NCBI RefSeq assembly: GCF_024347675.1
Contig: NZ_AP024882.1
Location: forward strand, 1,752,306-1,816,305
DNA: 64,000 bases
Origin: Vibrio ishigakensis
GTDB lineage: Bacteria > Pseudomonadota > Gammaproteobacteria > Enterobacterales > Vibrionaceae
Direction of reading: 5' to 3'
Shown here: in pieces, positions 1-64,000 of the stretch
Layout of the letters: every line of letters begins with the position of its first letter
Numbering within the stretch: position 1 is the first letter of the stretch
Program-made: the position numbers and the translations under genes
The notes under the pieces: model-generated
Seen by the model: the letters and a program-made list of their open reading frames with translations, nothing else
The model's database searches: none
Told to the model about the DNA's origin: nothing

Positions 1-1147
1 AGATAAGCGCCATAGTGTCATCATCTTGTGCGTCACGGTGACGTAGGATACCTAGACCACCCTTCTCGCCTTTAGGGCCATCAGTGATGTATAGGCTGCC
101 CCAGTTAAATGGCTTGATTTCATCAGCCGCTTCAACTGCGTTAGATAGAGTTAAACCTGAGCTGTGAACCCAAACGTTTTGTTGGTGGTTAGCCATCGCA
201 AGTAGTGTCTCAGCTTGCTCGTAGCGGTGGAAACATACAGATGTTGCCATCACAACGCCTTCATCATTGATAGAGATAGTCTTAGATGAATCGTTACAAG
301 CTGGTAGAGAGCCGTCTGGGAATGCAGTCTTGAATACAGCGTAAGAAGTGGTCTTGATCACTGAGTCGTTGAACTCATAGATGCCGATCTCTGGTTGACG
401 ACGCTCAATCGCTTCTGCGAACAGGTAGATTGGACGTAGAGAGAAACGGTGGTAGTAAGGACCTTCCATGTAGTAGCCGTCTGGAGAGAACAGTTGGTCT
501 AGCTGAGCTAGGAAACCACCGCTTACTTTGTCCAGTTTCAGACCGTAAAGTGCCTTATCTACAGACTCTTGATCGTTGATCGCATAGCCACAGATACCTA
601 CTGCCGCTACTGCCCACAGACCGTGGTTGTGTACGATGTCGAAGTCGTGACCGTAGGTTACTACGAACAGGTCGATCATCTGCTTGAACAGATCAGTCTC
701 GATAAGCGTCTTCTGATCATCAGAAAGCGTATGGAAAACACAAGAGTATGCGCAAGATGCGTAAAGCATCCACATGTTCTCGTTCAGCGTTTGGTGGAAG
801 ATTTTACCCGGTGGGTTGGTATCTTTACTTACGTTGCTCTCAAGAGTTGGGTACACCTTAGCGTATGCCGTTAGCATATCTACGATGTAATCACGGTACT
901 TCTGATCTTCTGTGATAAGGAAAAGACGACCAGCGATGTCCATGTGAATGTAGTTCTGCTTGTGACGGTTGTGCTCGTAACCGCCACCTTCACCGTGACC
1001 TGGAACCTCGATACCTACTTCTTGCATGTAGGCGTCAGCTTGCTTGATATCACGCGCTAGCGCTTTACCCAGCAGGCTATCCGTGCCTAGTGCTTTGCGA
1101 AGCTCAGCCGCTTCTTCGAAGTTAAGTAATAGTGGTTGATAGCTCAT
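1..1147 (-). CDS. Oligoalginate lyase, PL17-like, partial (C-terminal part outside window)
   Basis: The first 382 residues of an alginate lyase of the heparinase II/III-like fold are visible; the rest lies beyond base 1. It closely parallels the protein encoded just upstream: shared landmarks are VPGHGEGGGYEHNRHKQNY, GRLFLITEDQKY, the HNHG motif (Asn-His, as used for catalysis in PL17 enzymes) and SPDGYYMEGPYYHRFSLRP. The expected role is exolytic release of unsaturated uronate monomers from oligoalginate. There is no signal peptide, so it is probably cytoplasmic. The ATG directly abuts the TAA of the upstream lyase gene (TTTAAATG), and CAGGAGA about 8 bases earlier serves as ribosome binding site, so the pair is translationally coupled. 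Confidence 0.85.
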   Translation of the reverse strand, partial: MSYQPLLLNFEEAAELRKALGTDSLLGKALARDIKQADAYMQEVGIEVPGHGEGGGYEHNRHKQNYIHMDIAGRLFLITEDQKYRDYIVDMLTAYAKVYPTLESNVSKDTNPPGKIFHQTLNENMWMLYASCAYSCVFHTLSDDQKTLIETDLFKQMIDLFVVTYGHDFDIVHNHGLWAVAAVGICGYAINDQESVDKALYGLKLDKVSGGFLAQLDQLFSPDGYYMEGPYYHRFSLRPIYLFAEAIERRQPEIGIYEFNDSVIKTTSYAVFKTAFPDGSLPACNDSSKTISINDEGVVMATSVCFHRYEQAETLLAMANHQQNVWVHSSGLTLSNAVEAADEIKPFNWGSLYITDGPKGEKGGLGILRHRDAQDDDTMALI

Positions 1148-3304
1148 TTAAACTGTCTCCTGAGGGATAGCTTGGATTTCAACTGAATAGAAACCTGTCC
1201 AGTTGTATTTTTTATCATTGATAGTTAATTCGTTTTCAGATGTCTCGGATGCATTTGCATCGTTAGACAGTAGCAAAGTCACTCGAGATTGCTCGGTCTC
1301 GATCTCAACAGCCGATACTGCATCAGTGTGACCCTGTACTTTGATATTCTTAACCTTGCCGCGTGCATTAACTGACTGCTCGAACTCTTCATTGAAGTAG
1401 CCGTGTGTCTCTACCACAGAGGCAAACAGTGAGGTTTCGCCTTTGCTACGCAGAATAAACGCAGGCTCACTGCGAAGGTTGAAGCTAGGGTCGTTCGCGC
1501 CGGTGCGAGTAAAGATAACCTCACCATTGTCGTTCGAACTTGTACCTAGCCAGGTGTAATAGGTGTTGTTTTGTAGCCAGCTTACTAGTGCAGTTTCGTT
1601 TGCCTCACCTGCACCCACTTTCCATAGATGCTGATAGCCTGCATCGGTGCCAAGCGTTTCTAGAGTCTGATAGGTTTCATACTCGAAGTTGGTGCGGATA
1701 ATCTGACCTTGATACTGATGAGAATAATCGTATTGATGCTCGCCCTCACCCTTAACGCGGTATAGGTCAATCAGAAGCGGAGCTTCAAGCTCTTCTAGAG
1801 AAAGCAAGAACACACTGCGCTGCAGACCAAAGCCATCATAATGTTCGTTAGCAAACGCACTCATGCCTTTTAGGCTTTCATCGTTTACTTGGAAGAAGTG
1901 TGGAGTACCACTTACTGAGTCTGCGCGGTCTACATCAAAGTAGTTCTGACAAGTCTCATCGATGGTAATCGCATTGTGTGCAATGGTTTGACGCGCATAG
2001 CCTGGGTTCTCAGGCAGATAACGACCACCAAACTTAGGCTCAACGTTTACCCAGCGAGCGAAACCGTATTCACGCAACACTTCTTGACCACGGTTAAAGA
2101 AGCTAATGCCTAGGGTATCGAAGTGACCGTGACCCATGCCGTGCATGCCATAGTTCATGACGAGTTGAGTAACGTCACCGCTATCATCTTGCATACGCAC
2201 AAAACCTTGTGCGCCTTGGTCGCCATCAGGACCTTCTGCAAGCTCCATACTTGGCCAGTATGGAAGGCCGATCTCGCGCTCAGCTTGCGCTTTCTCATAA
2301 GCTTGAGAAAGCTTCAGACCACATGGGTGCATCCATACGCCATCTTGGATCTTAGCCATTCCTAGAATGTTGTCGTCTAGCTCGTAATGTGCACCATAGA
2401 TGCTCACTGCAACCTGCACGCCTGCATCGGCAATGCCCATGCTTTGAGATGCATCGTTCAGTGCTGGGAAAACGCCATTAGGGTAAGCAGTGGCAAGCAG
2501 TGCTTGAACCGTATTGCCTACAACGCCATCTTTGTAGTTGTAGATGTCTACCTCAGGCATATGGCGATGGATGATCTCAGCCAACAAAACCAAAGGACGA
2601 ATAGTAAAGCGAGAATAATATGGACCTTCTAGGTAGTAGCCAGAAGGTGCAAACAGGTTCGAAACCTGATCTAGGAAACCGCTAGTCGCATCACGGTCTT
2701 TACCGTAAACCGCCATCTCAAGATATTCTGGCTTGCCGATAGCAACTGCGCACGCACCTACTGCCGCGACAGCCCAAACACCGTGGTTGTGGATGTGGTC
2801 AAAACGGTATGCGTATTTTTCTGTGCTCATCTCAATCATAGGGATGAACACACGCTCTACGATACGGTCACGCTCTTCTTGGGTCATGGTTGAAGCAACA
2901 CAAGAGTAAGCGATGCTGGTAAACAGCAACCAGCCGTGCTCGTTTAGAATTTGGTGGAATAGACGACCAGTAGGGTTAGTGTTCTTTTGAACTTGGTAGT
3001 CTAGGGTTAGGTACTTGTCTGCGTACCAGTTTAGTAGGTCTTTAACAAAGGTTGCGTACTTCTCTTCCTGAGTAATAAGGAAAAGACGACCAGCAATATT
3101 CATATAGGTGTAGTTTTGCTTGTGGCGGTTGTGTTCGTAACCACCTGCTTCGCCGTGTCCTGGAACATCAAGGCCAAGTGCCATATAAGCATCTACTTCA
3201 GCGATGTGTTTTGCGATGGACTTACCCATCAGTGTTGGACGGCCTACTTCTTTACGAAGTTGCTCGATTTCTTCTTGAGAAAGCAAAATCGGTTGTGGAG
3301 TCAT
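1148..3304 (-). CDS. Oligoalginate lyase, PL17-like (heparinase II/III fold)
   Basis: A full-length 718-residue protein, the usual size for PL17 oligoalginate lyases. The N-terminal alpha-helical toroid covers roughly residues 1-360 and carries VPGHGEAGGYEHNRHKQNY (47-65), the catalytic-type Asn-His pair at 173-174 in HNHG, and YYLEGPYYSRF (223-233) with the candidate catalytic Tyr. The C-terminal heparinase-like beta domain follows (YGMHGMGHGHFDTLGISFFN). It should cut unsaturated monomers from alginate oligomers inside the cell. The start is supported by AAGGTGA 8 bases upstream. It is first in a leftward operon with a paralogous lyase. A half-conserved copy of the cluster operator lies about 110 bp upstream. 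Family call firm; substrate preference (mannuronate or guluronate) not readable. Confidence 0.88.
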   Translation of the reverse strand: MTPQPILLSQEEIEQLRKEVGRPTLMGKSIAKHIAEVDAYMALGLDVPGHGEAGGYEHNRHKQNYTYMNIAGRLFLITQEEKYATFVKDLLNWYADKYLTLDYQVQKNTNPTGRLFHQILNEHGWLLFTSIAYSCVASTMTQEERDRIVERVFIPMIEMSTEKYAYRFDHIHNHGVWAVAAVGACAVAIGKPEYLEMAVYGKDRDATSGFLDQVSNLFAPSGYYLEGPYYSRFTIRPLVLLAEIIHRHMPEVDIYNYKDGVVGNTVQALLATAYPNGVFPALNDASQSMGIADAGVQVAVSIYGAHYELDDNILGMAKIQDGVWMHPCGLKLSQAYEKAQAEREIGLPYWPSMELAEGPDGDQGAQGFVRMQDDSGDVTQLVMNYGMHGMGHGHFDTLGISFFNRGQEVLREYGFARWVNVEPKFGGRYLPENPGYARQTIAHNAITIDETCQNYFDVDRADSVSGTPHFFQVNDESLKGMSAFANEHYDGFGLQRSVFLLSLEELEAPLLIDLYRVKGEGEHQYDYSHQYQGQIIRTNFEYETYQTLETLGTDAGYQHLWKVGAGEANETALVSWLQNNTYYTWLGTSSNDNGEVIFTRTGANDPSFNLRSEPAFILRSKGETSLFASVVETHGYFNEEFEQSVNARGKVKNIKVQGHTDAVSAVEIETEQSRVTLLLSNDANASETSENELTINDKKYNWTGFYSVEIQAIPQETV

Positions 3305-3562
3305 CTCGTTTCACCTTTTGTGCACGAATTTTTAATTTTATGAGCTCTTTAGCCAACGACTTCTGTGTAATTTGAAAAACAGAGGCCTTTGAGGGCTTTT
3401 TGTGGCTATAAAGTAATACAATACGAGAAATTATCCTATACTTAGGTGGCAAAATAATGAGAAAAATCACAGTTCCTTGCATATTTTCTCAGTCGCTAAA
3501 CTTAAGAAATCAGTAGAATAGTTCTCTAACTCCTTGATTATACAAACAAGGACTTAGGGACA

Positions 3563-3578
3563 ATTGACCTAGGTCACA
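3563..3578. promoter_or_regulatory. CRP-like site upstream of kdgF
   Basis: ATTGA-CCTAGG-TCACA: the right half matches the CRP consensus TGTGA-N6-TCACA fully and the left half 3 of 5. It lies next to the alginate operator. Comparable sites precede the symporter and the PL15 lyase gene, which fits catabolite control of alginate use. Confidence 0.45.
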
Positions 3579-3591
3579 CATCTATAAACTT

Positions 3592-3604
3592 ATTGTATGA
3601 CAAT
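3592..3604. promoter_or_regulatory. Alginate-regulon operator, copy upstream of kdgF
   Basis: ATTGTATGACAAT differs by one base from the perfect palindrome ATTGTAnTACAAT found at 5890-5902 and 12151-12163. The form resembles operators of FCD-type GntR regulators. The regulator gene is not in the window, so its identity is inference. Confidence 0.6.
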
Positions 3605-3674
3605 TAGGATTAATCCATTATGATAAAAAGTAGATAAAGTTTCTTTAATTCGCCCCGTAATCGAGGACAAGACT

Positions 3675-4010
3675 ATGAACCCATTCTTCATTGCAGACGA
3701 TCAACCTTGGGAAGACCTAGGAGATGGAATCTCTCGAAAGATTGTTGGTTATACCGACGACCTAATGGCAGTGCATGTTCGATTTGAAAAAGGTGCTGTC
3801 GGCGCAGTTCACAGCCACGAAATTCATGACCAGATCGGTTACGTAGTGTGCGGTAGCTTCGAAGCTGAAATCGAAGGTGAAAAGAAGGTTCTTAAGGCAG
3901 GAGATGCTTACATTGCACCCAAACACTTCAAACATGGTGCGGTTGCCCTAGAAGAAGGCAGTGTTCTACTTGACTGCTTCTCTCCGGCAAGAGAAGATTT
4001 CCTCAAATAA
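3675..4010 (+). CDS. kdgF: KdgF, cupin protein acting on unsaturated uronates
   Basis: A 111-residue single-domain cupin. The metal ligands expected for KdgF are visible: His46 and His48 in HSHEIHDQ, Gln53, and His87 in PKHFKHG; the C-terminal CFSPAREDF segment is also typical. KdgF speeds conversion of 4,5-unsaturated uronate monomers from pectin or alginate lyases into the linear keto form, a step shared by both pathways. A GAGG ribosome binding site precedes the ATG. It is first of three genes, 30 bp before kdgK, directly across from the lyase operon, which fits use of the lyase products. Length and motifs are normal for the family. Confidence 0.9.
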   Translation: MNPFFIADDQPWEDLGDGISRKIVGYTDDLMAVHVRFEKGAVGAVHSHEIHDQIGYVVCGSFEAEIEGEKKVLKAGDAYIAPKHFKHGAVALEEGSVLLDCFSPAREDFLK

Positions 4011-4040
4011 TTATTCAGCCCCCAGACTTTTGGTACAAAA

Positions 4041-4964
4041 ATGACATCATTAAACATCGCTATCATCGGCGAATGCATGGTAGAACTTCAGCAAAAAGGT
4101 GAACTTCTAAAGCAAGCATTCGGTGGCGACACTCTAAACACTGCTCTTTACCTATCTCGTCTTACACATAGCCATGGCATCAAAACTAGCTATGTAACTG
4201 CACTGGGCCAAGACCCATTCAGCGCAGACATGCTGTCTAAGTGGCAAGCAGAGAACATCGACACTGACCTAATCGCGCGTCTTTCTGACAAGCAACCTGG
4301 CCTTTACTACATCGAAACTGACAGCACTGGCGAGCGTAGCTTCCATTACTGGCGTAACGATGCAGCAGCTAAGTTCATGTTCGACCAAGCTGACTCTGCA
4401 AAACTTATCGAAACTCTAAGCGGCTATGATGCTATCTACCTAAGCGGCATCACTCTAGCAATCCTGACTGAAAACGGCCGTAACGAGCTATTCAACTTCC
4501 TAGAGAAGTTTGAAGGTAAAGTATTCTTCGACAACAACTACCGTCCAAAACTATGGGCAAGCCAAGAAGAAGCTCAGAAGTGGTATCTGAAGATGCTTGC
4601 GCACACTGATACTGCCCTACTGACCTTTGATGACGAGCAAGACCTATACGGTGACGAGCACGTTGAGCAATGCATCGAACGTACTCAAGGCGCTGGCGTT
4701 AAAGAGCTTGTGATCAAGCGCGGCGGCAAAGAGTGCCTAGTTGTTGAAGGCGAAAGCGCAAACTACGTTTCTGCAAACGTAATCGACAACGTAGTTGATA
4801 CAACTGCAGCGGGCGACTCATTCAGCGCTGGTTTCCTAGCGAAACGTCTATGCGGTGGCACAGCACAAGAAGCAGCGGCAGCGGGTCACGCGGTAGCAGG
4901 TACTGTAATCCAGTATCCTGGTGCTATCATCCCAGCTGAAGCAATGCCTGAACTGTCTCTATAA
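4041..4964 (+). CDS. kdgK: 2-keto-3-deoxygluconate kinase
   Basis: A 307-residue PfkB-family sugar kinase. It starts with the N-terminal GECMVEL and QAFGGDTLNTA sugar-binding motifs, and the C-terminal signature DTTAAGDSFSAGF (near residues 254-266) contains the catalytic base Asp and the anion hole GAGD-type loop, here AAGD. It phosphorylates 2-keto-3-deoxygluconate to KDPG. It lies between kdgF and eda, so the three genes cover successive or adjacent steps of uronate use. No clear Shine-Dalgarno sequence is visible before the ATG, so translation may depend on that of kdgF. The codon use matches its neighbours. Function is well supported by motif and context. Confidence 0.92.
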   Translation: MTSLNIAIIGECMVELQQKGELLKQAFGGDTLNTALYLSRLTHSHGIKTSYVTALGQDPFSADMLSKWQAENIDTDLIARLSDKQPGLYYIETDSTGERSFHYWRNDAAAKFMFDQADSAKLIETLSGYDAIYLSGITLAILTENGRNELFNFLEKFEGKVFFDNNYRPKLWASQEEAQKWYLKMLAHTDTALLTFDDEQDLYGDEHVEQCIERTQGAGVKELVIKRGGKECLVVEGESANYVSANVIDNVVDTTAAGDSFSAGFLAKRLCGGTAQEAAAAGHAVAGTVIQYPGAIIPAEAMPELSL

Positions 4965-5005
4965 TTCTGAAGTTTCAGAATCACACATTATTTAATGGAA
5001 ATATC

Positions 5006-5629
5006 ATGACAACTCTAAACGATAAACTAGCTAGCCTAAAAGTTATCCCAGTAATCGCTATCAACCGTGTTGAAGATGCAATTCCTCTAGGCCGTGCTCT
5101 AGTTGAAAACGGCATGCCATGTGCTGAAATCACTCTACGTACTGAGTGTGCAATCGAAGCTATCCGCGTTATGCGTAAAGAATTCCCAGACATGCTAATC
5201 GGTTCTGGTACTGTTCTAACTAACGAGCAAGTTGATGCTTCTATCGACGCTGGCGTTGACTTCATCGTAAGCCCAGGCTTCAACCCACGTACGGTTCAGT
5301 ACTGCCTAGACAAAGGCGTTGCTATCGTACCTGGCGTTAACAACCCAAGCCTAGTTGAGCAAGCAATGGAAATGGGTCTACGTACTCTTAAATTCTTCCC
5401 AGCTGAGCCTTCAGGTGGTGTTCCAATGCTCAAAGCTCTAACTGCAGTTTACCCAGTAAACTTCATGCCTACTGGCGGTGTTAGCCTTAAGAACGTTGAC
5501 GAGTACCTAAACATCCCAGCAGTTCTTGCTTGTGGTGGTACTTGGATGGTTCCAACTAAGCTAATGGACGAAGGTAAGTGGGACGAGCTAGGTGCACTAG
5601 TACGTGACGCGGTAAACCACGTTGCTTAA
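5006..5629 (+). CDS. eda: KDPG/KHG aldolase
   Basis: A 207-residue class I aldolase of the Eda family. The Schiff-base lysine is Lys129 in TLKFFPAE, with Glu41 in AEITLRT and the phosphate-binding FMPTGGV segment also present. It splits KDPG to pyruvate and glyceraldehyde-3-phosphate, the last step of the pathway begun by the lyases in this cluster. It follows kdgK by 41 bp with GGAA before the ATG, and a strong terminator comes right after it, so kdgF-kdgK-eda is probably one transcript. Length is normal for the family. Confidence 0.93.
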   Translation: MTTLNDKLASLKVIPVIAINRVEDAIPLGRALVENGMPCAEITLRTECAIEAIRVMRKEFPDMLIGSGTVLTNEQVDASIDAGVDFIVSPGFNPRTVQYCLDKGVAIVPGVNNPSLVEQAMEMGLRTLKFFPAEPSGGVPMLKALTAVYPVNFMPTGGVSLKNVDEYLNIPAVLACGGTWMVPTKLMDEGKWDELGALVRDAVNHVA

Positions 5630-5651
5630 TTAGCAAACACCCTCTTTTTGA

Positions 5652-5678
5652 AAAGCGAGCATCATGCTCGCTTTTTTT
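5652..5678 (+). terminator. Intrinsic terminator after eda
   Basis: Inverted repeat AGCGAGCAT/ATGCTCGCT with a short loop followed by a run of seven T. It closes the kdgF-kdgK-eda transcript. Confidence 0.85.
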
Positions 5679-5863
5679 ATATCTATACTCTGTAACACCC
5701 TGTTACACCCATACACACTTGAGATCATTTATATTTTTGTATGACCATAAATATTTCAAATATGGGATATAAAAGACCACTTCGTGGGGATTTTCTAATT
5801 TTTATATATGTAAGTTATTGATAAATAAAGAAAAATACCAACAAATAACCAGTTGCACTTGAA

Positions 5864-5879
5864 TGTGCGCTAGATCACT
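5864..5879. promoter_or_regulatory. CRP-like site upstream of the symporter gene
   Basis: TGTGC-GCTAGA-TCACT matches 4 of 5 bases in each half of the CRP core. It lies 10 bp before a perfect alginate operator, the same arrangement as upstream of kdgF. Confidence 0.5.
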
Positions 5880-5889
5880 AAAAATGCAT

Positions 5890-5902
5890 ATTGTAGTACA
5901 AT
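5890..5902. promoter_or_regulatory. Alginate-regulon operator, copy upstream of the symporter
   Basis: ATTGTAGTACAAT is a perfect 13 bp palindrome around a central base, 62 bp before the ATG of the symporter gene. The same arms recur at 12151-12163. Confidence 0.7.
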
Positions 5903-5964
5903 TAAATCGAGAAACAGGCTAATCTTGGTCTCAGTATTTAGTTAAAACATTTAAGGCTGAAAAG

Positions 5965-7719
5965 ATGACTATCGATACTTTTGTTGTTCTCGCCTACTTC
6001 TTCTTCTTAATGGCCATTGGCTGGATGTTCAGGAAGTTTACGACATCAACCAGTGACTATTTCCGAGGTGGCGGCAAAATGCTGTGGTGGATGGTGGGTG
6101 CTACCGCCTTCATGACACAGTTTTCAGCATGGACGTTTACAGGTGCCGCAGGACGCGCATTCAGCGACGGTTTCGTCGTTGTAATCCTATTCTTAGCTAA
6201 CGCATTCGGTTACTTCCTTAACTACCTATATTTCGCTCCGAAATTCCGTCAGTTACGTGTTGTTACCGCTATCGAAGCAATTCGTCAGCGTTTTGGTAAG
6301 ACTTCAGAGCAATTCTTCACATGGGCAGGTATGCCTGACAGCTTGATCTCAGCTGGTGTATGGCTAAACGGTCTAGCAATCTTCGTTGCTGCTGTATTCC
6401 ATATCCCAATGGAGTGGACCATTGTTGTAACTGGTCTAGTTCTAATGCTGATGGCTGTAACAGGTGGTTCTTGGGCGGTTGTAGCTTCTGACTTCATGCA
6501 GATGCTAGTTATCATGGCCGTTACCATTACCTGTGCAATCGCGGCTTACTTCAACGGCGGTGGTCTAGGAAACATTGTTGACAATTTCCAAGGCGACTTC
6601 ATGTTGGGTAACAACCTGAACTACGTAAGTATCTTCATCCTTTGGGTAGTATTCATCTTCGTTAAGCAGTTTGGTGTAATGAACAACAGCATCAACGCTT
6701 ACCGTTACCTATGTGCTAAGGATTCAGAGAACGCTCGTAAGGCAGCAGGCCTAGCTTGTATCCTAATGATCGTTGGTCCTCTAATCTGGTTCCTACCACC
6801 TTGGTACATGGCTGCATTCCAACCTGACTTCGCGGCACAGTACGCAGAGATGGGTAGCAAAGCAGGTGACGCAGCATACCTAGCATTCGTACAGAACGTA
6901 ATGCCAGCAGGTATGGTTGGTCTACTGATGTCTGCAATGTTCGCGGCGACTATGTCTTCAATGGACTCTGGTCTAAACCGTAACGCTGGTATCTTCGTGA
7001 TGAACTTCTACAGCCCTATCCTACGTCCACAAGCGGGCCAGAAAGAGCTAGTAGCAGTAAGTAAAGTAACAACTGTTATCATGGGCTTCATCATCATCGG
7101 TATCGGTCTGTTCATCAACTCACTGAAGCACCTAAGCCTATTCGACATCGTACTAAACATCGGTGCACTTATCGGCTTCCCAATGCTAATCCCTATCCTA
7201 CTAGGTATGTGGATTCGCAAGACTCCAGACTGGGCTGGTTGGGCGACTCTAATCGTTGGTGGTATTGTTTCTTATGTATTCGGTATCGCACTAACTGCAG
7301 ACGACATCCAGAACGTATTCGGTCTAGAGCATGCACTTACTGCACGTGAGTGGGCTGACCTTAAAGTTGGCTTGAGCCTAGCAGCACACGTAGTGTTCAC
7401 AGGTGGCTTCTTCATCGCAACGACGCTTCTATACAAAGGTCTATCACCTGAGCGTGAAGCAGAAGTTGAACAGCTATTCACTAACTGGAACACTCCAGTA
7501 GTAGCTGAAGGCGAAGAGCAGCAGAACCTAGACACAGCTCAGCGTTCAATGCTTGGTAAGCTAATCAGCACAGCAGGCTTCGGTATCCTAGCTATGGCTC
7601 TGATTCCAAACGAACCTACTGGTCGTCTACTGTTCCTACTATGTGGTTCAATTGTACTAACAGTTGGTATCCTACTAGTGAACGCATCTAAAACAGGTGC
7701 AAAACCAGCGGCTTCTTAA
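5965..7719 (+). CDS. Sodium:solute symporter (SSS family), probable uronate/oligoalginate importer
   Basis: A 584-residue, very hydrophobic protein with about 14 membrane segments. SSS-family signatures include SDYFRGGGKMLWWMVGATAF (about 30-49), the TQFSAWTFTGAAG segment and the AATMSSMDSGLNRNAGI stretch that contributes to the sodium site. It should couple inward sodium flow to solute uptake across the inner membrane. Placement within the alginate cluster and the shared operator and CRP-like sites upstream suggest alginate monomers or short oligomers as substrate, as for the related transporters of V. splendidus. AAGG lies about 11 bases before the ATG, and a terminator follows directly. 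Confidence 0.85.
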   Translation: MTIDTFVVLAYFFFLMAIGWMFRKFTTSTSDYFRGGGKMLWWMVGATAFMTQFSAWTFTGAAGRAFSDGFVVVILFLANAFGYFLNYLYFAPKFRQLRVVTAIEAIRQRFGKTSEQFFTWAGMPDSLISAGVWLNGLAIFVAAVFHIPMEWTIVVTGLVLMLMAVTGGSWAVVASDFMQMLVIMAVTITCAIAAYFNGGGLGNIVDNFQGDFMLGNNLNYVSIFILWVVFIFVKQFGVMNNSINAYRYLCAKDSENARKAAGLACILMIVGPLIWFLPPWYMAAFQPDFAAQYAEMGSKAGDAAYLAFVQNVMPAGMVGLLMSAMFAATMSSMDSGLNRNAGIFVMNFYSPILRPQAGQKELVAVSKVTTVIMGFIIIGIGLFINSLKHLSLFDIVLNIGALIGFPMLIPILLGMWIRKTPDWAGWATLIVGGIVSYVFGIALTADDIQNVFGLEHALTAREWADLKVGLSLAAHVVFTGGFFIATTLLYKGLSPEREAEVEQLFTNWNTPVVAEGEEQQNLDTAQRSMLGKLISTAGFGILAMALIPNEPTGRLLFLLCGSIVLTVGILLVNASKTGAKPAAS

Positions 7720-7745
7720 GCTAGCTAGTTAAACCCCAAATTGAA

Positions 7746-7773
7746 AACTCCAGCCTAGGCTGGAGTTTTTTTA
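7746..7773 (+). terminator. Intrinsic terminator after the symporter
   Basis: AACTCCAGCC/GGCTGGAGTT inverted repeat with TA between the arms and a seven-T run. Confidence 0.85.
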
Positions 7774-7779
7774 TGTCTG

Positions 7780-7941
7780 TTATCCAAGGCCAATGGCTAC
7801 AAGAGGGATAATAATGACTAGGAGAATAAGGAAGGCGAATCCACCGAAGAAACCTATCAGGAACTGATAAAAGAGCCAGCACACTGATAATAGGCCCTTC
7901 CAACATAAGATCAAAATGACGATCAATACTAACCATTCCAT
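7780..7941 (-). CDS. Small hydrophobic membrane protein (53 aa)
   Basis: A short open frame starting MEWLVLIVILILCWKGLLSV and ending PLVAIGLG, with two predicted membrane spans separated by a short loop containing Cys-Trp. A purine-rich GGGGGTAGGG stretch precedes the ATG. It sits between the symporter terminator and the LysR gene on the opposite strand from the symporter. I do not recognise the family. The hydrophobic, well-punctuated composition argues for a real gene, but at this length chance is possible. Confidence 0.5.
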   Translation of the reverse strand: MEWLVLIVILILCWKGLLSVCWLFYQFLIGFFGGFAFLILLVIIIPLVAIGLG

Positions 7942-8022
7942 GCCCTACCCCCACTTATGTAAAAAGCGTGAGTCTAGATCTCTAATTAGTTTTCAAACAA
8001 TGCTTTTAGCCTATACCTGTTA

Positions 8023-8904
8023 TTACTGATTAAACTTGTCAAAGCAGCGCTCGATCATCTCTATGACCACCTCTTGTGCCCGAGACTTCTGGGTTCTATG
8101 CCTATAGCCCAAGTAGGTTTCTCTCTGACCAAAGTCATAATCTGTTAGCCACTCCACCAGCTCACCACTTTTTAGTGAATCGTCGACAAAGTAGTTTGGT
8201 ACAAATGCAAAACCGACGCCTTTACAGGCCATCTCAGCCACTGCATCGGGCTCTGAAAGAGATAGCTTAGGATAAAGGTTAATGCTCTCGAGCGCCCTAG
8301 AGTGCCTGTCATAGCCAGTAATGCGCTGTTGTTGTAGGTGCCCAATAAATGGCAGTTCTTTCAAATCTTGTAACTTGAGAGGAACTGGCTTGAGCTGAGT
8401 ATTTGCGACCACTTGCATGTCGATTGAAACGAGACGCTTAACCACAAGATTACTGTCAGGAAGCTCTCCCGCCAGTATCGCGAGATCGGCATCTGGATGA
8501 AAACTAGTCGTGTCTCGGGAAGGGATAAACTTGAGTTTGAGATTTGGATACTTAAGTAGCAGCTCTTCTACGCCAGACTTGAGGAAGTAGTCGTATACGA
8601 AATCGGTACAGTCAATGGAGACCTTACCGGTGACCTCATTGAGGTCACTATCAAGGGTGTCTAATTCTGAATATAGAGACGTAAAGTGAGGAGAGAGTCG
8701 CTGATAGTAGTGCAGTCCAGTGTTAGTGGGCTTGAGGGCCGTTTTAGAGCGAACGAACAAAGGAGAGCTTACGCTCTCCTCTAGGTTGGCAATTCGGCGA
8801 CTGACGGTCGATAGGGGGATCTCTAGCTCTTCACTAGCCGCCTTCATACTCCCAAGCCTGACGACCTGACAGAAGATATAAAAGTCATCCAAATTGCGCG
8901 CCAT
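8023..8904 (-). CDS. LysR-family transcriptional regulator
   Basis: A 293-residue LysR-type regulator. The N-terminal winged helix is clear: LDDFYIFCQVVRLGSMKAAS, then ELEIPLSTVSRRIANLEE (about 5-42). The rest is a periplasmic-binding-like effector domain from about residue 90. It lies inside the alginate cluster and reads toward the symporter terminator. Nothing in the sequence shows its target. The ATTGTAnTACAAT operators are not typical T-N11-A LysR sites, so it is probably not their regulator. Confidence 0.85.
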   Translation of the reverse strand: MARNLDDFYIFCQVVRLGSMKAASEELEIPLSTVSRRIANLEESVSSPLFVRSKTALKPTNTGLHYYQRLSPHFTSLYSELDTLDSDLNEVTGKVSIDCTDFVYDYFLKSGVEELLLKYPNLKLKFIPSRDTTSFHPDADLAILAGELPDSNLVVKRLVSIDMQVVANTQLKPVPLKLQDLKELPFIGHLQQQRITGYDRHSRALESINLYPKLSLSEPDAVAEMACKGVGFAFVPNYFVDDSLKSGELVEWLTDYDFGQRETYLGYRHRTQKSRAQEVVIEMIERCFDKFNQ

Positions 8905-8978
8905 CTGTTCACCTTAAACCTGTAACCTTCTGATATTTAAGATACATTACCAGGCTTAAAGGCGCGACTATTTATGAA

Positions 8979-9446
8979 TTAAGAGAAATGAGTCTGACCA
9001 CCTTGCTCTACAAAACCACCGCCGCTTTTGTTACTTGGGTCGTCGTAGGTGAAGCCACCGCCAGATTTATTGCTTGGGTCCTGCCACTGGTACGCAAAGT
9101 TGCCGCCTGACTTTTCACTTGGGTCTTCCCAGGTGTAACCACCACCAGATTTATCGCTTGGATCTTGCCACTGGTATGCAAAGTTACCGCCTGATTTTTC
9201 ACTTGGGTCTTCCCAGGTGTAACCGCCACCAGATTTATCGCTTGGATCTTGCCACTGGTATGCAAAGTTACCGCCCGACTTCTCACTTGGGTCTTCCCAG
9301 GTGTAACCGCCACCGGATTTGTCACTTGGATCTTGCCACGTATAGCCGCTTTGAGTATCAGTGATTGGGTCAGTATTAACGTTTGATGCGAATACCGCTG
9401 GAGTCACGAACAGAGAAGTCAGTAGTAGAGTAGATAGAGTTTTCAT
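8979..9446 (-). CDS. Secreted tandem-repeat protein, WxDPSxKSGG repeats
   Basis: 155 residues: a clear signal peptide (MKTLSTLLLTSLFVTPAVFA, cut near residue 20-21), a short spacer, then eight copies of a DPSxKSGG core, mostly as alternating YTWEDPSEKSGG and YQWQDPSDKSGG units, giving a 28-residue super-repeat. The ending is FVEQGGQTHFS. AGGTGA before the ATG supports the start. The mature protein has no Cys and is rich in Gly, Ser, Asp, Lys and aromatic residues. I do not recognise the family. A surface, matrix or glycan-contacting role is conceivable because Trp/Tyr recur regularly and the neighbours use alginate, but nothing proves it. Confidence 0.75.
   Translation of the reverse strand: MKTLSTLLLTSLFVTPAVFASNVNTDPITDTQSGYTWQDPSDKSGGGYTWEDPSEKSGGNFAYQWQDPSDKSGGGYTWEDPSEKSGGNFAYQWQDPSDKSGGGYTWEDPSEKSGGNFAYQWQDPSNKSGGGFTYDDPSNKSGGGFVEQGGQTHFS
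9068..9345 (-). repeat. 84 bp coding tandem repeats
   Basis: Landmark GCAAAG recurs at 9094, 9178 and 9262, exactly 84 bp apart, and the copies are nearly identical at DNA level. This implies recent duplication or slippage and possible copy-number variation between strains. Confidence 0.9.
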
Positions 9447-9665
9447 GTTGTCACCTATTCAGTTATGAGTTTCGATTGCTAAATCGCGTTCCCTGTCGAC
9501 ACAAACAATATTACGTCTAGCTGCACTTCCCGTATATATGACTTTTTGAGAGGCTCAATCCCATAAATGGAATTGATATCTTTTAGAAAATAGCGGAAGA
9601 CAAAAAAGGTTCTTCACGGCTTAGAGAGGAGCGTAACTATTCCTTCTGAGCCAGTCACTCCCTCC

Positions 9666-9756
9666 GAGTGATTGATTCACAAGGCCGCGGTAAACCCATC
9701 CGTGGGCGCTTGACGCTCGCCTCCCTGCGAGCGACACCTTGCTCCATCAATCACTC
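9666..9756 (+). repeat. Structured element, copy A: closed multi-hairpin repeat
   Basis: A perfect 11 bp outer stem, GAGTGATTGAT at 9666-9676 with ATCAATCACTC at 9746-9756, encloses a further CAAGG/CCTTG pair (9680-9684, 9737-9741), a CCCA/TGGG hairpin with loop TCCG (9695-9706) and a perfect CGCTCGC/GCGAGCG hairpin with loop CTCCCT (9714-9733). The shape is a three-way junction. It could be an RNA or a mobile palindromic repeat; coding potential is not seen. Confidence 0.7.
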
Positions 9757-9822
9757 TCCAGTGGCAACATCAGTGGGATCCCAAGCTTAGTAAGGTCCCG
9801 GATTTGGGAGCGGCAGGCTGTG

Positions 9823-9916
9823 GTGCTCGGCAAGTGTTTGAGGCAAGGATGCCGAAACCAAGCCTACAGGGAAGTATTTACGGCGACTTGCCCTGCGTCA
9901 CTGGCAGAGTGAGCAC
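9823..9916 (-). repeat. Structured element, copy B, inverted relative to copy A
   Basis: On the minus strand this repeats the layout of copy A: outer stem GTGCTC/GAGCAC (9823-9828, 9911-9916) and GGCAAGT/ACTTGCC (9829-9835, 9886-9892), inner hairpins GGCA-TCCT-TGCC (9842-9853) and TAC-TTCCCT-GTA (9865-9876). Short blocks GCCG-GTAAA and GCTTG match copy A, while the stems differ with pairing kept. Confidence 0.6.
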
Positions 9917-9957
9917 ACGAATCTAAAGTACTAGTTGTTCCCGCTAAGCTAAGAACC

Positions 9958-9989
9958 AAAAAAAGCCCCGAGCTTTCGCTCAGGGCTTT
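9958..9989 (-). terminator. Intrinsic terminator of the PL15 lyase gene
   Basis: Read leftward: AAAGCCCTGAGC, GAAA loop, GCTCGGGGCTTT, then a T run. Confidence 0.85.
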
Positions 9990-10014
9990 CTACTTTCTAG
10001 CCAACTATCTGTTA

Positions 10015-12093
10015 TTAGTTAAGTTCGATAGTTACTGTTTCGCCGTCTACAGTCAGCTCTAGAGTGTTACCTTCTAGCTTGTGAGACACTTCAACTTGCT
10101 GGCCTTCGTTCTTATTTGGAACAAGAAGGGTAACAATGTTGTGCTCTTTAGAAGCAGCAAACTCAGTCTCAACGTGACGGTGGATTTCTAGGTCTTGGAA
10201 CTCGTATGGGTCTACCTCACCGAAACCTTCAACGTTCTTCACAGACTGAATGCGATCTGCTTGGTTGATGAAGTTAACGTCTAGGTGTGCGTTCTCACCA
10301 CGGATAGTGAATGACTTCTCGCCTGGCTCAGTTGCAAACGTAGTGTGCATTAGCCAAGTTAGGTCTTTCTCTTCGGTGAAGCTCGCCTTGTCCTGCATCA
10401 CGAATACTTTACCCTGTACGAACCAGATCTTACGCTTGTAAGACTCGATCTCTGGAGTGAAGAACTTATAAGAAGCAGTCGCGTCGCCTTCAACGAATTT
10501 AACGTCTGACTCAGTATCGTAATCAGTGATGTTACCACCTGCTTCGATACAGTAGCGATCTTGGTGACCTTCGAAACCAGTGTTCTTGTTCTCACCATAC
10601 TGACCCTTGCCACCAAATAGAGGCAGGTTCTTAGAGAAAGTGTGACGACGCCACTTAGTGTGCATGTCTACACCGAAACCACCGTAGTAGCCAGTGATTG
10701 ACGCTAGAGTCTCACCGAACGCATGTAGGGTGAATGCGTTTTGGTCACCGTGTGAGTGAGAGATAGAACCAAATGGAGAACATTTGTAAACCATGTGGAT
10801 GTGCTCTTCACGCTCAGTCATACGGTTATGGAACGCAGCCCAACCTGTGATCGGGAATACTTTCAGTAGAGGGTCGTTTGACGGAGCTTTCTCTTCTGGA
10901 GCGTCCCAAAGAACGTTGAAGCGAAGATCGTCGTAGCCGAAGTCCCACCAACCAAAGTTGTAGAATTTAGTATGCGCTTCAGTATCACGACCTTTAAGTT
11001 GGTTGTAGTACCAAACGTACTCAGGTTTCTGGTTAACACCCGCGTAGTGCTTGATGTTGTAAGCCAGTTTTAGGCCAGGGAAGTCACCGATTGAAGACTG
11101 GTCACAGAAGCTCGCGCGCTTAGAGTGAACAGGCATGCAGTATAGTGGGAAGTCACCAGTGTTTTCGTAGAATGTTTTGTTGAACATGTCTACGCCACAG
11201 TATGCTTTCAATAGGTCGAATGCTTCACCTAGGAATGCAGTCTGGGTGTTCCAGTAGTCAGGACCTTCAGCCCAACCGCCGTCTTCACCACCCCATGGTG
11301 GGTAGTGTACTGCGTAGTATTCTAGTGCGTATGCGATGTACTCGCCTGCTTTCGGGTGATCGTGGTAAAGCGCGATACACGTTGGGATGATAGCAGAAGA
11401 GATAGAACGAACACCGTGGCTGTTTAGAGGGTTGTTCAGTAGGTCAACCGTTACGCGTAGGTGGTGCATGATTTCGTCAAGGCGCTCGATCAGTGCATCT
11501 TGAACTTGCTGACGCTCTTCATCGGTGAAGTGAGCGTGTAGCCAGTCGTAACCCCAAGCCATAGCTGCGATTACACGGAAAGCCGCTTCGTCGTTATAGC
11601 CACGAGAAGTTACGCCTTCTGGATCATAAGTAGACAGTTTTAGAGTCCAAGCTTTTGCTTTAGCAATTAGCTCTTCGTCTTCTTTAACGATACCAGCGAT
11701 AGATAGGTTACGCGTAGCGTTAAGAGCCATTTGGCAATCAACGTACATTTGACGCCAGTAAGGACGCCATAGAGAAGCCTTACCTACAGTTTCTTCTGGG
11801 TATGCTTGTGGCTCTTCGTATGGTGCTGTGTCTAGGAACTTCTTAGTAGAGTTATTAAAGAAGTCGTCGAACATGCAGTAAGACTCGTCTGCCTGCACCT
11901 TCGCACGGAAATCAGCTAGATCTTTACCTTGAACTAGAAGGCGTGGGCGCTCTTCACTTAGGTTGTCTAGGAATGATAGGTCGAAGTCACGTTTCTGAAC
12001 TTCGATAGGAAGTAGGTCTACTAGGTTACCAGCTGAAGTGTCGTTCTCCAGCTTCATCTTCCTAATCGCGTCAAGCGCTTTATCGCTGCTCAT
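10015..12093 (-). CDS. oalA: Oligoalginate lyase, PL15-like
   Basis: A 692-residue protein without signal peptide, matching PL15 oligoalginate lyases in size and layout. An N-terminal segment RPRLLVQGKDLADFRAKV (about 50-67) is followed by an alpha-helical toroid (NSHGVRSISSA; GGWAEGPDYWN) and a C-terminal heparinase II/III beta domain with SHSHGDQNAFTLHAFGE, the conserved His-Gly-Asp stretch, and GYYGGFG. It should act in the cytoplasm as an exolytic enzyme on alginate oligomers. The gene is monocistronic, with a terminator after it and the cluster operator 58 bp upstream of the ATG. The name follows V. splendidus usage; substrate specificity is inferred from family and context. Confidence 0.85.
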   Translation of the reverse strand: MSSDKALDAIRKMKLENDTSAGNLVDLLPIEVQKRDFDLSFLDNLSEERPRLLVQGKDLADFRAKVQADESYCMFDDFFNNSTKKFLDTAPYEEPQAYPEETVGKASLWRPYWRQMYVDCQMALNATRNLSIAGIVKEDEELIAKAKAWTLKLSTYDPEGVTSRGYNDEAAFRVIAAMAWGYDWLHAHFTDEERQQVQDALIERLDEIMHHLRVTVDLLNNPLNSHGVRSISSAIIPTCIALYHDHPKAGEYIAYALEYYAVHYPPWGGEDGGWAEGPDYWNTQTAFLGEAFDLLKAYCGVDMFNKTFYENTGDFPLYCMPVHSKRASFCDQSSIGDFPGLKLAYNIKHYAGVNQKPEYVWYYNQLKGRDTEAHTKFYNFGWWDFGYDDLRFNVLWDAPEEKAPSNDPLLKVFPITGWAAFHNRMTEREEHIHMVYKCSPFGSISHSHGDQNAFTLHAFGETLASITGYYGGFGVDMHTKWRRHTFSKNLPLFGGKGQYGENKNTGFEGHQDRYCIEAGGNITDYDTESDVKFVEGDATASYKFFTPEIESYKRKIWFVQGKVFVMQDKASFTEEKDLTWLMHTTFATEPGEKSFTIRGENAHLDVNFINQADRIQSVKNVEGFGEVDPYEFQDLEIHRHVETEFAASKEHNIVTLLVPNKNEGQQVEVSHKLEGNTLELTVDGETVTIELN

Positions 12094-12150
12094 GTCAACT
12101 CTCTTATCAAAAACTTGATGTTAGGGGGAATGAAAAATTCAATTAGGCTT

Positions 12151-12163
12151 ATTGTAATACAAT
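12151..12163. promoter_or_regulatory. Alginate-regulon operator, copy upstream of the PL15 lyase gene
   Basis: ATTGTAATACAAT, a perfect palindrome identical in both arms to the site before the symporter gene. Confidence 0.7.
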
Positions 12164-12439
12164 TAATTGAGTTGGCGAGAAGAATCGATCACATTTGTGC
12201 CAATTTCGTGACCTACATCAGATGTCTGAAGCTAGGGAATCTATAGCCGAATCAATAATCACAACAAGTTAAGCAACTGATCGCACCATTCGCAAAGGCT
12301 CTAGCAAAACTATTTCAAAATATTTCACTTGCCATACTAATAGGCGTTTTAACCTCAATTTAAAGCCTTTAACGCAAATGAAACAGCATGATGCTCATTA
12401 AGTATTTATGAAATTCACTGTAAGTTCCGTAATCGTTTA

Positions 12440-12455
12440 CGTGATCTGTATCAAA
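12440..12455. promoter_or_regulatory. CRP-like site upstream of the CpdB-like gene
   Basis: CGTGA-TCTGTA-TCAAA matches 4 of 5 bases in each half of the CRP core, about 140 bp before the start codon. Confidence 0.4.
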
Positions 12456-12596
12456 TTAATAATGCAACCGATTGCGCTGTAACAAGTGTTTCTGTGGACA
12501 CAACCAGAAACATCCGGACTTTTTCACGCCTTGAATCTGTCACATTAGAAATCCAATATGCACTGGATTTTTATTCCAACCTACCCCGAGGAAACA

Positions 12597-14729
12597 ATGT
12601 CTTATACCAAGAACATTGCTTTGTGCAGTGCATTAACACTGGCACTAGTGGGCTGCAACAGCTCAAGCAACTCCACAGACGACAATAGAATCACTATGGA
12701 TCTACGTTTGATGGAAACCACCGACCTTCACGGCAACATGATGCCGTACGACTACTTCGCTAACCAATACGACTCAAGCTATGGCCTTGCGCGTACCGCA
12801 GTAGTTATCGGTGAAGCTCGCTCTGAAGTTGAAAACAGCATGCTGTTTGATAATGGTGACCTTATCCAAGGTAGCCCAATGGCAGACTACCTAGCGAACC
12901 TAGGTGTGGCTCACCTTGAAAGCAACACTCACCCTGTTTATAAGGCAATGAACCTATTGGATTACGATGCAGCAAACATCGGTAACCACGAGTTCAACTA
13001 CGGTCTTGATTTCCTACATGCGGCAATCGAAGGTGCTAACTTCCCTTATGTTGTTTCGAACGTGTTTGAATACAACGAAAACCTTTTAACAGCATCTCAC
13101 TTCGCGTCTAACAGCTGTGAAACTCGTATCGATGATGAGTTCCTAGCGAGCGCTACTACGGCGTTTAACCCTTACATCATTCTAGAGCGTACCTTTGTGG
13201 CTCGTGATGGTCAGGACTACACCATTAACGTGGGTGTGATTGGCTTTACTCCACCAAACATCATGAGCTGGGATAAGAGCTACCTTGAATGTGAAGTAGT
13301 AGTATCGGACATCAAGGCAACTGCCGAATACTATGTGCCTCTAATGAAAGAAGCAGGTGCGGACATCATCGTTGCTGTGCCTCACTCTGGCCTGACTGGC
13401 AGTGATGCAGACCTGCCATTCCAAGAGAACGCTACCTGGCAGATCGCTCAAGTTGACGGTATCGATGCCATCATGTTTGGTCACGACCACAACAACTTCC
13501 CTTCAACGACTGGCTTCTATGACGGTATGGAAGGTGTAAATGCACCAGAAGGTAAGATCTACGGCAAACCAGCTGTTATGCCTGGATTCTGGGGTAACCA
13601 CTTGGGTGTTATCGATCTAGTAGTTCAAAGTAATGACCAAGGTGAAACCTGGACTGTGAACTACGAAGAGAGTACTGCTGAGCTTCGTGCTCTGCCTAAA
13701 GACAAACTAGAGATCTCTCCAGTTATTGCTGCATCTGTGGCTACAGAGCACGTGGATACCCAAGAGTACATGGCTACCCCAATTTTGGGTATCACTCAAA
13801 AGATCAACAGCTTCTTCTCAGCAATCGTTCCTGATCTATCGGTACAGATCGTTAACGAAGCTCAGTTCCACTGGGCAAACCAACTTGAAGAGCTGAGCTT
13901 TGACAATGGTGAAATCCTGCTTTCAGTATCTGCACCATTCAAAGGTGGCCGTGGCGGTGCTGACGATTACACCAATATCAACGGTGATGAGCTAACTAAT
14001 GCAAGCGTTGCAGACCTTTACGTGTTTGATAACAACACACCTGCAGTGCTTAAGCTAACGGTTGCAGATATCAAAGAGTGGCTAGAGTCTATCGCTTCAC
14101 AGCAGTATCAAACAGTAACCAACGAGGGTGATTACCTACTGAACCAAATGTTCCGTAGCTATAACTTTGACGTGTTCTACGGCGGTTGGGATGCAGATGG
14201 CCAAGCGATTGGTCTTCACTACGATATCGACGTTTCTCAAGCTCCACGTTACCAAGTAGATGAAAACGGCGAGCTAGTTACTGATGAAGAAGGTTACGCA
14301 ATACTAAACGAAAATGGTATTCATCGTCGTATCCTAAACTTCTCGTACGACGGTGTGGTGTTGGATGACAACCAAGTTATGTATGTTGTGACTAACAACT
14401 ACCGCGCATCAAATACTAAGATGCCAGGCGTTATGAACTCTGAACTGGCTCTTGAAGATGCAGCTTATACAAACCGTGAGCTAGTAGATCAATACCTGAA
14501 GCACCTTGCTGAAACTGCTGGTAGCGAAACAGTAACGGTACCAGAGCACACTTTCGAGAACGCAGAGAACTTCTCACTAGTTGGCCCATCTCAGACTTCA
14601 GTGAAGTTCCTATCATCACCAAACGGTGAAGAATTCTCACGAGAAGTAGAAGGCGTTACCTTTACTACTGATACTGGCAACGTTGGCGACAACGGCGGTT
14701 ACAGCGTATACACCTATACCTTTAACTAA
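12597..14729 (+). CDS. CpdB-like cyclic phosphodiesterase/nucleotidase lipoprotein
   Basis: A metallophosphoesterase plus 5'-nucleotidase C-terminal domain protein of 710 residues. Metal-binding motifs are METTDLHGNMMPYDY, DNGDLIQGSP, IGNHEFNYGLDF and FGHDHNNF, as in 2',3'-cyclic-nucleotide 2'-phosphodiesterase/3'-nucleotidase. I start at the ATG giving MSYTKNIALCSALTLALVGC, because GAGGAAAC lies just before it and the result is a lipoprotein signal ending in a LVGC lipobox; an upstream ATG would bury this. It should sit lipid-anchored facing the periplasm or outside and release nucleosides and phosphate. Most CpdB proteins are soluble and periplasmic, so the lipid anchor is a difference. Monocistronic with its own terminator. 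Confidence 0.85.
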   Translation: MSYTKNIALCSALTLALVGCNSSSNSTDDNRITMDLRLMETTDLHGNMMPYDYFANQYDSSYGLARTAVVIGEARSEVENSMLFDNGDLIQGSPMADYLANLGVAHLESNTHPVYKAMNLLDYDAANIGNHEFNYGLDFLHAAIEGANFPYVVSNVFEYNENLLTASHFASNSCETRIDDEFLASATTAFNPYIILERTFVARDGQDYTINVGVIGFTPPNIMSWDKSYLECEVVVSDIKATAEYYVPLMKEAGADIIVAVPHSGLTGSDADLPFQENATWQIAQVDGIDAIMFGHDHNNFPSTTGFYDGMEGVNAPEGKIYGKPAVMPGFWGNHLGVIDLVVQSNDQGETWTVNYEESTAELRALPKDKLEISPVIAASVATEHVDTQEYMATPILGITQKINSFFSAIVPDLSVQIVNEAQFHWANQLEELSFDNGEILLSVSAPFKGGRGGADDYTNINGDELTNASVADLYVFDNNTPAVLKLTVADIKEWLESIASQQYQTVTNEGDYLLNQMFRSYNFDVFYGGWDADGQAIGLHYDIDVSQAPRYQVDENGELVTDEEGYAILNENGIHRRILNFSYDGVVLDDNQVMYVVTNNYRASNTKMPGVMNSELALEDAAYTNRELVDQYLKHLAETAGSETVTVPEHTFENAENFSLVGPSQTSVKFLSSPNGEEFSREVEGVTFTTDTGNVGDNGGYSVYTYTFN

Positions 14730-14748
14730 TTTACCTACTACCTATATC

Positions 14749-14774
14749 AGGGTCGCAATCGCGGCCCTTTTTTT
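14749..14774 (+). terminator. Terminator after the CpdB-like gene
   Basis: AGGGTCGC-AATC-GCGGCCCT stem with one mismatch followed by a seven-T run. Confidence 0.75.
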
Positions 14775-14857
14775 ATCGCATTTTTTACTTCTAATTCATT
14801 GAACTTGATAAAGTTTTGTTAAAATTAATCTGTTCAACGAAAAGGAAGTTCGAGCAG

Positions 14858-15850
14858 ATGCCGAAAAAGAGAAAGCAAGTCCCTGTCATTCAAACCCAAT
14901 ATGCCAAGATTTTCGTGGAGCTGTTTGCTGAAAACGGCTTTGATGTCCACCAATTGCTAAGGGATGCGGATCTTCCCTCTGATTTGATGGACAGCAATAG
15001 CGACTATGTACCATCTGAGAGTGTCAAACGCCTACTCTACTTGGTATCTGCGCAGTTAGGGGTGACCAATCTTGCCGATATCCTTTCACTTTCCTTTAAA
15101 CGTAACATCATTCCTAAGCTACTTGATGGCATCTCCGGCTATGACACCTTGAGAGACGTACTAGAAGATATCGACAGTATCTTCACCTTCGACTCCCCCG
15201 GCTCATCGGTCTCCTATTCAGTAGAACATGGGCAGCATTGGTTTAATCGCCATACCAAGACCGAATATCAAAGCGAGTTTCAGTGGAAAGAGATATTCCC
15301 TATTCTCTACATCGAACAGTTTATTAGCATGCTAATTGGTAAACCTTGGCGAGCAGAGAAAGTGCGCCTGCAAGGCGCCGAGTACGATATCGTCAAATCC
15401 GTGCTAGATAGCCGCTGTCAGATCTTCGTTATGCAAGATAAGACCGGCGTTTGTATCCCTGAAGAGTTTCTGGATTACAAGGTTTCAATCAAGCAAAGCA
15501 CTAAACAGCCTATCGAATGGCATGCAAGCTTCACAGACAGTGTGTTTGAAACCCTGAGACCTTATTGTCTGGAGCAGAACCTCACCGTTGAGGATGCCGC
15601 TGAGATTCTCGAATATTCTGTGCGTTCATTCCAACGGAGATTAAAAGAGGAGAACACCTCTTTTCGAAAGATAAAGGACAGTATCCTGCTTTCGCTGGCA
15701 TGCGAGTTGATGGAGCAAGGCAAGACACTCACCTTTATTGCAAAGCAGTTGGGGTATCAGGACATCTCCCACTTCTCACGCGCATTTAAACGTATTACTG
15801 GCCTGACGCCTAAGCTTTACAAGAAGTCGCTAGCCCCTGAAAAGGGTTAG
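14858..15850 (+). CDS. AraC-family transcriptional regulator
   Basis: About 330 residues. The N-terminal part is of the arabinose-binding-like type seen in OruR/ArgR-like AraC members (QYAKIFVELFAENGFDVHQLL). The C-terminal AraC double helix-turn-helix is clear: LTVEDAAEILEYSVRSFQRRLKEE and LTFIAKQLGYQDISHFSRAFKRITG. The ATG at MPKKRK has AAGGAAG 9 bases upstream; a longer version would need a TTG start. It follows the CpdB-like gene after a terminator and overlaps the next, convergent gene at its stop codon. Target unknown. Confidence 0.8.
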   Translation: MPKKRKQVPVIQTQYAKIFVELFAENGFDVHQLLRDADLPSDLMDSNSDYVPSESVKRLLYLVSAQLGVTNLADILSLSFKRNIIPKLLDGISGYDTLRDVLEDIDSIFTFDSPGSSVSYSVEHGQHWFNRHTKTEYQSEFQWKEIFPILYIEQFISMLIGKPWRAEKVRLQGAEYDIVKSVLDSRCQIFVMQDKTGVCIPEEFLDYKVSIKQSTKQPIEWHASFTDSVFETLRPYCLEQNLTVEDAAEILEYSVRSFQRRLKEENTSFRKIKDSILLSLACELMEQGKTLTFIAKQLGYQDISHFSRAFKRITGLTPKLYKKSLAPEKG

Positions 15851-16281
15851 CTAGCAACCTGCGCGGTACAGTTACGAGATGCCAACTGAGCGGTACAGTT
15901 GAGCTTTGCCGTGCAATTAGCTCCATCCAACCACAGGCTATTTAACTGGCCAAATTCAGACTGATAAGCCTGAAAAAAGCCACTTTGAGCCTCTGTCAGT
16001 TGTTCGAGGCTGGGTTCGTGGTGCAGAAAGCTACCGAGGTGCTCTATACAGAAGTCATGATACTCGCGAGTGAACAAGATGAATTGATGCCACAAAGCAT
16101 CCACCTTTTCACTGTGCATGCCTAGGTTTTGATAACCCAACTTATTTAGCAGGCAATACTTCTTAAATTCATTTAAAGCGGCGTTAAATTCTTCAGCATT
16201 TCTAAATACTTGGCTTTGCATCAGTTTCTGCTCGAGAAACGGCGCTCGATAAGCCCAGATGGGGTCGTTAAAATTGTCCAT
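15847..16281 (-). CDS. Unrecognised protein with WH-FC-HH motif and C-terminal NCTA repeats
   Basis: 144 residues, no signal peptide or membrane span. The central part reads VDALWHQFILFTREYHDFCIEHLGSFLHH-P when abbreviated, which resembles the His/Cys-rich segment of glycine-rich-domain (GRDP/DUF1399-like) proteins. The last 24 residues hold three NCTA copies (NCTAKL, NCTAQL, NCTAQV), an odd short repeat ending in ASstop. The stop codon overlaps that of the convergent AraC gene by 3 bp. GGAGG-like CCTCC complement lies just upstream of the start. Role unknown; metal binding by the His/Cys cluster is only a possibility. Confidence 0.65.
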   Translation of the reverse strand: MDNFNDPIWAYRAPFLEQKLMQSQVFRNAEEFNAALNEFKKYCLLNKLGYQNLGMHSEKVDALWHQFILFTREYHDFCIEHLGSFLHHEPSLEQLTEAQSGFFQAYQSEFGQLNSLWLDGANCTAKLNCTAQLASRNCTAQVAS

Positions 16282-16392
16282 GAGGCTCCTCCTTTCAAAC
16301 AGCTACACAGGGTGCTGAGTGGAATTTTCATGGTAATTCAACCTTAGTCTTTCACCGCGATTTTTCAATTTTACCCTCTGAGTTACAGGTCA

Positions 16393-16418
16393 TGAAAAAC
16401 CCGCCACTTGGGCGGGTT
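16393..16418 (-). terminator. Terminator of the tricorn-like protease gene
   Basis: AACCCGCC/GGCGGGTT inverted repeat; on the minus strand it ends in a T run just after the stop codon. Confidence 0.85.
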
Positions 16419-16425
16419 GATTAGC

Positions 16426-19400
16426 TTATTTTTGGGTGTTGAGCTGCGACAGAAGTTGCTTCACCGCTGTCTCTAGCTGCACATCCCGATTTCGAGCAAC
16501 GCTCTCTGGGTAGTTGTGCACCAGTACATCCGGAGTGATATCTTGGTTTTCAAGCCACTTGCCTTTACTGTCTTTGATGCCGAGTTGAGGAACACCGTAT
16601 TGCAATAGAGGCTCTTGCTGTGTCTGCCAGTTAACAAAGGTACCCGTACCTGGAACTGCATCACCCACCAGCTTACCTAGCTTATTATCTTGATACAGCT
16701 TTGCCACAACGGAAGCGTCTGAGTAGCTAGATGGATTAGCCAACAATATGGTTGGCTTGGTCCAACGACGCAGTGGGAAGTTTGCTGCCTTGTAGCCGTC
16801 TCGACTGACCGCTTCACCGTAATCCACGCCAGACAGCAGGTCGATGAACTGATCATGAATATTACCGCCCGTGTTGTAGCGAATATCTATTACAACCGCA
16901 TCCTTGTCTTGGTTTTCACCAAATAGTTTATCCACCAGCTTCTTATAATCTTCCGACTCCATCTGCTGCACATGGATATAGCCGATACGACCCTCTGACA
17001 GTTTATTGGTCAAAGATTTACGCGTGTTATTCCAATAGCTGTAAGAAAGCTTGCTCTCTTTATATTGGTCGATTGGGAACACCTGAACCGTGTCGGTTTT
17101 ATCCGAATCAGGGGCTTTAACGGTTAAAGTAGTAAGTTTGCCCTCTAGGTTTCTCAAATATGGATAGATGTCTTTGTCTTTAGCAATCGTCTTGCCGTTG
17201 ACAGCCGTAATAATTGAGTCATCAGATATAGGAGAGTTTGGCAGGTCTACAGGTCCATTTGGCAGCACCTTATCTATCTTTATACCCTCACCTTGGTAGG
17301 TGTCATCATAGAAAACACCTAGACTAGCCACTTTCTCCCGATTACGACCAGCTCCAAAATAGTTTGCTCCGGTATGCGAAGCATTCAGTTCACCGACCAT
17401 CTCGCTCAGCATCTCGGCAAATTCTGGATAAGTATGGATCGAAGGTAAGTAGCGCGAGTAACTTTGACCCAATGCATCCCAATCCACACCGTGAAGACCT
17501 TTATCGTAGAAGCGGTTCTTAGTCATACGCCAGACGTGATTAAAGATATATTCACGCTCTTTGCCAAAGTTGAACTCGGCCTGCACATCGAAATACTTCG
17601 CATCCGATTTATGGTTAGCGAGCGTTACCTTGTCGATCATGCCATTTCCAAGGATCACCACGGCGTCATTGCTCGGACTCATCTGCACATCTTTTACCGC
17701 ATTTTTAGGGCGGGTAAGCATCTGATTGAATTCGCCAGTTTTGGTATTGATGTCCGCAAACACGTAGTTGTCTTTCTGGGAATACACCACCAACAAGTCT
17801 TTATTGTCTGGGGACAAGAACATATCTTTGATATCTAATGAGAATGGCGTTAAACGATGCAATCTATTATCTAGACCATTCGCCTCAAACTGCGTCGATT
17901 TATCATCCTCTTTCTTACCAGACTTAATATCTGTGCCATCGTCCGGCCTAAACCAGTTGTAATCAGCCACTGGGTTTAGGGCAAGCGCATAAATATCTCC
18001 TGCCACTGGTGAGCCATCGAGTTCAGTATTTCCGTCTCGTGGGGTAAACCAATATACGATTTGCCCGTCTTGGGAGAACTTAGGCGAATACTTAATAAAG
18101 CCGCTGTTATTGAGCACCATTTTGTCTTGCTTACCTGAGGTATCAAACAGCGCTATCTGGTTTTTGCCAAGCACGGTACCCAGGCGAGAGACCATATAAC
18201 GGCTATCCGGCGACCAAGAGTAGTGCCAATCGCTAGCCTCGTATGAATAAAACTCTTTCGCTGAGATAAGGGTTTCGGTGCTGTTATCTTTAAGGTTTTC
18301 CACCACTAGACTATTGCTGTTTACCCGATAAGCCAGTTTGCCGTTATCAGGAGAGAGCAGAGGCTGTGTCTCATCGACATCGGTCTGGGTAATTGCCTGC
18401 TCATTAATGTTAGAGGCAGTGATAAAGCTCTCATCCGTTGGCGCTATCTCGCTCTTATATATATCCCAGTTACCGTTTCGCTCAGAGGTGTAATAGAGAC
18501 TTTTACCATCAGCGGAGAAAGAAACCGACGCCTCTTTTTCTGGGGTATGGGTAACACGAACCAAGTTGCCCGAGCGCATAGAGACTACAAAGATATCACC
18601 ACGCGCAACTATGGCCGCTTCTGGCGCAGTTGGAGATATAGCAAATTCCGAAATCTCGTACTTAAGATTTACATTACGACTGCCATCCTTCATTCCCAGC
18701 TTGCGGATATGAATGTCCACCTTATGACTCTTCTCGTCATCTTTAGCTTTTAACCAAATATCGCCGTCATAGCTAAATACAAGATCATCTTTGTTGCTCA
18801 CTGACAAAGCGCGCACTGGAAAGTCTTTAAAAAAGGTTTGTTGAGTGGGTTCTGAATTTGAAGAATCTAGACCTTTACGCCAAACGTTAAATGAACCCGA
18901 ACGTTCGGAAAGATAATACATGGCCAAATCATCTGAAGACCAGTGAGCATCTCTGTCTTCCCCCTTGAACTGAGTCAGTTGAAGGTGCTTGCCCCCCTGA
19001 TAAAGCCAGATATCTCGCGCCGCCGATGAGGTGTGATGTTTGCGATACGCCTGCTCGACAAACGAAGGTCGGTTGGTATAAAGATAGCCCTGCTTGTTGT
19101 GCGCACTGGCAAAACTGCTGATCCCATTAGCCAACTCTAGCTTTTCACGACCACCTTGTGAGCCTACCGAATAGAGATAAAAGGCTTCACCGAAGAAACC
19201 ATCGTTGACGTTCTTATCGCTTCGACCGATACGCATGGATTCAAAATAGATACGCTGTCCATCTGAACTGAATGCATAGGGTACATCCTGGCTTGGATGG
19301 TAGGTAAGGCGTGTTAGCTCTCCGCTTTGCACATCCATAGAAAACACATCCCCTGCCCCATATCGATTGGAACTAAAGGCGATGGACTTCCCATCCGGTG

Positions 19401-19635
19401 ACCATATAGGGTGGCTACTAAACACGGACTCACTGGTAAGCGGAATGGCATCGCCACCTTTACTTGGCACTAACCACAACTGGCCTGAGTAGCGAAATAC
19501 TATCTGAGAGCCATCTGGCGAGACCGCTGCATCTCGATACCAATTTGCCGAATCAGATGAATGTAGAGGAGCAGCCATACTCGCCCCTGTAGAAAGAGCA
19601 ATAAGAGCACCGGCTTTGATAAAACGCGCGAGCAT
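16426..19635 (-). CDS. Tricorn-type S41 peptidase, exported
   Basis: 1069 residues starting with a signal peptide (MLARFIKAGALIALSTGASMAA). Two runs of TolB/PD40-like propeller blades follow (for example VFRYSGQLWLVPSKGG, WSPDGKSIAFSSNR, YYTSERNGNWDIYKS), then a helical C1-type segment, a PDZ domain around YQGEGIKIDKVLPNGPVD, and the S41 catalytic domain with IGYIHVQQM, VVIDIRYNTGGN and NPSSYSDAS containing the nucleophile Ser. It matches the length and order of bacterial tricorn protease homologues. Export means it works on peptides or proteins in the periplasm. Monocistronic with its own terminator. Confidence 0.88.
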   Translation of the reverse strand: MLARFIKAGALIALSTGASMAAPLHSSDSANWYRDAAVSPDGSQIVFRYSGQLWLVPSKGGDAIPLTSESVFSSHPIWSPDGKSIAFSSNRYGAGDVFSMDVQSGELTRLTYHPSQDVPYAFSSDGQRIYFESMRIGRSDKNVNDGFFGEAFYLYSVGSQGGREKLELANGISSFASAHNKQGYLYTNRPSFVEQAYRKHHTSSAARDIWLYQGGKHLQLTQFKGEDRDAHWSSDDLAMYYLSERSGSFNVWRKGLDSSNSEPTQQTFFKDFPVRALSVSNKDDLVFSYDGDIWLKAKDDEKSHKVDIHIRKLGMKDGSRNVNLKYEISEFAISPTAPEAAIVARGDIFVVSMRSGNLVRVTHTPEKEASVSFSADGKSLYYTSERNGNWDIYKSEIAPTDESFITASNINEQAITQTDVDETQPLLSPDNGKLAYRVNSNSLVVENLKDNSTETLISAKEFYSYEASDWHYSWSPDSRYMVSRLGTVLGKNQIALFDTSGKQDKMVLNNSGFIKYSPKFSQDGQIVYWFTPRDGNTELDGSPVAGDIYALALNPVADYNWFRPDDGTDIKSGKKEDDKSTQFEANGLDNRLHRLTPFSLDIKDMFLSPDNKDLLVVYSQKDNYVFADINTKTGEFNQMLTRPKNAVKDVQMSPSNDAVVILGNGMIDKVTLANHKSDAKYFDVQAEFNFGKEREYIFNHVWRMTKNRFYDKGLHGVDWDALGQSYSRYLPSIHTYPEFAEMLSEMVGELNASHTGANYFGAGRNREKVASLGVFYDDTYQGEGIKIDKVLPNGPVDLPNSPISDDSIITAVNGKTIAKDKDIYPYLRNLEGKLTTLTVKAPDSDKTDTVQVFPIDQYKESKLSYSYWNNTRKSLTNKLSEGRIGYIHVQQMESEDYKKLVDKLFGENQDKDAVVIDIRYNTGGNIHDQFIDLLSGVDYGEAVSRDGYKAANFPLRRWTKPTILLANPSSYSDASVVAKLYQDNKLGKLVGDAVPGTGTFVNWQTQQEPLLQYGVPQLGIKDSKGKWLENQDITPDVLVHNYPESVARNRDVQLETAVKQLLSQLNTQK

Positions 19636-20096
19636 GTAACAAATCCTTACGCAAAATTAAATACGACTCTAGCAAAGCCTATGCACTCTGTACCTATCAG
19701 AGAAACGAGAAATCAGGTTTCAAATGTGGAAAAACAAGGGGTTAGCATACTCATCGACGATGCTTTTTAAGGTTAATAAAAGCCACCGGAGAATTGCACC
19801 TTGTTAGTGCGATGAATAAAAAAGCACGATTATCATCAAGAAAAGTTGGATACAGTTAACGAATAAGATGAAAGTTACATGATATTTTTACGACTTTGAT
19901 TGACAAAGTAATTAGTTGCCTTAGTATCGATTGCGTCTGATATATAAAGTTGAAAGTGAAATACCGAGCAACGCAAGATTTATAGTATCCCTTCATTGTT
20001 CGACGCTACTTGTTGTTTTTCATTGGTTATAATTTTCTATTCAACTAATCAGCATGTTTATATGTAACTGTTAATTCTTTTGTAAGGGACACTATC
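19636..20096. promoter_or_regulatory. Upstream region of the tricorn and cold-shock genes
   Basis: 461 bp, AT-rich, no coding frame. The 3' part probably carries a long 5' untranslated leader for the cold-shock gene, as is usual for csp genes, but I cannot mark a specific element beyond AAGGGA before the ATG. Confidence 0.4.
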
Positions 20097-20306
20097 ATGT
20101 CTAATAAAACAACTGGCGTTGTTAAATGGTTCAACGAAACTAAAGGCTTTGGTTTTATCGCTCAAGACGGCGGTCAAGATGTATTCGTACACTTCCGTGC
20201 TATCACTGGCGACGGCTTCAAAACTCTAACTGAAGGCCAAAAGGTTGAGTTCGAAGTAGAGCAAGGTCAAAAAGGCCCTCAAGCAGCGAACGTTGTAGTA
20301 CTTTAA
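20097..20306 (+). CDS. Cold-shock domain protein (CspA family)
   Basis: A 69-residue single cold-shock domain. RNP1-type [11 protein letters not shown] and RNP2-type VFVHFRAI are both present, as are the conserved [11 protein letters not shown] start and QKGPQAANV end. It binds single-stranded RNA/DNA and acts as an RNA chaperone. AAGGGA lies upstream of the ATG, and a strong terminator follows. Which csp paralogue it is cannot be told from the window. Confidence 0.93.
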
Positions 20307-20328
20307 TTTTAAGTACAGACAAGATTTC

Positions 20329-20357
20329 AAAATGCCACTCTCGAGTGGCATTTTTTA
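20329..20357 (+). terminator. Terminator after the cold-shock gene
   Basis: ATGCCACTC-TC-GAGTGGCAT perfect stem followed by a T run. Confidence 0.88.
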
Positions 20358-20533
20358 TGCCCGTTACAAAACCGACAGCTCAAGCACTGCCCTCCACCAT
20401 TGAGAGCTGTTACACAGAATTTCTGTTCTACTCCGAGCCATCTCTCACTAATTCACACCTAGGCTAAGCATTCCCATTGTTAAATGTTACTTTTCAGTAA
20501 CATTTGGATTACTAGTAACAAGGAAAAGTCACG

Positions 20534-22129
20534 GTGACATGGAGTGCATTAAGCCTACGCAAACGCTTACTATTGGTGATGGTGCTATCTGGCTTCATTG
20601 AACTGGTAATCCTTTCCATTGCAGGTTTCTATTACATCAAGAGCTCCCAAGAGCAAGAGACCGGTGAGAAAGCACTAGGCGTGGCCAACTTTCTGGCAAA
20701 CAGTCCATCGATTATCAAGATGATCGAGACCCGAGAGGTGGGTGATCTAGATATAAAGATGGCCTCTCTTACCCAAGCCCTAGGGGCTACTTTTATTGTG
20801 ATTGGTGATAACAAGGGGATACGCCTCATCCACCCAAGAGCAGAGCGCCTTGGCCTGCCAATGCGCGGTGGCGATAACATCCGTGCTCTCACCCATGGCG
20901 AATCTTATGTTTCCTTTGCTCAGGGCTCTCTCGGGCATTCTGTTCGCGGTAAGACAGCGGTGTTTAACGACAAAGGCGAGATCATAGGCGTAGTCTCTGT
21001 TGGATACCTACTAGTTAGCCTGCAGCAGCGTATCGAACCCTACCTTATCTTTTTACTCTGCATTGCCCTTGGAGTTGCGCTGCTTAACGGCCTACTTTCC
21101 AACTACGCCTACAAAAGATTTAAGACCACCTTGCTAGGTTTTGAACCCGAAGAGATGTCTCGCCTGTTCAGTGAGCTAGATGCGACCCTGAGTACCATCA
21201 AAGAAGGGGTTGTTAGCATAGACAGTCACAGCCGAGTGCGTATCTTCAATACTCGTGCAGCGCAGATCCTTGGCGTTAAACCTGAAAAGGTACTCAATAA
21301 GCCACTGTCCGAAGTGCTACCGAGAAGCGAGCTCAATCAACTGCTCAGTACCCACAGCGCTGAGAACGATATCGACCTTCTGCTCAATGGCGTACATATA
21401 GTGGCAAACCGTCAGCCGATTGTTGTCGATGGCAAGACTATAGGTGCGGTATCCAGTTTCAGGCCGAAAAACGAGATAAATGAGCTCACTAAACAGCTAT
21501 CACAAACTAAGCAGTACGCTGAACTGCTACGCTCACAAACCCACGAATATCGTAACAAGCTCAACACCATCAGTGGCCTTCTCCATCTGGAGCGTATCGA
21601 CAAGGTGCAAGAGCTGATTGGTCAAGAGTCCGACCATTATCAGCAGCTGATATCTCAGCTTCATCAGAACATTCAAGAGCCACTCGTTGCCGGTCTATTA
21701 CTAGGCAAGATAGAGCGTGCTCGTGAGCTTGGGCTAGAGCTAAAAATAGAGGAAGGGAGTCAGCTCTCTCCCCTACCTAACCATATTCAGGCTGAGGACA
21801 TAGTCACCGTGCTCGGTAACCTTATCGATAACGCCTTTGACGCCTCTAGTAGTCTGGAGTCAAAGCCTCTACCTATAAAGGTATCTGTGTCCGATCTCGG
21901 TAACGACCTTATTTTAGAGGTAACAGATTCTGGTCGCGGACTCCCAAATCAGATTGATGTAGAGCAACTCTTCACTCTGGGAGTCTCTTCCAAAACTGAG
22001 AAAGGACACGGCATAGGTCTACATCTGGTGAAAGAGATCGTAGAGCGTTATCAAGGCTCAATAGAAGCAGAAAACGGCCCTCAATATGGTGCTCAATTTG
22101 CAGTATTCATTCCTAAGGAAGGGATATAA
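20534..22129 (+). CDS. CitA/DcuS-type sensor histidine kinase
   Basis: 531 residues with GTG start (AAGGAA 9 bases upstream). Order: membrane span 12-34, periplasmic Cache-like sensor 40-165 (FIVIGDNKGIRLIHP, RGKTAVFNDKGEIIGVVSVG), second span about 168-192, PAS domain about 215-310, then the kinase core with His337 in SQTHEYRNKLNTISGLLHL, typical of the CitA/DcuS group, and ATP-binding boxes (NLIDNAFDA, DSGRGLP, GHGIGLHLV). It should sense an external di- or tricarboxylate. Its stop directly abuts the regulator start, and the convergent tctA, tctB and tctC genes suggest citrate or a related acid as signal. Confidence 0.88.
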   Translation: MTWSALSLRKRLLLVMVLSGFIELVILSIAGFYYIKSSQEQETGEKALGVANFLANSPSIIKMIETREVGDLDIKMASLTQALGATFIVIGDNKGIRLIHPRAERLGLPMRGGDNIRALTHGESYVSFAQGSLGHSVRGKTAVFNDKGEIIGVVSVGYLLVSLQQRIEPYLIFLLCIALGVALLNGLLSNYAYKRFKTTLLGFEPEEMSRLFSELDATLSTIKEGVVSIDSHSRVRIFNTRAAQILGVKPEKVLNKPLSEVLPRSELNQLLSTHSAENDIDLLLNGVHIVANRQPIVVDGKTIGAVSSFRPKNEINELTKQLSQTKQYAELLRSQTHEYRNKLNTISGLLHLERIDKVQELIGQESDHYQQLISQLHQNIQEPLVAGLLLGKIERARELGLELKIEEGSQLSPLPNHIQAEDIVTVLGNLIDNAFDASSSLESKPLPIKVSVSDLGNDLILEVTDSGRGLPNQIDVEQLFTLGVSSKTEKGHGIGLHLVKEIVERYQGSIEAENGPQYGAQFAVFIPKEGI

Positions 22130-22813
22130 ATGAACAACAAAATCCGAACCCTAATCATTGAAGATGATGAAGCGATTGCACAGCTTCACCTTCAGTATCT
22201 GCAAGCAAACCCAAATCTTGAGATTGTCGGCATCGCGCTTAATAAAAAACAAGCAGAGATGCAGATAGACCTGCTCAATCCAGACCTGATAATACTGGAT
22301 GTCTATCTGCCCGATGGCACAGGCTTGGAGCTTATCCAAGGACTCAGACAACAAGGCAAGCAGACCGACATCATTCTTATCACCGCCGCGCGCGAGCCTG
22401 AGATCTTACAAAGTGCCATGCGATTAGGCGTTGTAGAGTATCTACTAAAACCCGTCATGCTGCCCCGCTTAGATACAGCGATTAATAATTACCTATCTAA
22501 ACAACAGCTCATCGAGTCTACCGATACCTTTGATCAGGACTTTGTGGACTCCCTATTAAGCGCAGAGCGAAAAGAGCAAGAGAGCGAACCAGATAGACTG
22601 CCAAAGGGCATTGATGCGGTGACTCTTAACAAGATACGGGATCTGTTCAAGGGGCAGAACGCTTGGAAAGCGGATGAGGCAGGGAAAGAGATAGGAGCTA
22701 GCCGAAGCACCGCTAGACGATATCTAGAGTTCTTGGTCAGCACCCAAGAGGTTAAAACCGATGTGCTCTATGGCACGGTAGGACGTCCGGAGCGAACCTA
22801 CGTTCGCCAATAG
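22130..22813 (+). CDS. CitB/DcuR-type response regulator
   Basis: 227 residues. The receiver domain has the acidic pair in IIEDDEAI, the phosphorylated Asp57 in LIILDVYLPDG and Lys in LLKPV. A linker leads to a C-terminal helix-turn-helix (AWKADEAGKEIGASRSTARRYLEFL), as in CitB/DcuR/DpiA regulators. It starts immediately after the kinase stop. Together they probably control the adjacent tricarboxylate transporter genes. A bidirectional terminator separates it from tctA. Confidence 0.88.
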   Translation: MNNKIRTLIIEDDEAIAQLHLQYLQANPNLEIVGIALNKKQAEMQIDLLNPDLIILDVYLPDGTGLELIQGLRQQGKQTDIILITAAREPEILQSAMRLGVVEYLLKPVMLPRLDTAINNYLSKQQLIESTDTFDQDFVDSLLSAERKEQESEPDRLPKGIDAVTLNKIRDLFKGQNAWKADEAGKEIGASRSTARRYLEFLVSTQEVKTDVLYGTVGRPERTYVRQ

Positions 22814-22815
22814 TA

Positions 22816-22844
22816 AAAAGCGCAGACCATTAGCCTGCGCTTTG
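22816..22844. terminator. Bidirectional terminator between the response regulator and tctA
   Basis: AAAGCGCA/TGCGCTTT stem flanked by A-rich and T-rich ends, between convergent genes. Confidence 0.7.
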
Positions 22845-22861
22845 TATTAGGGGCTAATGAC

Positions 22862-24382
22862 CTAGTTAGTTTGAGGCTGTGGCTTTAATTTCTTAAACGC
22901 CATTCGCCAGATTGGCGCCGTTAATACCATTACCGAGAGGATGGTAAAGACCATAGTAATTGGGCGCTCCCATAGGAATGAAAGCTCGCCATCGCTTATC
23001 ATCAAAGCGCGACGAAGGTTCTCTTCCATCATCCCACCTAGAATAAATCCGAGAAGCAATGGCGCTAATGGGAAGTTCGCCAGCCTCAGGGCTATTGCAC
23101 CCATGGCCACCAACAGCATCACAAACACATCCATAGTATTGAACGAAACCAGATATACCCCTGTGATTGAGAAGAACAGAATCATAGGTAGCAATACTGT
23201 TCTTGGCACAGCTAAAAGCTTAGAAATATACGGAATCAAAGGCAGATTCAGGATAACCAATACTATGTTGCCAAAGTACATGGAGATGATCACCGACCAG
23301 AATACATCCGGATGCTCAACGAACAAACGCGGACCAGGCTGAATCCCATAGGCAATCAAGGCGCCTAGCATAATAGCCGTTGTGCCTGAGCCCGGAATAC
23401 CTAAAGTAAGCAGAGGTACAAACGAGCCACTAGAGGCTGCATTGTTAGCAGACTCAGGAGCAACTAAGCCGCGGATACTGCCCTTACCAAACTCTTTCTG
23501 TTTATCTTTCGGAGCTAGGTTACGCTCCATACCGTAACTAAGGAAAGCTGCGATAGTTGCACCCGCACCCGGCAAAACCCCGGTAAAGAAACCCAGAATG
23601 GAAGAACGAATAGAGGTAGGCGCGACATCCTTAAACTCCTCTTTGGTCACCTTCATGCTACCGATATTGCTCATCTGCTCATTCTCTTGAGCACTAGTAT
23701 CTTGAGAGGGCTTCAAGATCCCCATCAAGGTTTCACCCAAAGCAAAGGTCGCCATTGCCAAAAGCAAAAAGCTAAAGCCATCCATCAGGTCGGTAAGACC
23801 AAAGGTAAATCGCTCAACCCCTACGCCTTTATCGATACCCACGGTTGAAAGCATCAGACCAAGCACCGTCATCATCCAAGCCTTGATAACCTGACCGGGA
23901 CCAGCAAATGCGGCTACTGCCGATAAGCCAAGAAGCATAAGCGCAAAATAATCTGAAGATTGGAAGCTCAATGACACAGTAGCCAAAGCGGGCGCTGCCA
24001 CAAGCAGCATCAGCGCTGATAGTGTACCGCCAGTGAACGAAGAATAAGCCGCCAGAGCTAGCGCCTTACCTGCTTGTCCTTTCTGAGCCATAGGATAACC
24101 ATCAAAGGCGGTCACTACAGTAGAAGAGCAGCCAGGCGCATTGATCAAGATTGAAGAGGTCGAGCCGCCAAATACCGCGCCATAATACACGCCCGCCATC
24201 AAAATAAGACCTGAAGAAGGCTCAAGGCCATAGGTGATAGGTATCATCAGCGCGATAGCTGAGATTGGGCCAAGCCCTGGCAACATACCGATAAAGGTAC
24301 CCACAAAGCAGCCCACCACCACCATCAAGATATTCCATGGCATGATGGCCGTAGAGAGCCCTTGGAAAATTCCGTCTAACAT
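22862..24382 (-). CDS. tctA: Tripartite tricarboxylate transporter, large membrane subunit TctA
   Basis: 506 residues with about 11-12 membrane spans. The TctA signatures GMLPGLGPISAIALMIP (near 33-49), GAVFGGSTSSILINAPGCSSTVVTAFDGYPMA and the second-half repeat GVLPGAGATIAAFLSYG with LGIPGSGTTAIMLGAL are plain. It is the sodium-driven pore subunit of a TTT-family importer. Gene order tctC-tctB-tctA on the minus strand, with tctB 12 bp upstream, is standard. Substrate, by analogy and the CitA-like sensor next door, is citrate or another tricarboxylate. Confidence 0.93.
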   Translation of the reverse strand: MLDGIFQGLSTAIMPWNILMVVVGCFVGTFIGMLPGLGPISAIALMIPITYGLEPSSGLILMAGVYYGAVFGGSTSSILINAPGCSSTVVTAFDGYPMAQKGQAGKALALAAYSSFTGGTLSALMLLVAAPALATVSLSFQSSDYFALMLLGLSAVAAFAGPGQVIKAWMMTVLGLMLSTVGIDKGVGVERFTFGLTDLMDGFSFLLLAMATFALGETLMGILKPSQDTSAQENEQMSNIGSMKVTKEEFKDVAPTSIRSSILGFFTGVLPGAGATIAAFLSYGMERNLAPKDKQKEFGKGSIRGLVAPESANNAASSGSFVPLLTLGIPGSGTTAIMLGALIAYGIQPGPRLFVEHPDVFWSVIISMYFGNIVLVILNLPLIPYISKLLAVPRTVLLPMILFFSITGVYLVSFNTMDVFVMLLVAMGAIALRLANFPLAPLLLGFILGGMMEENLRRALMISDGELSFLWERPITMVFTILSVMVLTAPIWRMAFKKLKPQPQTN

Positions 24383-24394
24383 TCTTATGTCTCC

Positions 24395-24889
24395 CTACAT
24401 AAACCACAGAATCAAGGTGCCCGGCTCAAGATAGATATCTAGCCCTTGAGTCAGCAATAGATAAAACCCGATCACAAACGGGAAAGAAGCGCCAAATAGC
24501 ACAGGCTTTCTGCGCTCTCCCAGAAGGTAGAAACCTGCCAACAAGAAAAGGCTGGTTGCCAGTACGAAACCAAGATGCGTAAGACCAACCCCATACAAAG
24601 CCATCAGTACCAGAAAGCTAATCAACAGCTTCCAGTTAAAGTCCATGATTGCGCTGCTCTCTTGATCGCTCTTGCCCGTTACCAGAAGCATTAGCGCCAG
24701 ACCAACACCAACCCAGGTCAAGATGGTTGGCAGAGTGCGAGCAGTGAAGGGTTCGTACTCATCACCCGGAAAGAGAGGGATCAGGCTGGTTTGATATCCA
24801 TAGCCCAAACAGAACAACAAAAACAGCAAGGCACCGACGCGGTTTCGGGACAGCAACTGGCCTTTTAAGGGGGAAGATAGATGAGACAT
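24395..24889 (-). CDS. tctB: Tripartite tricarboxylate transporter, small membrane subunit TctB
   Basis: 164 residues with four predicted membrane spans, the usual size for TctB. It begins with a charged segment, then ALLFLLFCLGYGYQTSLIP and a conserved-type FPGDEYEPFTARTLP loop. It partners TctA in the membrane and is encoded 12 bp before it. Sequence conservation in TctB is low, so the call rests on size, topology, the loop and gene order. Confidence 0.88.
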   Translation of the reverse strand: MSHLSSPLKGQLLSRNRVGALLFLLFCLGYGYQTSLIPLFPGDEYEPFTARTLPTILTWVGVGLALMLLVTGKSDQESSAIMDFNWKLLISFLVLMALYGVGLTHLGFVLATSLFLLAGFYLLGERRKPVLFGASFPFVIGFYLLLTQGLDIYLEPGTLILWFM

Positions 24890-25027
24890 CTCTCTCTCCT
24901 AAATAGAAACTGTATATGGGCGGTTCAGCAAAGGGGTGAACAAGGTTGGCATTAGCCAATAGGTAAGGAGAATGAAAAGGCAGACCTAATCAGTCGGTAA
25001 AACCCATATACAGAGAAAATTGGAAAA

Positions 25028-25050
25028 GAGGCCAGCCTAAACTGGCCTAT
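25028..25050 (-). terminator. Possible attenuating hairpin after tctC
   Basis: AGGCCAG/CTGGCCT stem read leftward into CTCTTTTCC. The weak T run suggests partial termination between abundant tctC and the downstream tctBA. Confidence 0.5.
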
Positions 25051-25056
25051 GTTTGA

Positions 25057-26028
25057 TTATTTAAGGAAGCCAAGCTCTTTCATTAGTGAACCCATCTGCT
25101 TCTCTTGATCTTCAAGGAAGGTGTAGAAATCTTTGTCAGCTTTGTAGTTGTCGATCCAACCGTTGCGGTCACGCACTACCTGCCACTCATCGGTGTTATA
25201 CATCTTAGATAGCACCTTGTTCCACTCATCGATCTTCGCTTGTTCAGTACCAGGAGCGGCAAAGAAACCACGCCAGTTAGCAAATACTGTGTCGTTGCCA
25301 TACTCAGTTAGAGTCGGAATATCAGGTGCTGCTTCAAGGCGTTTAGGCGCAGTCACCGCAAGCACGCGAACCTGTCCTGAATTGGACATCTCTAGCACTT
25401 CACCTAGACCCGTAGACAGCAGCGGAGTCTCACCTGAAAGCAGTGCTGCCATCGCCTTGCCACCTGCGTCATAAGCGATATAACGTACCTGGCGGGCATC
25501 AAAACCTTCGCCTTTAAACGCTGCTGCTACCACTAGATGGTCCATACTGCCGCGAGCCGAACCACCAGCAATCTTCACGCTGCGAGGGTTCTTCTCAAAG
25601 TCCGCAACCACGTCTTCCCAAGTCTTATACTTTGAGTCTACTGAGGTCACGATAGCGCCATAATCGGAAACGGTTGCTGCAACTGGGGTAAGGTCACGGA
25701 AAGACTGAGGAAAAACACCACTTAAAGAGCGCACCACGATAGGGGTTGAGTTCACCATCAAGGTGTCTTCTTGGCGCTTAGCGGTCTCAATCAGGTGCGC
25801 GATAGCCTTACCGCCACCGCCACCAGATAGGTTTTGGAAAGAAACCTTTTCCACTAGGTCTTCTTTTACCAAAACATCGCCTGTGCCACGCGCGGTCATG
25901 TCCCAACCGCCACCGGCGCCACCAGGGATCAAGAAGTGGATTTTATCAATATCCGCTGCTGTTGCTGAAAAAGAGAAAACGACGGTCAGTAGAGCCGATG
26001 CAATCGAAGGTTTGAACTTGTTTAACAT
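25057..26028 (-). CDS. tctC: Tripartite tricarboxylate transporter, periplasmic binding protein TctC
   Basis: 323 residues with signal peptide (MLNKFKPSIASALLTVVFSFSATAA). TctC features include the IHFLIPGGAGGGWDMTARG start of the mature protein, SGGGGGKAIAHL, and the VRYIAYDAGGKAMAALLSGE and TLTEYGND segments. It captures the substrate in the periplasm and hands it to TctA/TctB. A 167 bp gap with a hairpin separates it from tctB, a common way to make more binding protein than membrane subunits. Regulated probably by the CitA/CitB-like pair. Confidence 0.93.
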   Translation of the reverse strand: MLNKFKPSIASALLTVVFSFSATAADIDKIHFLIPGGAGGGWDMTARGTGDVLVKEDLVEKVSFQNLSGGGGGKAIAHLIETAKRQEDTLMVNSTPIVVRSLSGVFPQSFRDLTPVAATVSDYGAIVTSVDSKYKTWEDVVADFEKNPRSVKIAGGSARGSMDHLVVAAAFKGEGFDARQVRYIAYDAGGKAMAALLSGETPLLSTGLGEVLEMSNSGQVRVLAVTAPKRLEAAPDIPTLTEYGNDTVFANWRGFFAAPGTEQAKIDEWNKVLSKMYNTDEWQVVRDRNGWIDNYKADKDFYTFLEDQEKQMGSLMKELGFLK

Positions 26029-26283
26029 GATTCACGTTCCTTATGTACCGCAAGCGCGGCTGTTTTTATAGGTCGATGAAAAAGTTAAACGATTGTTAAC
26101 GGGACGTCTTTAAAGAACGAATATTGTGAATTAGGAGCATATTGGGAGTTTTGTTCATATTGTTCATGACTTCTCGGGCAATAGAAAAGCTAAAAGAGAG
26201 CCATTCGGCTCAATGCCCCCCTTTAAGCCCTAACTGATCGGCATTGCTCCTAATCACACCCATATCGAGCCACTGACTATATT
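26029..26283. promoter_or_regulatory. Promoter region of tctC
   Basis: AT-rich, no gene. Near 26152-26170 the sequence GTTCATATTGTTCATGAC contains two GTTCAT blocks nine bases apart, a possible regulator site; unproven. Confidence 0.35.
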
Positions 26284-26511
26284 CTATCCGTGTTCGGATG
26301 TTGTCGTATCTGGTGTAGTCTGCGACATCAACTCATCACAAGGTTTGCCAGCCATCATGTCATGCATCTTAGCCATCATAGGATGGTCTTTTATCATCTG
26401 CTCCATGCTGTTGCCGTCCATCATTCCATGGTGCTTTGCTATTTCAGCTGCAAAAACAGAGGCCGAGGCCACACCACTTGCTAACAACACCAACAGAATT
26501 ACTTTTTTCAT
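26284..26511 (-). CDS. Small exported Met/His-rich protein, possible metal binder
   Basis: About 75 residues from the ATG with AAGGAG 7 bases upstream. A signal peptide (MKKVILLVLLASGVASASVFA) precedes a mature part with HHGMMDGNSMEQMI, HPMMAKMHDMMAG and a single Cys in KPCDEL. Met and His clusters of this sort are common in periplasmic copper binders, but I do not recognise the family and cannot assign the metal. It follows a 37-residue membrane protein gene with a CC motif by 18 bp, so the two are probably co-transcribed. Confidence 0.7.
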   Translation of the reverse strand: MKKVILLVLLASGVASASVFAAEIAKHHGMMDGNSMEQMIKDHPMMAKMHDMMAGKPCDELMSQTTPDTTTSEHG

Positions 26512-26529
26512 TCTCGTCTCCTTAAGCAA

Positions 26530-26643
26530 TTAACCGAAGAAATAGGCAATCAGAAAAATCGCTGCGAATATCCCCAATGTCACCTGCAACAACAACTTTG
26601 GGTTCTCGGTTCCGCCATTGGGTGGCTTATTACAACAACTCAT
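26530..26643 (-). CDS. 37-residue membrane protein with N-terminal Cys pair
   Basis: Sequence begins MSCCNKPPNGG and ends with one membrane span (LLQVTLGIFAAIFLIAYFFG). GGGAGAAG sits before the ATG. It lies 18 bp upstream of the Met/His-rich exported protein gene on the same strand. The Cys pair and the neighbour suggest metal handling, but no family is recognised. Confidence 0.6.
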   Translation of the reverse strand: MSCCNKPPNGGTENPKLLLQVTLGIFAAIFLIAYFFG

Positions 26644-26806
26644 GTTTCTTCTCCCTGAGATTTAGACTTTGATAAACATGCTAAAGGTTGTGTCCTGCAC
26701 CCAAGTCAAATGGAAACGATAAAAATTTTTAGTTGGCACATATTGGTAACTAAAGTGCACAATTATTGACTATGATCACACTTCATTCAGTCGCGGTGCT
26801 CTCAAC

Positions 26807-27037
26807 ATGATGCTTATTTACTTTATTACCTTCTTTATCCTCGCCTACATCTTTGGCTTGTTTGTAGACAACAAACTAAATGCGGTGCATACCATCACCG
26901 GCGTTTCCTTCATCTGGTTATTTGCCGCAGGCCCCATCGCACTGCTTGGGTTTGCAGGTATGCTAGTGTGCTACTTTTTAGGTCGTAAGAAGGCAAAAAC
27001 AGGCATCAATTTTCACTGGCGCCGCGCTTCAAGATAA
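26807..27037 (+). CDS. Small membrane protein, two to three spans
   Basis: 76 residues: MMLIYFITFFILAYIFGLFV, then a loop (DNKLNAVHTITG), two further hydrophobic stretches and a basic tail (GRKKAKTGINFHWRRASR) that should face the cytoplasm. Product unrecognised. It is flanked by a bidirectional terminator shared with the porin gene, which supports its being a real transcription unit. Confidence 0.6.
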   Translation: MMLIYFITFFILAYIFGLFVDNKLNAVHTITGVSFIWLFAAGPIALLGFAGMLVCYFLGRKKAKTGINFHWRRASR

Positions 27038-27039
27038 AA

Positions 27040-27075
27040 AAAATCCCGACCTCAATTGAGAGTCGGGATTTTTCA
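27040..27075. terminator. Bidirectional terminator
   Basis: AAATCCCGAC/GTCGGGATTT stem with A-rich and T-rich flanks, between the convergent small membrane protein and porin genes. Confidence 0.85.
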
Positions 27076-27085
27076 CTTTTAACAC

Positions 27086-28102
27086 TTAGAAGGTGTAACG
27101 CATACCAAGCATGATCTCGTCTTGGTCGTTGTCACCGATACCACCCTGACCTTCGTCAAGTAGGTTGATCTTATAGCTTCCAAAGAACGCCATATCACCG
27201 ATGTAGCGAGCATACTCAAGGCCGATAAAGTTGATATCTAGCTCTTCGATGTCATCTGCAGAGAAGTAGCTATAGGTCAGGTTTACGTTGTTATCGCCAA
27301 ACGCGTAGCCAAGGTAAGCGTCTGCTGCATTGTAGTCAGAGCCCTTCACGCCTTCTTTAGAGATGCTACCGCCTTGATAAAGTGCCGCTAACCAAAGACC
27401 GTTGTCATTGGTGTATTTTGCTGCCGCCATGTAAGCATCAGAGCGGTCAGTTTTGTTGCCAGCACCATAGGTTTCATCGCTCGACGCGTAACCGATACCC
27501 ACTTCAACACCCATAGGTAATGCATAAGCCACTACTGCACCGTAGCCATTACTCTGAGCACTTTCACTGTCTGAGTTGAAGTTGCCGTCTACATGTACGC
27601 TTAAGCCGTTGTCGAAAGCCATCTCATACTTAAGAACATTCTTAGCGCGGTCAGCAGTCGCTACTGTGTATTCGTTGATATAACCACTGTAGGTTTCCGC
27701 CATATCCGTCCAATCGGTTAAGTAGGTGACCGCATTGTTTTGGTGGCCGTAGTAAAAGTTACCATAAGTAGATTGAACACCAGCGAATAGGTGACGGGTG
27801 TTTACTGCTACATCGTCTTTGGTACCGTCTTCGTTTTCGGTCAGTTCAAACTCATACTTACCGAAGAAAGACACATCTTCAGACATCTTCTGAGTACCAT
27901 CAACGCTCAAACGTACGCGAGATGCATCTGAATAGCTACTACCGTTTTTGTCTGTCTTGTTTGCGTCAGAAAAGTTACCACGAACCTCAGCGCGACCGCC
28001 GATGTTTAGGGTAGTTTTATCATCTTGAAAAACCGTGGCTGCAGTTGCAAAAGGGGCTGCAAAGGTACTCGCCACTGCAATAGTCACTAGCTTTAATTTC
28101 AT
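27086..28102 (-). CDS. Outer-membrane porin, OmpU-like (Gram-negative porin family)
   Basis: 338 residues with signal peptide (MKLKLVTIAVASTFAAPFATA, cut before ATVF). The mature protein shows alternating beta-strand pattern and the typical general-porin markers: LNIGGRAEVRGNF near the start, FFGKYEFEL, FAGVQSTYGNFYYGHQ, and the C-terminal MLGMRYTF ending in Phe for BAM recognition. It forms a trimeric diffusion pore. Vibrio porins of this length include OmpU and OmpL-like proteins; which one is not decided. Confidence 0.88.
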   Translation of the reverse strand: MKLKLVTIAVASTFAAPFATAATVFQDDKTTLNIGGRAEVRGNFSDANKTDKNGSSYSDASRVRLSVDGTQKMSEDVSFFGKYEFELTENEDGTKDDVAVNTRHLFAGVQSTYGNFYYGHQNNAVTYLTDWTDMAETYSGYINEYTVATADRAKNVLKYEMAFDNGLSVHVDGNFNSDSESAQSNGYGAVVAYALPMGVEVGIGYASSDETYGAGNKTDRSDAYMAAAKYTNDNGLWLAALYQGGSISKEGVKGSDYNAADAYLGYAFGDNNVNLTYSYFSADDIEELDINFIGLEYARYIGDMAFFGSYKINLLDEGQGGIGDNDQDEIMLGMRYTF

Positions 28103-28378
28103 AGTAGAAACCGATCCTTATTTTTATAATGGGGTGCCATTTCATTTCAGGGTCAATGGCATTTAGAGAATGAAAAATCGATAAGAATCAGCAGGCTAAT
28201 GAGTGCCTGCTTATTATCGATGGCAAGGATTATTCGGCAGCTGGCGAGACTTGTACAACCGCATATGTAGGATCAAACCCTCGTCAAAAAGGGACACATT
28301 TGCTTAAAATTGATTATTAGATGAGTCAGCTAACGTCAGATAATATCTCCCCTCTAAGACGCAGTTGAGGATTGGGAA

Positions 28379-29029
28379 ATGACGTATTCGATTGAGGTTC
28401 TAGTTTTAAAGCAGAAGCTAGATATTTCGATGGAGTTGGCTGAAACCCTATTTAGTATGGGCTCAGTGAAGACAATAGAAAAAGGCAATCTAGTTGCCCT
28501 AGAAGGCGCAGAACCCGTTAGTCTAATATTTCCTATATCTGGTATGTTCGGCGCACAACCTACCTTGGAAGAAGGTCAAGAACACGCCTTTAAAGTGTAT
28601 GGTCCCGGCATGATCATCAACGATGCCTATGCCTTACAACCTAGCCAAAGACATTGCGATATTCGTTGTATGCAAGAATCTAGAGTCCTTTATATTTCTC
28701 TTTCTAAAGTGCGACGATTACTCGAGGTCTCTATCGAATTAAACCATCTGTTACTGGCATCGGTATCAAAAAAACTCAATGCGTCTTCGCTGCTTCTGTT
28801 TATCCGTAAAGAGAAAAACCCTACTCTAAAGGTAAGCCGAGCTCTCAATTTCCTCGCTACTGTAGATGAAAACAAAACCGTGCACCTTAACTATTCAGAA
28901 CTAGGCGCACTGATCAACACCTCAAGGAACACCATAGCCGAAGTCATCGACGAACTGCTAGCCAAAAAGAAAGTCACCAAGGTAAACGGCACCATCAAGC
29001 TCTCAGGTTGCCTTCTTACCGAAAACTAA
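28379..29029 (+). CDS. Crp/Fnr-family regulator
   Basis: 216 residues: an N-terminal cNMP-binding-like beta barrel (about 20-115, KGNLVALEGAEPVSLIFPISG), a dimerisation helix, and a C-terminal winged helix (VHLNYSELGALINTSRNTIAEVIDELLAKKKV). No Cys cluster for iron-sulphur is evident, so it is not an Fnr oxygen sensor. The effector is unknown. It is divergent from the porin gene across 276 bp and convergent with an outer-membrane protein gene; either could be a target. Confidence 0.8.
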   Translation: MTYSIEVLVLKQKLDISMELAETLFSMGSVKTIEKGNLVALEGAEPVSLIFPISGMFGAQPTLEEGQEHAFKVYGPGMIINDAYALQPSQRHCDIRCMQESRVLYISLSKVRRLLEVSIELNHLLLASVSKKLNASSLLLFIRKEKNPTLKVSRALNFLATVDENKTVHLNYSELGALINTSRNTIAEVIDELLAKKKVTKVNGTIKLSGCLLTEN

Positions 29030-29053
29030 AAAGCGCCCCCAATTGGAGCGCTC
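29030..29053 (-). terminator. Terminator of the outer-membrane protein gene
   Basis: Read leftward AGCGCTCC-AATT-GGGGGCGCT with a small bulge, then TTTTTAG. It lies between convergent genes. Confidence 0.65.
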
Positions 29054-29060
29054 TAAATAA

Positions 29061-29822
29061 CTAGATTTGGTAGTTGAACTCAATACGATGCTCACCATCT
29101 TTAAAGTTGCCATACTCGTTCCAGTTGGCAAAATAACGCACATTAAAGCGTGATGTGAACTGATAAGAGGCTGCAACCTCATGCGCAAGGATAGACGACT
29201 CACCGGCAAAGCCAGCATCCTTATACACGTCTGATCCCGATAAAGTAGTCATCCACATAGGGTTGTAGTTAAGCCAGATCTTATCCGTGATTTCAATCTT
29301 GGTATAAGTACCCACAACAGCAAATGTGCCCGGCACCGAATAACCGCTGATCACCTCACCATCATCACCTATAGCATTATTAGCAAAGGATACACCTAGC
29401 CCAGCCAAAGGATAGAACTGCACAGGGCCCAGTTTAGGTAAGGCTTGAATAAAGCTATAAGAGGCACTGCCCGCCTCATTGTTAAAGTCATAGCTCATGT
29501 CTATCTGCATACCACGGCCATTGGTCAAGTCTGCCTCGAAACGACGAAAGCGAACGCTATCGATACTGTCATTTGCATAGTCTCTAAAGCCCAAACTATC
29601 ACCTAACGCTCCCTTAAATTCGAGTACGTTCATGCCCATAGTGGCATCGTTGCCCGTGTCAAAGGTTTGACCCAATTTAAAGTTGATTCCACGGTCGGTA
29701 TAACCCGCACCAAGCTGTGTATAGACCGCTAGAGGGTCGGACATGTCTTGAACCTCAGTTTCAGCAAGAGCCAAAGATGAAAAAGAGGCCAGTAACAGAG
29801 AAGGAATTAGGGTTTTGTTCAT
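29061..29822 (-). CDS. Outer-membrane beta-barrel protein, unrecognised family
   Basis: 253 residues with signal peptide (MNKTLIPSLLLASFSSLALA). The mature chain has amphipathic strands ending in a typical barrel terminus (HRIEFNYQI) and strands such as FNVRYFANWNEYGNF. Size is near 10-12 strands. It is not clearly KdgM-like or OmpW-like. Monocistronic, convergent with the Crp/Fnr gene. Confidence 0.7.
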   Translation of the reverse strand: MNKTLIPSLLLASFSSLALAETEVQDMSDPLAVYTQLGAGYTDRGINFKLGQTFDTGNDATMGMNVLEFKGALGDSLGFRDYANDSIDSVRFRRFEADLTNGRGMQIDMSYDFNNEAGSASYSFIQALPKLGPVQFYPLAGLGVSFANNAIGDDGEVISGYSVPGTFAVVGTYTKIEITDKIWLNYNPMWMTTLSGSDVYKDAGFAGESSILAHEVAASYQFTSRFNVRYFANWNEYGNFKDGEHRIEFNYQI

Positions 29823-30281
29823 CGTCTTATTTCTATCTGATATTGAAATAAGGCGATGCTAGCAATCCCAGAATTTTGCTTTTGCACTAAGAGTGCAACT
29901 GGGCTTAAGGGTAATCGCGAAGAGCTAAGGGACTACCTTGTTCGACTAAGTAGTCCCAGGATTCCACCTATATAGACGATGCTCCCATCAGCTTTTAACC
30001 AGCGCTCTTCAACACCTAAAGCCTTGTGATACCACTTACGGCGGATTCGTTTTTCTATCTTTTTGCTCATTATTTTGCGTTTAATTTCTGGACGATATTT
30101 AGGTTTTTCTGGGCGCTAGTCTATCGAAACTTATTGTTTGAAAGTTGCCATTTCATGCCAGATGACAAATTAAAGGCGTATAGAAAATAGGCCTGCGGGA
30201 TTACACCTATGTCTTGTTATGGGGTAAAAATAGCTACCGTAACCTCCTCTTACTCCTTAAGTAGGTAAACTTATCATAATG
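29823..30281. other. 459 bp stretch, only one doubtful small gene
   Basis: AT-rich. A 45-residue basic frame at 29933-30070 is listed separately. No strong terminator, RNA or repeat is seen. Confidence 0.5.
29933..30070 (-). CDS. Doubtful 45-residue basic protein
   Basis: Starts MSKKIEKRIRRKWYHKALGV and ends GGILGLLSRTR. The strongly basic N-terminus and a C-terminal hydrophobic patch look protein-like, but no good ribosome binding site precedes the ATG. No family recognised. Confidence 0.3.
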   Translation of the reverse strand: MSKKIEKRIRRKWYHKALGVEERWLKADGSIVYIGGILGLLSRTR

Positions 30282-31307
30282 TCACTGGAGTTCAGCTTCA
30301 CGTAATGGGATCAAGAGCCCCAAGATGATCATGCTGACACCTCCAACAATAGTGAACCAGAGTCTAGGCATAAGTACGGCCTCAACTATTTCGCTATTAA
30401 ATGGGCCTACGGATACAGCTAATATCAATAGCATGATAAACGCAGTAGCAACCGTATAGTTGTGCTCCAGATAAACCAAAATCATATATAGGGACACAAT
30501 CACTAGGCTCCAAGTGATGACACTCACTACTAACGGAGAATCCATGTAACCCAACATTAAACCGAGGGGAACATAAATTAACGCCCCCAGAACGGTACCA
30601 CTCAATCGCTCCCAAGCTTTTGGTGCTAGATTCTTAGTCAGCGGGCTGTGGATCATCATAAATAGATACGCTCCCAGTGCCGCGCCACTACCGCCGATAA
30701 GACCTAAACAAAGAATAAGACCAACACCTAGCGCCTTACGCACAGAATACTTTAGGTCCACCTTGTTCAGTTTATACGCTTGCTTGGCTTGCTCGCTTCC
30801 ACTCTCAGGATTTGGCCAAACAATGGTTGCCGCAATTATCGCAACCACAATACCCAAAATTACAGACACAGCACGCTGAGTCATAAGCGCAATTGGGTCA
30901 ACATTTGATGGCACCATCATCATAGACAACAACAAGAAAGTCAGAGGCAGTATGTATTTAGGCACGCTTTGGTGGTGTGAATCGCGCTCAAACAGCACCA
31001 GTACAAAGGTAAAGATTGCTGTGGTTAACGGCGCCCAAGGCATAGCAACAAGGGATAGCGGAACCGCAATTAACGTAGTCAGCAAAGGTATCAAGCTACC
31101 CTTTACAGCCGACTCAGATGAAGAGAACTTTAGACAGAAAAGATAGTGAATGATCCCCACCTCAACCGCCACAAAGGCTTCACCTGCGTCATAGAGATAC
31201 GCACTGATGATTAATAGCACAATAGAAAGAATAAACATTCTATTACCCAAAACCAGATAAGGCTTAGGGGGGACCACTTTTTGCAAAACTACACTCATCA
31301 TATTCAT
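30282..31307 (-). CDS. FUSC/aromatic-acid-exporter-like membrane protein
   Basis: 341 residues with about ten membrane spans in two five-to-six span halves. A central cytoplasmic linker (WPNPESGSEQAKQAYKLNKVDLKYSVRKALGVG) and the second half (SGAALGAYLFMMIHSPLTKNLAPKAWERLSGTVLGALIYVPLG) resemble FUSC/DUF2955-type transporters related to p-hydroxybenzoic acid efflux proteins. It is shorter than full AaeB. No partner membrane-fusion protein gene lies beside it. Substrate unknown. Confidence 0.65.
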   Translation of the reverse strand: MNMMSVVLQKVVPPKPYLVLGNRMFILSIVLLIISAYLYDAGEAFVAVEVGIIHYLFCLKFSSSESAVKGSLIPLLTTLIAVPLSLVAMPWAPLTTAIFTFVLVLFERDSHHQSVPKYILPLTFLLLSMMMVPSNVDPIALMTQRAVSVILGIVVAIIAATIVWPNPESGSEQAKQAYKLNKVDLKYSVRKALGVGLILCLGLIGGSGAALGAYLFMMIHSPLTKNLAPKAWERLSGTVLGALIYVPLGLMLGYMDSPLVVSVITWSLVIVSLYMILVYLEHNYTVATAFIMLLILAVSVGPFNSEIVEAVLMPRLWFTIVGGVSMIILGLLIPLREAELQ

Positions 31308-31639
31308 TAACCTCAGTTGTAATTGCTAATAAAGACTCTTAAACAAGGCGCATAGAATACGTGAGTTATTCAAATTAGATTGCCATTTGGTGACATGTTG
31401 ATGCGATTAACTGGAAGCAACAAGCCTAAGTATCACAATGTCACCGAATGACTACCATTGGACTATATACCTGCTCGCGGGGAACAGTACCTTGGTCTCA
31501 GCCCACTCTCTGTTATTAGTGCAGATTGGAGTGACCTTTTTTACTAATAAATCAGTACTTTATTGGATGGCATGAAATGACAAGTAATCATTCATAAAAA
31601 GCGTACACTGCTCCAATAAAATTAACCTGAGTAATCCTT
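31308..31639. other. 332 bp non-coding stretch
   Basis: Divergent spacer between the FUSC-like gene and the next small gene. No RNA, repeat or terminator recognised. Confidence 0.4.
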
Positions 31640-32038
31640 ATGTACACTTCAGAAAACTGGAAGTTCGGGACAAGAACAACAATAAGGCAGGGAAAGCTAT
31701 TGCTTCTTCAGCAACTAAAGACTGAGGAACAGATTGCACTATTTATAAAGGTGCAACTTGATAAGATGGCAACGACCATCGAAGGTGATATAGAAAATCC
31801 AGAGCTAGAGTCTCTAAAGCTACTGTTAGAGAGTGAGCAGGTAAATGCCATTGAGTATCAAGGCTGTTGGCAAAAGGCCGAGCAATCCTATAAATCCCTA
31901 ACGGATCATCTGCAACGATTCCTAAGTTGCATCGCCTACGGAGTAACGCCAGCAGTTATGGCTCTGATTTGTGATATTACCCATGAGCTTATTGAAGACA
32001 CCTCAGTTGAGGTAATTGAGCGTTATTCGTTTAACTAA
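31640..32038 (+). CDS. Hypothetical soluble helical protein
   Basis: 132 residues, no signal peptide or membrane span, largely helical and acidic (for example KMATTIEGDIENPELESLKLLLESE and AYGVTPAVMALICDITHELIED). I do not recognise it. It lies between the FUSC-like gene and guaC, with a terminator just after it that mainly serves guaC. Confidence 0.65.
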   Translation: MYTSENWKFGTRTTIRQGKLLLLQQLKTEEQIALFIKVQLDKMATTIEGDIENPELESLKLLLESEQVNAIEYQGCWQKAEQSYKSLTDHLQRFLSCIAYGVTPAVMALICDITHELIEDTSVEVIERYSFN

Positions 32039-32048
32039 AAACGTATGC

Positions 32049-32081
32049 ATAAAAAAAGAGCCGCTTAATTAAGCGGCTCTT
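32049..32081 (-). terminator. Terminator of guaC
   Basis: AGAGCCGCTTAATTAAGCGGCTCT perfect palindrome, followed on the minus strand by TTTTTTT. Confidence 0.88.
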
Positions 32082-32103
32082 CTCATTGATTCATAGTATC
32101 GGC

Positions 32104-33147
32104 TTACTCTTTACCGAATACGTTGTTCTCTTGCTCTTGTACACGGATGAAGGTAGTACGCTTGGTTAGCTCTTTAAGCTTTGCCGCGCCTACGTAGGTA
32201 CAAGTTGAACGAACACCGCCTAGGATGTCTGAGATAGTGCCGTGAACGCTACCACGGAATGGTAGAAGTACGGTTTTACCTTCAGCTGCACGGTATTTCG
32301 CAACACCGCCAGAGTGCTTGTCCATCGCGCTTTGTGAAGACATGCCGTAGAACTTCATGAAGGTCTTGCCGTCTTGCTCGATTACTTCGCCGCCTGACTC
32401 TTCGTGACCTGCTAGCATACCGCCAAGCATTACGAAGTCAGCACCGCCACCGAATGCTTTTGAAACGTCACCTGCACATGAACAACCACCGTCACCGATG
32501 ATCATGCCGCCAAGGCCGTGCGCTGCGTCACCACACTCGATGATTGCAGAAAGTTGTGGGTAACCAACACCAGTTTTAACGCGTGTAGTACATACAGAAC
32601 CTGGGCCGATACCAACTTTAACGATGTCAGCACCAGCAAGGATTAGCTCTTCACACATGTCGCCAGTTACTACGTTACCAGCAGAGATAACCTTGTTAGG
32701 GAACTCAGCGCGTACTTTTTGTACGTACTCAACTAGGTGCTCTGAGTAGCCGTTTGCGATATCGATACAGATGAAGATTAGCTCTTCTGATAACTCCATG
32801 ATCTGCTTAGTTTTTTCAAAGTCAGCTTCTGAAGTACCAGTAGATACGAATACGTTGTTTAGAGTCTTAACATCAGCGTTTTGAACGAACTCAGCCCATT
32901 GCTCAACTGTGTAGTGCTTGTGCACTGCAGTCATTACGTCGTGCTCAGCTAGAGCCGCTACCATTTCGAAGCTGCCCACAGAATCCATGTTTGCTGCAAT
33001 TACAGGTACACCAGACCATTGACGACCGCTATGCTTGAATGTAAACTCGCGGGTTAAATTTACTTGAGAACGACTTTTTAGTGTTGAACGCTTCGGGCGA
33101 AACAGTACATCTTTAAAGCCTAACTTAAGTTCTTGTTCGATACGCAT
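32104..33147 (-). CDS. guaC: GMP reductase
   Basis: 347 residues of the IMPDH/GMPR barrel family without a CBS insert, the length of bacterial GuaC. The catalytic Cys is in [11 protein letters not shown], with VKVG and [11 protein letters not shown] phosphate-binding segments following. It reduces GMP to IMP with NADPH and loss of ammonia, letting guanine nucleotides feed the adenine pool. Monocistronic between two terminators. Confidence 0.95.
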
Positions 33148-33234
33148 TGTTGCATTTCCTTACTTCAATAGATGATGTGCCAATTACAATGCAGGTCTGA
33201 GCTTTGGCAGAAGCGATGACCATTCTACGGACAC

Positions 33235-33269
33235 AAAAAAACCGGAGCGTTGGCAGACGCTCCGGTTTT
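33235..33269 (-). terminator. Terminator of nnr
   Basis: AAACCGGAGCGT/ACGCTCCGGTTT stem; on the minus strand a T run follows. Confidence 0.85.
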
Positions 33270-33395
33270 CAGCATTATAGGACGTAAATTTTTTATCACA
33301 ATAGAAATTTGTCCAGAACCGTCCAAAATTCGCTTTAAAAACAATCAAACCATTTAAAATCAACAACTTAAAAAGTCGTACTTTTCTTAAGTTTC

Positions 33396-34898
33396 TTAGG
33401 AACTGCGAGGTAGATCACCTTCAAGATTCATTAGCTCTCTGATGTGAGGGAGAAGGTCTGAGGCTAAGATTCCTATCTTCCCGCCGTCGGCAGCCACTCT
33501 ATCGGCCGCAGTAGAATGCAACCATGCGCCTAGTGTCGCAGCTTCACTTGGACCTAAACCTTGTGCCAGTAGCGCAACTAAAATGCCGGTAAGTACATCT
33601 CCCATACCTCCACTAGCCATGCCTGGATTCCCCGCGCGAATCACAAACTTCTCTTTTCCGTTATAAATGATGGTGCCTGAGCCTTTTAGCAAAGTGACCG
33701 CATGATATTTCTCATAGAGACGACGTGCAGCAACATACCTATCGGATTCCACCTCTTGAATAGAGGTGCCCAGCAATCGGCTTGCCTCGCCGGGATGTGG
33801 GGTAATTATGGAGCCAGTTAAATCCGGCACCGAATCCATGTTGGCGATGAGATTGAGCGCGTCGGCATCAAACACTTTCGAGATTTGGTTTTGCTTGAAT
33901 GCAAGGTTCAGAAGCTTCTTACCCCATTCTCCTTGCCCCAAGCCAGGGCCTACCGCTAACGCATTACAGCGCTCTACGCGCTCAATTAACAATTCCGATA
34001 AGTCCCCAGAATCATAGCTATGCACCATTATCTCTGGCTGACGACTGAGTAAAGGTGCCTGGGTTTGTTCACTACTGATAACACTGACAAGACCAGCTCC
34101 ACTGCGAGCACAGGCTTGGGAAGCCAAGATGATAGCGCCACTAAAGCCTGCAGCACCGCCAACCAAAGTCGCTCTGCCGCTCTCTCCTTTGTGAAAGCAC
34201 TCACCTCGCTTAGGCAGGACCTCTAGTGCCTGGGGCTTGTCAAAGATACTCGCGACCGGTCGCTCAAGATCTGCAAAGGCTTCCCCTACTCCCAACTCTG
34301 CGATAAATAACTCACCCACCACTGCTTTGGCTCTGCCGGTTACCAGCCCAGTTTTAGCTCCTATAAAGGAGACAGTAGTATCTGCGCGAACGCATCCGCC
34401 CAACATAACGCCAGTATCCGCCTGAAGCCCTGAAGGCACATCTAGAGAAAGCACCTTACTCTGAAGGGCATTGATGCGTCTGATGACATACAGCATCTCC
34501 TCACGAACAGCGCCAGAGAGACCTGTACCAAGTAAGCCATCGACAATAAGCTCGAACTCACCATTAGGAAACTCGTTTTCTATATTGCCGCCTATATTGA
34601 GCCATGACTGCTTCGCGTGGGAGGAGTCATCGGTGGAAGAGTGGCAAAACTTAGGTTGAAATAGGGTAACCGAGTAGCCCTCTATGGCGGCCTGCCTAGC
34701 AACTACGAAACCATCACCACCGTTATTACCGCTGCCGCAACACACCAATATATGAGCGCCAGGCTCAGCCATCTGTTTAAGGCGTTCAAAGGCGGCAAAA
34801 CCCGCTCTCTCCATAAGTTCATACATGGAGATGCCAACGGTTTGGGCCGCTACAGGCTCGCTACGCTTAATTTGTTCGGCACGATAGAGGGGAAACAT
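33396..34898 (-). CDS. nnr: Bifunctional NAD(P)H-hydrate epimerase / ADP-dependent dehydratase
   Basis: 500 residues joining two repair enzymes. Residues about 1-215 are the epimerase (YjeF N-terminal) domain with CGSGNNGGDGFVVAR and DGLLGTGLSG; about 225-495 is the ribokinase-like dehydratase with GESGRATLVGGAAGFSGA, ITPHPGEASRLLG and NPGMASGGMGDVLTGIL. Together they restore damaged NADHX and NADPHX. In many bacteria this gene sits beside tsaE; here it stands alone before guaC. Domain order and length are normal. Confidence 0.94.
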   Translation of the reverse strand: MFPLYRAEQIKRSEPVAAQTVGISMYELMERAGFAAFERLKQMAEPGAHILVCCGSGNNGGDGFVVARQAAIEGYSVTLFQPKFCHSSTDDSSHAKQSWLNIGGNIENEFPNGEFELIVDGLLGTGLSGAVREEMLYVIRRINALQSKVLSLDVPSGLQADTGVMLGGCVRADTTVSFIGAKTGLVTGRAKAVVGELFIAELGVGEAFADLERPVASIFDKPQALEVLPKRGECFHKGESGRATLVGGAAGFSGAIILASQACARSGAGLVSVISSEQTQAPLLSRQPEIMVHSYDSGDLSELLIERVERCNALAVGPGLGQGEWGKKLLNLAFKQNQISKVFDADALNLIANMDSVPDLTGSIITPHPGEASRLLGTSIQEVESDRYVAARRLYEKYHAVTLLKGSGTIIYNGKEKFVIRAGNPGMASGGMGDVLTGILVALLAQGLGPSEAATLGAWLHSTAADRVAADGGKIGILASDLLPHIRELMNLEGDLPRSS

Positions 34899-34992
34899 AG
34901 GCTAATCCCTTATGAATTCAATCACTAAAGGATATACCGAATATGAGGATCCGCACTGTGATCCTGCTTTTTAGATGGAAAAAGAGAGGCAT

Positions 34993-35023
34993 AAAAAAAG
35001 CGCCGATAACGATCGACGCTTTT
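34993..35023 (-). terminator. Terminator of the 123-residue membrane protein gene
   Basis: AAGCGTCGAT-CGTT-ATCGGCGCTT stem with one mismatch, then TTTTTTT on the minus strand. Confidence 0.8.
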
Positions 35024-35039
35024 CACTAGAATGCTTTGA

Positions 35040-35411
35040 TTAAGCTTGTGCTTCTTTCGCCTTAGAAAGACCAAGACGGCGATTAGTCGCTTTGTCTTTA
35101 AAGTAGAAGTACACGTAGGTCACTGCCACTGCGAAGAACAGATACGAAAGCGAGAAAATGAACGGCGAGGTAATATGACCTGCTTTAACACCTATCATTG
35201 TCGCTGTTACCGTAACGGTTAGCTTAGACAGCATACCAACTAGCAGTAGGAATACAGCAAGTTGTGGCCAACGCGTAGAACGGAAGGCAAACCAAAAACA
35301 TGAACCCACAGCTAGCGACGCAGTACCCAGCCCGTAAAGGAAAGAGTGTAAATGTTCAGCTGACGCTGCACCGGCAGAAACGGAAACCAACAGAAGTAAG
35401 AAAATCTTCAT
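35040..35411 (-). CDS. Membrane protein, four spans, unrecognised
   Basis: 123 residues beginning with a signal-like segment (MKIFLLLLVSVSAGAASA) and three more hydrophobic spans (LGTASLAVGSCFWFAF; LAVFLLLVGMLSKLTVTVTA; SLSYLFFAVAVTYVYFYF), then a basic tail. The third and fourth spans vaguely recall AtpI-like proteins, but this is not enough for a call. It diverges from the OFA carrier gene. Confidence 0.65.
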   Translation of the reverse strand: MKIFLLLLVSVSAGAASAEHLHSFLYGLGTASLAVGSCFWFAFRSTRWPQLAVFLLLVGMLSKLTVTVTATMIGVKAGHITSPFIFSLSYLFFAVAVTYVYFYFKDKATNRRLGLSKAKEAQA

Positions 35412-35973
35412 ACAAACCCCACTAATAGTTAGTAAAGCATCCTTTCAAATTTGAAAACTAAGTTTTATACGCATTTTGAATGAAAAAGACACAGATTGAA
35501 ACCATTATTTTGCATGTTTTTTGTACAGAAATTTATTATGACCCTACATTTCACAAGGCTTTAACAAGTTTAATATCTCCCGATCACTACAAAGGCTTAT
35601 CAAATCAGCATTTGTAATTCAAACCCTTAAAACCACACTCTAATTGTTAGTATTTTGTAAAAGTTAAACCTATTTAAATTTTTGTCGTAGTGATCACCCA
35701 AGGTATGGACACCCCCTCTTTTGTATGCAATTAGACCCCTATTTTTATCCATAAAATAGGCAGATCTACATCACAAAATGCTACACGGTAAGCCCTTGCC
35801 ATTTGTATGGAAAATAATTTCTCTAAAATGAGAAAAAGGGATTCACTTCACAAAAAACTTGTGTACAATTCGCGCACCCATGCTCTTTGAATTGTTGAAA
35901 GTTTCAAAAATATTTTAACGGTTCGAACAATTAAACAGTCGGATACCAAACCGAATCAACGCTGAGAACAAAT
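35412..35973. promoter_or_regulatory. 562 bp divergent upstream region of the OFA carrier
   Basis: Very AT-rich with no coding frame. A TACAAT -10-like hexamer occurs near 35863-35868. A TCACA half site at 35771-35775 is too weak for a CRP call. The length suggests an extended leader, but no riboswitch fold is recognised. Confidence 0.4.
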
Positions 35974-37206
35974 ATGAACAAGTTTGATAAAGCGATGCGA
36001 ATTCTTGTGGCAGGATTCTGTATCAACCTATGTCTAGGCATTCTGTATGCTTGGAGTGTTTTCAACAAAGCTCTAGTAACAGACCTAGGTTGGAACGCTG
36101 CAGACGCTTCTCAACCATACGCAATCGCAACCGTAACTTTCTCTATTGCACTTTTGGTTGCTGGTATCCTTCAAGACCGTATGGGTCCACGTAACATCCT
36201 TATCCTAGGTGCTACGCTGACTGGTCTTGGTATGATCGCATCAAGCTTTGCTACTACTCCAGCTATGCTAAGCCTAACCTTCGGTGTTGTTGCAGGTGCT
36301 GGTATCGGCTTCGGTTATGCTTGTCTGTCTCCAGCGGCAATGAAGTGGTTCCACGCGTCTAAAAAAGGCATGGTTAACGGCCTAATCGCATCTGGTTTCG
36401 GTCTGGCAGCTGTTTATCTTGCTCCACTGACTGCATCTCTTATCAATAACTTCGGTATCGACGACAGCTTCCTGATCCTAGGTATTGGTGTTCTTGTGAT
36501 TGCAGTGCCACTAGCGGCAACCATCAACAACCCACCAGAGGGCTATGTTCCTGCGGCACCTAAAGTTAAAGCAGGTGCAGCTCCAGTTGTTGTTAAGCAA
36601 AGCACTGACATCTCATGGAAAGCAATGCTGAAAACGCCTCAGTTCTACTCTCTATGGGTAATGTACGCGTTCGCATCTGCAACCGGTCTGATGATCATTG
36701 CAAACATCACAACTATTGCTAGCGTTCAAGCTAACCTGCCAAACGCGGTTTACCTTGCGTCTATCCTAGCGGTATTTAACTCAGGCGGTCGTATCGCTGC
36801 AGGTATCCTTTCTGACAAGATTGGTGGTCTACGCACGCTATTCATCGCATTCGCGCTACAGGGCATCAACATGGTTCTGTTCGCAACCTTCAAGACTGAA
36901 GCGACTCTAATCCTGGGTACTGCAATCGCAGCTGTAGGTTACGGTACGCTACTAGCAGTATTCCCATCTATCACTGCGGAATACTATGGTCTGAAGAACT
37001 ACGGTACTAACTACGGTGTGCTTTACACTGCATGGGGTATCGGTGGTGCAATCGGTACTGCAGTTGTTGGCTTCTCTATGGCAAACGGCGACGGTTACGG
37101 TCTTGCTTACACCATCTCTGCGGTAATGATGGGTGTGTGTGTTGCTCTATCTCTAGTAACTCGCCCAATCACTGAAGAGAAAGCAGAGCAACTTGCTGCT
37201 GCATAA
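35974..37206 (+). CDS. OFA-family MFS transporter (oxalate/formate antiporter-like)
   Basis: 410 residues with 12 membrane spans. It begins VAGFCINLCLGILYAWSVFN, a hallmark of the OFA family, with the MFS loop motif DRMGPRNILILG between spans 2 and 3 and GRIAAGILSDKIGG between 8 and 9. Members exchange small carboxylates such as oxalate/formate or import pyruvate-like acids; the substrate here is not readable. Monocistronic with a strong terminator. Confidence 0.85.
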   Translation: MNKFDKAMRILVAGFCINLCLGILYAWSVFNKALVTDLGWNAADASQPYAIATVTFSIALLVAGILQDRMGPRNILILGATLTGLGMIASSFATTPAMLSLTFGVVAGAGIGFGYACLSPAAMKWFHASKKGMVNGLIASGFGLAAVYLAPLTASLINNFGIDDSFLILGIGVLVIAVPLAATINNPPEGYVPAAPKVKAGAAPVVVKQSTDISWKAMLKTPQFYSLWVMYAFASATGLMIIANITTIASVQANLPNAVYLASILAVFNSGGRIAAGILSDKIGGLRTLFIAFALQGINMVLFATFKTEATLILGTAIAAVGYGTLLAVFPSITAEYYGLKNYGTNYGVLYTAWGIGGAIGTAVVGFSMANGDGYGLAYTISAVMMGVCVALSLVTRPITEEKAEQLAAA

Positions 37207-37227
37207 TAATCTCTAATTCAGATTTCC

Positions 37228-37254
37228 AAGGGTCGCTTATGCGGCCCTTTTTTG
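37228..37254 (+). terminator. Terminator after the OFA carrier
   Basis: AAGGGTCGC-TTAT-GCGGCCCTT with one mismatch, then T run. Confidence 0.8.
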
Positions 37255-37535
37255 TACCTGTTATATACATAAAGACATGCTCAATTCTAAATAATCCGTA
37301 CAATAGCCCAAATTAATTTCTGTGAACCAGTTCAATTCATATAGTGATTATTAAAGTATGAAACTTTTAGAGACGGTTCACAGTTAGTAAATTAAGCCCG
37401 CGCGCGCATTCACAGAAGGTATTTAATTATTTAAAAGTATTACTCAGATCTATTTATGGATTAATCATTTGGTCTAGTATCAGATTATCGAATGCTATTC
37501 GAATGGATAATCTAGAGGTTCTTCAAGGAGTGAAG

Positions 37536-37772
37536 ATGGAAGTAGTAATCAAGAGCTGCCAAGGGCGGCAAGAGCTGGATAGGTTCAAGCTATCCCCTTA
37601 TAAGATGGATACTTTTCTGGCTGAGACAGGATGTAATAACTTCTGTGAGGGCTGTGAGAGCGGGGTTATGATAGAGGTCTATGAAGCGGGAAGACTAACC
37701 TTCTCGAAAAAGACAATTATGCACGACTCATTAAAACGATTATTAAAGCAGAACAAGGCTATCCTAGCTTAG
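37536..37772 (+). CDS. Small protein with CxxxCxxC motif
   Basis: 78 residues from the ATG preceded by AAGGAG at 5 bases; an upstream ATG at 37503 has no such site. The centre reads CNNFCEGCESGVMIEVYEAG, three Cys that could bind a metal or an iron-sulphur cluster, with one more Cys near the start (KSCQG). The C-terminus is basic. The 281 bp before it is AT-rich with nothing recognised. Monocistronic with a clear terminator. Function unknown. Confidence 0.65.
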   Translation: MEVVIKSCQGRQELDRFKLSPYKMDTFLAETGCNNFCEGCESGVMIEVYEAGRLTFSKKTIMHDSLKRLLKQNKAILA

Positions 37773-37801
37773 GTAATTATTTTAAATATTGAATAATATG
37801 C

Positions 37802-37830
37802 AAGCTCAGAGGATTCTCTGAGCTTTTTTA
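37802..37830 (+). terminator. Terminator after the small Cys protein gene
   Basis: AAGCTCAGAG-GATT-CTCTGAGCTT perfect stem with T run. Confidence 0.88.
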
Positions 37831-37856
37831 TTTCTGAAAGATATTAATAAGGTTAA

Positions 37857-38402
37857 TTAGGAGTAATTAACACTTTTAGCTTGTGGTGCAAATATTAGAT
37901 ATAACCACAAAATTATTCCGGCAATGCCCATCATAAAGGTATCTAGAAGCATGGTAACCACCAATGCCAACAGATAAAGCCAACCGTTATGACCACAGTT
38001 CTTCCAGCGTGCTACCGACAGGCCAAGTCCAAACCAAATAAAGCCAAAGAATAGAGGTATCATAACCACTAGTGCGGAATCGCCCATACTGGTGACGAGC
38101 ATCATCAGCACTATCACTGTAGCAATGCTGGCTGCGGAGTATCCTAGATAAGCCAAACGCTGGAGTTTGTTGGTTCTAAACAGGAAGATGCTCTTAACGC
38201 TGACGCTCTCATTGCTATTGGACGAGAGGTTTTCAGCTTTAAAGATTGAGATAGCCTTTTCTTCACTGGCCGCTTGAATGATACGGCTAAAGATCTTAAA
38301 GCCTTGTTGGCTGTAGCTTTGGATCTCTTCTGATGCATTGCTACTACCAAGATCAACAGCCAAAACTACGGAATTCTTATACAGGATCTGATAACTGTTC
38401 AC
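37857..38402 (-). CDS. Membrane protein, possibly DUF805-like
   Basis: 181 residues, GTG start with AAGGGA upstream. About 75 soluble residues precede three to four spans. The segment RLAYLGYSAASIATVIV and VARWKNCGHNGWLYLLALV resemble the Arg-Leu and R-x-K-D-x-G-x-S-G-W pattern of DUF805 inner-membrane proteins, though divergent. It starts 8 bp after the end of the LysR gene on the same strand, so the two may share a transcript. Function unknown. Confidence 0.6.
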   Translation of the reverse strand: MNSYQILYKNSVVLAVDLGSSNASEEIQSYSQQGFKIFSRIIQAASEEKAISIFKAENLSSNSNESVSVKSIFLFRTNKLQRLAYLGYSAASIATVIVLMMLVTSMGDSALVVMIPLFFGFIWFGLGLSVARWKNCGHNGWLYLLALVVTMLLDTFMMGIAGIILWLYLIFAPQAKSVNYS

Positions 38403-38410
38403 TTTGTCCC

Positions 38411-39313
38411 TTACAGGTTATTTTTTACGAACTCGATAAACGCAGATAAACGAGCAGTTCGGTACTTATCCCTATGATATATCATAGAAAATGGCACACT
38501 TGGAATATGCCAATCGTCAAAAACTGTGACAAGCTTCCCTTGTTCTAATGCCTCTTCACAGTAAAGAGTGGGAACACGTATAATTCCGTTACCATGTAAC
38601 GCACCATTGATCAGCGCACGACCATTTTTACACTGTAAATTACCATTCACCACAGTCTCAAATCGCTCACCTGTCGCATCTTCTATAAAGCTCCAACGGT
38701 TTACCGACCCTATCAAGCATCTATGCTGAGCAAGCTGTTTAGGATGAGTAATTTCAGGGTGATTTTCTAGGTATTTAGGGCTGGCAAGGGTAGCCATCTG
38801 AATATCAAACAACTTACGAGCGATAAAACCTGCGTCCTGCAGCTCACCCATTCGAAATGCTACATCAAATTCATCCGCTATGAGATCGACTCTATGGCTA
38901 CTGAAATCCAGATTGATCGATACTCCAGGGTGATCATTCATAAAGCGATTAACAAGAGGCACCAAGATCTCTTCACCTAGATATCCACCTACACAGTTGA
39001 CCGACAACTGACCGCGCAGTTCCTCTGTATCCTCAATAGATATCTTTAGTGCTTGGTCTATATTGCCTAACGCTCCCTGGCAACGCTGATAAAGCCCCTT
39101 CCCTTCTGGGGTGAGCTTAAGAGTGCGCGTAGTACGGGTTAACAGGGTCACCCCAAGATCTTTTTCCAACCGAGTGATCTGCCTAGACACGTGCGATCTA
39201 GAAACATCCAACAACTCTGCCGCCTTAGTAAAGCTCTCTTGCTCCGCCACCAGCACAAAGGAGCGCACATCAGTCAGGTTGACTCTATCCAGCATCTGTT
39301 TCTTTCCAATCAC
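38411..39313 (-). CDS. LysR-family transcriptional regulator
   Basis: 300 residues. Winged helix near residues 8-66 (DVRSFVLVAEQESFTKAAELLDVSRSHVSRQITRLEK, given in pieces: FTKAAELLDV and SHVSRQITRLE), then an effector-binding domain (VNRFMNDHPGVSINLDF). Divergent from the SDR gene across about 120 bp, the classic arrangement for LysR control of a neighbour, so the SDR gene is the likely target. Confidence 0.86.
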   Translation of the reverse strand: MIGKKQMLDRVNLTDVRSFVLVAEQESFTKAAELLDVSRSHVSRQITRLEKDLGVTLLTRTTRTLKLTPEGKGLYQRCQGALGNIDQALKISIEDTEELRGQLSVNCVGGYLGEEILVPLVNRFMNDHPGVSINLDFSSHRVDLIADEFDVAFRMGELQDAGFIARKLFDIQMATLASPKYLENHPEITHPKQLAQHRCLIGSVNRWSFIEDATGERFETVVNGNLQCKNGRALINGALHGNGIIRVPTLYCEEALEQGKLVTVFDDWHIPSVPFSMIYHRDKYRTARLSAFIEFVKNNL

Positions 39314-39432
39314 AATTATTGTTGCAGTATAGCAACAGTTATTTGAGTAAAGCGATATATATCAACAAACAGATTGCCCCTAGAATACACCTCATCGAAA
39401 CGACATCCCCTACACAAGACGGAGAGACAAAC

Positions 39433-40152
39433 ATGAAAAAACTCGTTGTAATCACAGGTGCAAGCTCAGGTATCGGTAAAGCAATCGCCCTTCGTTTAAG
39501 TGAACAAGGTCATCCACTACTTCTTCTAGCGCGTCGCGTTGAGCGCCTTGAAGAGATGAACCTACCAAACACCCTATGCGCTAAAGTAGACGTTACCGAC
39601 ATCAACTCTTTTGCACAGGCTATCAAAAAAGCAGAAGAGCAATTTGGTGAAGCTGAGGTTCTAGTAAACAACGCAGGCACTATGCTACTTGGTCAAATCG
39701 ACACTCAAGATGCGCAGGAGTGGAAGCGTATGTTTGATGTAAACGTACTAGGCCTTCTAAATGGCATGCAAACAGTGCTTGAGCCAATGAAGAAACGCAA
39801 CACAGGCACTATCGTTAACATCAGCTCTATAGCAGGTAAGAAGACCTTCCCTAACCACGCAGCATACTGCGGCACTAAGTTTGCGGTACACGCTATCTCA
39901 GAGAACGTGCGCGAAGAAGTAGCTGCTCACAATGTACGTGTGACTACCATTGCACCGGGCGCAGTAGAAACCGAGCTTCTGTCTCACACCACTTCAGATG
40001 AGATCAAGCAAGGCTATGACGACTGGAAAGAAGACATGGGTGGCGTACTAGCAGCTGATGACGTAGCTCGCGCTGTAGAATTCGCTATCTCACAACCACA
40101 AAGCGTTTGTATCCGTGAGATTGCTCTAGCACCAACTAAGCAACAACCATAA
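39433..40152 (+). CDS. Short-chain dehydrogenase/reductase (SDR)
   Basis: 239 residues from the ATG with GGAGAGA upstream. A classical SDR: TGASSGIGKA (cofactor loop), NNAGT, catalytic Ser in NISSIAG, YCGTKFA with the Tyr-x-x-x-Lys pair, then APGAVETEL. The Arg-Arg pair in LLARRVERLEE favours NADP(H). It resembles YdfG-type enzymes that oxidise or reduce hydroxy acids, but substrate is not readable. Probably controlled by the divergent LysR protein. Confidence 0.85.
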   Translation: MKKLVVITGASSGIGKAIALRLSEQGHPLLLLARRVERLEEMNLPNTLCAKVDVTDINSFAQAIKKAEEQFGEAEVLVNNAGTMLLGQIDTQDAQEWKRMFDVNVLGLLNGMQTVLEPMKKRNTGTIVNISSIAGKKTFPNHAAYCGTKFAVHAISENVREEVAAHNVRVTTIAPGAVETELLSHTTSDEIKQGYDDWKEDMGGVLAADDVARAVEFAISQPQSVCIREIALAPTKQQP

Positions 40153-40177
40153 TTAATTGAGCTAAAGCCAAAATGAT

Positions 40178-40206
40178 AAGGGCAGTCCTAGTGACTGCCC
40201 TTTTTG
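40178..40206 (+). terminator. Terminator after the SDR gene
   Basis: AAGGGCAGT/ACTGCCCTT stem followed by T run; also between convergent genes. Confidence 0.85.
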
Positions 40207-40686
40207 CTATATGAGAAGTTCACTCTGTATTGAGTGATGACTCGACGCCGCATCTATCAAAGACTGTGCAGTGAGCGCCTCCACAGAGAAGACCTCAAAC
40301 GCCTTGCCATAGTGTTCTCGCACACGAGTCGCAAGCATATCAAAGTCCCCATCGCCAGATACCAAGATGATTTTATCGATATCTTCACGCATCGCGGTTT
40401 CAATCACATCAATAGTGATACCTACATCCCAATCCCCTTTCGCACTGCCATCGGAGCGCTGTATAAAGGGTTTTAGCTTTACCTTAAAACCTATGCCACG
40501 CAGAATATGGTGGAACTGGCGCTGCTTTGGGTTATTGCTGGCAATGGCAAATGCGTGCGCAAGCACCACATCTTGCTTTTCGGAAATCAGACGCCAAAAG
40601 GCGTTGTAATCAAAGTGCTTACCAAAGGCATCGCGAGTGGTGTAATAGACGTTCTGCACATCCACAAAGACGGCGACGTTAGACAT
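40207..40686 (-). CDS. NYN-domain (LabA/DUF88-like) protein
   Basis: 159 residues covering a single NYN/PIN-like domain. Conserved acidic residues are in VFVDVQNVYY, GDWDVGITIDV and VSGDGDFDML. The fold is that of metal-dependent RNases, though activity of the LabA-like group is variable. It starts 12 bp after the threonine-aldolase-like gene, so they may be co-transcribed without an obvious functional link. Confidence 0.85.
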   Translation of the reverse strand: MSNVAVFVDVQNVYYTTRDAFGKHFDYNAFWRLISEKQDVVLAHAFAIASNNPKQRQFHHILRGIGFKVKLKPFIQRSDGSAKGDWDVGITIDVIETAMREDIDKIILVSGDGDFDMLATRVREHYGKAFEVFSVEALTAQSLIDAASSHHSIQSELLI

Positions 40687-40698
40687 GCTTTCTCCTGT

Positions 40699-41769
40699 CT
40701 AGCTGTGTGACTCGAGGGCTGTGAACACCACTCTGAGTTCTTCATCATTCAAATTCAATAGATTATCACCCACATACCACTCCATATAAGACTGCTTAGG
40801 ATGGTAAGAGACCTGTGGATTACCAATCCAGATACCTTGCTCAGTTGCAAGCTTATGCTGTAGCTCTAATGCCTTTTCTTGGCCATATGGCAAGATCAGG
40901 TGCAGCATATTCGCCTGAGGCATAGCTGGGTTGACCGCCAACTTAGGAAACTCTTGCAAGATCTGATAGATCTCTTGGGTACGCTCATATAGCCTCGGCA
41001 TGATAGCCAAACGCTCATCAAATTGCATCGCAGCAGACACCACATAAGGGGTTCTGTGGTACACATCACCGCCTTGGCGCTTCATCCACATGGCAGCGAG
41101 CTCAATGAACTCCTTCGAACCCAGTAGAATTGAACCACCCATACCGCCCACGCCCTTGTACAAGGAGACATAGGCACTACCAAAGCCCTTGGTGATCTCT
41201 GAGTAATCTTTTTGATAATAAGCGCCCGTCTCAAACAGACGAGCACCATCTAGATGCAAATGGATATCTTGCTCTGCACAATAGGCCTTAATGGCCTGCA
41301 GCTCTTCCCAGCTTGGCAGCTGTCCGCCAATTTCACGCATCGGCAACTCGTATAGCACAGCGGCTATCTCATCAGGCCATGCCTTAAGGTCATCCAGTTT
41401 CCAAGGCTGATAAGCGTTACCTAGAGGCAATACATTAAAGCGTTGTTGGAACTGATAGCCCTGACGCTCTCTAAGATAAACATGGCTTGATGAGTGCATC
41501 GCCACCAGCGGATTGCGTTTCTGTTTTGCTACCAGTTGCAAGGCGGTAGTTTGGGTCATGGTACCCGTCATCACAAACAGACCCGCTTCATAACCAAGCA
41601 GATCAGCCACTTTTTGCTCCAGCGCTTGAATGGTTTCACCCTCACCATACACATCATGGTGAACGTTATTTTCCTCACACCACTTAGCCATCTTGGCAAA
41701 ATGCTCTGCCGGAGTATCTTCTTTATTACCGGGCAAAATCGTGCTGCACTGCTGTCTTAAATTGCTCAT
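40699..41769 (-). CDS. Threonine aldolase-family PLP enzyme
   Basis: 356 residues, fold type I PLP enzyme of the beta-eliminating lyase/low-specificity threonine aldolase group. Landmarks: GEGETIQALEQKVADLLG, MTGTMTQTTALQL, LHLDGARLFETG (Asp and Arg contacting the cofactor) and the Lys in VSLYKGVGGMGGSILLG. It probably splits L-threonine or a beta-hydroxy amino acid to glycine and an aldehyde, but related enzymes act on other substrates. Confidence 0.82.
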   Translation of the reverse strand: MSNLRQQCSTILPGNKEDTPAEHFAKMAKWCEENNVHHDVYGEGETIQALEQKVADLLGYEAGLFVMTGTMTQTTALQLVAKQKRNPLVAMHSSSHVYLRERQGYQFQQRFNVLPLGNAYQPWKLDDLKAWPDEIAAVLYELPMREIGGQLPSWEELQAIKAYCAEQDIHLHLDGARLFETGAYYQKDYSEITKGFGSAYVSLYKGVGGMGGSILLGSKEFIELAAMWMKRQGGDVYHRTPYVVSAAMQFDERLAIMPRLYERTQEIYQILQEFPKLAVNPAMPQANMLHLILPYGQEKALELQHKLATEQGIWIGNPQVSYHPKQSYMEWYVGDNLLNLNDEELRVVFTALESHS

Positions 41770-41843
41770 TATCCTTTCCTTAGATCTTGGGGGAACCTTC
41801 CAAGCTACTCTTAAATTTTATGTTAGTAAATAATCACTTACGG

Positions 41844-42476
41844 TCACTGCAACATAGCGCTATACACCTCTTTGCCCTTTTCAGACAAAGAGTAAACCCG
41901 CCCCTCTTCCTTCTCGACCAAGCCGCAATTTACTAATTGCTTTAGGTGGAAGTTGAACTTGGTGTGATCTTCTATGCCAACCACTCGACACAGGTCCATA
42001 AACTTGAGCTTGCGATGAATCTTGAGCTGAGTCACCACTTTGCGGCGAATGGGATTTGAAAGAGCACTAAAAATAAGGTCGTGACTGCGCTCATCTAATC
42101 GAGATTTTGGCGCTTTACTGGCATGTACTCGTTTTAGGGTCATGGACAGTGAAGCAAGGTTGAAAGGTTTAGTCAGAAACTCATCCGCGCCTTTTTTCAT
42201 CGCATCTACCGCTACATCGACAGTGGCAAACGCAGTAGTGATGACAACACCAATATTAGGTTGCATGCGTTTTAATGAGGAGAGCGCTTCTATGCCAGTC
42301 ATACCCGTCATCACCACATCAAACAAGGCCAGGTCAAACTGCTCATTGGCGGCAATATCGAGCGCATCTTCTGCACTCTCACAGGCCGTTACTTCGAAAG
42401 ATTCAAGGGTCAGAGCCTCGTTAAGAACCTCTCTGAGCTGTTGATCGTCTTCAGCTAGAAGTAGCTTAAGATTCAT
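41844..42476 (-). CDS. Response regulator with ArsR-like winged-helix output
   Basis: 210 residues. Receiver 1-120 with LLAEDDQQL, phosphorylated Asp53 in LALFDVVM, Thr80 and Lys103 in FLTKPF. The output domain (about 131-210) reads HDLIFSALSNPIRRKVVTQL, FHLKQLVNCGLVEKEEGRVY and LSEKGKEVY, the layout of ArsR-family winged helices rather than the usual OmpR, NarL or NtrC types. Its start overlaps the kinase stop by one base (TAATG). Targets unknown. Confidence 0.82.
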   Translation of the reverse strand: MNLKLLLAEDDQQLREVLNEALTLESFEVTACESAEDALDIAANEQFDLALFDVVMTGMTGIEALSSLKRMQPNIGVVITTAFATVDVAVDAMKKGADEFLTKPFNLASLSMTLKRVHASKAPKSRLDERSHDLIFSALSNPIRRKVVTQLKIHRKLKFMDLCRVVGIEDHTKFNFHLKQLVNCGLVEKEEGRVYSLSEKGKEVYSAMLQ

Positions 42477-43852
42477 TACATTTTCCTAGGTAATTCAATA
42501 ACGACGGTCAATCCACGGTCGTTGTTTTTAAACAGTAATTTGCCGCCATGTTGCAGAATCATTTGCTTACAAAGCGCCAGCCCCATACCCGTTCCCTCGC
42601 CCTTGGGCTTGGTAGTAAAGAAAGGTTGTGTTGCTCTCGCAAGCACATCATCGCTCATGCCTGAGCCATGATCGGAGATCTTCACCACCGCCTTGAGTTT
42701 CGATTGCAGGGTTTGAATGTGCAAATACTTGTCATCGACACTGGCATCAATAGCATTGCCAATAATGTTGCTAAATACCGCCTCAAGCAACCCCTCATCT
42801 CCGAGAACGGTCAGTTCTTCATCAAGAGAGGCCTCTACATTGAAATCAGTCAATCTAAATTGATTCAAAGAGAACGCTGAGTTCACAACCTCAGAAAGGT
42901 TGACTGGTTTGCGTTGAACAGGCTTCTGATGGGCATAATTCAGTATCTCTTGGCTGATCTCAGCCGCTCGAGACAAACCGTGATTAATCCTATCTATTTG
43001 ACGAGTCACCACCTCATCTTTTGGAGCTTGGTGCCTTAATAAATCACAGCTCATCATGGCACTGCTAATCGGTGTTTTGATCTCATGAGCGACAGCCGAC
43101 ACCAGCTCCCCCAGTTCGATTAACTTGGCGTCTTGAAGAGAATGTGCAAGGGCAGTCTCAATCTGTTTCTTGCGCTCCCTATCAAACACTTCAAGGGCTT
43201 TCCAAAGGGTCACCAGTATCAATGCGGCGCAACTTGCTCGAAGTACTAACACCCAGAGCCCCATGTCTGCGGTCAGCAATCCCGCACTAATGCCATAGGC
43301 CACAAGAGAAGCACCCGTGTACTTAAACGGCAGGGCCGCGCCATGCCCTTCTCTCTCTAAAACCGAGGCGTAACTTATGACCGCAAATCCAGCTAAGGCA
43401 CTGGAGCCAAAGCCAAACATCCAACGGATATGGTCTGAGGTATCTATCAGATACTCAAAGTATGAAACGCTGCCATAGCGCAGGCCTAGGCTTATTAAAA
43501 ACAGGCTCACCGCTACAAGCGAGGCCAACTTTATCAACCCAAGATAGCGCCAACTGGTAAGGTCTAGCATCTTCCAAGAAAACCAGCCCATTGCAATAAA
43601 CGACAACCACAGCTTGAGGGTAATAAAGGTCTGCAGCTCTAAGGTTAAAGGATGGTCTTCTGCATAGATGACGAAATAGAGCTCCGTCCATTCGTGCAAA
43701 CCGTGCAGGAATCCAAAGGCTCCCAAGATTGGCAAAGTAGAGGCTATCGCTATCTGACTGTTTTTCAGATCTCGAAACAGTATGGCGAAAAAGATGGCAA
43801 AGAAGGCAAGGCCATACAGAAGATAAACTTTAAAGACGAATAGAGTATCCAT
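42476..43852 (-). CDS. Membrane sensor histidine kinase with multi-span sensor
   Basis: 458 residues. The first about 220 residues hold seven to eight membrane spans with little periplasmic domain, so the signal is probably in the membrane or small-molecule. The kinase core has His256 in VSAVAHEIKTPISSAM and ATP-binding boxes (NIIGNAIDAS, DHGSGMS, GEGTGMGLALCKQMI). It is first in a two-gene operon with the ArsR-output regulator. Not PhoR-like, despite the adjacent pst genes: no PAS domain and multiple spans. Confidence 0.85.
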   Translation of the reverse strand: MDTLFVFKVYLLYGLAFFAIFFAILFRDLKNSQIAIASTLPILGAFGFLHGLHEWTELYFVIYAEDHPLTLELQTFITLKLWLSFIAMGWFSWKMLDLTSWRYLGLIKLASLVAVSLFLISLGLRYGSVSYFEYLIDTSDHIRWMFGFGSSALAGFAVISYASVLEREGHGAALPFKYTGASLVAYGISAGLLTADMGLWVLVLRASCAALILVTLWKALEVFDRERKKQIETALAHSLQDAKLIELGELVSAVAHEIKTPISSAMMSCDLLRHQAPKDEVVTRQIDRINHGLSRAAEISQEILNYAHQKPVQRKPVNLSEVVNSAFSLNQFRLTDFNVEASLDEELTVLGDEGLLEAVFSNIIGNAIDASVDDKYLHIQTLQSKLKAVVKISDHGSGMSDDVLARATQPFFTTKPKGEGTGMGLALCKQMILQHGGKLLFKNNDRGLTVVIELPRKM

Positions 43853-44198
43853 AGAACCGATGTGAACTCACATTATAAGTAGATTGTATACGCTAGCTTG
43901 TTTGCCTGTATACCCACTCAGAAAGCTGAAAGCTCATCCCGTTTTATTTTGTGAAGTTTTCTTATCAGAATTTTCTTGGCTGATATAAATCTTATTCACG
44001 AAAGAACATTAATCAAAAACAAGTAATATTTCTGTCATATAGCAATTCTAATCTCCCCTTCGTCAGCACGGAATCACTGCTTGACTGGTTTATTTAAACG
44101 ACATTTTTTAAACCAAAACCGGGCTATTAAATTTAACCTTCATCATGAATTTTATAGCCCTGTTTAAACTACTCATTCTTTATTTTTGGAGATTCATT
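43853..44198. promoter_or_regulatory. Divergent control region of the two-component pair and pstS
   Basis: 346 bp, AT-rich, no gene. It contains the candidate Pho box at 44032-44049. Confidence 0.5.
44032..44049 (+). promoter_or_regulatory. Candidate Pho box upstream of pstS
   Basis: CTGTCATATAGCAATTCT: the first seven bases equal the PhoB consensus CTGTCAT; the second half, after a 4-base spacer, is degenerate. Position about 150 bp before the start is reasonable. Confidence 0.5.
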
Positions 44199-45242
44199 GT
44201 GAAATTGTTCAAAACAGCTCTAGTAACCTCTGCACTGGTTGCAGCTTCATTTGGTGCAGCAGCTAGCACGACTATTAACGGCGCTGGAGCTACGTTCCCA
44301 CATCCAATTTATGCAAAGTGGGCAGAGCAGTACCAAAAAGAAACTGGCGTTAAGATCAACTACCAAGCGATCGGTTCTGGCGGTGGTATTCGTCAAATCA
44401 CGGCAAACACCGTTGATTTCGGCGCAACCGACGCTCCTCTAACAATCGAAGAGTTGAACAAAGAAGGCATGATTCAGTTCCCTATGGTAATGGGTGCTAT
44501 AGTTCCTGTTGTTAACATCCCTGGCATTGACGCTGGTGAAGTTAAACTAACCGGTAAAGTGCTTGCTGACATTTACCTTGGCAATATCAAGTCATGGAAT
44601 GACCCTGCAATCATAGCCCTTAACGAAGGCGTAGAGCTTCCAAACCAGCCTATCTATGTGGTTCATCGCTCAGACGGTTCAGGCACCACCTTCAACTTTA
44701 CTGAATACCTAGACCAAGTAAGCCCAGAATGGCACGAGTCTGTAGGTGTAGGTAAAGACATCACTTGGCCAAACAAAGCCACCACTATTGGTGGTAACGG
44801 TAACGCTGGTGTGGCTAACTTCGTGAGCCGTACTCGCGGTGCAATCGGCTACGTTGAATACGCGTATGCTAAGCAAAACGACATGGCTTACACACAGATG
44901 CAAGCGGCTGATGGCAAATTCCTAATGCCAACCATGGATACCTTCCAAGCAGCGGCAGCGAATGCTGATTGGGACAATGCTCCGGGTTACCACCTGTTGC
45001 TAAACAACCAGCCTGGTGCAGAATCTTGGCCAATGACAGCAGCAACTTTCATCCTAATGCACAAGGATCAGAAAGATTCAGCTAAAGCACAAGCTATCGT
45101 AGATTTCTTTGAGTGGAGCTACGACCAAGGTGCACTGGCAGAAGAACTGGATTACGTTCCAATGCCAACCAAGGTTATTGATATGGTTAATAACACTTGG
45201 AAAAAAGGCCTAACAAATAACGGCCAAGCTATCATCAAATAA
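44199..45242 (+). CDS. pstS: Phosphate-binding periplasmic protein PstS
   Basis: 347 residues. I use the GTG at 44199 with TGGAGA upstream, because it gives a normal signal peptide (MKLFKTALVTSALVAASFGAAA); an upstream ATG adds an unlikely hydrophobic extension. PstS markers: INGAGATFPHPIYAKWAEQY, GSGGGIRQI, VDFGATDAPL and the HRSDGSGTTFNFTEYL phosphate loop. It hands phosphate to PstC/PstA. It is first in pstSCAB. Confidence 0.93.
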   Translation: MKLFKTALVTSALVAASFGAAASTTINGAGATFPHPIYAKWAEQYQKETGVKINYQAIGSGGGIRQITANTVDFGATDAPLTIEELNKEGMIQFPMVMGAIVPVVNIPGIDAGEVKLTGKVLADIYLGNIKSWNDPAIIALNEGVELPNQPIYVVHRSDGSGTTFNFTEYLDQVSPEWHESVGVGKDITWPNKATTIGGNGNAGVANFVSRTRGAIGYVEYAYAKQNDMAYTQMQAADGKFLMPTMDTFQAAAANADWDNAPGYHLLLNNQPGAESWPMTAATFILMHKDQKDSAKAQAIVDFFEWSYDQGALAEELDYVPMPTKVIDMVNNTWKKGLTNNGQAIIK

Positions 45243-45249
45243 TGATTTA

Positions 45250-45278
45250 AAGCCCCTGTTATGAAAATAGGGGCTTAT
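45250..45278 (+). terminator. Intercistronic hairpin between pstS and pstC
   Basis: AAGCCCCT/AGGGGCTT with an 11-base loop and TATTT after it. It probably causes partial termination, giving excess PstS over the membrane and ATPase subunits. Confidence 0.7.
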
Positions 45279-45286
45279 TTAAGACT

Positions 45287-46216
45287 ATGACTGCAATTAC
45301 ATTAAAAAATAAAGTAAATGGCGATTCTATTTTTAATAGAATCAGTTTTACCAGTGCTTTATTAATCTTTATTACCCTATTGGGCATTGTATTTTCTTTG
45401 ATTGAAGGCGGATGGCCTGCATTTAAGGAATTTGGCCCTGGATTCGTATTTAGAAATATCTGGGATCCGATTGGTGGCCAGTTTGGCGCGGCTTCTGCTA
45501 TCTACGGCACGCTAGTAACCTCGCTGATCGCTATCTTGATCGCCACTCCTATCGCAATAGGGACTGCAATCTTCTTGGCTGAACTAACCCCAAAATGGGT
45601 CAGCGAGCCAGTAAGTAAGGCTATTGAGCTTCTCGCCGCTGTACCTAGCATCATCTACGGTATGTGGGGCCTTTTCGTGTTTGCACCTTGGTTCTCTGAA
45701 GGGTTCCAGATGTGGGCAGGCATGCACCTAACAGGATTACCTCTGATTGGACAATGGTTCAACGGCCCACCAATCGGAATCGGCCTGCTTACAGCAGGTA
45801 TCATTTTGTCCTTCATGATCATCCCAATCATGACGTCTCTTACCCGTGACGCACTAAGATCTATACCCAACGTGCTTCGCGAAGCCGCCTATGGAACGGG
45901 CGCAACTCCGTTTGAGGTGATCACCAAAGTTCTGATCCCAAAAGTTAAAAACGCAGCCGTCAGCGCCGGCATCTTAGGCCTAGGTCGCGCACTGGGTGAA
46001 ACCATGGCTGTGGCCTTCGTGATTGGCGGTGCTAACCGCATTGAGACTTCGTTCTTTATGCCAGCAAGCTCCATCTCATCCACCATCGCACAGCAGTTCA
46101 ACGAAGCAACAGACCCTATCCACATTGCCTCTTTGATTGGTCTAGGTGTGGTGTTGTTTGTGATTACCTTCCTTGTGATGGGTACCGCTCGTCGATTATT
46201 GAGAAAGTCGAAATGA
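45287..46216 (+). CDS. pstC: Phosphate ABC transporter permease PstC
   Basis: 309 residues with six membrane spans. PstC features are the early EGGWPAFKEFGPGFVF loop, the LAAVPSIIYGMWGLFVF segment and the inner-membrane ABC motif EAAYGTGATPFEVITKVLIPK (given here at 20 or fewer residues: EAAYGTGATPFEVITKVLIP). Its stop overlaps the pstA start by four bases (ATGA), showing coupling. Confidence 0.93.
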   Translation: MTAITLKNKVNGDSIFNRISFTSALLIFITLLGIVFSLIEGGWPAFKEFGPGFVFRNIWDPIGGQFGAASAIYGTLVTSLIAILIATPIAIGTAIFLAELTPKWVSEPVSKAIELLAAVPSIIYGMWGLFVFAPWFSEGFQMWAGMHLTGLPLIGQWFNGPPIGIGLLTAGIILSFMIIPIMTSLTRDALRSIPNVLREAAYGTGATPFEVITKVLIPKVKNAAVSAGILGLGRALGETMAVAFVIGGANRIETSFFMPASSISSTIAQQFNEATDPIHIASLIGLGVVLFVITFLVMGTARRLLRKSK

Positions 46217-47049
46217 ACAAAAGAAAACTAAAGAACGGCCTATTTCTTGGCTTCTGTGGCCTCTCTGCTGCCTTCGGCGTATTCGTACTTGCAAGCATCC
46301 TTTACACCCTAGTTGGCGAAGGTGTTAAAGGCATCAACCTAGCCATATTTACTGAAATAACACCAGGCCCAGGTAGCCACGGCGGCTTAAAGAACGCTCT
46401 AATTGGTAGTTTGATGCTGACCACAACAGGTATCCTGATCGCCGCACCTATCGGCATGCTAGCCGGTACTTGGCTTGCCGAGGCTGCGCCTGATAACAAG
46501 GTCGCGGAATCACTTCGTTTTCTAAACGGCATGCTGATGAGCGCACCTTCTATTCTGGTGGGTCTGTTTGTTTACGCTGTTGTTGTGATACCAACCGGAG
46601 GCTATTCAGGTTGGGCAGGCGCAATCGCACTGGCGGTATTGGCACTGCCAGTAATCGTCGCCTCTACGGAAGAGATGCTTCGCCTTGTACCACCGACGCT
46701 TAAAGAAGCAGGTAGCGGTGTTGGCGCTCCTAAATGGCGTGTTATCACCCAGCTAAGCTATCGCGCAGCGGGTCCTGGCATTATCACAGCGATCTTACTG
46801 TCGATCGCTCGAATCTCTGGTGAAACCGCGCCCCTACTCTTTACGGCGCTGAACTCCAGCTTCATGACTACCGACATGAGTAAGCCAATGGCGAACCTAC
46901 CGGTAACTATTTATCAGTTTGCGATGAGCCCATACACCTCATGGCAAGAATTGGCTTGGGCAGGTGCACTGATTGTGACCACCTTCATCCTAATCCTCAA
47001 TGTATTGGCGACAGCGTTGCCACAACTTCTGAAGGCGAGAAAAGCATGA
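46213..47049 (+). CDS. pstA: Phosphate ABC transporter permease PstA
   Basis: 278 residues with six spans. It shows [20 protein letters not shown], typical of Pst[14 protein letters not shown], and the ABC-contact segment [32 protein letters not shown] follows, a PstA signature. Start overlaps pstC and stop overlaps pstB, both as ATGA. Confidence 0.93.
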
Positions 47050-47882
47050 GCACGCTAGCAGCTAACCTAAACAACGAAACACCTATGGCAAACCTAGTTG
47101 ATGAGACTCAAGCAGTAGTATCTAACAAGCTTCGCATGTCCATCGACAACCTGAGCTTCTACTATGCAAAAGGCGCGAAACCTTCGCTAAAACAGGTATC
47201 CATGCCAATTTATAAGAACCGAGTAACGGCTCTAATTGGCCCATCGGGCTGTGGTAAATCTACCCTGCTTCGTACCTTAAACCGTATTTATGATCTGTAC
47301 GACAATCAATACGCCGAAGGCGAAATCCTTCTTGATGGTGAAAGCATCTTCAAAAACACCGACGTGAACGAACTGCGCTCTAAGATTGGCATGGTTTTTC
47401 AAAAACCGACCCCGTTTCCTATGTCCATCTATGAGAACATGGCATTTGGTCTCAAGATCCAAGGCGAGCTTAGCAAAGCAGAAATTGAGAAGCGTATCGA
47501 GTCTGCGCTTAAGCGTGCCCACCTGTGGGAAGAAGTTAAAGATAAGCTAAACGCAGACGCGAACGGTTTATCTGGTGGTCAGCAACAGCGTCTGTGCATC
47601 GCACGTACTATTGCCCTTGAGCCAGAGGTAATCCTTATGGATGAACCAACCTCAGCCCTTGACCCGATTGCGACCGCCGCTATCGAGACTCTGATCACCG
47701 AACTTCGCGATAAATACACTATCGTTATCGTGACTCACAACATGCAGCAAGCACAGCGTATTTCAGATTACACTGGCTTTATGTATCTTGGTGAGCTTGA
47801 GGAGTTTGGTAAGACTAAGCAGATCTTCCAGAACCCTCAGAAAGACCGCACCAGCCACTACATTTCAGGTGATTTTGGTTAA
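47046..47882 (+). CDS. pstB: Phosphate ABC transporter ATP-binding protein PstB
   Basis: 278 residues starting [11 protein letters not shown], with the ATG overlapping the pstA stop; a longer reading inside pstA is not needed. Walker [15 protein letters not shown]-loop [12 protein letters not shown], signature [16 protein letters not shown], Walker [13 protein letters not shown] and switch His in [10 protein letters not shown] are all intact. No phoU gene follows in this operon, unlike the E. coli arrangement; a terminator closes it. Confidence 0.95.
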
Positions 47883-47916
47883 TTTCGACTAACTAAACGT
47901 AGCTTAGAGCCTGTGT

Positions 47917-47946
47917 CGGAGTGGTGTAACTGCCACTCCGTTTTTG
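47917..47946 (+). terminator. Terminator after pstB
   Basis: CGGAGTGG/CCACTCCG stem with eight-base loop followed by TTTTTG. Confidence 0.85.
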
Positions 47947-47956
47947 TTCTGCAGAT

Positions 47957-48547
47957 TTAACTATGACGCTTCATAAATTCAATCATAGCCTCGACCGCTA
48001 TATCAATATTGCCCTCTAGTGTGGCATCTGATCTTTTTGGTGGCTTGAAACTATGATCTCCATCTTGAAGATATACCACCTTGATACTTTCAGATAATGG
48101 ATAGCCTTCTACTTCATCTCTCTTGCCGAAGGTATCTTTCTCACCTTGTACAACCAGCAACGGTTTTTTCAGTTCGAGTAAGTGCTCGGTGCGTAGCTTT
48201 TCTGGTTTACCCGGGGGATGGAAAGGATAGCCAAGACACATACAACCTTGCGCCTCTGTTTTCTCAAGTATCATTGAGGCAACTCGCCCACCCATGGATT
48301 TTCCGCCAATAAACAATGGTATAGAAGCATCTAACTGGCTTATCTCTGATAAGAAGGCTTGCTCTAGCTTGTCCATTTTATCCGGTGGTCGACGCTTACC
48401 AAGCTCCTTGGCCTTTTGCATATAAGGAAAATCAAATAGATATACCGACACACCATGTTGCGTCAACTTTTCGGTCATGGTTTGCATAAATTCGCTTTCC
48501 ATACCGGCACCAGCGCCATGCGCGAAGATAAAATTAGCCCAAGTCAT
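47957..48547 (-). CDS. Alpha/beta hydrolase, KANL3/Tex30-like
   Basis: 196 residues, a minimal alpha/beta hydrolase. FAHGAGAGMESEF is the oxyanion region, the nucleophile elbow is GGKSMGGRVAS, and an acid and His follow in VVQGEKDTFGKRDE and LQDGDHSFKPPK. It resembles the bacterial KANL3/Tex30 group, whose substrate is unknown. Convergent with pstB. Confidence 0.82.
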   Translation of the reverse strand: MTWANFIFAHGAGAGMESEFMQTMTEKLTQHGVSVYLFDFPYMQKAKELGKRRPPDKMDKLEQAFLSEISQLDASIPLFIGGKSMGGRVASMILEKTEAQGCMCLGYPFHPPGKPEKLRTEHLLELKKPLLVVQGEKDTFGKRDEVEGYPLSESIKVVYLQDGDHSFKPPKRSDATLEGNIDIAVEAMIEFMKRHS

Positions 48548-48770
48548 ACTTTCCCTTAATATTGCTGTTAGCTATAGCTGTTATTGGCTAGGGTTGTGAG
48601 GCTCACAACGATTGAAGTTGTCGTGACCCTCAGATTAAATAATGCAGATTTTAGGGCAAATCCTCGCACGGATAACCTGAACATTCAATAATCTGCATTA
48701 GGGTAACACCAAGCCTATGAATCTCGCCTCTAGCTGTCTAAAATATTGAAAACTATGAATTTAATAGCCT

Positions 48771-49406
48771 ATGAGAGACAGGGTGAAAAATCTAACTCAC
48801 AAGAGAAAGTGGCAAATTGGCGCACTAAGCCTAATAGCAATATCGGCCTTAACTTTGAATAAATGCGCTGCGAGTAGCCAATCGACAACCCAAGAGGCTC
48901 AGGCACTCATAAGCCACCTAGATCTGGTGCTTGATGCTGCTAATCAGTATGCCATCGACAATGGTGAGGTTTTGCCTATTACCTCAGATACCGACCCAGC
49001 TTTTGGGTATCTCGATATTGATCGCTTAATCAAAAACCCCGGTCTCGATACTTGGCAAGGTCCCTACCTTTCCTACTCAGATACTTGGCTAGGCGGAGAG
49101 CAATACATAGGTCATCCTGATTATCTTGCGACCCAACTCCTAGCTAAAGAAAAAGGGAGTGAGTGGGTCCGAGGCAGTACGCCGGAAGGGTGCAGCTCTA
49201 CATCAGAGGCATGCTCAATAGCCGCGTGTATCTGGATAGTTCCTTTGGCGGTGGCCCAAGAGATAAACACCATGATTGATGGAGTGAACAGCCAAGAGAG
49301 CTCTGATGCGACAGGCATGATCAGGTATGACAAGGCGCTCTACGGGGGTATAGTCTGTAAGGTTGGTGGCGAGTATCCGGTTAGTCTCCCCAATCACGAC
49401 GATTAG
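48771..49406 (+). CDS. Pseudopilin-like membrane-anchored protein
   Basis: 211 residues. One membrane span near residues 14-32 is followed by a long helix (ALISHLDLVLDAANQYAIDNG) and a LDTWQGPYLSYSD motif similar to the W-G-x-P-Y region of GspG-type pseudopilins, then a Cys-rich segment (GCSSTSEACSIAACIW). A proper prepilin peptidase site (Gly-Phe-Thr-Leu-Ile-Glu) is not seen, so it may not be processed as a pilin. Stands alone, no other pilus genes nearby. Start uncertain: a downstream GTG is possible. Confidence 0.55.
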   Translation: MRDRVKNLTHKRKWQIGALSLIAISALTLNKCAASSQSTTQEAQALISHLDLVLDAANQYAIDNGEVLPITSDTDPAFGYLDIDRLIKNPGLDTWQGPYLSYSDTWLGGEQYIGHPDYLATQLLAKEKGSEWVRGSTPEGCSSTSEACSIAACIWIVPLAVAQEINTMIDGVNSQESSDATGMIRYDKALYGGIVCKVGGEYPVSLPNHDD

Positions 49407-49410
49407 ATTG

Positions 49411-49460
49411 TGTTAGCGCTAGGGACCTAAGAACCTTCGTTTCAAACCTCTAGCGCCTAA
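49411..49460. terminator. Long hairpin between convergent genes
   Basis: TTAGCGCTAG and CTAGCGCCTAA pair with one bulge around a loop of about 27 bases. No T run on either side, so its role as terminator is uncertain. Confidence 0.35.
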
Positions 49461-49469
49461 GCGTTCATA

Positions 49470-50693
49470 TCAACATTGCATCGCGTCTCTTCTTAGCACC
49501 CTTTTCAAAGCAAAAGCAGAACTGCTTATCACCGCGACTAACAACATTAACCAATAAGCCCCCACGACGCCCCATAGGCTTGCCGACACGCCAGCTATTA
49601 GATAGGTCAATAACCACCAAAAGTGGGTCAATGAAAAGTGAGCAGCAAACAGTTTACTCGCGTCTTTTCCATTTGAGGCATCGTTGATAATTAAACCTGA
49701 GGTGGTCTGGATACATGACATTCCCACCCCAAACAAGAAACAAAGCACTAGATAACCAATCCAGCTTGGTAGCCAAGTTCCAATAAAAAAAGCTAAACAT
49801 ATCAAGAACAAGCCAAGAGCCTGACTGCGATGTAGGTTTACTGGTGAAACAACTTTAGGCAAAGATACAGCCACAAGCATTGAACCGAGCCCTACCGCTA
49901 GCATGGCTAACGCCGTTTCGCTGCTTCCTCCGCCGAGTATCTCATGCACATACACAACCGTATTCACTATGACCATAGCACTGGCTGATGCGGTCGCTAG
50001 ATACGCATACCAGAGCGAGCGCAACGATGGTTGAGATAGATAGCCAATCAAACCATCAAACAATATACGCAAGTTAAGCTTCTCTACCTTCTGACTGGAT
50101 AGGTCTTCAGTAGAAGCAAGGCAGTGCAATATCAGCAGTGCCGATACGAAAAAAGTCACCGCATCAATCCAAAATAGATACTGAAAGCTCATTACCGATA
50201 ATAAAACGGCACTCAATATCGGGCTCAATATCTGCTCCAAATCGTATGCGATTCGACTATTTGATAATGCCCTAGTGTAGTTATCTCTATCTGGTAATAC
50301 CTGCGGAAGCGTCGCCTGATACAAAGGGGTAAACGCCGCAGAGCAGGTGTTAATCAAAAACATCAACACATATACCTGCCACACCTCGCTGACAAAGGGT
50401 AAGCCTATGATCAAGCAAGCTCGAATCAAGTCGAGCAAAACCAGAGCATTTCGCTTTGGCCATCGCTGACTCAATACAGAGAAGACAGGTGCAAGGGCTA
50501 TATAAGCCAACATCTTAAGGGCGAAGGCTATACTCAGCACCACGCTAGCATCAGCTTTTGCTAAGTCATAAGCCAGCAGAGCCAAACAAACAGAACTAAT
50601 GCCAGTTCCAGCTAAAGAGATGACCTGCGCTAGTAACAAGCGCAGGTAGTTTCTGTTCTTCCATAACGAAAGACTGGGGCTAGAAACGGTCAT
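49470..50693 (-). CDS. MFS exporter in the MurE-like operon
   Basis: 407 residues with 12 spans, of the MFS_3/EntS-like drug-efflux group: NYLRLLLAQVISLAGTGIS start, VFSVLSQRWPKRNALVLLD loop between spans 2 and 3, and a central cytoplasmic loop (STEDLSSQKVEKLNLR). Its start overlaps the stop of the carboxypeptidase gene (ATGA). In this operon it may export a cell-wall fragment, a modified peptide or a toxic compound; nothing in the sequence decides. Confidence 0.82.
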   Translation of the reverse strand: MTVSSPSLSLWKNRNYLRLLLAQVISLAGTGISSVCLALLAYDLAKADASVVLSIAFALKMLAYIALAPVFSVLSQRWPKRNALVLLDLIRACLIIGLPFVSEVWQVYVLMFLINTCSAAFTPLYQATLPQVLPDRDNYTRALSNSRIAYDLEQILSPILSAVLLSVMSFQYLFWIDAVTFFVSALLILHCLASTEDLSSQKVEKLNLRILFDGLIGYLSQPSLRSLWYAYLATASASAMVIVNTVVYVHEILGGGSSETALAMLAVGLGSMLVAVSLPKVVSPVNLHRSQALGLFLICLAFFIGTWLPSWIGYLVLCFLFGVGMSCIQTTSGLIINDASNGKDASKLFAAHFSLTHFWWLLTYLIAGVSASLWGVVGAYWLMLLVAVISSSAFALKRVLRRDAMQC

Positions 50694-51877
50694 GACGCAC
50701 CGCTAAATAAACGACCAATATCGGCTAATACGACTGACAGCCAGAGCAGAAAGGCATCTTTTAGTCGTTTGAACAGCGACCCTGCCTCTACATCTGAGGC
50801 ACTTTTAACCTCTGAAGATTTAACCTCTCGGCCATCCACACTCCAGATCACTTTTCCTATGGTTTGCCCCTTAGCTATTGGCGCTTTGAGGTTAGGCTCT
50901 AACTCTAATTCCTGTTCAAGAGACGCAGCTTGAGTCCTCGGAACGGTTAAAAAAAGATCTTGCTCAAGAGCAACCGCTACCGAATCACGGTTTCCTTGCC
51001 ATACATCCGCCTCGTAGATAACCTCATCTTTGGTAGCTACTTGCAAGGTTTCAAAGAATCGAAAACCATAGTTCAGCAGTTGCCTCGACTCATTTACCCT
51101 TATTTGAGAGCCAGCTGTCCCCATCACTACAGAAATCAGCCTCATTTTTCCCTGAACTGCAGAAGAGACTAAGCTAAAGCCTGCATTTTCGGTGTAGCCA
51201 GTTTTTCCGCCATCCACATTTAAGGTCTTGTCCCACAGCAACTTGTTACGGTTGTATTGTTGTATCCCAGCCCAAGTAAAGCTGCGTTTTTCATACAAGG
51301 CGTAAACCTCGGGAACATCCTGAATCACTGATTTAAGTAGCAACGCCATATCTCTTGGAGTACTGCTGATATCCTCACCGTCTAACCCGTGAGCATTCAC
51401 AAATTGGGTATTGCTCATACCTAAAGACTGGGCCCATCCGTTCATCAAGCTTACAAAGGCAACCTCATCACCCGCCACATGTTCAGCCAGCGCCACCGCT
51501 GCATCGTTGCCTGACTGAATTATCAATCCAAGCATTAGCTCCTTAACTGTGACGGCATCGCCTGGCTTGATAAACATCTTGGAGGACTCCGGAAAGTTCG
51601 CAGACCAAGCCTTGCGACTCACGGCAACCGGTGTATCCCATGTAAGTCGCCCACTCTCTATCTCTTTACCAACCACATAAGCTGTCATCAACTTGGTCAA
51701 ACTGGCGGGTGCAATAGGCACATCGGCATTGTTTTGTGCAAGAATATCCCCAGAATTAAAGTCCATCAGGACATATCCTTTAGCACTCAATTCAGGGGGT
51801 TCTGGAATCACAACTGCATGCGCCATTGATGTGATGAAAGCGGAGAATATTAGAAACAAGGAAGTCATGAATTTCAT
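50690..51877 (-). CDS. D-alanyl-D-alanine carboxypeptidase, PBP5-like
   Basis: 395 residues. Signal peptide (MKFMTSLFLIFSAFITSMAHA), penicillin-binding domain with Ser59-x-x-Lys62 in ASLTKLM, Ser122-Gly-Asn in SGNDA and Lys225-Thr-Gly in KTGYT, then the PBP5 beta-rich second domain and a C-terminal amphipathic helix (FKRLKDAFLLWLSVVLADIG) for membrane attachment. It trims the terminal D-Ala from pentapeptides. Position between a MurE-like and an MFS gene, with four-base overlaps at both ends, is unlike the usual dacA locus (near rlpA/lipB), so it is probably an extra paralogue. Confidence 0.88.
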   Translation of the reverse strand: MKFMTSLFLIFSAFITSMAHAVVIPEPPELSAKGYVLMDFNSGDILAQNNADVPIAPASLTKLMTAYVVGKEIESGRLTWDTPVAVSRKAWSANFPESSKMFIKPGDAVTVKELMLGLIIQSGNDAAVALAEHVAGDEVAFVSLMNGWAQSLGMSNTQFVNAHGLDGEDISSTPRDMALLLKSVIQDVPEVYALYEKRSFTWAGIQQYNRNKLLWDKTLNVDGGKTGYTENAGFSLVSSAVQGKMRLISVVMGTAGSQIRVNESRQLLNYGFRFFETLQVATKDEVIYEADVWQGNRDSVAVALEQDLFLTVPRTQAASLEQELELEPNLKAPIAKGQTIGKVIWSVDGREVKSSEVKSASDVEAGSLFKRLKDAFLLWLSVVLADIGRLFSGAS

Positions 51878-53310
51878 ACTGCCTCCACTTGCGTTAGCGC
51901 GGCCAAGTCACCCACATAATGGTGTCTTTGGGCTTTGCCATCACTGATATACTGGAAGGTCTCGTTTCCTTTACCACACACAACGATAAGATCGTCTTTC
52001 TCGCTAAGCTGCTTGGCCAGTTTGATCGCTTCTGCCCTATCACTGATCTCAAAATATGGCGTGCTTCCCACTCTTGAGCGCAACACCCGAAACAACTCAC
52101 TTTGCACCACACCCATAGGGTTATCTGAGGTGAAAATAACCAGTTCGGCATACCTTGCACACATGGCCCCTATGTCACCTGCTTGTTGAATGCGATCGCC
52201 AGTCACGCCCACAACCACGATCAATCTTCGCTTAGCATGCTCACGCACCGCTTGAAGTAACGCATTCAGACCGTGGCTGTTGTGCGCATAATCCACCAAG
52301 CCTATCGAGCCATTACTTAGCCCAACAAACTGCGCTCTTCCTTCTGGCATTTGTAAGCCTTCAATGGCTGTTGCTACTCGCGATAAATCCCAGTCAAGAA
52401 TGGAGAGTACGCTAGCAATGGCTAGCGCATTTTCTACGTTGTAGCTAAACGGCATAGGCGAGTTCACCTCGATGCACTCTTTGCCATTGGATAATGAGAA
52501 ACGCATTCCCCTAGGGCTTGTCTCGATGCGAGTTGCGATGAGATCAGCCAGAGGGTTTTGGGTGGAAAAACTAAAGATATTTACCCCTTTTGACGCCCTC
52601 TCTATGGCCGCAAGAGCGTGTGGGTCATCAAGGTTCACTATCAAAGTTCCGCCCGATTGAATGCGATCAACCAACTGCAGTTTTGCCTGAACATAACCAT
52701 CTTTAGTGCGATGAAAATCTAGATGGTCTTCCCCAATATTGGTGATGACCCCTAGCTCAAGTGGGACAAACCCTGCTCTGTCTTGAGTAAGGGCATGGCT
52801 GCTCATTTCCATTACATTGAATTCAGTTACGCTATGGCACATCTGACTAAAGATATTAAGAAGGGTCACTCCATCAGGAGTGGTGTTATTAAGGGGGATT
52901 TCATAGTCAGCAAGTTGGGCGCCTAGAGTGCCTATATAGGCACTGCGACTCTCAAGGTTGAGGATCTGGTTAAGGCAGTGAGAAACCGTGGTTTTACCGT
53001 TTGTACCGGTTACGCCAATATGGCGCAGTTTCTTGTGCGGGTGTTTATAAAACGCCTTAATCAAAGCCAGACTTTGATAATGACTTTCGGTCACAATCAC
53101 AGGAACGGGAAGTGCCATTGGCTTGTTGGCAATCACAGCTACGGCACCTTGCTCTACAGCGTGCTGCGCAAAATCATGCCCATCTACAGTGATGCCCTTA
53201 CGACACACAAATACATCATTTTGTTCTACATCAGCACTATTGGTTTTAAACAACCTGATCTCTAGCGCGTTTAATCTTTCTACTTGTTTTGATATGGCAT
53301 TGGTAAGCAT
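51874..53310 (-). CDS. MurE-like Mur ligase, divergent
   Basis: 478 residues with the three Mur-ligase domains. Intact are the P-loop GTNGKTT (102-108), NTTPDG (142-147), MSSHAL (169-174), TNIGEDHLDFH and Lys210 for carbamylation in QAKLQL. The meso-diaminopimelate-recognition motif DNPR is changed to DNPM (396-399) and GKGHE to GKGNE (446-450), so the added amino acid may not be meso-Dap. It is not in a dcw cluster and heads an operon with a PBP5-like enzyme and an MFS exporter; a LysR gene diverges. AAGGAG precedes the ATG. MurE-like is safe; the reaction is unknown. Confidence 0.85.
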   Translation of the reverse strand: MLTNAISKQVERLNALEIRLFKTNSADVEQNDVFVCRKGITVDGHDFAQHAVEQGAVAVIANKPMALPVPVIVTESHYQSLALIKAFYKHPHKKLRHIGVTGTNGKTTVSHCLNQILNLESRSAYIGTLGAQLADYEIPLNNTTPDGVTLLNIFSQMCHSVTEFNVMEMSSHALTQDRAGFVPLELGVITNIGEDHLDFHRTKDGYVQAKLQLVDRIQSGGTLIVNLDDPHALAAIERASKGVNIFSFSTQNPLADLIATRIETSPRGMRFSLSNGKECIEVNSPMPFSYNVENALAIASVLSILDWDLSRVATAIEGLQMPEGRAQFVGLSNGSIGLVDYAHNSHGLNALLQAVREHAKRRLIVVVGVTGDRIQQAGDIGAMCARYAELVIFTSDNPMGVVQSELFRVLRSRVGSTPYFEISDRAEAIKLAKQLSEKDDLIVVCGKGNETFQYISDGKAQRHHYVGDLAALTQVEAV

Positions 53311-53368
53311 TTTTCACTCCTTCTTTCAAAGCTGATCGGAGTGTAAGTCGCACTAATACATTAATGAA

Positions 53369-53397
53369 ATCGAATGATTTTATCGAATGTATCGAAT
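53369..53397. promoter_or_regulatory. Three ATCGAAT direct repeats in the LysR/MurE-like promoter region
   Basis: ATCGAAT occurs at 53369, 53382 and 53391 within the 122 bp divergent spacer. Spacing is 13 and 9 bases. These are candidate binding sites for the divergent LysR regulator. Confidence 0.5.
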
Positions 53398-53432
53398 AGA
53401 CTAATTGATAAATTCATCCGCTCAACTCATTC

Positions 53433-54371
53433 ATGACAGAGATAAACTGGCAACGGGTAGACCTTAATCTGCTCCTTACTTTCGATGCCCTCTTTCAACA
53501 TCGCAGTGTCTCCAAGGCTGCGGAGTCCCTACACCTAGGGCAGCCTGCGACTAGCTACAACCTAAAACGGCTTCGTGAGCTTCTGTCTGACCCCTTATTT
53601 GAGCGTGATGGAAATGTGATGCGTCCAACCACCAGAGCGTATGAGATAGAACCTAAAGTCAGGCAAATCATGAGGATCTTCAGTCAGGAAATCTTGAGTA
53701 CCAATGGGTTTGAACCAGCGCAATTTGAAGGGCTGTTCAAGGTAGGCTTTAGCGACTACGCTGAGCAAATCTTTGCTCCTCAGCTTTTTGACCAACTTCA
53801 GAGCCTAGCGCCCAACGCAAAGGTGCTATTCAAGCCAGTAGATACCAGTAATTGTGTGGAGTTACTCGAAGCAAGAGAAGTGGACCTTTGCATCGGGGTG
53901 TTTTCTGAACTTCCCAATAAGCTCAGAAGCACCTCTCTTTACCGAGAACGACACTTGTGCACCTTTGACAACACGGTTCTCAACTGTAACTTGCCTATCT
54001 CTCTTGAAGATTATCTGGATACACCTCAGATGATCATCACGGCCAATCAAGCTCTAACCAGCCAAGTGGACAAAACCCTTGCTCAGATGGAGATAAAACG
54101 CAACGTAGTGTTGGGTACCACCCGATTTCTGACAATTCGACGCATGCTCACTGGCAGGCGGGTGTTGGCTGTGATGGCAGAGATGGTGGGAAGGTCGACC
54201 TTGATCGAAGACTCACTAACCCTTTGCGAGCCACCTATCGATATTCCAGACTTCGATGTTGAGATGGTCTCTTTGCGAGGGGATAGCCAACATCCACGGA
54301 TCCTATGGTTATCTGAGTTGGTTAAGGAAGTGGTGACGGAAAAGGTCACGCGCTTGCGCGGTGAGAAATAA
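53433..54371 (+). CDS. LysR-family regulator divergent from the MurE-like operon
   Basis: 312 residues of the NodD/NahR-like LysR subgroup. N-terminal winged helix: VDLNLLLTFDALFQHRSVSK, then AAESLHLGQPATSYNLKRL (about 8-50). The effector domain has FKVGFSDYAEQIFAPQLFDQ. It lies back to back with the ligase/carboxypeptidase/exporter operon and most likely controls it. A terminator shared with the zinc genes closes it. Confidence 0.86.
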   Translation: MTEINWQRVDLNLLLTFDALFQHRSVSKAAESLHLGQPATSYNLKRLRELLSDPLFERDGNVMRPTTRAYEIEPKVRQIMRIFSQEILSTNGFEPAQFEGLFKVGFSDYAEQIFAPQLFDQLQSLAPNAKVLFKPVDTSNCVELLEAREVDLCIGVFSELPNKLRSTSLYRERHLCTFDNTVLNCNLPISLEDYLDTPQMIITANQALTSQVDKTLAQMEIKRNVVLGTTRFLTIRRMLTGRRVLAVMAEMVGRSTLIEDSLTLCEPPIDIPDFDVEMVSLRGDSQHPRILWLSELVKEVVTEKVTRLRGEK

Positions 54372-54394
54372 AAAAGCCCCGCTATGCAGGGCTT
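54371..54394 (-). terminator. Terminator of the zinc-associated gene set
   Basis: AAGCCC/GGGCTT stem; read leftward it ends in a T run. It lies right after the convergent LysR stop. Confidence 0.75.
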
Positions 54395-54402
54395 AAACTT
54401 AG

Positions 54403-55026
54403 TTACAGAACGCGCTTAACCTCAGCGTATTCTCCATTGGTTTTTAGTATCACCATGACTGTCTTGTCATTGCGATTGCGGAAAAACCAACCATGGTTAC
54501 CCGTGAAAGCCGCAACCAATTCGCCCTCGGCGTTCGGTACCCCTCGCCCTTTCTCATAGCTGATCGATTGACCGTTTCCATCACCATGGGTATCAAAGTT
54601 CACTGGGCCACCTTTTGCGGTCCATTGAAATTGAGCCACCTGCCCCTCTTGCATGACCAATTTCACTTCAGCCCCTTGTCCAGGCTTTAGTGAAATAAGT
54701 ACCCGGTCTTTCCACTCAGCTGTTGAAGCACTGTTATCCTCGACCGCTGTAGTGGATACAACCGTCTTCTGGACAACAGGTTTCGAAGCTAGAGCCTGAG
54801 CTCTTGCCTCATCTTCTTTAGCCTCTTGCTCTAATTGCGCCTTGATCTCCCCCATCTCAGTGAGGCCCAAAGCCCTGCCGACACCCGTTGGGTCAATGGC
54901 ATATTCGGCAGGCAGAATGACAGTCACCAGTATTACTGAGGCACTAACCAGTGCGATTAGGGTTGAACGAACAAGCTGGCCGTTAGTCGGCAATTGCGCT
55001 CGAGTTGGCATATCTGAGTTATACAT
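54403..55026 (-). CDS. Membrane-anchored periplasmic protein linked to HupE/UreJ
   Basis: 207 residues: a cytoplasmic start of about 20 residues, one membrane span (LIALVSASVILVTVILPAEY), a coiled-coil-like acidic stretch (EMGEIKAQLEQEAKEDEARA) and a periplasmic beta-rich domain with QFQWTAKGGPVNFDTHGDG and FTGNHGWFFRNRNDKTVMV. Proteins of this type occur beside HupE/UreJ-like genes in marine bacteria. As third gene behind a Zur-type box it is probably part of a zinc uptake system, perhaps holding or delivering metal in the periplasm. Function unproven. Confidence 0.7.
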   Translation of the reverse strand: MYNSDMPTRAQLPTNGQLVRSTLIALVSASVILVTVILPAEYAIDPTGVGRALGLTEMGEIKAQLEQEAKEDEARAQALASKPVVQKTVVSTTAVEDNSASTAEWKDRVLISLKPGQGAEVKLVMQEGQVAQFQWTAKGGPVNFDTHGDGNGQSISYEKGRGVPNAEGELVAAFTGNHGWFFRNRNDKTVMVILKTNGEYAEVKRVL

Positions 55027-55044
55027 GTTGAATTCCTTTCTCCT

Positions 55045-55770
55045 TTATTGAGCGACAACGTAGCCAGTTAATTGATAACCGATGAGCATAAAACCTAGGC
55101 TCATCATCAGGATATTGACCGAATAGGCCTGACGAACAAAACCCTGATGCCTTCGCCAAAAACCCATCACAATCAAAATGGTGCCAAGAGCAATTAACTG
55201 CCCTATTTCGACACCCACGTTAAACGCCAACAAGTTAGGAACTAACCCGTCAGGTGAAATATCGTATTCGATAATCTTAGAAGAGAGACCAAAGCCGTGG
55301 CAGAAGCCAAACAGCAAGGTCGCAAGCTTGGTATTAGGCTGTACACCAAACCAACGCTGAAATGCTCCAACATTATCCATCGCCTTGTAGACCACGGATA
55401 AGCCAATAATCGCATCGATGATGTAGCTATTGATACCAATATCAAAGTACACACCAAGCAGCATGGTTGAAGAATGGCCCAGCGCAAATAGGCTCACATA
55501 CAGAGCAATATCTTTCATCTTATACAGAAAGAAGATCACCCCGAGTAAGAACAGAATATGGTCATATCCTGTCACCATGTGTTTAGCTCCCAGATACATA
55601 AACGCAATGATGTTGGTGCCAGTGATTTCTTGGATATAGCCTTTATCGCCTTGTGCTACCGCATGGGCAAACACATCTGTGCTCACCACAGTCGCCAAGG
55701 CTAAAAAGAGGTACAGCGTCCCCTTGCGCAGGGTCGAGTTAGTGACTGCGCTTAAAGAGAAAAAATTCAT
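55045..55770 (-). CDS. HupE/UreJ-family membrane protein, probable metal transporter
   Basis: 241 residues with a signal-like first segment and about six to seven spans. Family motifs: GYDHILFLLGVIFFL, FALGHSSTMLLG and FGFCHGFGLSSKI, placing conserved Asp and His in the membrane as in HupE/UreJ metal permeases. HupE/UreJ proteins are usually linked to nickel or cobalt, but the Zur-type box ahead of the gene set points to zinc. It lies between the His-rich protein and the anchored protein genes. Confidence 0.82.
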   Translation of the reverse strand: MNFFSLSAVTNSTLRKGTLYLFLALATVVSTDVFAHAVAQGDKGYIQEITGTNIIAFMYLGAKHMVTGYDHILFLLGVIFFLYKMKDIALYVSLFALGHSSTMLLGVYFDIGINSYIIDAIIGLSVVYKAMDNVGAFQRWFGVQPNTKLATLLFGFCHGFGLSSKIIEYDISPDGLVPNLLAFNVGVEIGQLIALGTILIVMGFWRRHQGFVRQAYSVNILMMSLGFMLIGYQLTGYVVAQ

Positions 55771-55821
55771 ATAGATTCCATTGTTTTATTAGTTGTTGAA
55801 AACCACGTTACGTGGCGTAAA

Positions 55822-56184
55822 TCAAACGACTAATAAGTCTCTGGGAGGACGCTTTATCAAAAACGGTTCATAGAGTGGTCTTCCATCAGGTTGACCTTGG
55901 GAAATGGAAGTGAGTTCAACAATCAAGGATGTGGATACAAGAGATCTTAAGTTCGCGCCATCATAGGTATGGTGGTGATTACTCGCGTCATGATGGAAGG
56001 TTTGTTCACTGTCGCTTGCATGAGAATGACTCGATGAGTGAGAATGTTCATGGACACTCGCCATCGACAAACTGTGGGAGCGAAACTCACCAATGGTCGA
56101 CGATGTCATAGAAAGTACGACAACGAACAGCATCACGGTGCTGATTAATCGATTTGTTGTCATAGAGTCCATCTGGGGCATCAT
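55822..56184 (-). CDS. Small His-rich membrane-associated protein
   Basis: About 120 residues. A hydrophobic segment (LISTVMLFVVVLSMTSSTIG) precedes a cluster with HEHSHSSSHSHASDSE and FHHDASNHHHTYDG, a strong zinc-binding pattern, and a basic end (LIKRPPRDLLVV). I start at ATGATG with AAGGA 10 bases upstream; a GTG slightly earlier or an ATG at 56163 are alternatives. It is first gene after the Zur-type box, so it is probably a zinc-scavenging or zinc-chaperone protein. Confidence 0.7.
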   Translation of the reverse strand: MMPQMDSMTTNRLISTVMLFVVVLSMTSSTIGEFRSHSLSMASVHEHSHSSSHSHASDSEQTFHHDASNHHHTYDGANLRSLVSTSLIVELTSISQGQPDGRPLYEPFLIKRPPRDLLVV

Positions 56185-56212
56185 GCCAGTCACATCCTTG
56201 TAGAAACGTGAT

Positions 56213-56227
56213 TGTTATATTATAACA
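56213..56227. promoter_or_regulatory. Zur-type box
   Basis: TGTTATATTATAACA is a perfect 15 bp palindrome around a central base and equals the core of the gammaproteobacterial Zur consensus TGTTATAnTATAACA. It sits about 30 bp before the His-rich protein start codon, where a repressor would block transcription when zinc is plentiful. Confidence 0.8.
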
Positions 56228-56420
56228 TCGGTTGAATATCAACAGCTGTAGGGATAATTGATCGTTGAAAGCCGTAAGCTAGGTCTACTACTAAAGCTGA
56301 AACTGTTCACACAGGCTTACCTTATCAAGTATCTCTCTCCCATCTATGATAAGGTGCGCACCACTGACTAGGTCCTTGATTATCTAGCTCCTCTTACACG
56401 TACTTTCTCTAGGAATTATT

Positions 56421-56891
56421 TTGACTAATAACGACATTCTTCGCCGTATTCGCTACACCTTTGATTTTAAAGACTCAGAAATGGTTAACATCTTCGGTGC
56501 CGCCGATCACGAAGTAACCCAGGCTAATATCGTGAGTTGGTTGAAAAAGGAAGATGATAAAGAATTTAGCGAGCTGTTGGATGTCGAGCTAGCAACGTTC
56601 TTGAACGGCCTAATTAATACCAAGCGCGGTAAACGCGAGGGTGAACAGCCTAAGCCGGAAAGCCGCCTGACCAACAACATGATCTTCATGAAGCTTCGAA
56701 TTGCACTGAACATGAAAGCAGAAGATATACTTGAAACCTTGGCTCTGGTTAATTTCAGATTGAGCAAACACGAGCTCAGCGCGTTCTTCCGCAAGCCTGA
56801 TAACAAACACTATCGCGAGTGCGGAGATCAGGTATTAAGAAACTTCCTGACCGGTGTGCAGCATCAACTTCGCCCTAATCAGCAGCAATAA
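56421..56891 (+). CDS. yehS: YehS-like DUF1456 protein
   Basis: 156 residues made of two similar DUF1456 halves: MTNNDILRRIRYTFDFKDSE with a WLKKEDDKEF follow-on, and NNMIFMKLRIALNMKAEDIL with a FRKPDNKHYRECGDQVLRNF follow-on. TTG start preceded by AGGAAT. Function unknown in all members. It is 25 bp ahead of a helicase gene on the same strand and may be co-transcribed. Confidence 0.86.
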   Translation: MTNNDILRRIRYTFDFKDSEMVNIFGAADHEVTQANIVSWLKKEDDKEFSELLDVELATFLNGLINTKRGKREGEQPKPESRLTNNMIFMKLRIALNMKAEDILETLALVNFRLSKHELSAFFRKPDNKHYRECGDQVLRNFLTGVQHQLRPNQQQ

Positions 56892-56916
56892 GCATTATAG
56901 AAGCAAAGAGTAACCT

Positions 56917-58137
56917 ATGTCGTTTAATGGCCTATCCCTTAATCAAGAACTAGTGGCAGCCCTGCCCGCTAGTATTAGCAAACCAACAGAGATTCAGCTC
57001 CAAGCCATTCCAGCAATTCTGAATCAAAGAGACCTGTTGGCTATCGCGAAAACAGGAAGTGGCAAAACATTGGCTTATGGGTTATCGCTATTGCAGCTAA
57101 TCGAAGAAAACCCACAAAACAATCTAGCTCTGATACTAGTTCCAACCCGTGAACTCGCTTTGCAAGTAGACAAGGCGCTTGACTCGATATCGAGGAACAT
57201 AAGGTCCGTCTGTCTTTGCGGTGGTGTAGATAAGTCTAAGCAAATAGCCGAGCTTGCGAATCACCCACAGATTATTGTGGCGACTCCAGGCCGACTGCTT
57301 GACCTAATGGCTGAAAAAGCATTCGATGCAACGAGCATAAACAAGCTGGTTCTTGATGAAGCAGATCGACTTTTGGAAATGGGATTCTGGACGGATGTTC
57401 AAAAGATCATTAATCAGATTTCTGCGAAACGCCAAACTCTAATGTTCTCTGCAACCTTCCCTGAATTGCTTAAAAGTAAGGCAGAGGCTCTGCTTCATAC
57501 TCCAAAAGTCATCAAAGTACGCGAAGCAGAAACCAAAGCAGCAGCTATCGATGAGCAACTGTTCTTAGTAAATAAGGGCGGTAAAACCAAGGCACTGATA
57601 CACCAAATCAAGAACAACAACTGGCAACAAGTGTTGGTCTTTATCGGTGCCAAAGACAACGCCGATGCATTATGCAAAAAGCTAAATAAAGCAGGGCTGG
57701 TGACTGCTGCACTTCATGGAAACAAGGACCAGGCAGAAAGAGAAACAACCCTTGAGCTATTCAAACAGCACAAGATACAGGTTCTTATCGCCACAGACCT
57801 GCTTGCTCGCGGTGTGCATGTAGAGCGTTTGCCTGTGGTGATTAACTTTGAACTACCATCAAATGCGGAAGTTTATGTGCACCGAATCGGCCGAACCGCT
57901 CGCGCAGGACAACAAGGCATAGCGATTTCTCTGGTTTGCCATGGTGAATCTGAATACCTGACTGCAATAAGAAAAGCCACGTCACGCGAACTGCCACTTC
58001 AAGAATTAGAAGGTTTCCCTGTAACGGACAAGCCGTCGACTGGCGAAAGCAAACGAGCCCCGAGAGATAAACAAGCCAATCGCAGAACCAACAGCAAAAA
58101 AAGCATCAAGCAGTTTAAGACCAGAACAAAGGGTTAA
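56917..58137 (+). CDS. DEAD-box RNA helicase
   Basis: 406 residues, a compact DEAD-box helicase. Q motif (ISKPTEIQLQAIPAIL), motif I AKTGSGKT, Ia PTRELALQ, Ib TPGRLLDL, II DEADRLLEMGF, III SAT, IV-V IATDLLARGVHVE and VI HRIGRTARAGQ are complete. The tail is basic (KRAPRDKQANRRTNSKK). It should remodel RNA or ribosome precursors. Which paralogue (RhlE-, SrmB- or DbpA-like) is not settled. Confidence 0.92.
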   Translation: MSFNGLSLNQELVAALPASISKPTEIQLQAIPAILNQRDLLAIAKTGSGKTLAYGLSLLQLIEENPQNNLALILVPTRELALQVDKALDSISRNIRSVCLCGGVDKSKQIAELANHPQIIVATPGRLLDLMAEKAFDATSINKLVLDEADRLLEMGFWTDVQKIINQISAKRQTLMFSATFPELLKSKAEALLHTPKVIKVREAETKAAAIDEQLFLVNKGGKTKALIHQIKNNNWQQVLVFIGAKDNADALCKKLNKAGLVTAALHGNKDQAERETTLELFKQHKIQVLIATDLLARGVHVERLPVVINFELPSNAEVYVHRIGRTARAGQQGIAISLVCHGESEYLTAIRKATSRELPLQELEGFPVTDKPSTGESKRAPRDKQANRRTNSKKSIKQFKTRTKG

Positions 58138-58152
58138 GCCCAAAACAACGGC

Positions 58153-59235
58153 TCAGAAACCGTTTTCTCGAGCCGTACATCCATGAGTATAAACAAACCC
58201 ACCAAACATATATTTAGTAGCTTCGGCCCCCAAGACTGCGATCTTTGCTCCCGCCTTTAGCTCACCATTATTCACTAGATTGGAGAAACTGCACCAAATC
58301 GCAGCCGAGCCTAAATTACCCCAATGCTTGGCATCGTTGATAATCTTATTTGGGTCAATATCCAACGCTTCTGATAGCATAGTATCGATATGACCACTGG
58401 CTTGGTGAGGAATGATGTAGTCGAAGTCACGAAGCTGGTAGCCTCGGCTTTTCAATGCCTGAATGCTCGCCTCAAATAGCGCCTGACCATTTTCACGTAC
58501 CTTGCTCGCATCGTGATGAAAGCGTGCCTTGGTATCTTGGGTATATGCTGGTAGCGAGCCACCATCAAGTGACAGCCCGGGAGACTTATCAATACCTATC
58601 TGCCCTGTAAAGCAATCTGAGATGATACCAATCCCTTGATGTGCCTCAGGCGCTACTATGACTCCCCCAGCACCGTCGCCCATTTGCATGTAATTGATAA
58701 GCTGAGGTTGGTCCAAAAAATCCGGCTGATAATCAAAATAAACAGAACCTGTTTCACTGCCCACTATCACCACAGGTTTACCTAACATAGCAATCCGAGG
58801 GATCGCGATTTGCAGTGAATTCGCAAAGCCTGTGCACGCTTGCCTAAGCTCCATAAAAGCGCCTCGATATCGAAGTTTTTCAGCCACCCACGCGATGCTT
58901 GGCGGCAGCTGTGTATCCGGTGTGGTGGTGTGACCGATAAGATAATCAATGTCATCGAGTGTTATGAAGGATTGACTGACTAGGGCACGAACGGTTTGCT
59001 CAGCAAGATCTGAATTAGAAGGATTTGGGCGACTGACGGCTTTTTCGATGCTTCGTGAGAAATGACGCTGTTCAATTCCCAAGTAGGGAGCTATACGAGC
59101 CGCTACTTTGGCGTAGCGCTTACCTGATAATTGTTCGAGTGCCGATATCAATTGCGTATTGCTGAGTTGTTGTGGTGGAAATTGATGGCTAGCAGCGAGT
59201 AAAGAAACTGCACCTGGTAAGAATGTCGCGCTCAT
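58153..59235 (-). CDS. Ketoacyl synthase III-like enzyme
   Basis: 360 residues of the FabH/thiolase fold. The catalytic triad is in place: Cys134 in RQACTGFAN, His277 in IIPHQASGH and Asn307 in HWGNLGSAA. It is slightly longer than FabH (about 317 residues) and differs from it, so a specialised acyl-condensing or acyl-transferring enzyme is more likely than the housekeeping one. It begins 29 bp after a ferritin-like diiron protein gene on the same strand; the pair looks like a small biosynthetic unit. Product unknown. Confidence 0.82.
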   Translation of the reverse strand: MSATFLPGAVSLLAASHQFPPQQLSNTQLISALEQLSGKRYAKVAARIAPYLGIEQRHFSRSIEKAVSRPNPSNSDLAEQTVRALVSQSFITLDDIDYLIGHTTTPDTQLPPSIAWVAEKLRYRGAFMELRQACTGFANSLQIAIPRIAMLGKPVVIVGSETGSVYFDYQPDFLDQPQLINYMQMGDGAGGVIVAPEAHQGIGIISDCFTGQIGIDKSPGLSLDGGSLPAYTQDTKARFHHDASKVRENGQALFEASIQALKSRGYQLRDFDYIIPHQASGHIDTMLSEALDIDPNKIINDAKHWGNLGSAAIWCSFSNLVNNGELKAGAKIAVLGAEATKYMFGGFVYTHGCTARENGF

Positions 59236-59264
59236 TGATTTCCTCTCCTTGAAAGTCGAAATTG

Positions 59265-59972
59265 TTAGGCGCTGCTCGCCTCAAAAATATCGTCTAGTTG
59301 GACACCTATTTCAGAAAAAGCCGCCTGCTCCGTATTGAGTAACTCAAACAGTCGCCGTGATATCACCGCATCCATCTCTTTCCACTTTGATTTGTCATAG
59401 CCAAGCGTCAATGCGTGCCGTTTTGAGACCGAAACGTGCCTAGCTTCGTCTTGTTTTATAGCGCGACATAAGAGAACAAAGGGGTGTTGAGGGGCTAGGT
59501 GGCCTTTCTCTATAAACAGCATCAACTTACACACCAGCGCATCGAGGCAAGCAATTTGAGCAAAGTGCTCTTCAATGGTTTTACGTGCTCCTAGAGAGGT
59601 AAAAAAACGCTGGCTACGACGCTTGATAGCCAAGATATCGACCGGCTCTGCTAGCTGACTGCGCACGCATTCCAGTGCTTCCTCATGGTATTTCTCATCT
59701 AACACAATCCGCTCAAAATCGTCCTGAGCATTTGTTTCGATTGAATGGACCTTCTGCCTCTGTGACTCGTTATAGAACACCCACTGAGAGCTTTGTTCAC
59801 CGCACACCAGTAGAGGTAGCAAGCGAGACAGTGCAGCTGCTTGCGCTTCACTAAACCGAAATTCGCTACTTTGATATTGCTCAAGCCATGCGCGTACTGG
59901 ACTTTCACTATTGGCAGCAAAAGAACTTGAAGCCTCTAAAGGGACAGATGGAAAACAGGCTTTCATGGTCAT
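59265..59972 (-). CDS. Ferritin-like diiron protein, putative oxygenase
   Basis: About 235 residues, mostly helical. Diiron-type ligand motifs are DEKYHEEA (E-x-x-H), TIEEHFAQIACLDA and KQDEARHVSVSKR (D-E-x-R-H), spaced as in ferritin-like or AurF-like oxidases. It lies just upstream of the ketoacyl-synthase-like gene and should modify an acyl or aromatic substrate with oxygen. Start is uncertain: an ATG at 59972 with weak ACGGA spacing, a GTG at 59993 or a second ATG at 59966. Family assignment is by motif only. Confidence 0.65.
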   Translation of the reverse strand: MTMKACFPSVPLEASSSFAANSESPVRAWLEQYQSSEFRFSEAQAAALSRLLPLLVCGEQSSQWVFYNESQRQKVHSIETNAQDDFERIVLDEKYHEEALECVRSQLAEPVDILAIKRRSQRFFTSLGARKTIEEHFAQIACLDALVCKLMLFIEKGHLAPQHPFVLLCRAIKQDEARHVSVSKRHALTLGYDKSKWKEMDAVISRRLFELLNTEQAAFSEIGVQLDDIFEASSA

Positions 59973-60557
59973 GGCACAATCCGTTGGCAACACATGCTAT
60001 AGAGAGACCGGATTAATCAGAAATTCTTTTCTTGGGAGGGTTAAAACTTGTGCGCGGGGCACGTGGACGGGTGTAGCGCTTCGGGTAGCGAGGAAAATGA
60101 GGGAGAATATTTGCTGTTTTGTTTCAACAATCTCGTCACCCTTTAGTTCAAATCTAGATAGCCGATCGCAAACTCAACTCACTTTTAGACAGAAGCTTGT
60201 CAGTGATATTACTAATTTAGCAAAGTACGAAAAACGTTGATTAACCTCTAACCGATATCTCGGGTATACGTTTTTTGAGGTTGCAGTCACAGAAGCATCA
60301 TTAGCAATAACATCAATATTAACAGTGACATATAATGATAGTAGTTATCATTATCATATTTAAATGCCAATTATTACACTATTACGGTTGGCTTAGTCGG
60401 TAGTGCTGTTTCTGGTGGGCTGGCTCTGATAATGGGGGCTGGAACATAGGGTGCTCTAGCTACTGGAGGTGTTCGGATCTCCGTTAGTGATGGGTGTAAC
60501 CGTTGTCATAGCTAAAAAATAAACAGTCGTTAATTTTTAGAAGCAAGAGGTACCAAA
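59973..60557. other. 585 bp stretch with a repeat and a decayed frame
   Basis: Contains repeat copy A near 60175-60205 and, around 60375-60520, a reading frame interrupted by a TAG whose parts read VGLVGSAVSGGLALIMGAGT and GALATGGVRISV, suggesting a broken Gly/Ala-rich gene. No intact gene is seen. Confidence 0.4.
60175..60205 (+). repeat. Accessory-region repeat, copy A
   Basis: AACTCACTTTTAGACAGAAG followed by CTTGTCAGTG; about 24 of 30 bases equal copy B at 61093-61125. Confidence 0.5.
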
Positions 60558-60758
60558 TTGGCTGAGTTTATGGACAAAATGGTAAAAGAAAGCCTACTGA
60601 CTTGTGCATTAATCATGATAGGGGTGGGAGTTTCCGAAGGTAGCTTCTCAAATGGCTTATTATCTCCTGAAGCCATCAGGGTTTATATGTTGACCATGAT
60701 ATTTACACCCATTCACGCATTGTTAGTCATCGAGTTTAAGCGGTTACTTTCAAAATAA
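60558..60758 (+). CDS. Small membrane protein, two spans
   Basis: 66 residues with a TTG start behind AGAGG, or 62 from an ATG at 60570. Two hydrophobic segments (SLLTCALIMIGVGVSEG and YMLTMIFTPIHALLVIEF) suggest a small inner-membrane protein. No family recognised. It lies in the AT-rich accessory region. Confidence 0.5.
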   Translation: MAEFMDKMVKESLLTCALIMIGVGVSEGSFSNGLLSPEAIRVYMLTMIFTPIHALLVIEFKRLLSK

Positions 60759-61352
60759 TTTTTCTTCATCTAAGGTTATCAGCTGACAACTTAGTATTCT
60801 CCATGGCCAATTTCAGTAGCATTTATGAGCTGTTGAAGAACTTTGAAATTCATTGAAGGGGACCTAAGTCAAACGAACGCTAACTTTCTCGCCTTTTGCA
60901 TATAGGTCGTTGCAATAATCGTTGACTCTTTCCTCAATAGGGCTCTTTTGCAAATAAGTCTCTACCGAAGCGTAATCACACAAGTACCTACCCTGCATAG
61001 CACTATAAATTTGTCCATTGAGTAGTTAAATTTATCGCAGGACTTGAAAGAGAAGAATCGACGCCAATTCGAAGACTTCAGTCTCTCGCTCTAAACTCAT
61101 TTTTGGACAGAAACATGTTAGTGGCTTTGCTAAAAGCACCCTATGAATAACTGCCAATATGGGAAACCACTCAACGAGATATCTAGTTTTAAAGGTACAT
61201 TTCACAAGCCCGACAATCTACAGACAAGACATATATTTCGTCGAGAAAGTATATGTCTGTAATACTTAACCAAATCATAAAGAAGATTTTTAAAACCTCC
61301 TCAATTATTTAGAAATGATAGTCGTTGAACCTCAATCGCTTTCTATACATGC
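60759..61352. other. 594 bp stretch with a repeat and possible gene remnant
   Basis: Holds repeat copy B at 61093-61125, an imperfect hairpin at 61228-61257 (GACATATA..TATATGTC), and a 44-residue minus-strand frame at 60864-60998 (starts MQGRYLCDYASVETYLQK) that could be a remnant. No intact gene. Confidence 0.4.
61093..61125 (+). repeat. Accessory-region repeat, copy B
   Basis: AAACTCATTTTTGGACAGAA followed by ACATGTTAGTG; resembles copy A and the hairpin at 63686-63720. Confidence 0.5.
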
Positions 61353-62198
61353 CTATTCTTCCGTAATTGCTTCCAAATCATTAACAATAATTTGCTTTGC
61401 TTCGTCATGATTTTTCCAAAAAGCCACGGCTCCTGATCCGCCAGTGCTCGACATACTCCAACTCTGGACTTCACAGTTTCTTATCTGGCCAACATAGGTA
61501 GCAAATGTTGGCTTATCACGATCACCATAGAAATAGCCATCAAACTCGTAGTAGAGTGCTCCTATCAAAGGGCAATTAAGAGACGTATCGTATTGATACC
61601 TAACATATCCAGTGGGCTCAGTATTGTCATCGAACATCATAAAGTACCAATAACCGCCATTTTCATTTACTTGACTGATATCATACATTCTCACTAAATC
61701 TAGGTTTTCATCATAATCAAAAAACGTAAAGTGCTCAGTATCATTAGTAGTTTGTTTGCATGGATTGTAATATCCAGCTTCTTCAGTCAAATAAAATCCT
61801 CGAAGAGTTCCTTCACTATGAATCTCTATCTCTTGGCCACATAGCATAGTTATTGGAAGGCCAGGTTCTAATGGAAGTTCGGGCTCTGTAGGCGGTTTTT
61901 CTTCGCAATATTCACTATCTATACACTCTTCAGGAACTTCTGGAGGCAATGGTTCTATTGGTGGTGCTGGAGGAATAGGTACGGGTAATTCTGTTTCTGG
62001 AGGTTCGATAGGCTCCCCGCATTCATCACATGGTTCTGGTTCTATAGGAGGAAGAGGCTCTATAGGAGGGTTTGGTTCTACCGGTGGAGACGGTTCCTCG
62101 ATTGGTGGCTGTTCTGGTGGTATTTGAGGGCTGTTCGAATCCTCACTACCACATGCAGCCAACAGTATGGTCAAACTAGTTAATACTACTTTCTTCAT
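61353..62198 (-). CDS. Pro/Glu-rich lipoprotein
   Basis: 281 residues. Lipoprotein signal MKKVVLTSLTILLAAC (Cys16). Residues about 24-113 are a low-complexity PP/EP-rich stalk with a few Cys (EPCDECGEP, CIDSEYCEE), then a globular domain with GGYWYFMMFDDN, YYEFDGYFYGDRDKP and several Cys. The stalk should lift the domain off the membrane. No family recognised; surrounded by accessory-type sequence. Confidence 0.7.
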   Translation of the reverse strand: MKKVVLTSLTILLAACGSEDSNSPQIPPEQPPIEEPSPPVEPNPPIEPLPPIEPEPCDECGEPIEPPETELPVPIPPAPPIEPLPPEVPEECIDSEYCEEKPPTEPELPLEPGLPITMLCGQEIEIHSEGTLRGFYLTEEAGYYNPCKQTTNDTEHFTFFDYDENLDLVRMYDISQVNENGGYWYFMMFDDNTEPTGYVRYQYDTSLNCPLIGALYYEFDGYFYGDRDKPTFATYVGQIRNCEVQSWSMSSTGGSGAVAFWKNHDEAKQIIVNDLEAITEE

Positions 62199-62517
62199 TT
62201 TAGAGTTTCTTAAATTAATATTTGAGCCGATAGTACCAAAGCCTCTAAATATTAATTACCAATACGCGCCATGTAGAAAGTTACTTGCTAGCCCTACTGA
62301 AGTAGATGAACAAATTTGGTCAAATTGATAGAGCTTGGGCATGAGGAAAAGTAATCAAATATCAAGCTGAATGCAGTTTAAAAAAACAACTCAAAACATA
62401 ATGGGCCAAGGGCGAGCTAGCTAAAATCCCCGCTAACACGCCTCTGGACAATTCTGATTCAGGGCAACCTGTCTTTTCTGTCAGAAGCAGGAACTGAAAT
62501 TGACAGATTGATGAGTA
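62199..62517. other. 319 bp gap, nothing recognised
   Basis: AT-rich spacer without gene, RNA or strong repeat. Confidence 0.4.
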
Positions 62518-62763
62518 TTAGTGATGAAGTCCTTTGCCCCCACCCCTAGTATGCGAATATGCATGAGCAGTGTCATTACCAGCTTTTTTCCAACGGTTTC
62601 CTCTGGATAGAGCAGACTTTGAGTTGAAGAAGTTATCAATCTCGGCTTTCCTTTTCGCTTTTCTATTAGCCTCTTGCTCGCCGTCTTTAATCTCCTTGGG
62701 TGCGGTAGCACCTTGACCAACAAGTAGGTATCGAGTTAAAGCGTTCCAAATTTTTTTTAACAT
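62518..62763 (-). CDS. Small basic protein, hypothetical
   Basis: 81 residues beginning MLKKIWNALTRYLLVGQG, then a highly charged helical part (KEIKDGEQEANRKAKRKAE) and ending HTRGGGKGLHH. No clear ribosome binding site. No family recognised; moderate chance of being real. Confidence 0.4.
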   Translation of the reverse strand: MLKKIWNALTRYLLVGQGATAPKEIKDGEQEANRKAKRKAEIDNFFNSKSALSRGNRWKKAGNDTAHAYSHTRGGGKGLHH

Positions 62764-62927
62764 AAGAAATCAATAGTAAGATTGGGTTTGAAGCAGTCGA
62801 TTAAGGGATAAGCTGACGTATTGCAAAACTTCTATTGTCGTGACCAAAATAATTAAGCCACAACAGGTTGCACTAACTACTCTCTTTTGAGTTCACTCGA
62901 CAACAATAGTTCAGGAACTGCAATGCT

Positions 62928-63425
62928 TTAAAGCGCGTCACCTCCACCATTGTTCCATGCCTTAGTAAATCCTTTGGCGCTAAAGTTTACTGCACCACCA
63001 TTAGGCCCAAATTTCACATGAACAACATTCTTTCGTTTGAACTCGTTTACAATGAATTGTTGCCCAGCGTCAGTGAGTGCGCCTGCGCTTGTGTATTCCC
63101 CAGACGAATCTTGAAACTCATTGCAGCTCTCAACCATCCTTACGTTCTGGCCGTTAATTGTATACGTGACTTCTTCGAGATTATTGCGCCCGTAGTTTGA
63201 CGGGTTACAAGAGCTGGTGTACTGAATCTCCCAATAGAAAAACACCCTCTGGTTCCCGCCTACCGTCATTCCAACCTTAGCGGACGCGTACTGGTTGCCT
63301 TTATTGGGTATATGAAGCTCAGTTATAGCCTTGTCGTCTTCCCAATCGTACTGAGTTGAATCAATGCTAGATGCGCTCGCACCAAATGAAGCGAGTATGA
63401 CCGCTGCCAGTAGTAGTTTTTTCAT
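62928..63425 (-). CDS. Secreted hypothetical protein
   Basis: 165 residues with signal peptide (MKKLLLAAVILASFGASA) and AAGGGA before the ATG. The mature protein is beta-rich and hydrophilic, with two Cys (SSCNPSN and ESCNEFQ) probably forming a disulphide, and WEDDKAITELHIPNKGNQYA near its start. No membrane span. Family not recognised. Confidence 0.7.
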   Translation of the reverse strand: MKKLLLAAVILASFGASASSIDSTQYDWEDDKAITELHIPNKGNQYASAKVGMTVGGNQRVFFYWEIQYTSSCNPSNYGRNNLEEVTYTINGQNVRMVESCNEFQDSSGEYTSAGALTDAGQQFIVNEFKRKNVVHVKFGPNGGAVNFSAKGFTKAWNNGGGDAL

Positions 63426-63685
63426 GTTGGTCCCTTTTTTAAGTGGTTACGAGAGCCAATAGCGGATATGCGAAAATACTGTGATAGTCGCCAAGCCTGC
63501 AGTGCCTTTTCTGATTTACGGGCAGTTAATCAAGAATAGTGAAAATCGGACAGTTAGTTACTATCCAAAAATTAGATAGGTGGTGAGGTAGAGTTTTGCT
63601 TGTTGACAATCACCACATCGTTTGTTCGCAAGTGGCCGACTAGAATCACGATTCTCATTGCTAATAATATGAAGTCGAAAACCAA

Positions 63686-63720
63686 GCCTTAACTCATTTT
63701 GGGGCATAAATGAGTTAGGC
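63686..63720. repeat. Inverted repeat, accessory-region copy C
   Basis: AACTCATTT/AAATGAGTT perfect 9 bp arms with GCCTT and AGGC further out, loop TGGGGCAT. It aligns with copies A and B in AACTCA, GG-CA and GTTAG. Confidence 0.5.
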
Positions 63721-63774
63721 GACACGCTCTGCTAGCAGTAGAGTCGCTATTAGCTTGAAGCCAACACCAAACGT

Positions 63775-63798
63775 AAAAAGGAGCTCATTTTGAGCTCC
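63775..63798 (-). terminator. Terminator of the partial gene at the window end
   Basis: GGAGCTCA-TTT-TGAGCTCC perfect stem; read leftward it ends in TTTTT. Confidence 0.85.
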
Positions 63799-63861
63799 CT
63801 CATCTACATCACCGAGTAAAAACTGATTTGGTAGGCAGTCTTTAGCCAGTCCATTCGCGAA

Positions 63862-64000
63862 TTAATAATCCAGCGTACCGCGAATCGGGTAGTTGTTGTC
63901 TGGATGCTTAATCCAGTTAAGGCCACGAGTTAGGGCTCCAAGCTCTGGGCGTACAAATGGGTTGTTTGAGATATCCACTACATGGAGGTTGCCGTGCTCG
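63862..64000 (-). CDS. C-terminal end of a gene, partial, unrecognised
   Basis: The final 45 or so residues are visible, including NLHVVDISNNPFVRPELGAL and ending NYPIRGTLDY before TAA. The sequence is clearly protein-like and followed by a good terminator, but the family cannot be named from this fragment. Confidence 0.7.
   Translation of the reverse strand, partial: EHGNLHVVDISNNPFVRPELGALTRGLNWIKHPDNNYPIRGTLDY

Follow-up and report, generated by a model that had tools for sequence, protein, structure and literature searches.

The third residue of the peptidoglycan stem peptide is regarded as fixed per species. In MurE enzymes that add mDAP, an arginine holds the distal (D-centre) carboxylate of mDAP while Asp and Glu bind the amine, and the lysine-adding MurE of Staphylococcus aureus is without that arginine (PMC3829189). 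Among bacterial metal exporters, PMC9195940 describes NreB as a Ni2+/H+ antiporter of the TIGR00900 type. Here we describe a locus of Vibrio ishigakensis that joins a relative of the former to a relative of the latter.

A conserved four-gene unit with a common operator layout

The window, a stretch of 64,000 nucleotides on contig C2 of the genome, contains a LysR/ligase/carboxypeptidase/exporter cassette. Three genes lie on the minus strand: a MurE-like ligase of 478 aa (51874..53310), a PBP5-like D,D-carboxypeptidase of family S11 (50690..51877; Peptidase_S11 and PBP5_C domains, motifs SLTK, SGN and KTG) and an MFS exporter (49470..50693; MFS_1 domain). Four bases overlap at both the ligase/carboxypeptidase and carboxypeptidase/exporter junctions, and a LysR-type regulator (53433..54371, plus strand; HTH_1 and LysR_substrate domains) is divergent from the ligase operon across an intergenic gap of 122 bp, an arrangement already recorded in a first-pass annotation with which our coordinates agree. 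The same four-base overlaps are found at 14 of 15 loci for the first junction and at 9 of 15 for the second.

Of 197 Vibrionaceae genomes, 22 carry the ligase clade, 24 the exporter clade and 18 both (Fisher 6e-17), and in each of these 18 the two genes lie within one gene run; the expectation that the genes stay together in relatives is thus borne out. The LysR gene stands beside the ligase or the pump across the family. No gene family other than the four is conserved beside the cassette in the 21 loci compared, except among close relatives. At locus L059, an HlyD/DUF2955 pump pair precedes the ligase and exporter genes. The ligase, carboxypeptidase and pump genes are intact and under purifying selection (dN/dS 0.04-0.16 in 19 gene-pair comparisons).

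Upstream of the ligase gene, the operator box TCGATTTCATTAAT (53360..53373, minus strand) is followed after 14 bp by a -10-like hexamer, TACACT (53340..53345, minus strand), and farther upstream, nearer LysR, is a second half of the TTATCA type, at about 53390-53411. Of 24 upstream regions, 22, a count that takes in L049, have the box, a predicted LysR-binding site, at a constant spacing from the target promoter. It stands before ligase operons, before loci with the pump alone and, in genome G163, before a block of PRK09272, His-rich, HupE and anchor genes. The cassette is a conserved four-gene unit with one common operator/promoter layout, in a genome with a normal murE elsewhere. The exact 17-base site (53360-53376) is present once in the V. 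ishigakensis genome, where the pattern search returned it and two sites with 2 mismatches; a regulon beyond the operon is not backed, since the reversed control also gave two. The conserved H174, C176 and H287 of LysR were likewise rejected as evidence of a metal site, because 6 of 6 paralogues also have them.

The unit is not always complete. Three genomes have the ligase but no pump, one has the ligase and a broken pump, and six have the pump but no ligase; the carboxypeptidase is absent from 9 of the 22 ligase genomes. Pump-only rows fall inside the cassette clade of the MFS tree built with relatives, in which several forks are unsupported either way, and this position suggests that the ligase has been lost at least twice. 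MFS and LysR trees without an outgroup were midpoint-rooted; L055, L078 and L022 are excluded from the MFS alignment and L078 from the LysR alignment.

The MurE-like ligase and its carboxypeptidase

The ligase contains the Mur_ligase, Mur_ligase_M and Mur_ligase_C domains and belongs to the MurE subfamily, scoring 337 against TIGR01085 (cut-off 257), but falls below the cut-offs of the best mDAP equivalog (NF001126; 364.5 against 373) and of the L-Lys model (NF010628; 248 against 536). Its predicted structure has the full three-domain MurE fold, with the Lys-MurE 4c12 as best match.

Both motif changes noted in the first pass are read in the window: DNPM (52114..52125, minus strand), in which Met takes the place of the Arg that binds the mDAP carboxylate (PMC3829189), and GKGNE (51961..51975, minus strand), in which the catalytic-site Glu is kept and His is replaced. 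Throughout the 33 aligned clade members (L044, on the same contig as L038, is excluded), the Arg position is occupied by Leu, Met or Gln and the adjacent KRP loop is lost or reshaped, while Asp, Asn, Glu and the alpha-carboxylate Arg are all retained. The clade is also without the DSR and KRP signatures and has GKGxE for GKGHE. The last residue of DNPx is Met or Leu in all 26 clade proteins from a database search, 15 of which are absent from the 33-row set and had this motif read separately; the Arg is retained in 14 of 15 comparison MurEs. The window ligase thus departs from mDAP-adding enzymes at the DNPR Arg, and it has the residue pattern predicted for lysine addition, in that it retains the Asp and Glu that bind the epsilon-amine and has no Arg. 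Its pocket appears to resemble that of a lysine-adding MurE.

Seven Mur_ligase_M genes are present in the genome, six of them on contig C1, and one of these (C1:391141) is a canonical murE with DNPR and GKGHE. All 22 ligase carriers in the Vibrionaceae search have a second match of the 28-33% type, whose motifs were read in five (the V. ishigakensis genome itself, G108, G131, G139 and G185). The canonical gene and these second matches rule out a housekeeping role for the cassette ligase, whose gene lies outside a wall gene cluster, and uphold its proposed status as a second MurE. An annotation of a second MurE also exists in Salmonella (H32). A spare mDAP-adding MurE for stress, in which the motif changes are neutral, would account for the shared fold and catalytic residues but is quite improbable given the loss of the Arg in 33 of 33 clade and 26 of 26 database members, the reshaped loop beside it and the strong purifying selection.

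The clade has no member among the 368 further genomes in a class sample, which yielded 4 matches of 33-35%, all with DNPR/GKGHE, and only three members, all already known, in an order sample of 295 genomes. The database search found at least 26 clade proteins, from Vibrionaceae, two Ferrimonas and P0024, a list that is incomplete because only 7999 candidates were scored and the 43-45% Photobacterium-group members found in the genome search were missed. A phage or virus origin was rejected: one viral scan found no relative, and the matches in phage records are ordinary MurE proteins at 26-33%, from chromosomal contigs that were misfiled or from records that lack annotation.

The carboxypeptidase is the third S11 gene of the genome, the two others being on C1, and is of the PBP5 type, with SxxK, SxN, KTG and PBP5_C. 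The three motifs are kept in 14 of 14 cassette carboxypeptidases, which form one clade apart from the housekeeping enzymes. Ligase and pump lie in one gene run in 18 genomes and the ligase alone is without the DSR and KRP signatures, as might fit a peptide amide or a small, soluble chelator (a metallophore or signal) made by the ligase, exported by the MFS protein and trimmed by the periplasmic carboxypeptidase. Such a product is nevertheless improbable: the ligase is predicted to have the full three-domain MurE fold and keeps its UDP-binding domain and dipeptide-site residues, it is found without the pump, and a comparison of 21 loci gave no further conserved biosynthetic gene family next to it.

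The exporter and its link to nickel-type loci

The pump is 43.9% identical to NcrA and 42.9% to NreB. It scores 224 bits against TIGR00900, below the cut-off of 320, which NcrA itself (303) also fails to reach, and it appears to be an MFS protein of that lineage nearest to NcrA/NreB. Metal genes adjoin its relatives in 5 of the 7 loci examined at class level and in 6 of 6 plasmid loci examined, the latter from 646 records. Judged by sequence, the proteins outside the cassette to which it is closest are nickel exporters of the NcrA/NreB type, encoded in metal-resistance loci. The earlier assignment to drug, fragment or peptide export gives way to this relationship and to the presence of the LysR operator before a Ni/Co-type block in one genome. 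The pump nonetheless forms its own branch in a tree with these relatives. A His-rich C-terminal tail is found in 0 of 24 cassette pumps against 10 of 13 relatives, and a Cys present in 13 of 13 relatives is Trp in 24 of 24 cassette pumps; other residues conserved in the cassette pump also occur in the outlier L099. The substrate may thus have changed.

The altered core and missing tail would also suit a module that confers resistance to a toxic amino acid or an antibiotic that acts on the wall, in which the pump exports the agent, the ligase serves as a MurE that is insensitive to it or bypasses the block, and the carboxypeptidase is a substitute or sink. The pairing of target bypass with efflux under a LysR gene, the HlyD/DUF2955 pair of L059 and the drug pumps within the MFS superfamily fit this reading, but the match to the MefA model is 33 bits, far below the cut-off of 675, the closest pump relatives are nickel-type and the operator also precedes the Ni/Co-type block; we regard it as unlikely. 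A role in recycling muropeptides, or in exporting wall fragments that act as signals, would explain a carboxypeptidase, an MFS protein and a Mur ligase in one operon, but is very improbable for a pump that resembles nickel exporters and not a muropeptide permease, with no hydrolase or amidase conserved beside the cassette in 21 loci. Neither peptide-compound production nor recycling, both raised in the first pass, gained positive evidence in this analysis.

Beside the cassette, but outside its conserved part, lies a trio on the minus strand (54403..56193) that encodes an anchor protein (54403-55026), HupE_UreJ_2 (55045-55770) and a small His-rich protein (55822-56193). The same block follows an RcnA-type Ni/Co exporter in L151, L152 and L154, 3 of 7 other HupE loci examined, and it adjoins the cassette in the window alone among the loci examined. 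HupE was rejected as a fixed part of the cassette, given its weak co-occurrence with the pump: 5 of the 24 genomes that have the pump also have HupE, as do 13 of the other 173 (Fisher 0.05). The V. ishigakensis genome has no RcnA match, and the cassette has LysR in place of the RcnR/NcrB-type repressor and adjacent RcnA/NcrC of ncr/nre/rcn operons.

Proposed role and comparison with known systems

The explanation that we tentatively prefer, at somewhat less than even confidence, is a LysR-activated transition-metal (Ni/Co-type) response operon that also changes peptidoglycan precursors, the amino acid, metal and wall effect all being predictions. LysR, on its signal, would activate the divergent promoter, and the NcrA/NreB-related pump would export a metal or metal complex. 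MurF would complete the precursor made with the cassette ligase, and the PBP5-like enzyme would trim its D-Ala end. The resulting stems would be without the free amino-acid end that mDAP provides, which could chelate Ni, Cu or Co, or a metal-poisoned MurE step would be replaced. A change of the stem peptide is itself likely. The fuller form of this proposal is rather doubtful: an inducible wall-chemistry switch for metal stress in Gram-negatives, in which the dedicated MurE paralogue adds, in place of mDAP, a residue that has no chelating amino-acid end (or a metal-binding one such as His), the dedicated carboxypeptidase trims, and the nickel-exporter-type pump is co-induced through one LysR operator. 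An operon in which a relative of nickel exporters accompanies an altered wall ligase and a trimming enzyme hints at a possible change of wall chemistry in such bacteria under metal toxicity.

If true, a second MurE that has a non-mDAP pocket, is regulated and is horizontally distributed among mDAP bacteria would make the third residue a regulated trait, with consequences for cross-linking, wall hydrolases and wall-acting drugs. The link to a nickel-type pump would raise the hardly studied question of wall changes that allow life with toxic metals. Our literature search found no description of a conserved operon that combines a second, non-housekeeping MurE-like enzyme of altered amino-acid pocket, a PBP5-like enzyme and an exporter, in line with the first-pass view of the gene set as new; of that overall reading, the second enzyme, its pocket and the operon stand and the pump assignment does not. 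The search also found no publication linking nickel to MurE, and no wall terms in a paper on the nickel determinants of Acidiphilium.

Compared with the mDAP-adding MurE of Escherichia coli (1e8c), the ligase forms a separate clade in which DNPR has become DNP followed by Leu, Met or Gln, GKGHE has become GKGxE, and DSR and KRP are lost. It is about 30% identical to the lysine-adding MurE of S. aureus (4c12) but has Leu or Met, not Ala, at the critical position and a rebuilt KRP/KTP loop, its gene lies outside a wall gene cluster, and its host also has a normal mDAP-type MurE. The carboxypeptidase shares the S11 catalytic motifs and PBP5_C with PBP5/DacA (best PDB match, the V. cholerae-type 5tr7) and differs in its own clade, a hydrophobic C-terminal extension and an operon with a Mur ligase. 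Like NcrA/NirA and NreB, the pump is an MFS protein of TIGR00900 type, with 43-44% identity over about 95%, but it is without their His-rich tail and its regulator is LysR, not of the NcrB/RcnR type, with no NcrC or RcnA beside it in the window. The RcnR/RcnA Ni/Co loci of Vibrionaceae share the His-rich/HupE/anchor block that stands beside the cassette in the window and under the cassette operator in G163, whereas the cassette has LysR and the MFS pump in place of RcnR and RcnA, together with wall enzymes.

Identity of the MurE-like ligase

The genes encoding a MurE-like ligase, a PBP5-like carboxypeptidase (PBP) and an MFS pump are located as first annotated at 49470-53310 of the window (C2:1752306-1816305 in a genome of two contigs, 4.79 Mb in all), with 4-base overlaps; the LysR gene is divergent from them, and all four have the expected domains. 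The genome contains seven Mur_ligase_M genes, of which the one at C1:391141, on the other contig, carries both the DNPR and GKGHE motifs of the canonical mDAP-adding enzyme, confirming that the window ligase is a paralogue rather than the housekeeping MurE. Ligases of the window clade are present in 22 of 197 family genomes (43-100% identity), each accompanied by a second match at housekeeping level. In a midpoint-rooted tree built by a quick method, wherein the S. aureus row sits on a long branch, a single branch (SH-aLRT 100) separates 33 clade members from 15 MurEs; in a profile search, full-length clade members reach E 8e-198 or better and the next MurE follows only after a gap, at 1e-116. 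That the unit is real and regulated, and that its MurE-like ligase is of a non-mDAP type, is well supported; an effect on the wall is inferred. In agreement with the first-pass annotation, a full-text search of the open-licence literature, with most subscription papers outside its scope, retrieved no prior description of such a unit. A MurE-like protein outside the clade, P0061, has DDPF and GKGGE in place of DNPR and GKGHE.

Conservation and loss of the cassette

The genes make up a conserved unit from which members can be lost: the complete LysR-ligase-PBP-MFS set occurs in 13/22 ligase genomes, and others are without PBP, LysR or pump. The PBP is missing within about 8 kb in three (G121, G133 and G148), the ligase-MFS pair is without an adjoining LysR in three (G113, G137 and G146) and the ligase is solitary in three (G139, G141 and G150). 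In G146, the LysR orthologue lies on a different contig, the ligase contig being just 3.5 kb. The pump clade spans 24 genomes (25 matches at 1e-60, minus G051, set aside at 35%), in six of which the ligase is absent and LysR directly faces the pump. Cassette flanks vary except between close relatives, and the complete cassette is also present on a 519-kb Vibrio plasmid. The PBPs of the cassette group in a separate clade, with SxxK, SGN and KTG kept in 14/14, and dN/dS is 0.04-0.16 across 19 comparisons.

At L058:9115-13298, a solitary ligase with the motif DNPQ has genes for a Dcu transporter, MmgE/PrpD and an aspartase/fumarase-type lyase upstream of it. Genes typed as HlyD-type and DUF2955 lie immediately 5' of ligase-MFS on the same strand at L059:5483-7727, with the same families in L060. 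The LysR/MFS pair of L094 has as its neighbour a gene (5217-6488) for a LuxM-type acyl homoserine lactone synthase (Pfam AHL_synthase, 1e-113); none was seen among the selected neighbours typed at the other five pairs. Beside the window cassette lies a pseudopilin-like orphan ORF (48771-49406). Its homologues (56%) adjoin the His-rich/HupE/anchor trio in L153 and, on plasmid pTHAF190c_b (L077), lie close to the cassette, where the annotation reads type II secretion system protein.

The operator and the HupE block

The box TCRATTT(C/T/A)A..RAT, followed exactly 14 bp on by a -10-like hexamer, is found in 22/24 upstream regions, including L049, counted from a separate reading because the pattern had caught an earlier site there. 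Since the pattern was composed after inspecting the upstream alignment and several loci are close kin, the matches represent fewer than 22 independent cases. One copy of the exact window site is present in its own genome. The box is absent in L055 and L056, whose LysRs also lack the first 79-88 residues; with DNA-binding part and operator both gone, and the L055 MFS interrupted too, these are cassettes in decay.

In the window, anchor, HupE and His-rich genes follow the cassette. The HupE shares 73-80% identity with HupEs that, in Halomonas, Rhizobium and L125, adjoin pumps of the NcrA type. An RcnA/NcrC-type gene precedes the block in three of seven fetched Vibrionaceae HupE loci, and in L152 both RcnA and RcnR exceed their NCBIfam cut-offs. 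G163 has LysR and neither ligase nor pump; its LysR operator and -10 box immediately precede genes for PRK09272-like, His-rich, HupE and anchor proteins. We take this to be the same regulon, redirected to a Ni/Co-type block. Two points weaken this reading: HupE and pump co-occur marginally (5/24 versus 13/173 of the 197 genomes), and a search run without a positive control returned no RcnA match in the genome itself.

The pump and nickel exporters

The window MFS shares 43.9% identity with NcrA, whose annotated class is NICKEL and which has NcrB and NcrC adjoining, and 42.9% with a NreB. Published work describes NreB as a TIGR00900 Ni2+/H+ antiporter (PMC9195940) and assigns nickel efflux to NcrA/NcrC (PMC3046157). 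Eight other genomes of a 369-genome class sample have pump relatives (37-46%). Metal genes adjoin these in five of the seven neighbourhoods opened, namely CusA/CzcA RND with HupE, CusA/CzcA RND with CDF, HupE with anchor and His-rich protein, an SO_0444-type Cu/Zn exporter, and an FrmR/RcnR-type repressor; two are without. Among 646 plasmid records with a pump match, metal-sensing or metal-efflux genes adjoin the MFS in all six opened. The window pump differs from its nickel-type relatives in lacking a His-rich tail and in other fixed differences, which counts against a metal reading. On indirect evidence, the unit likely responds to metals.
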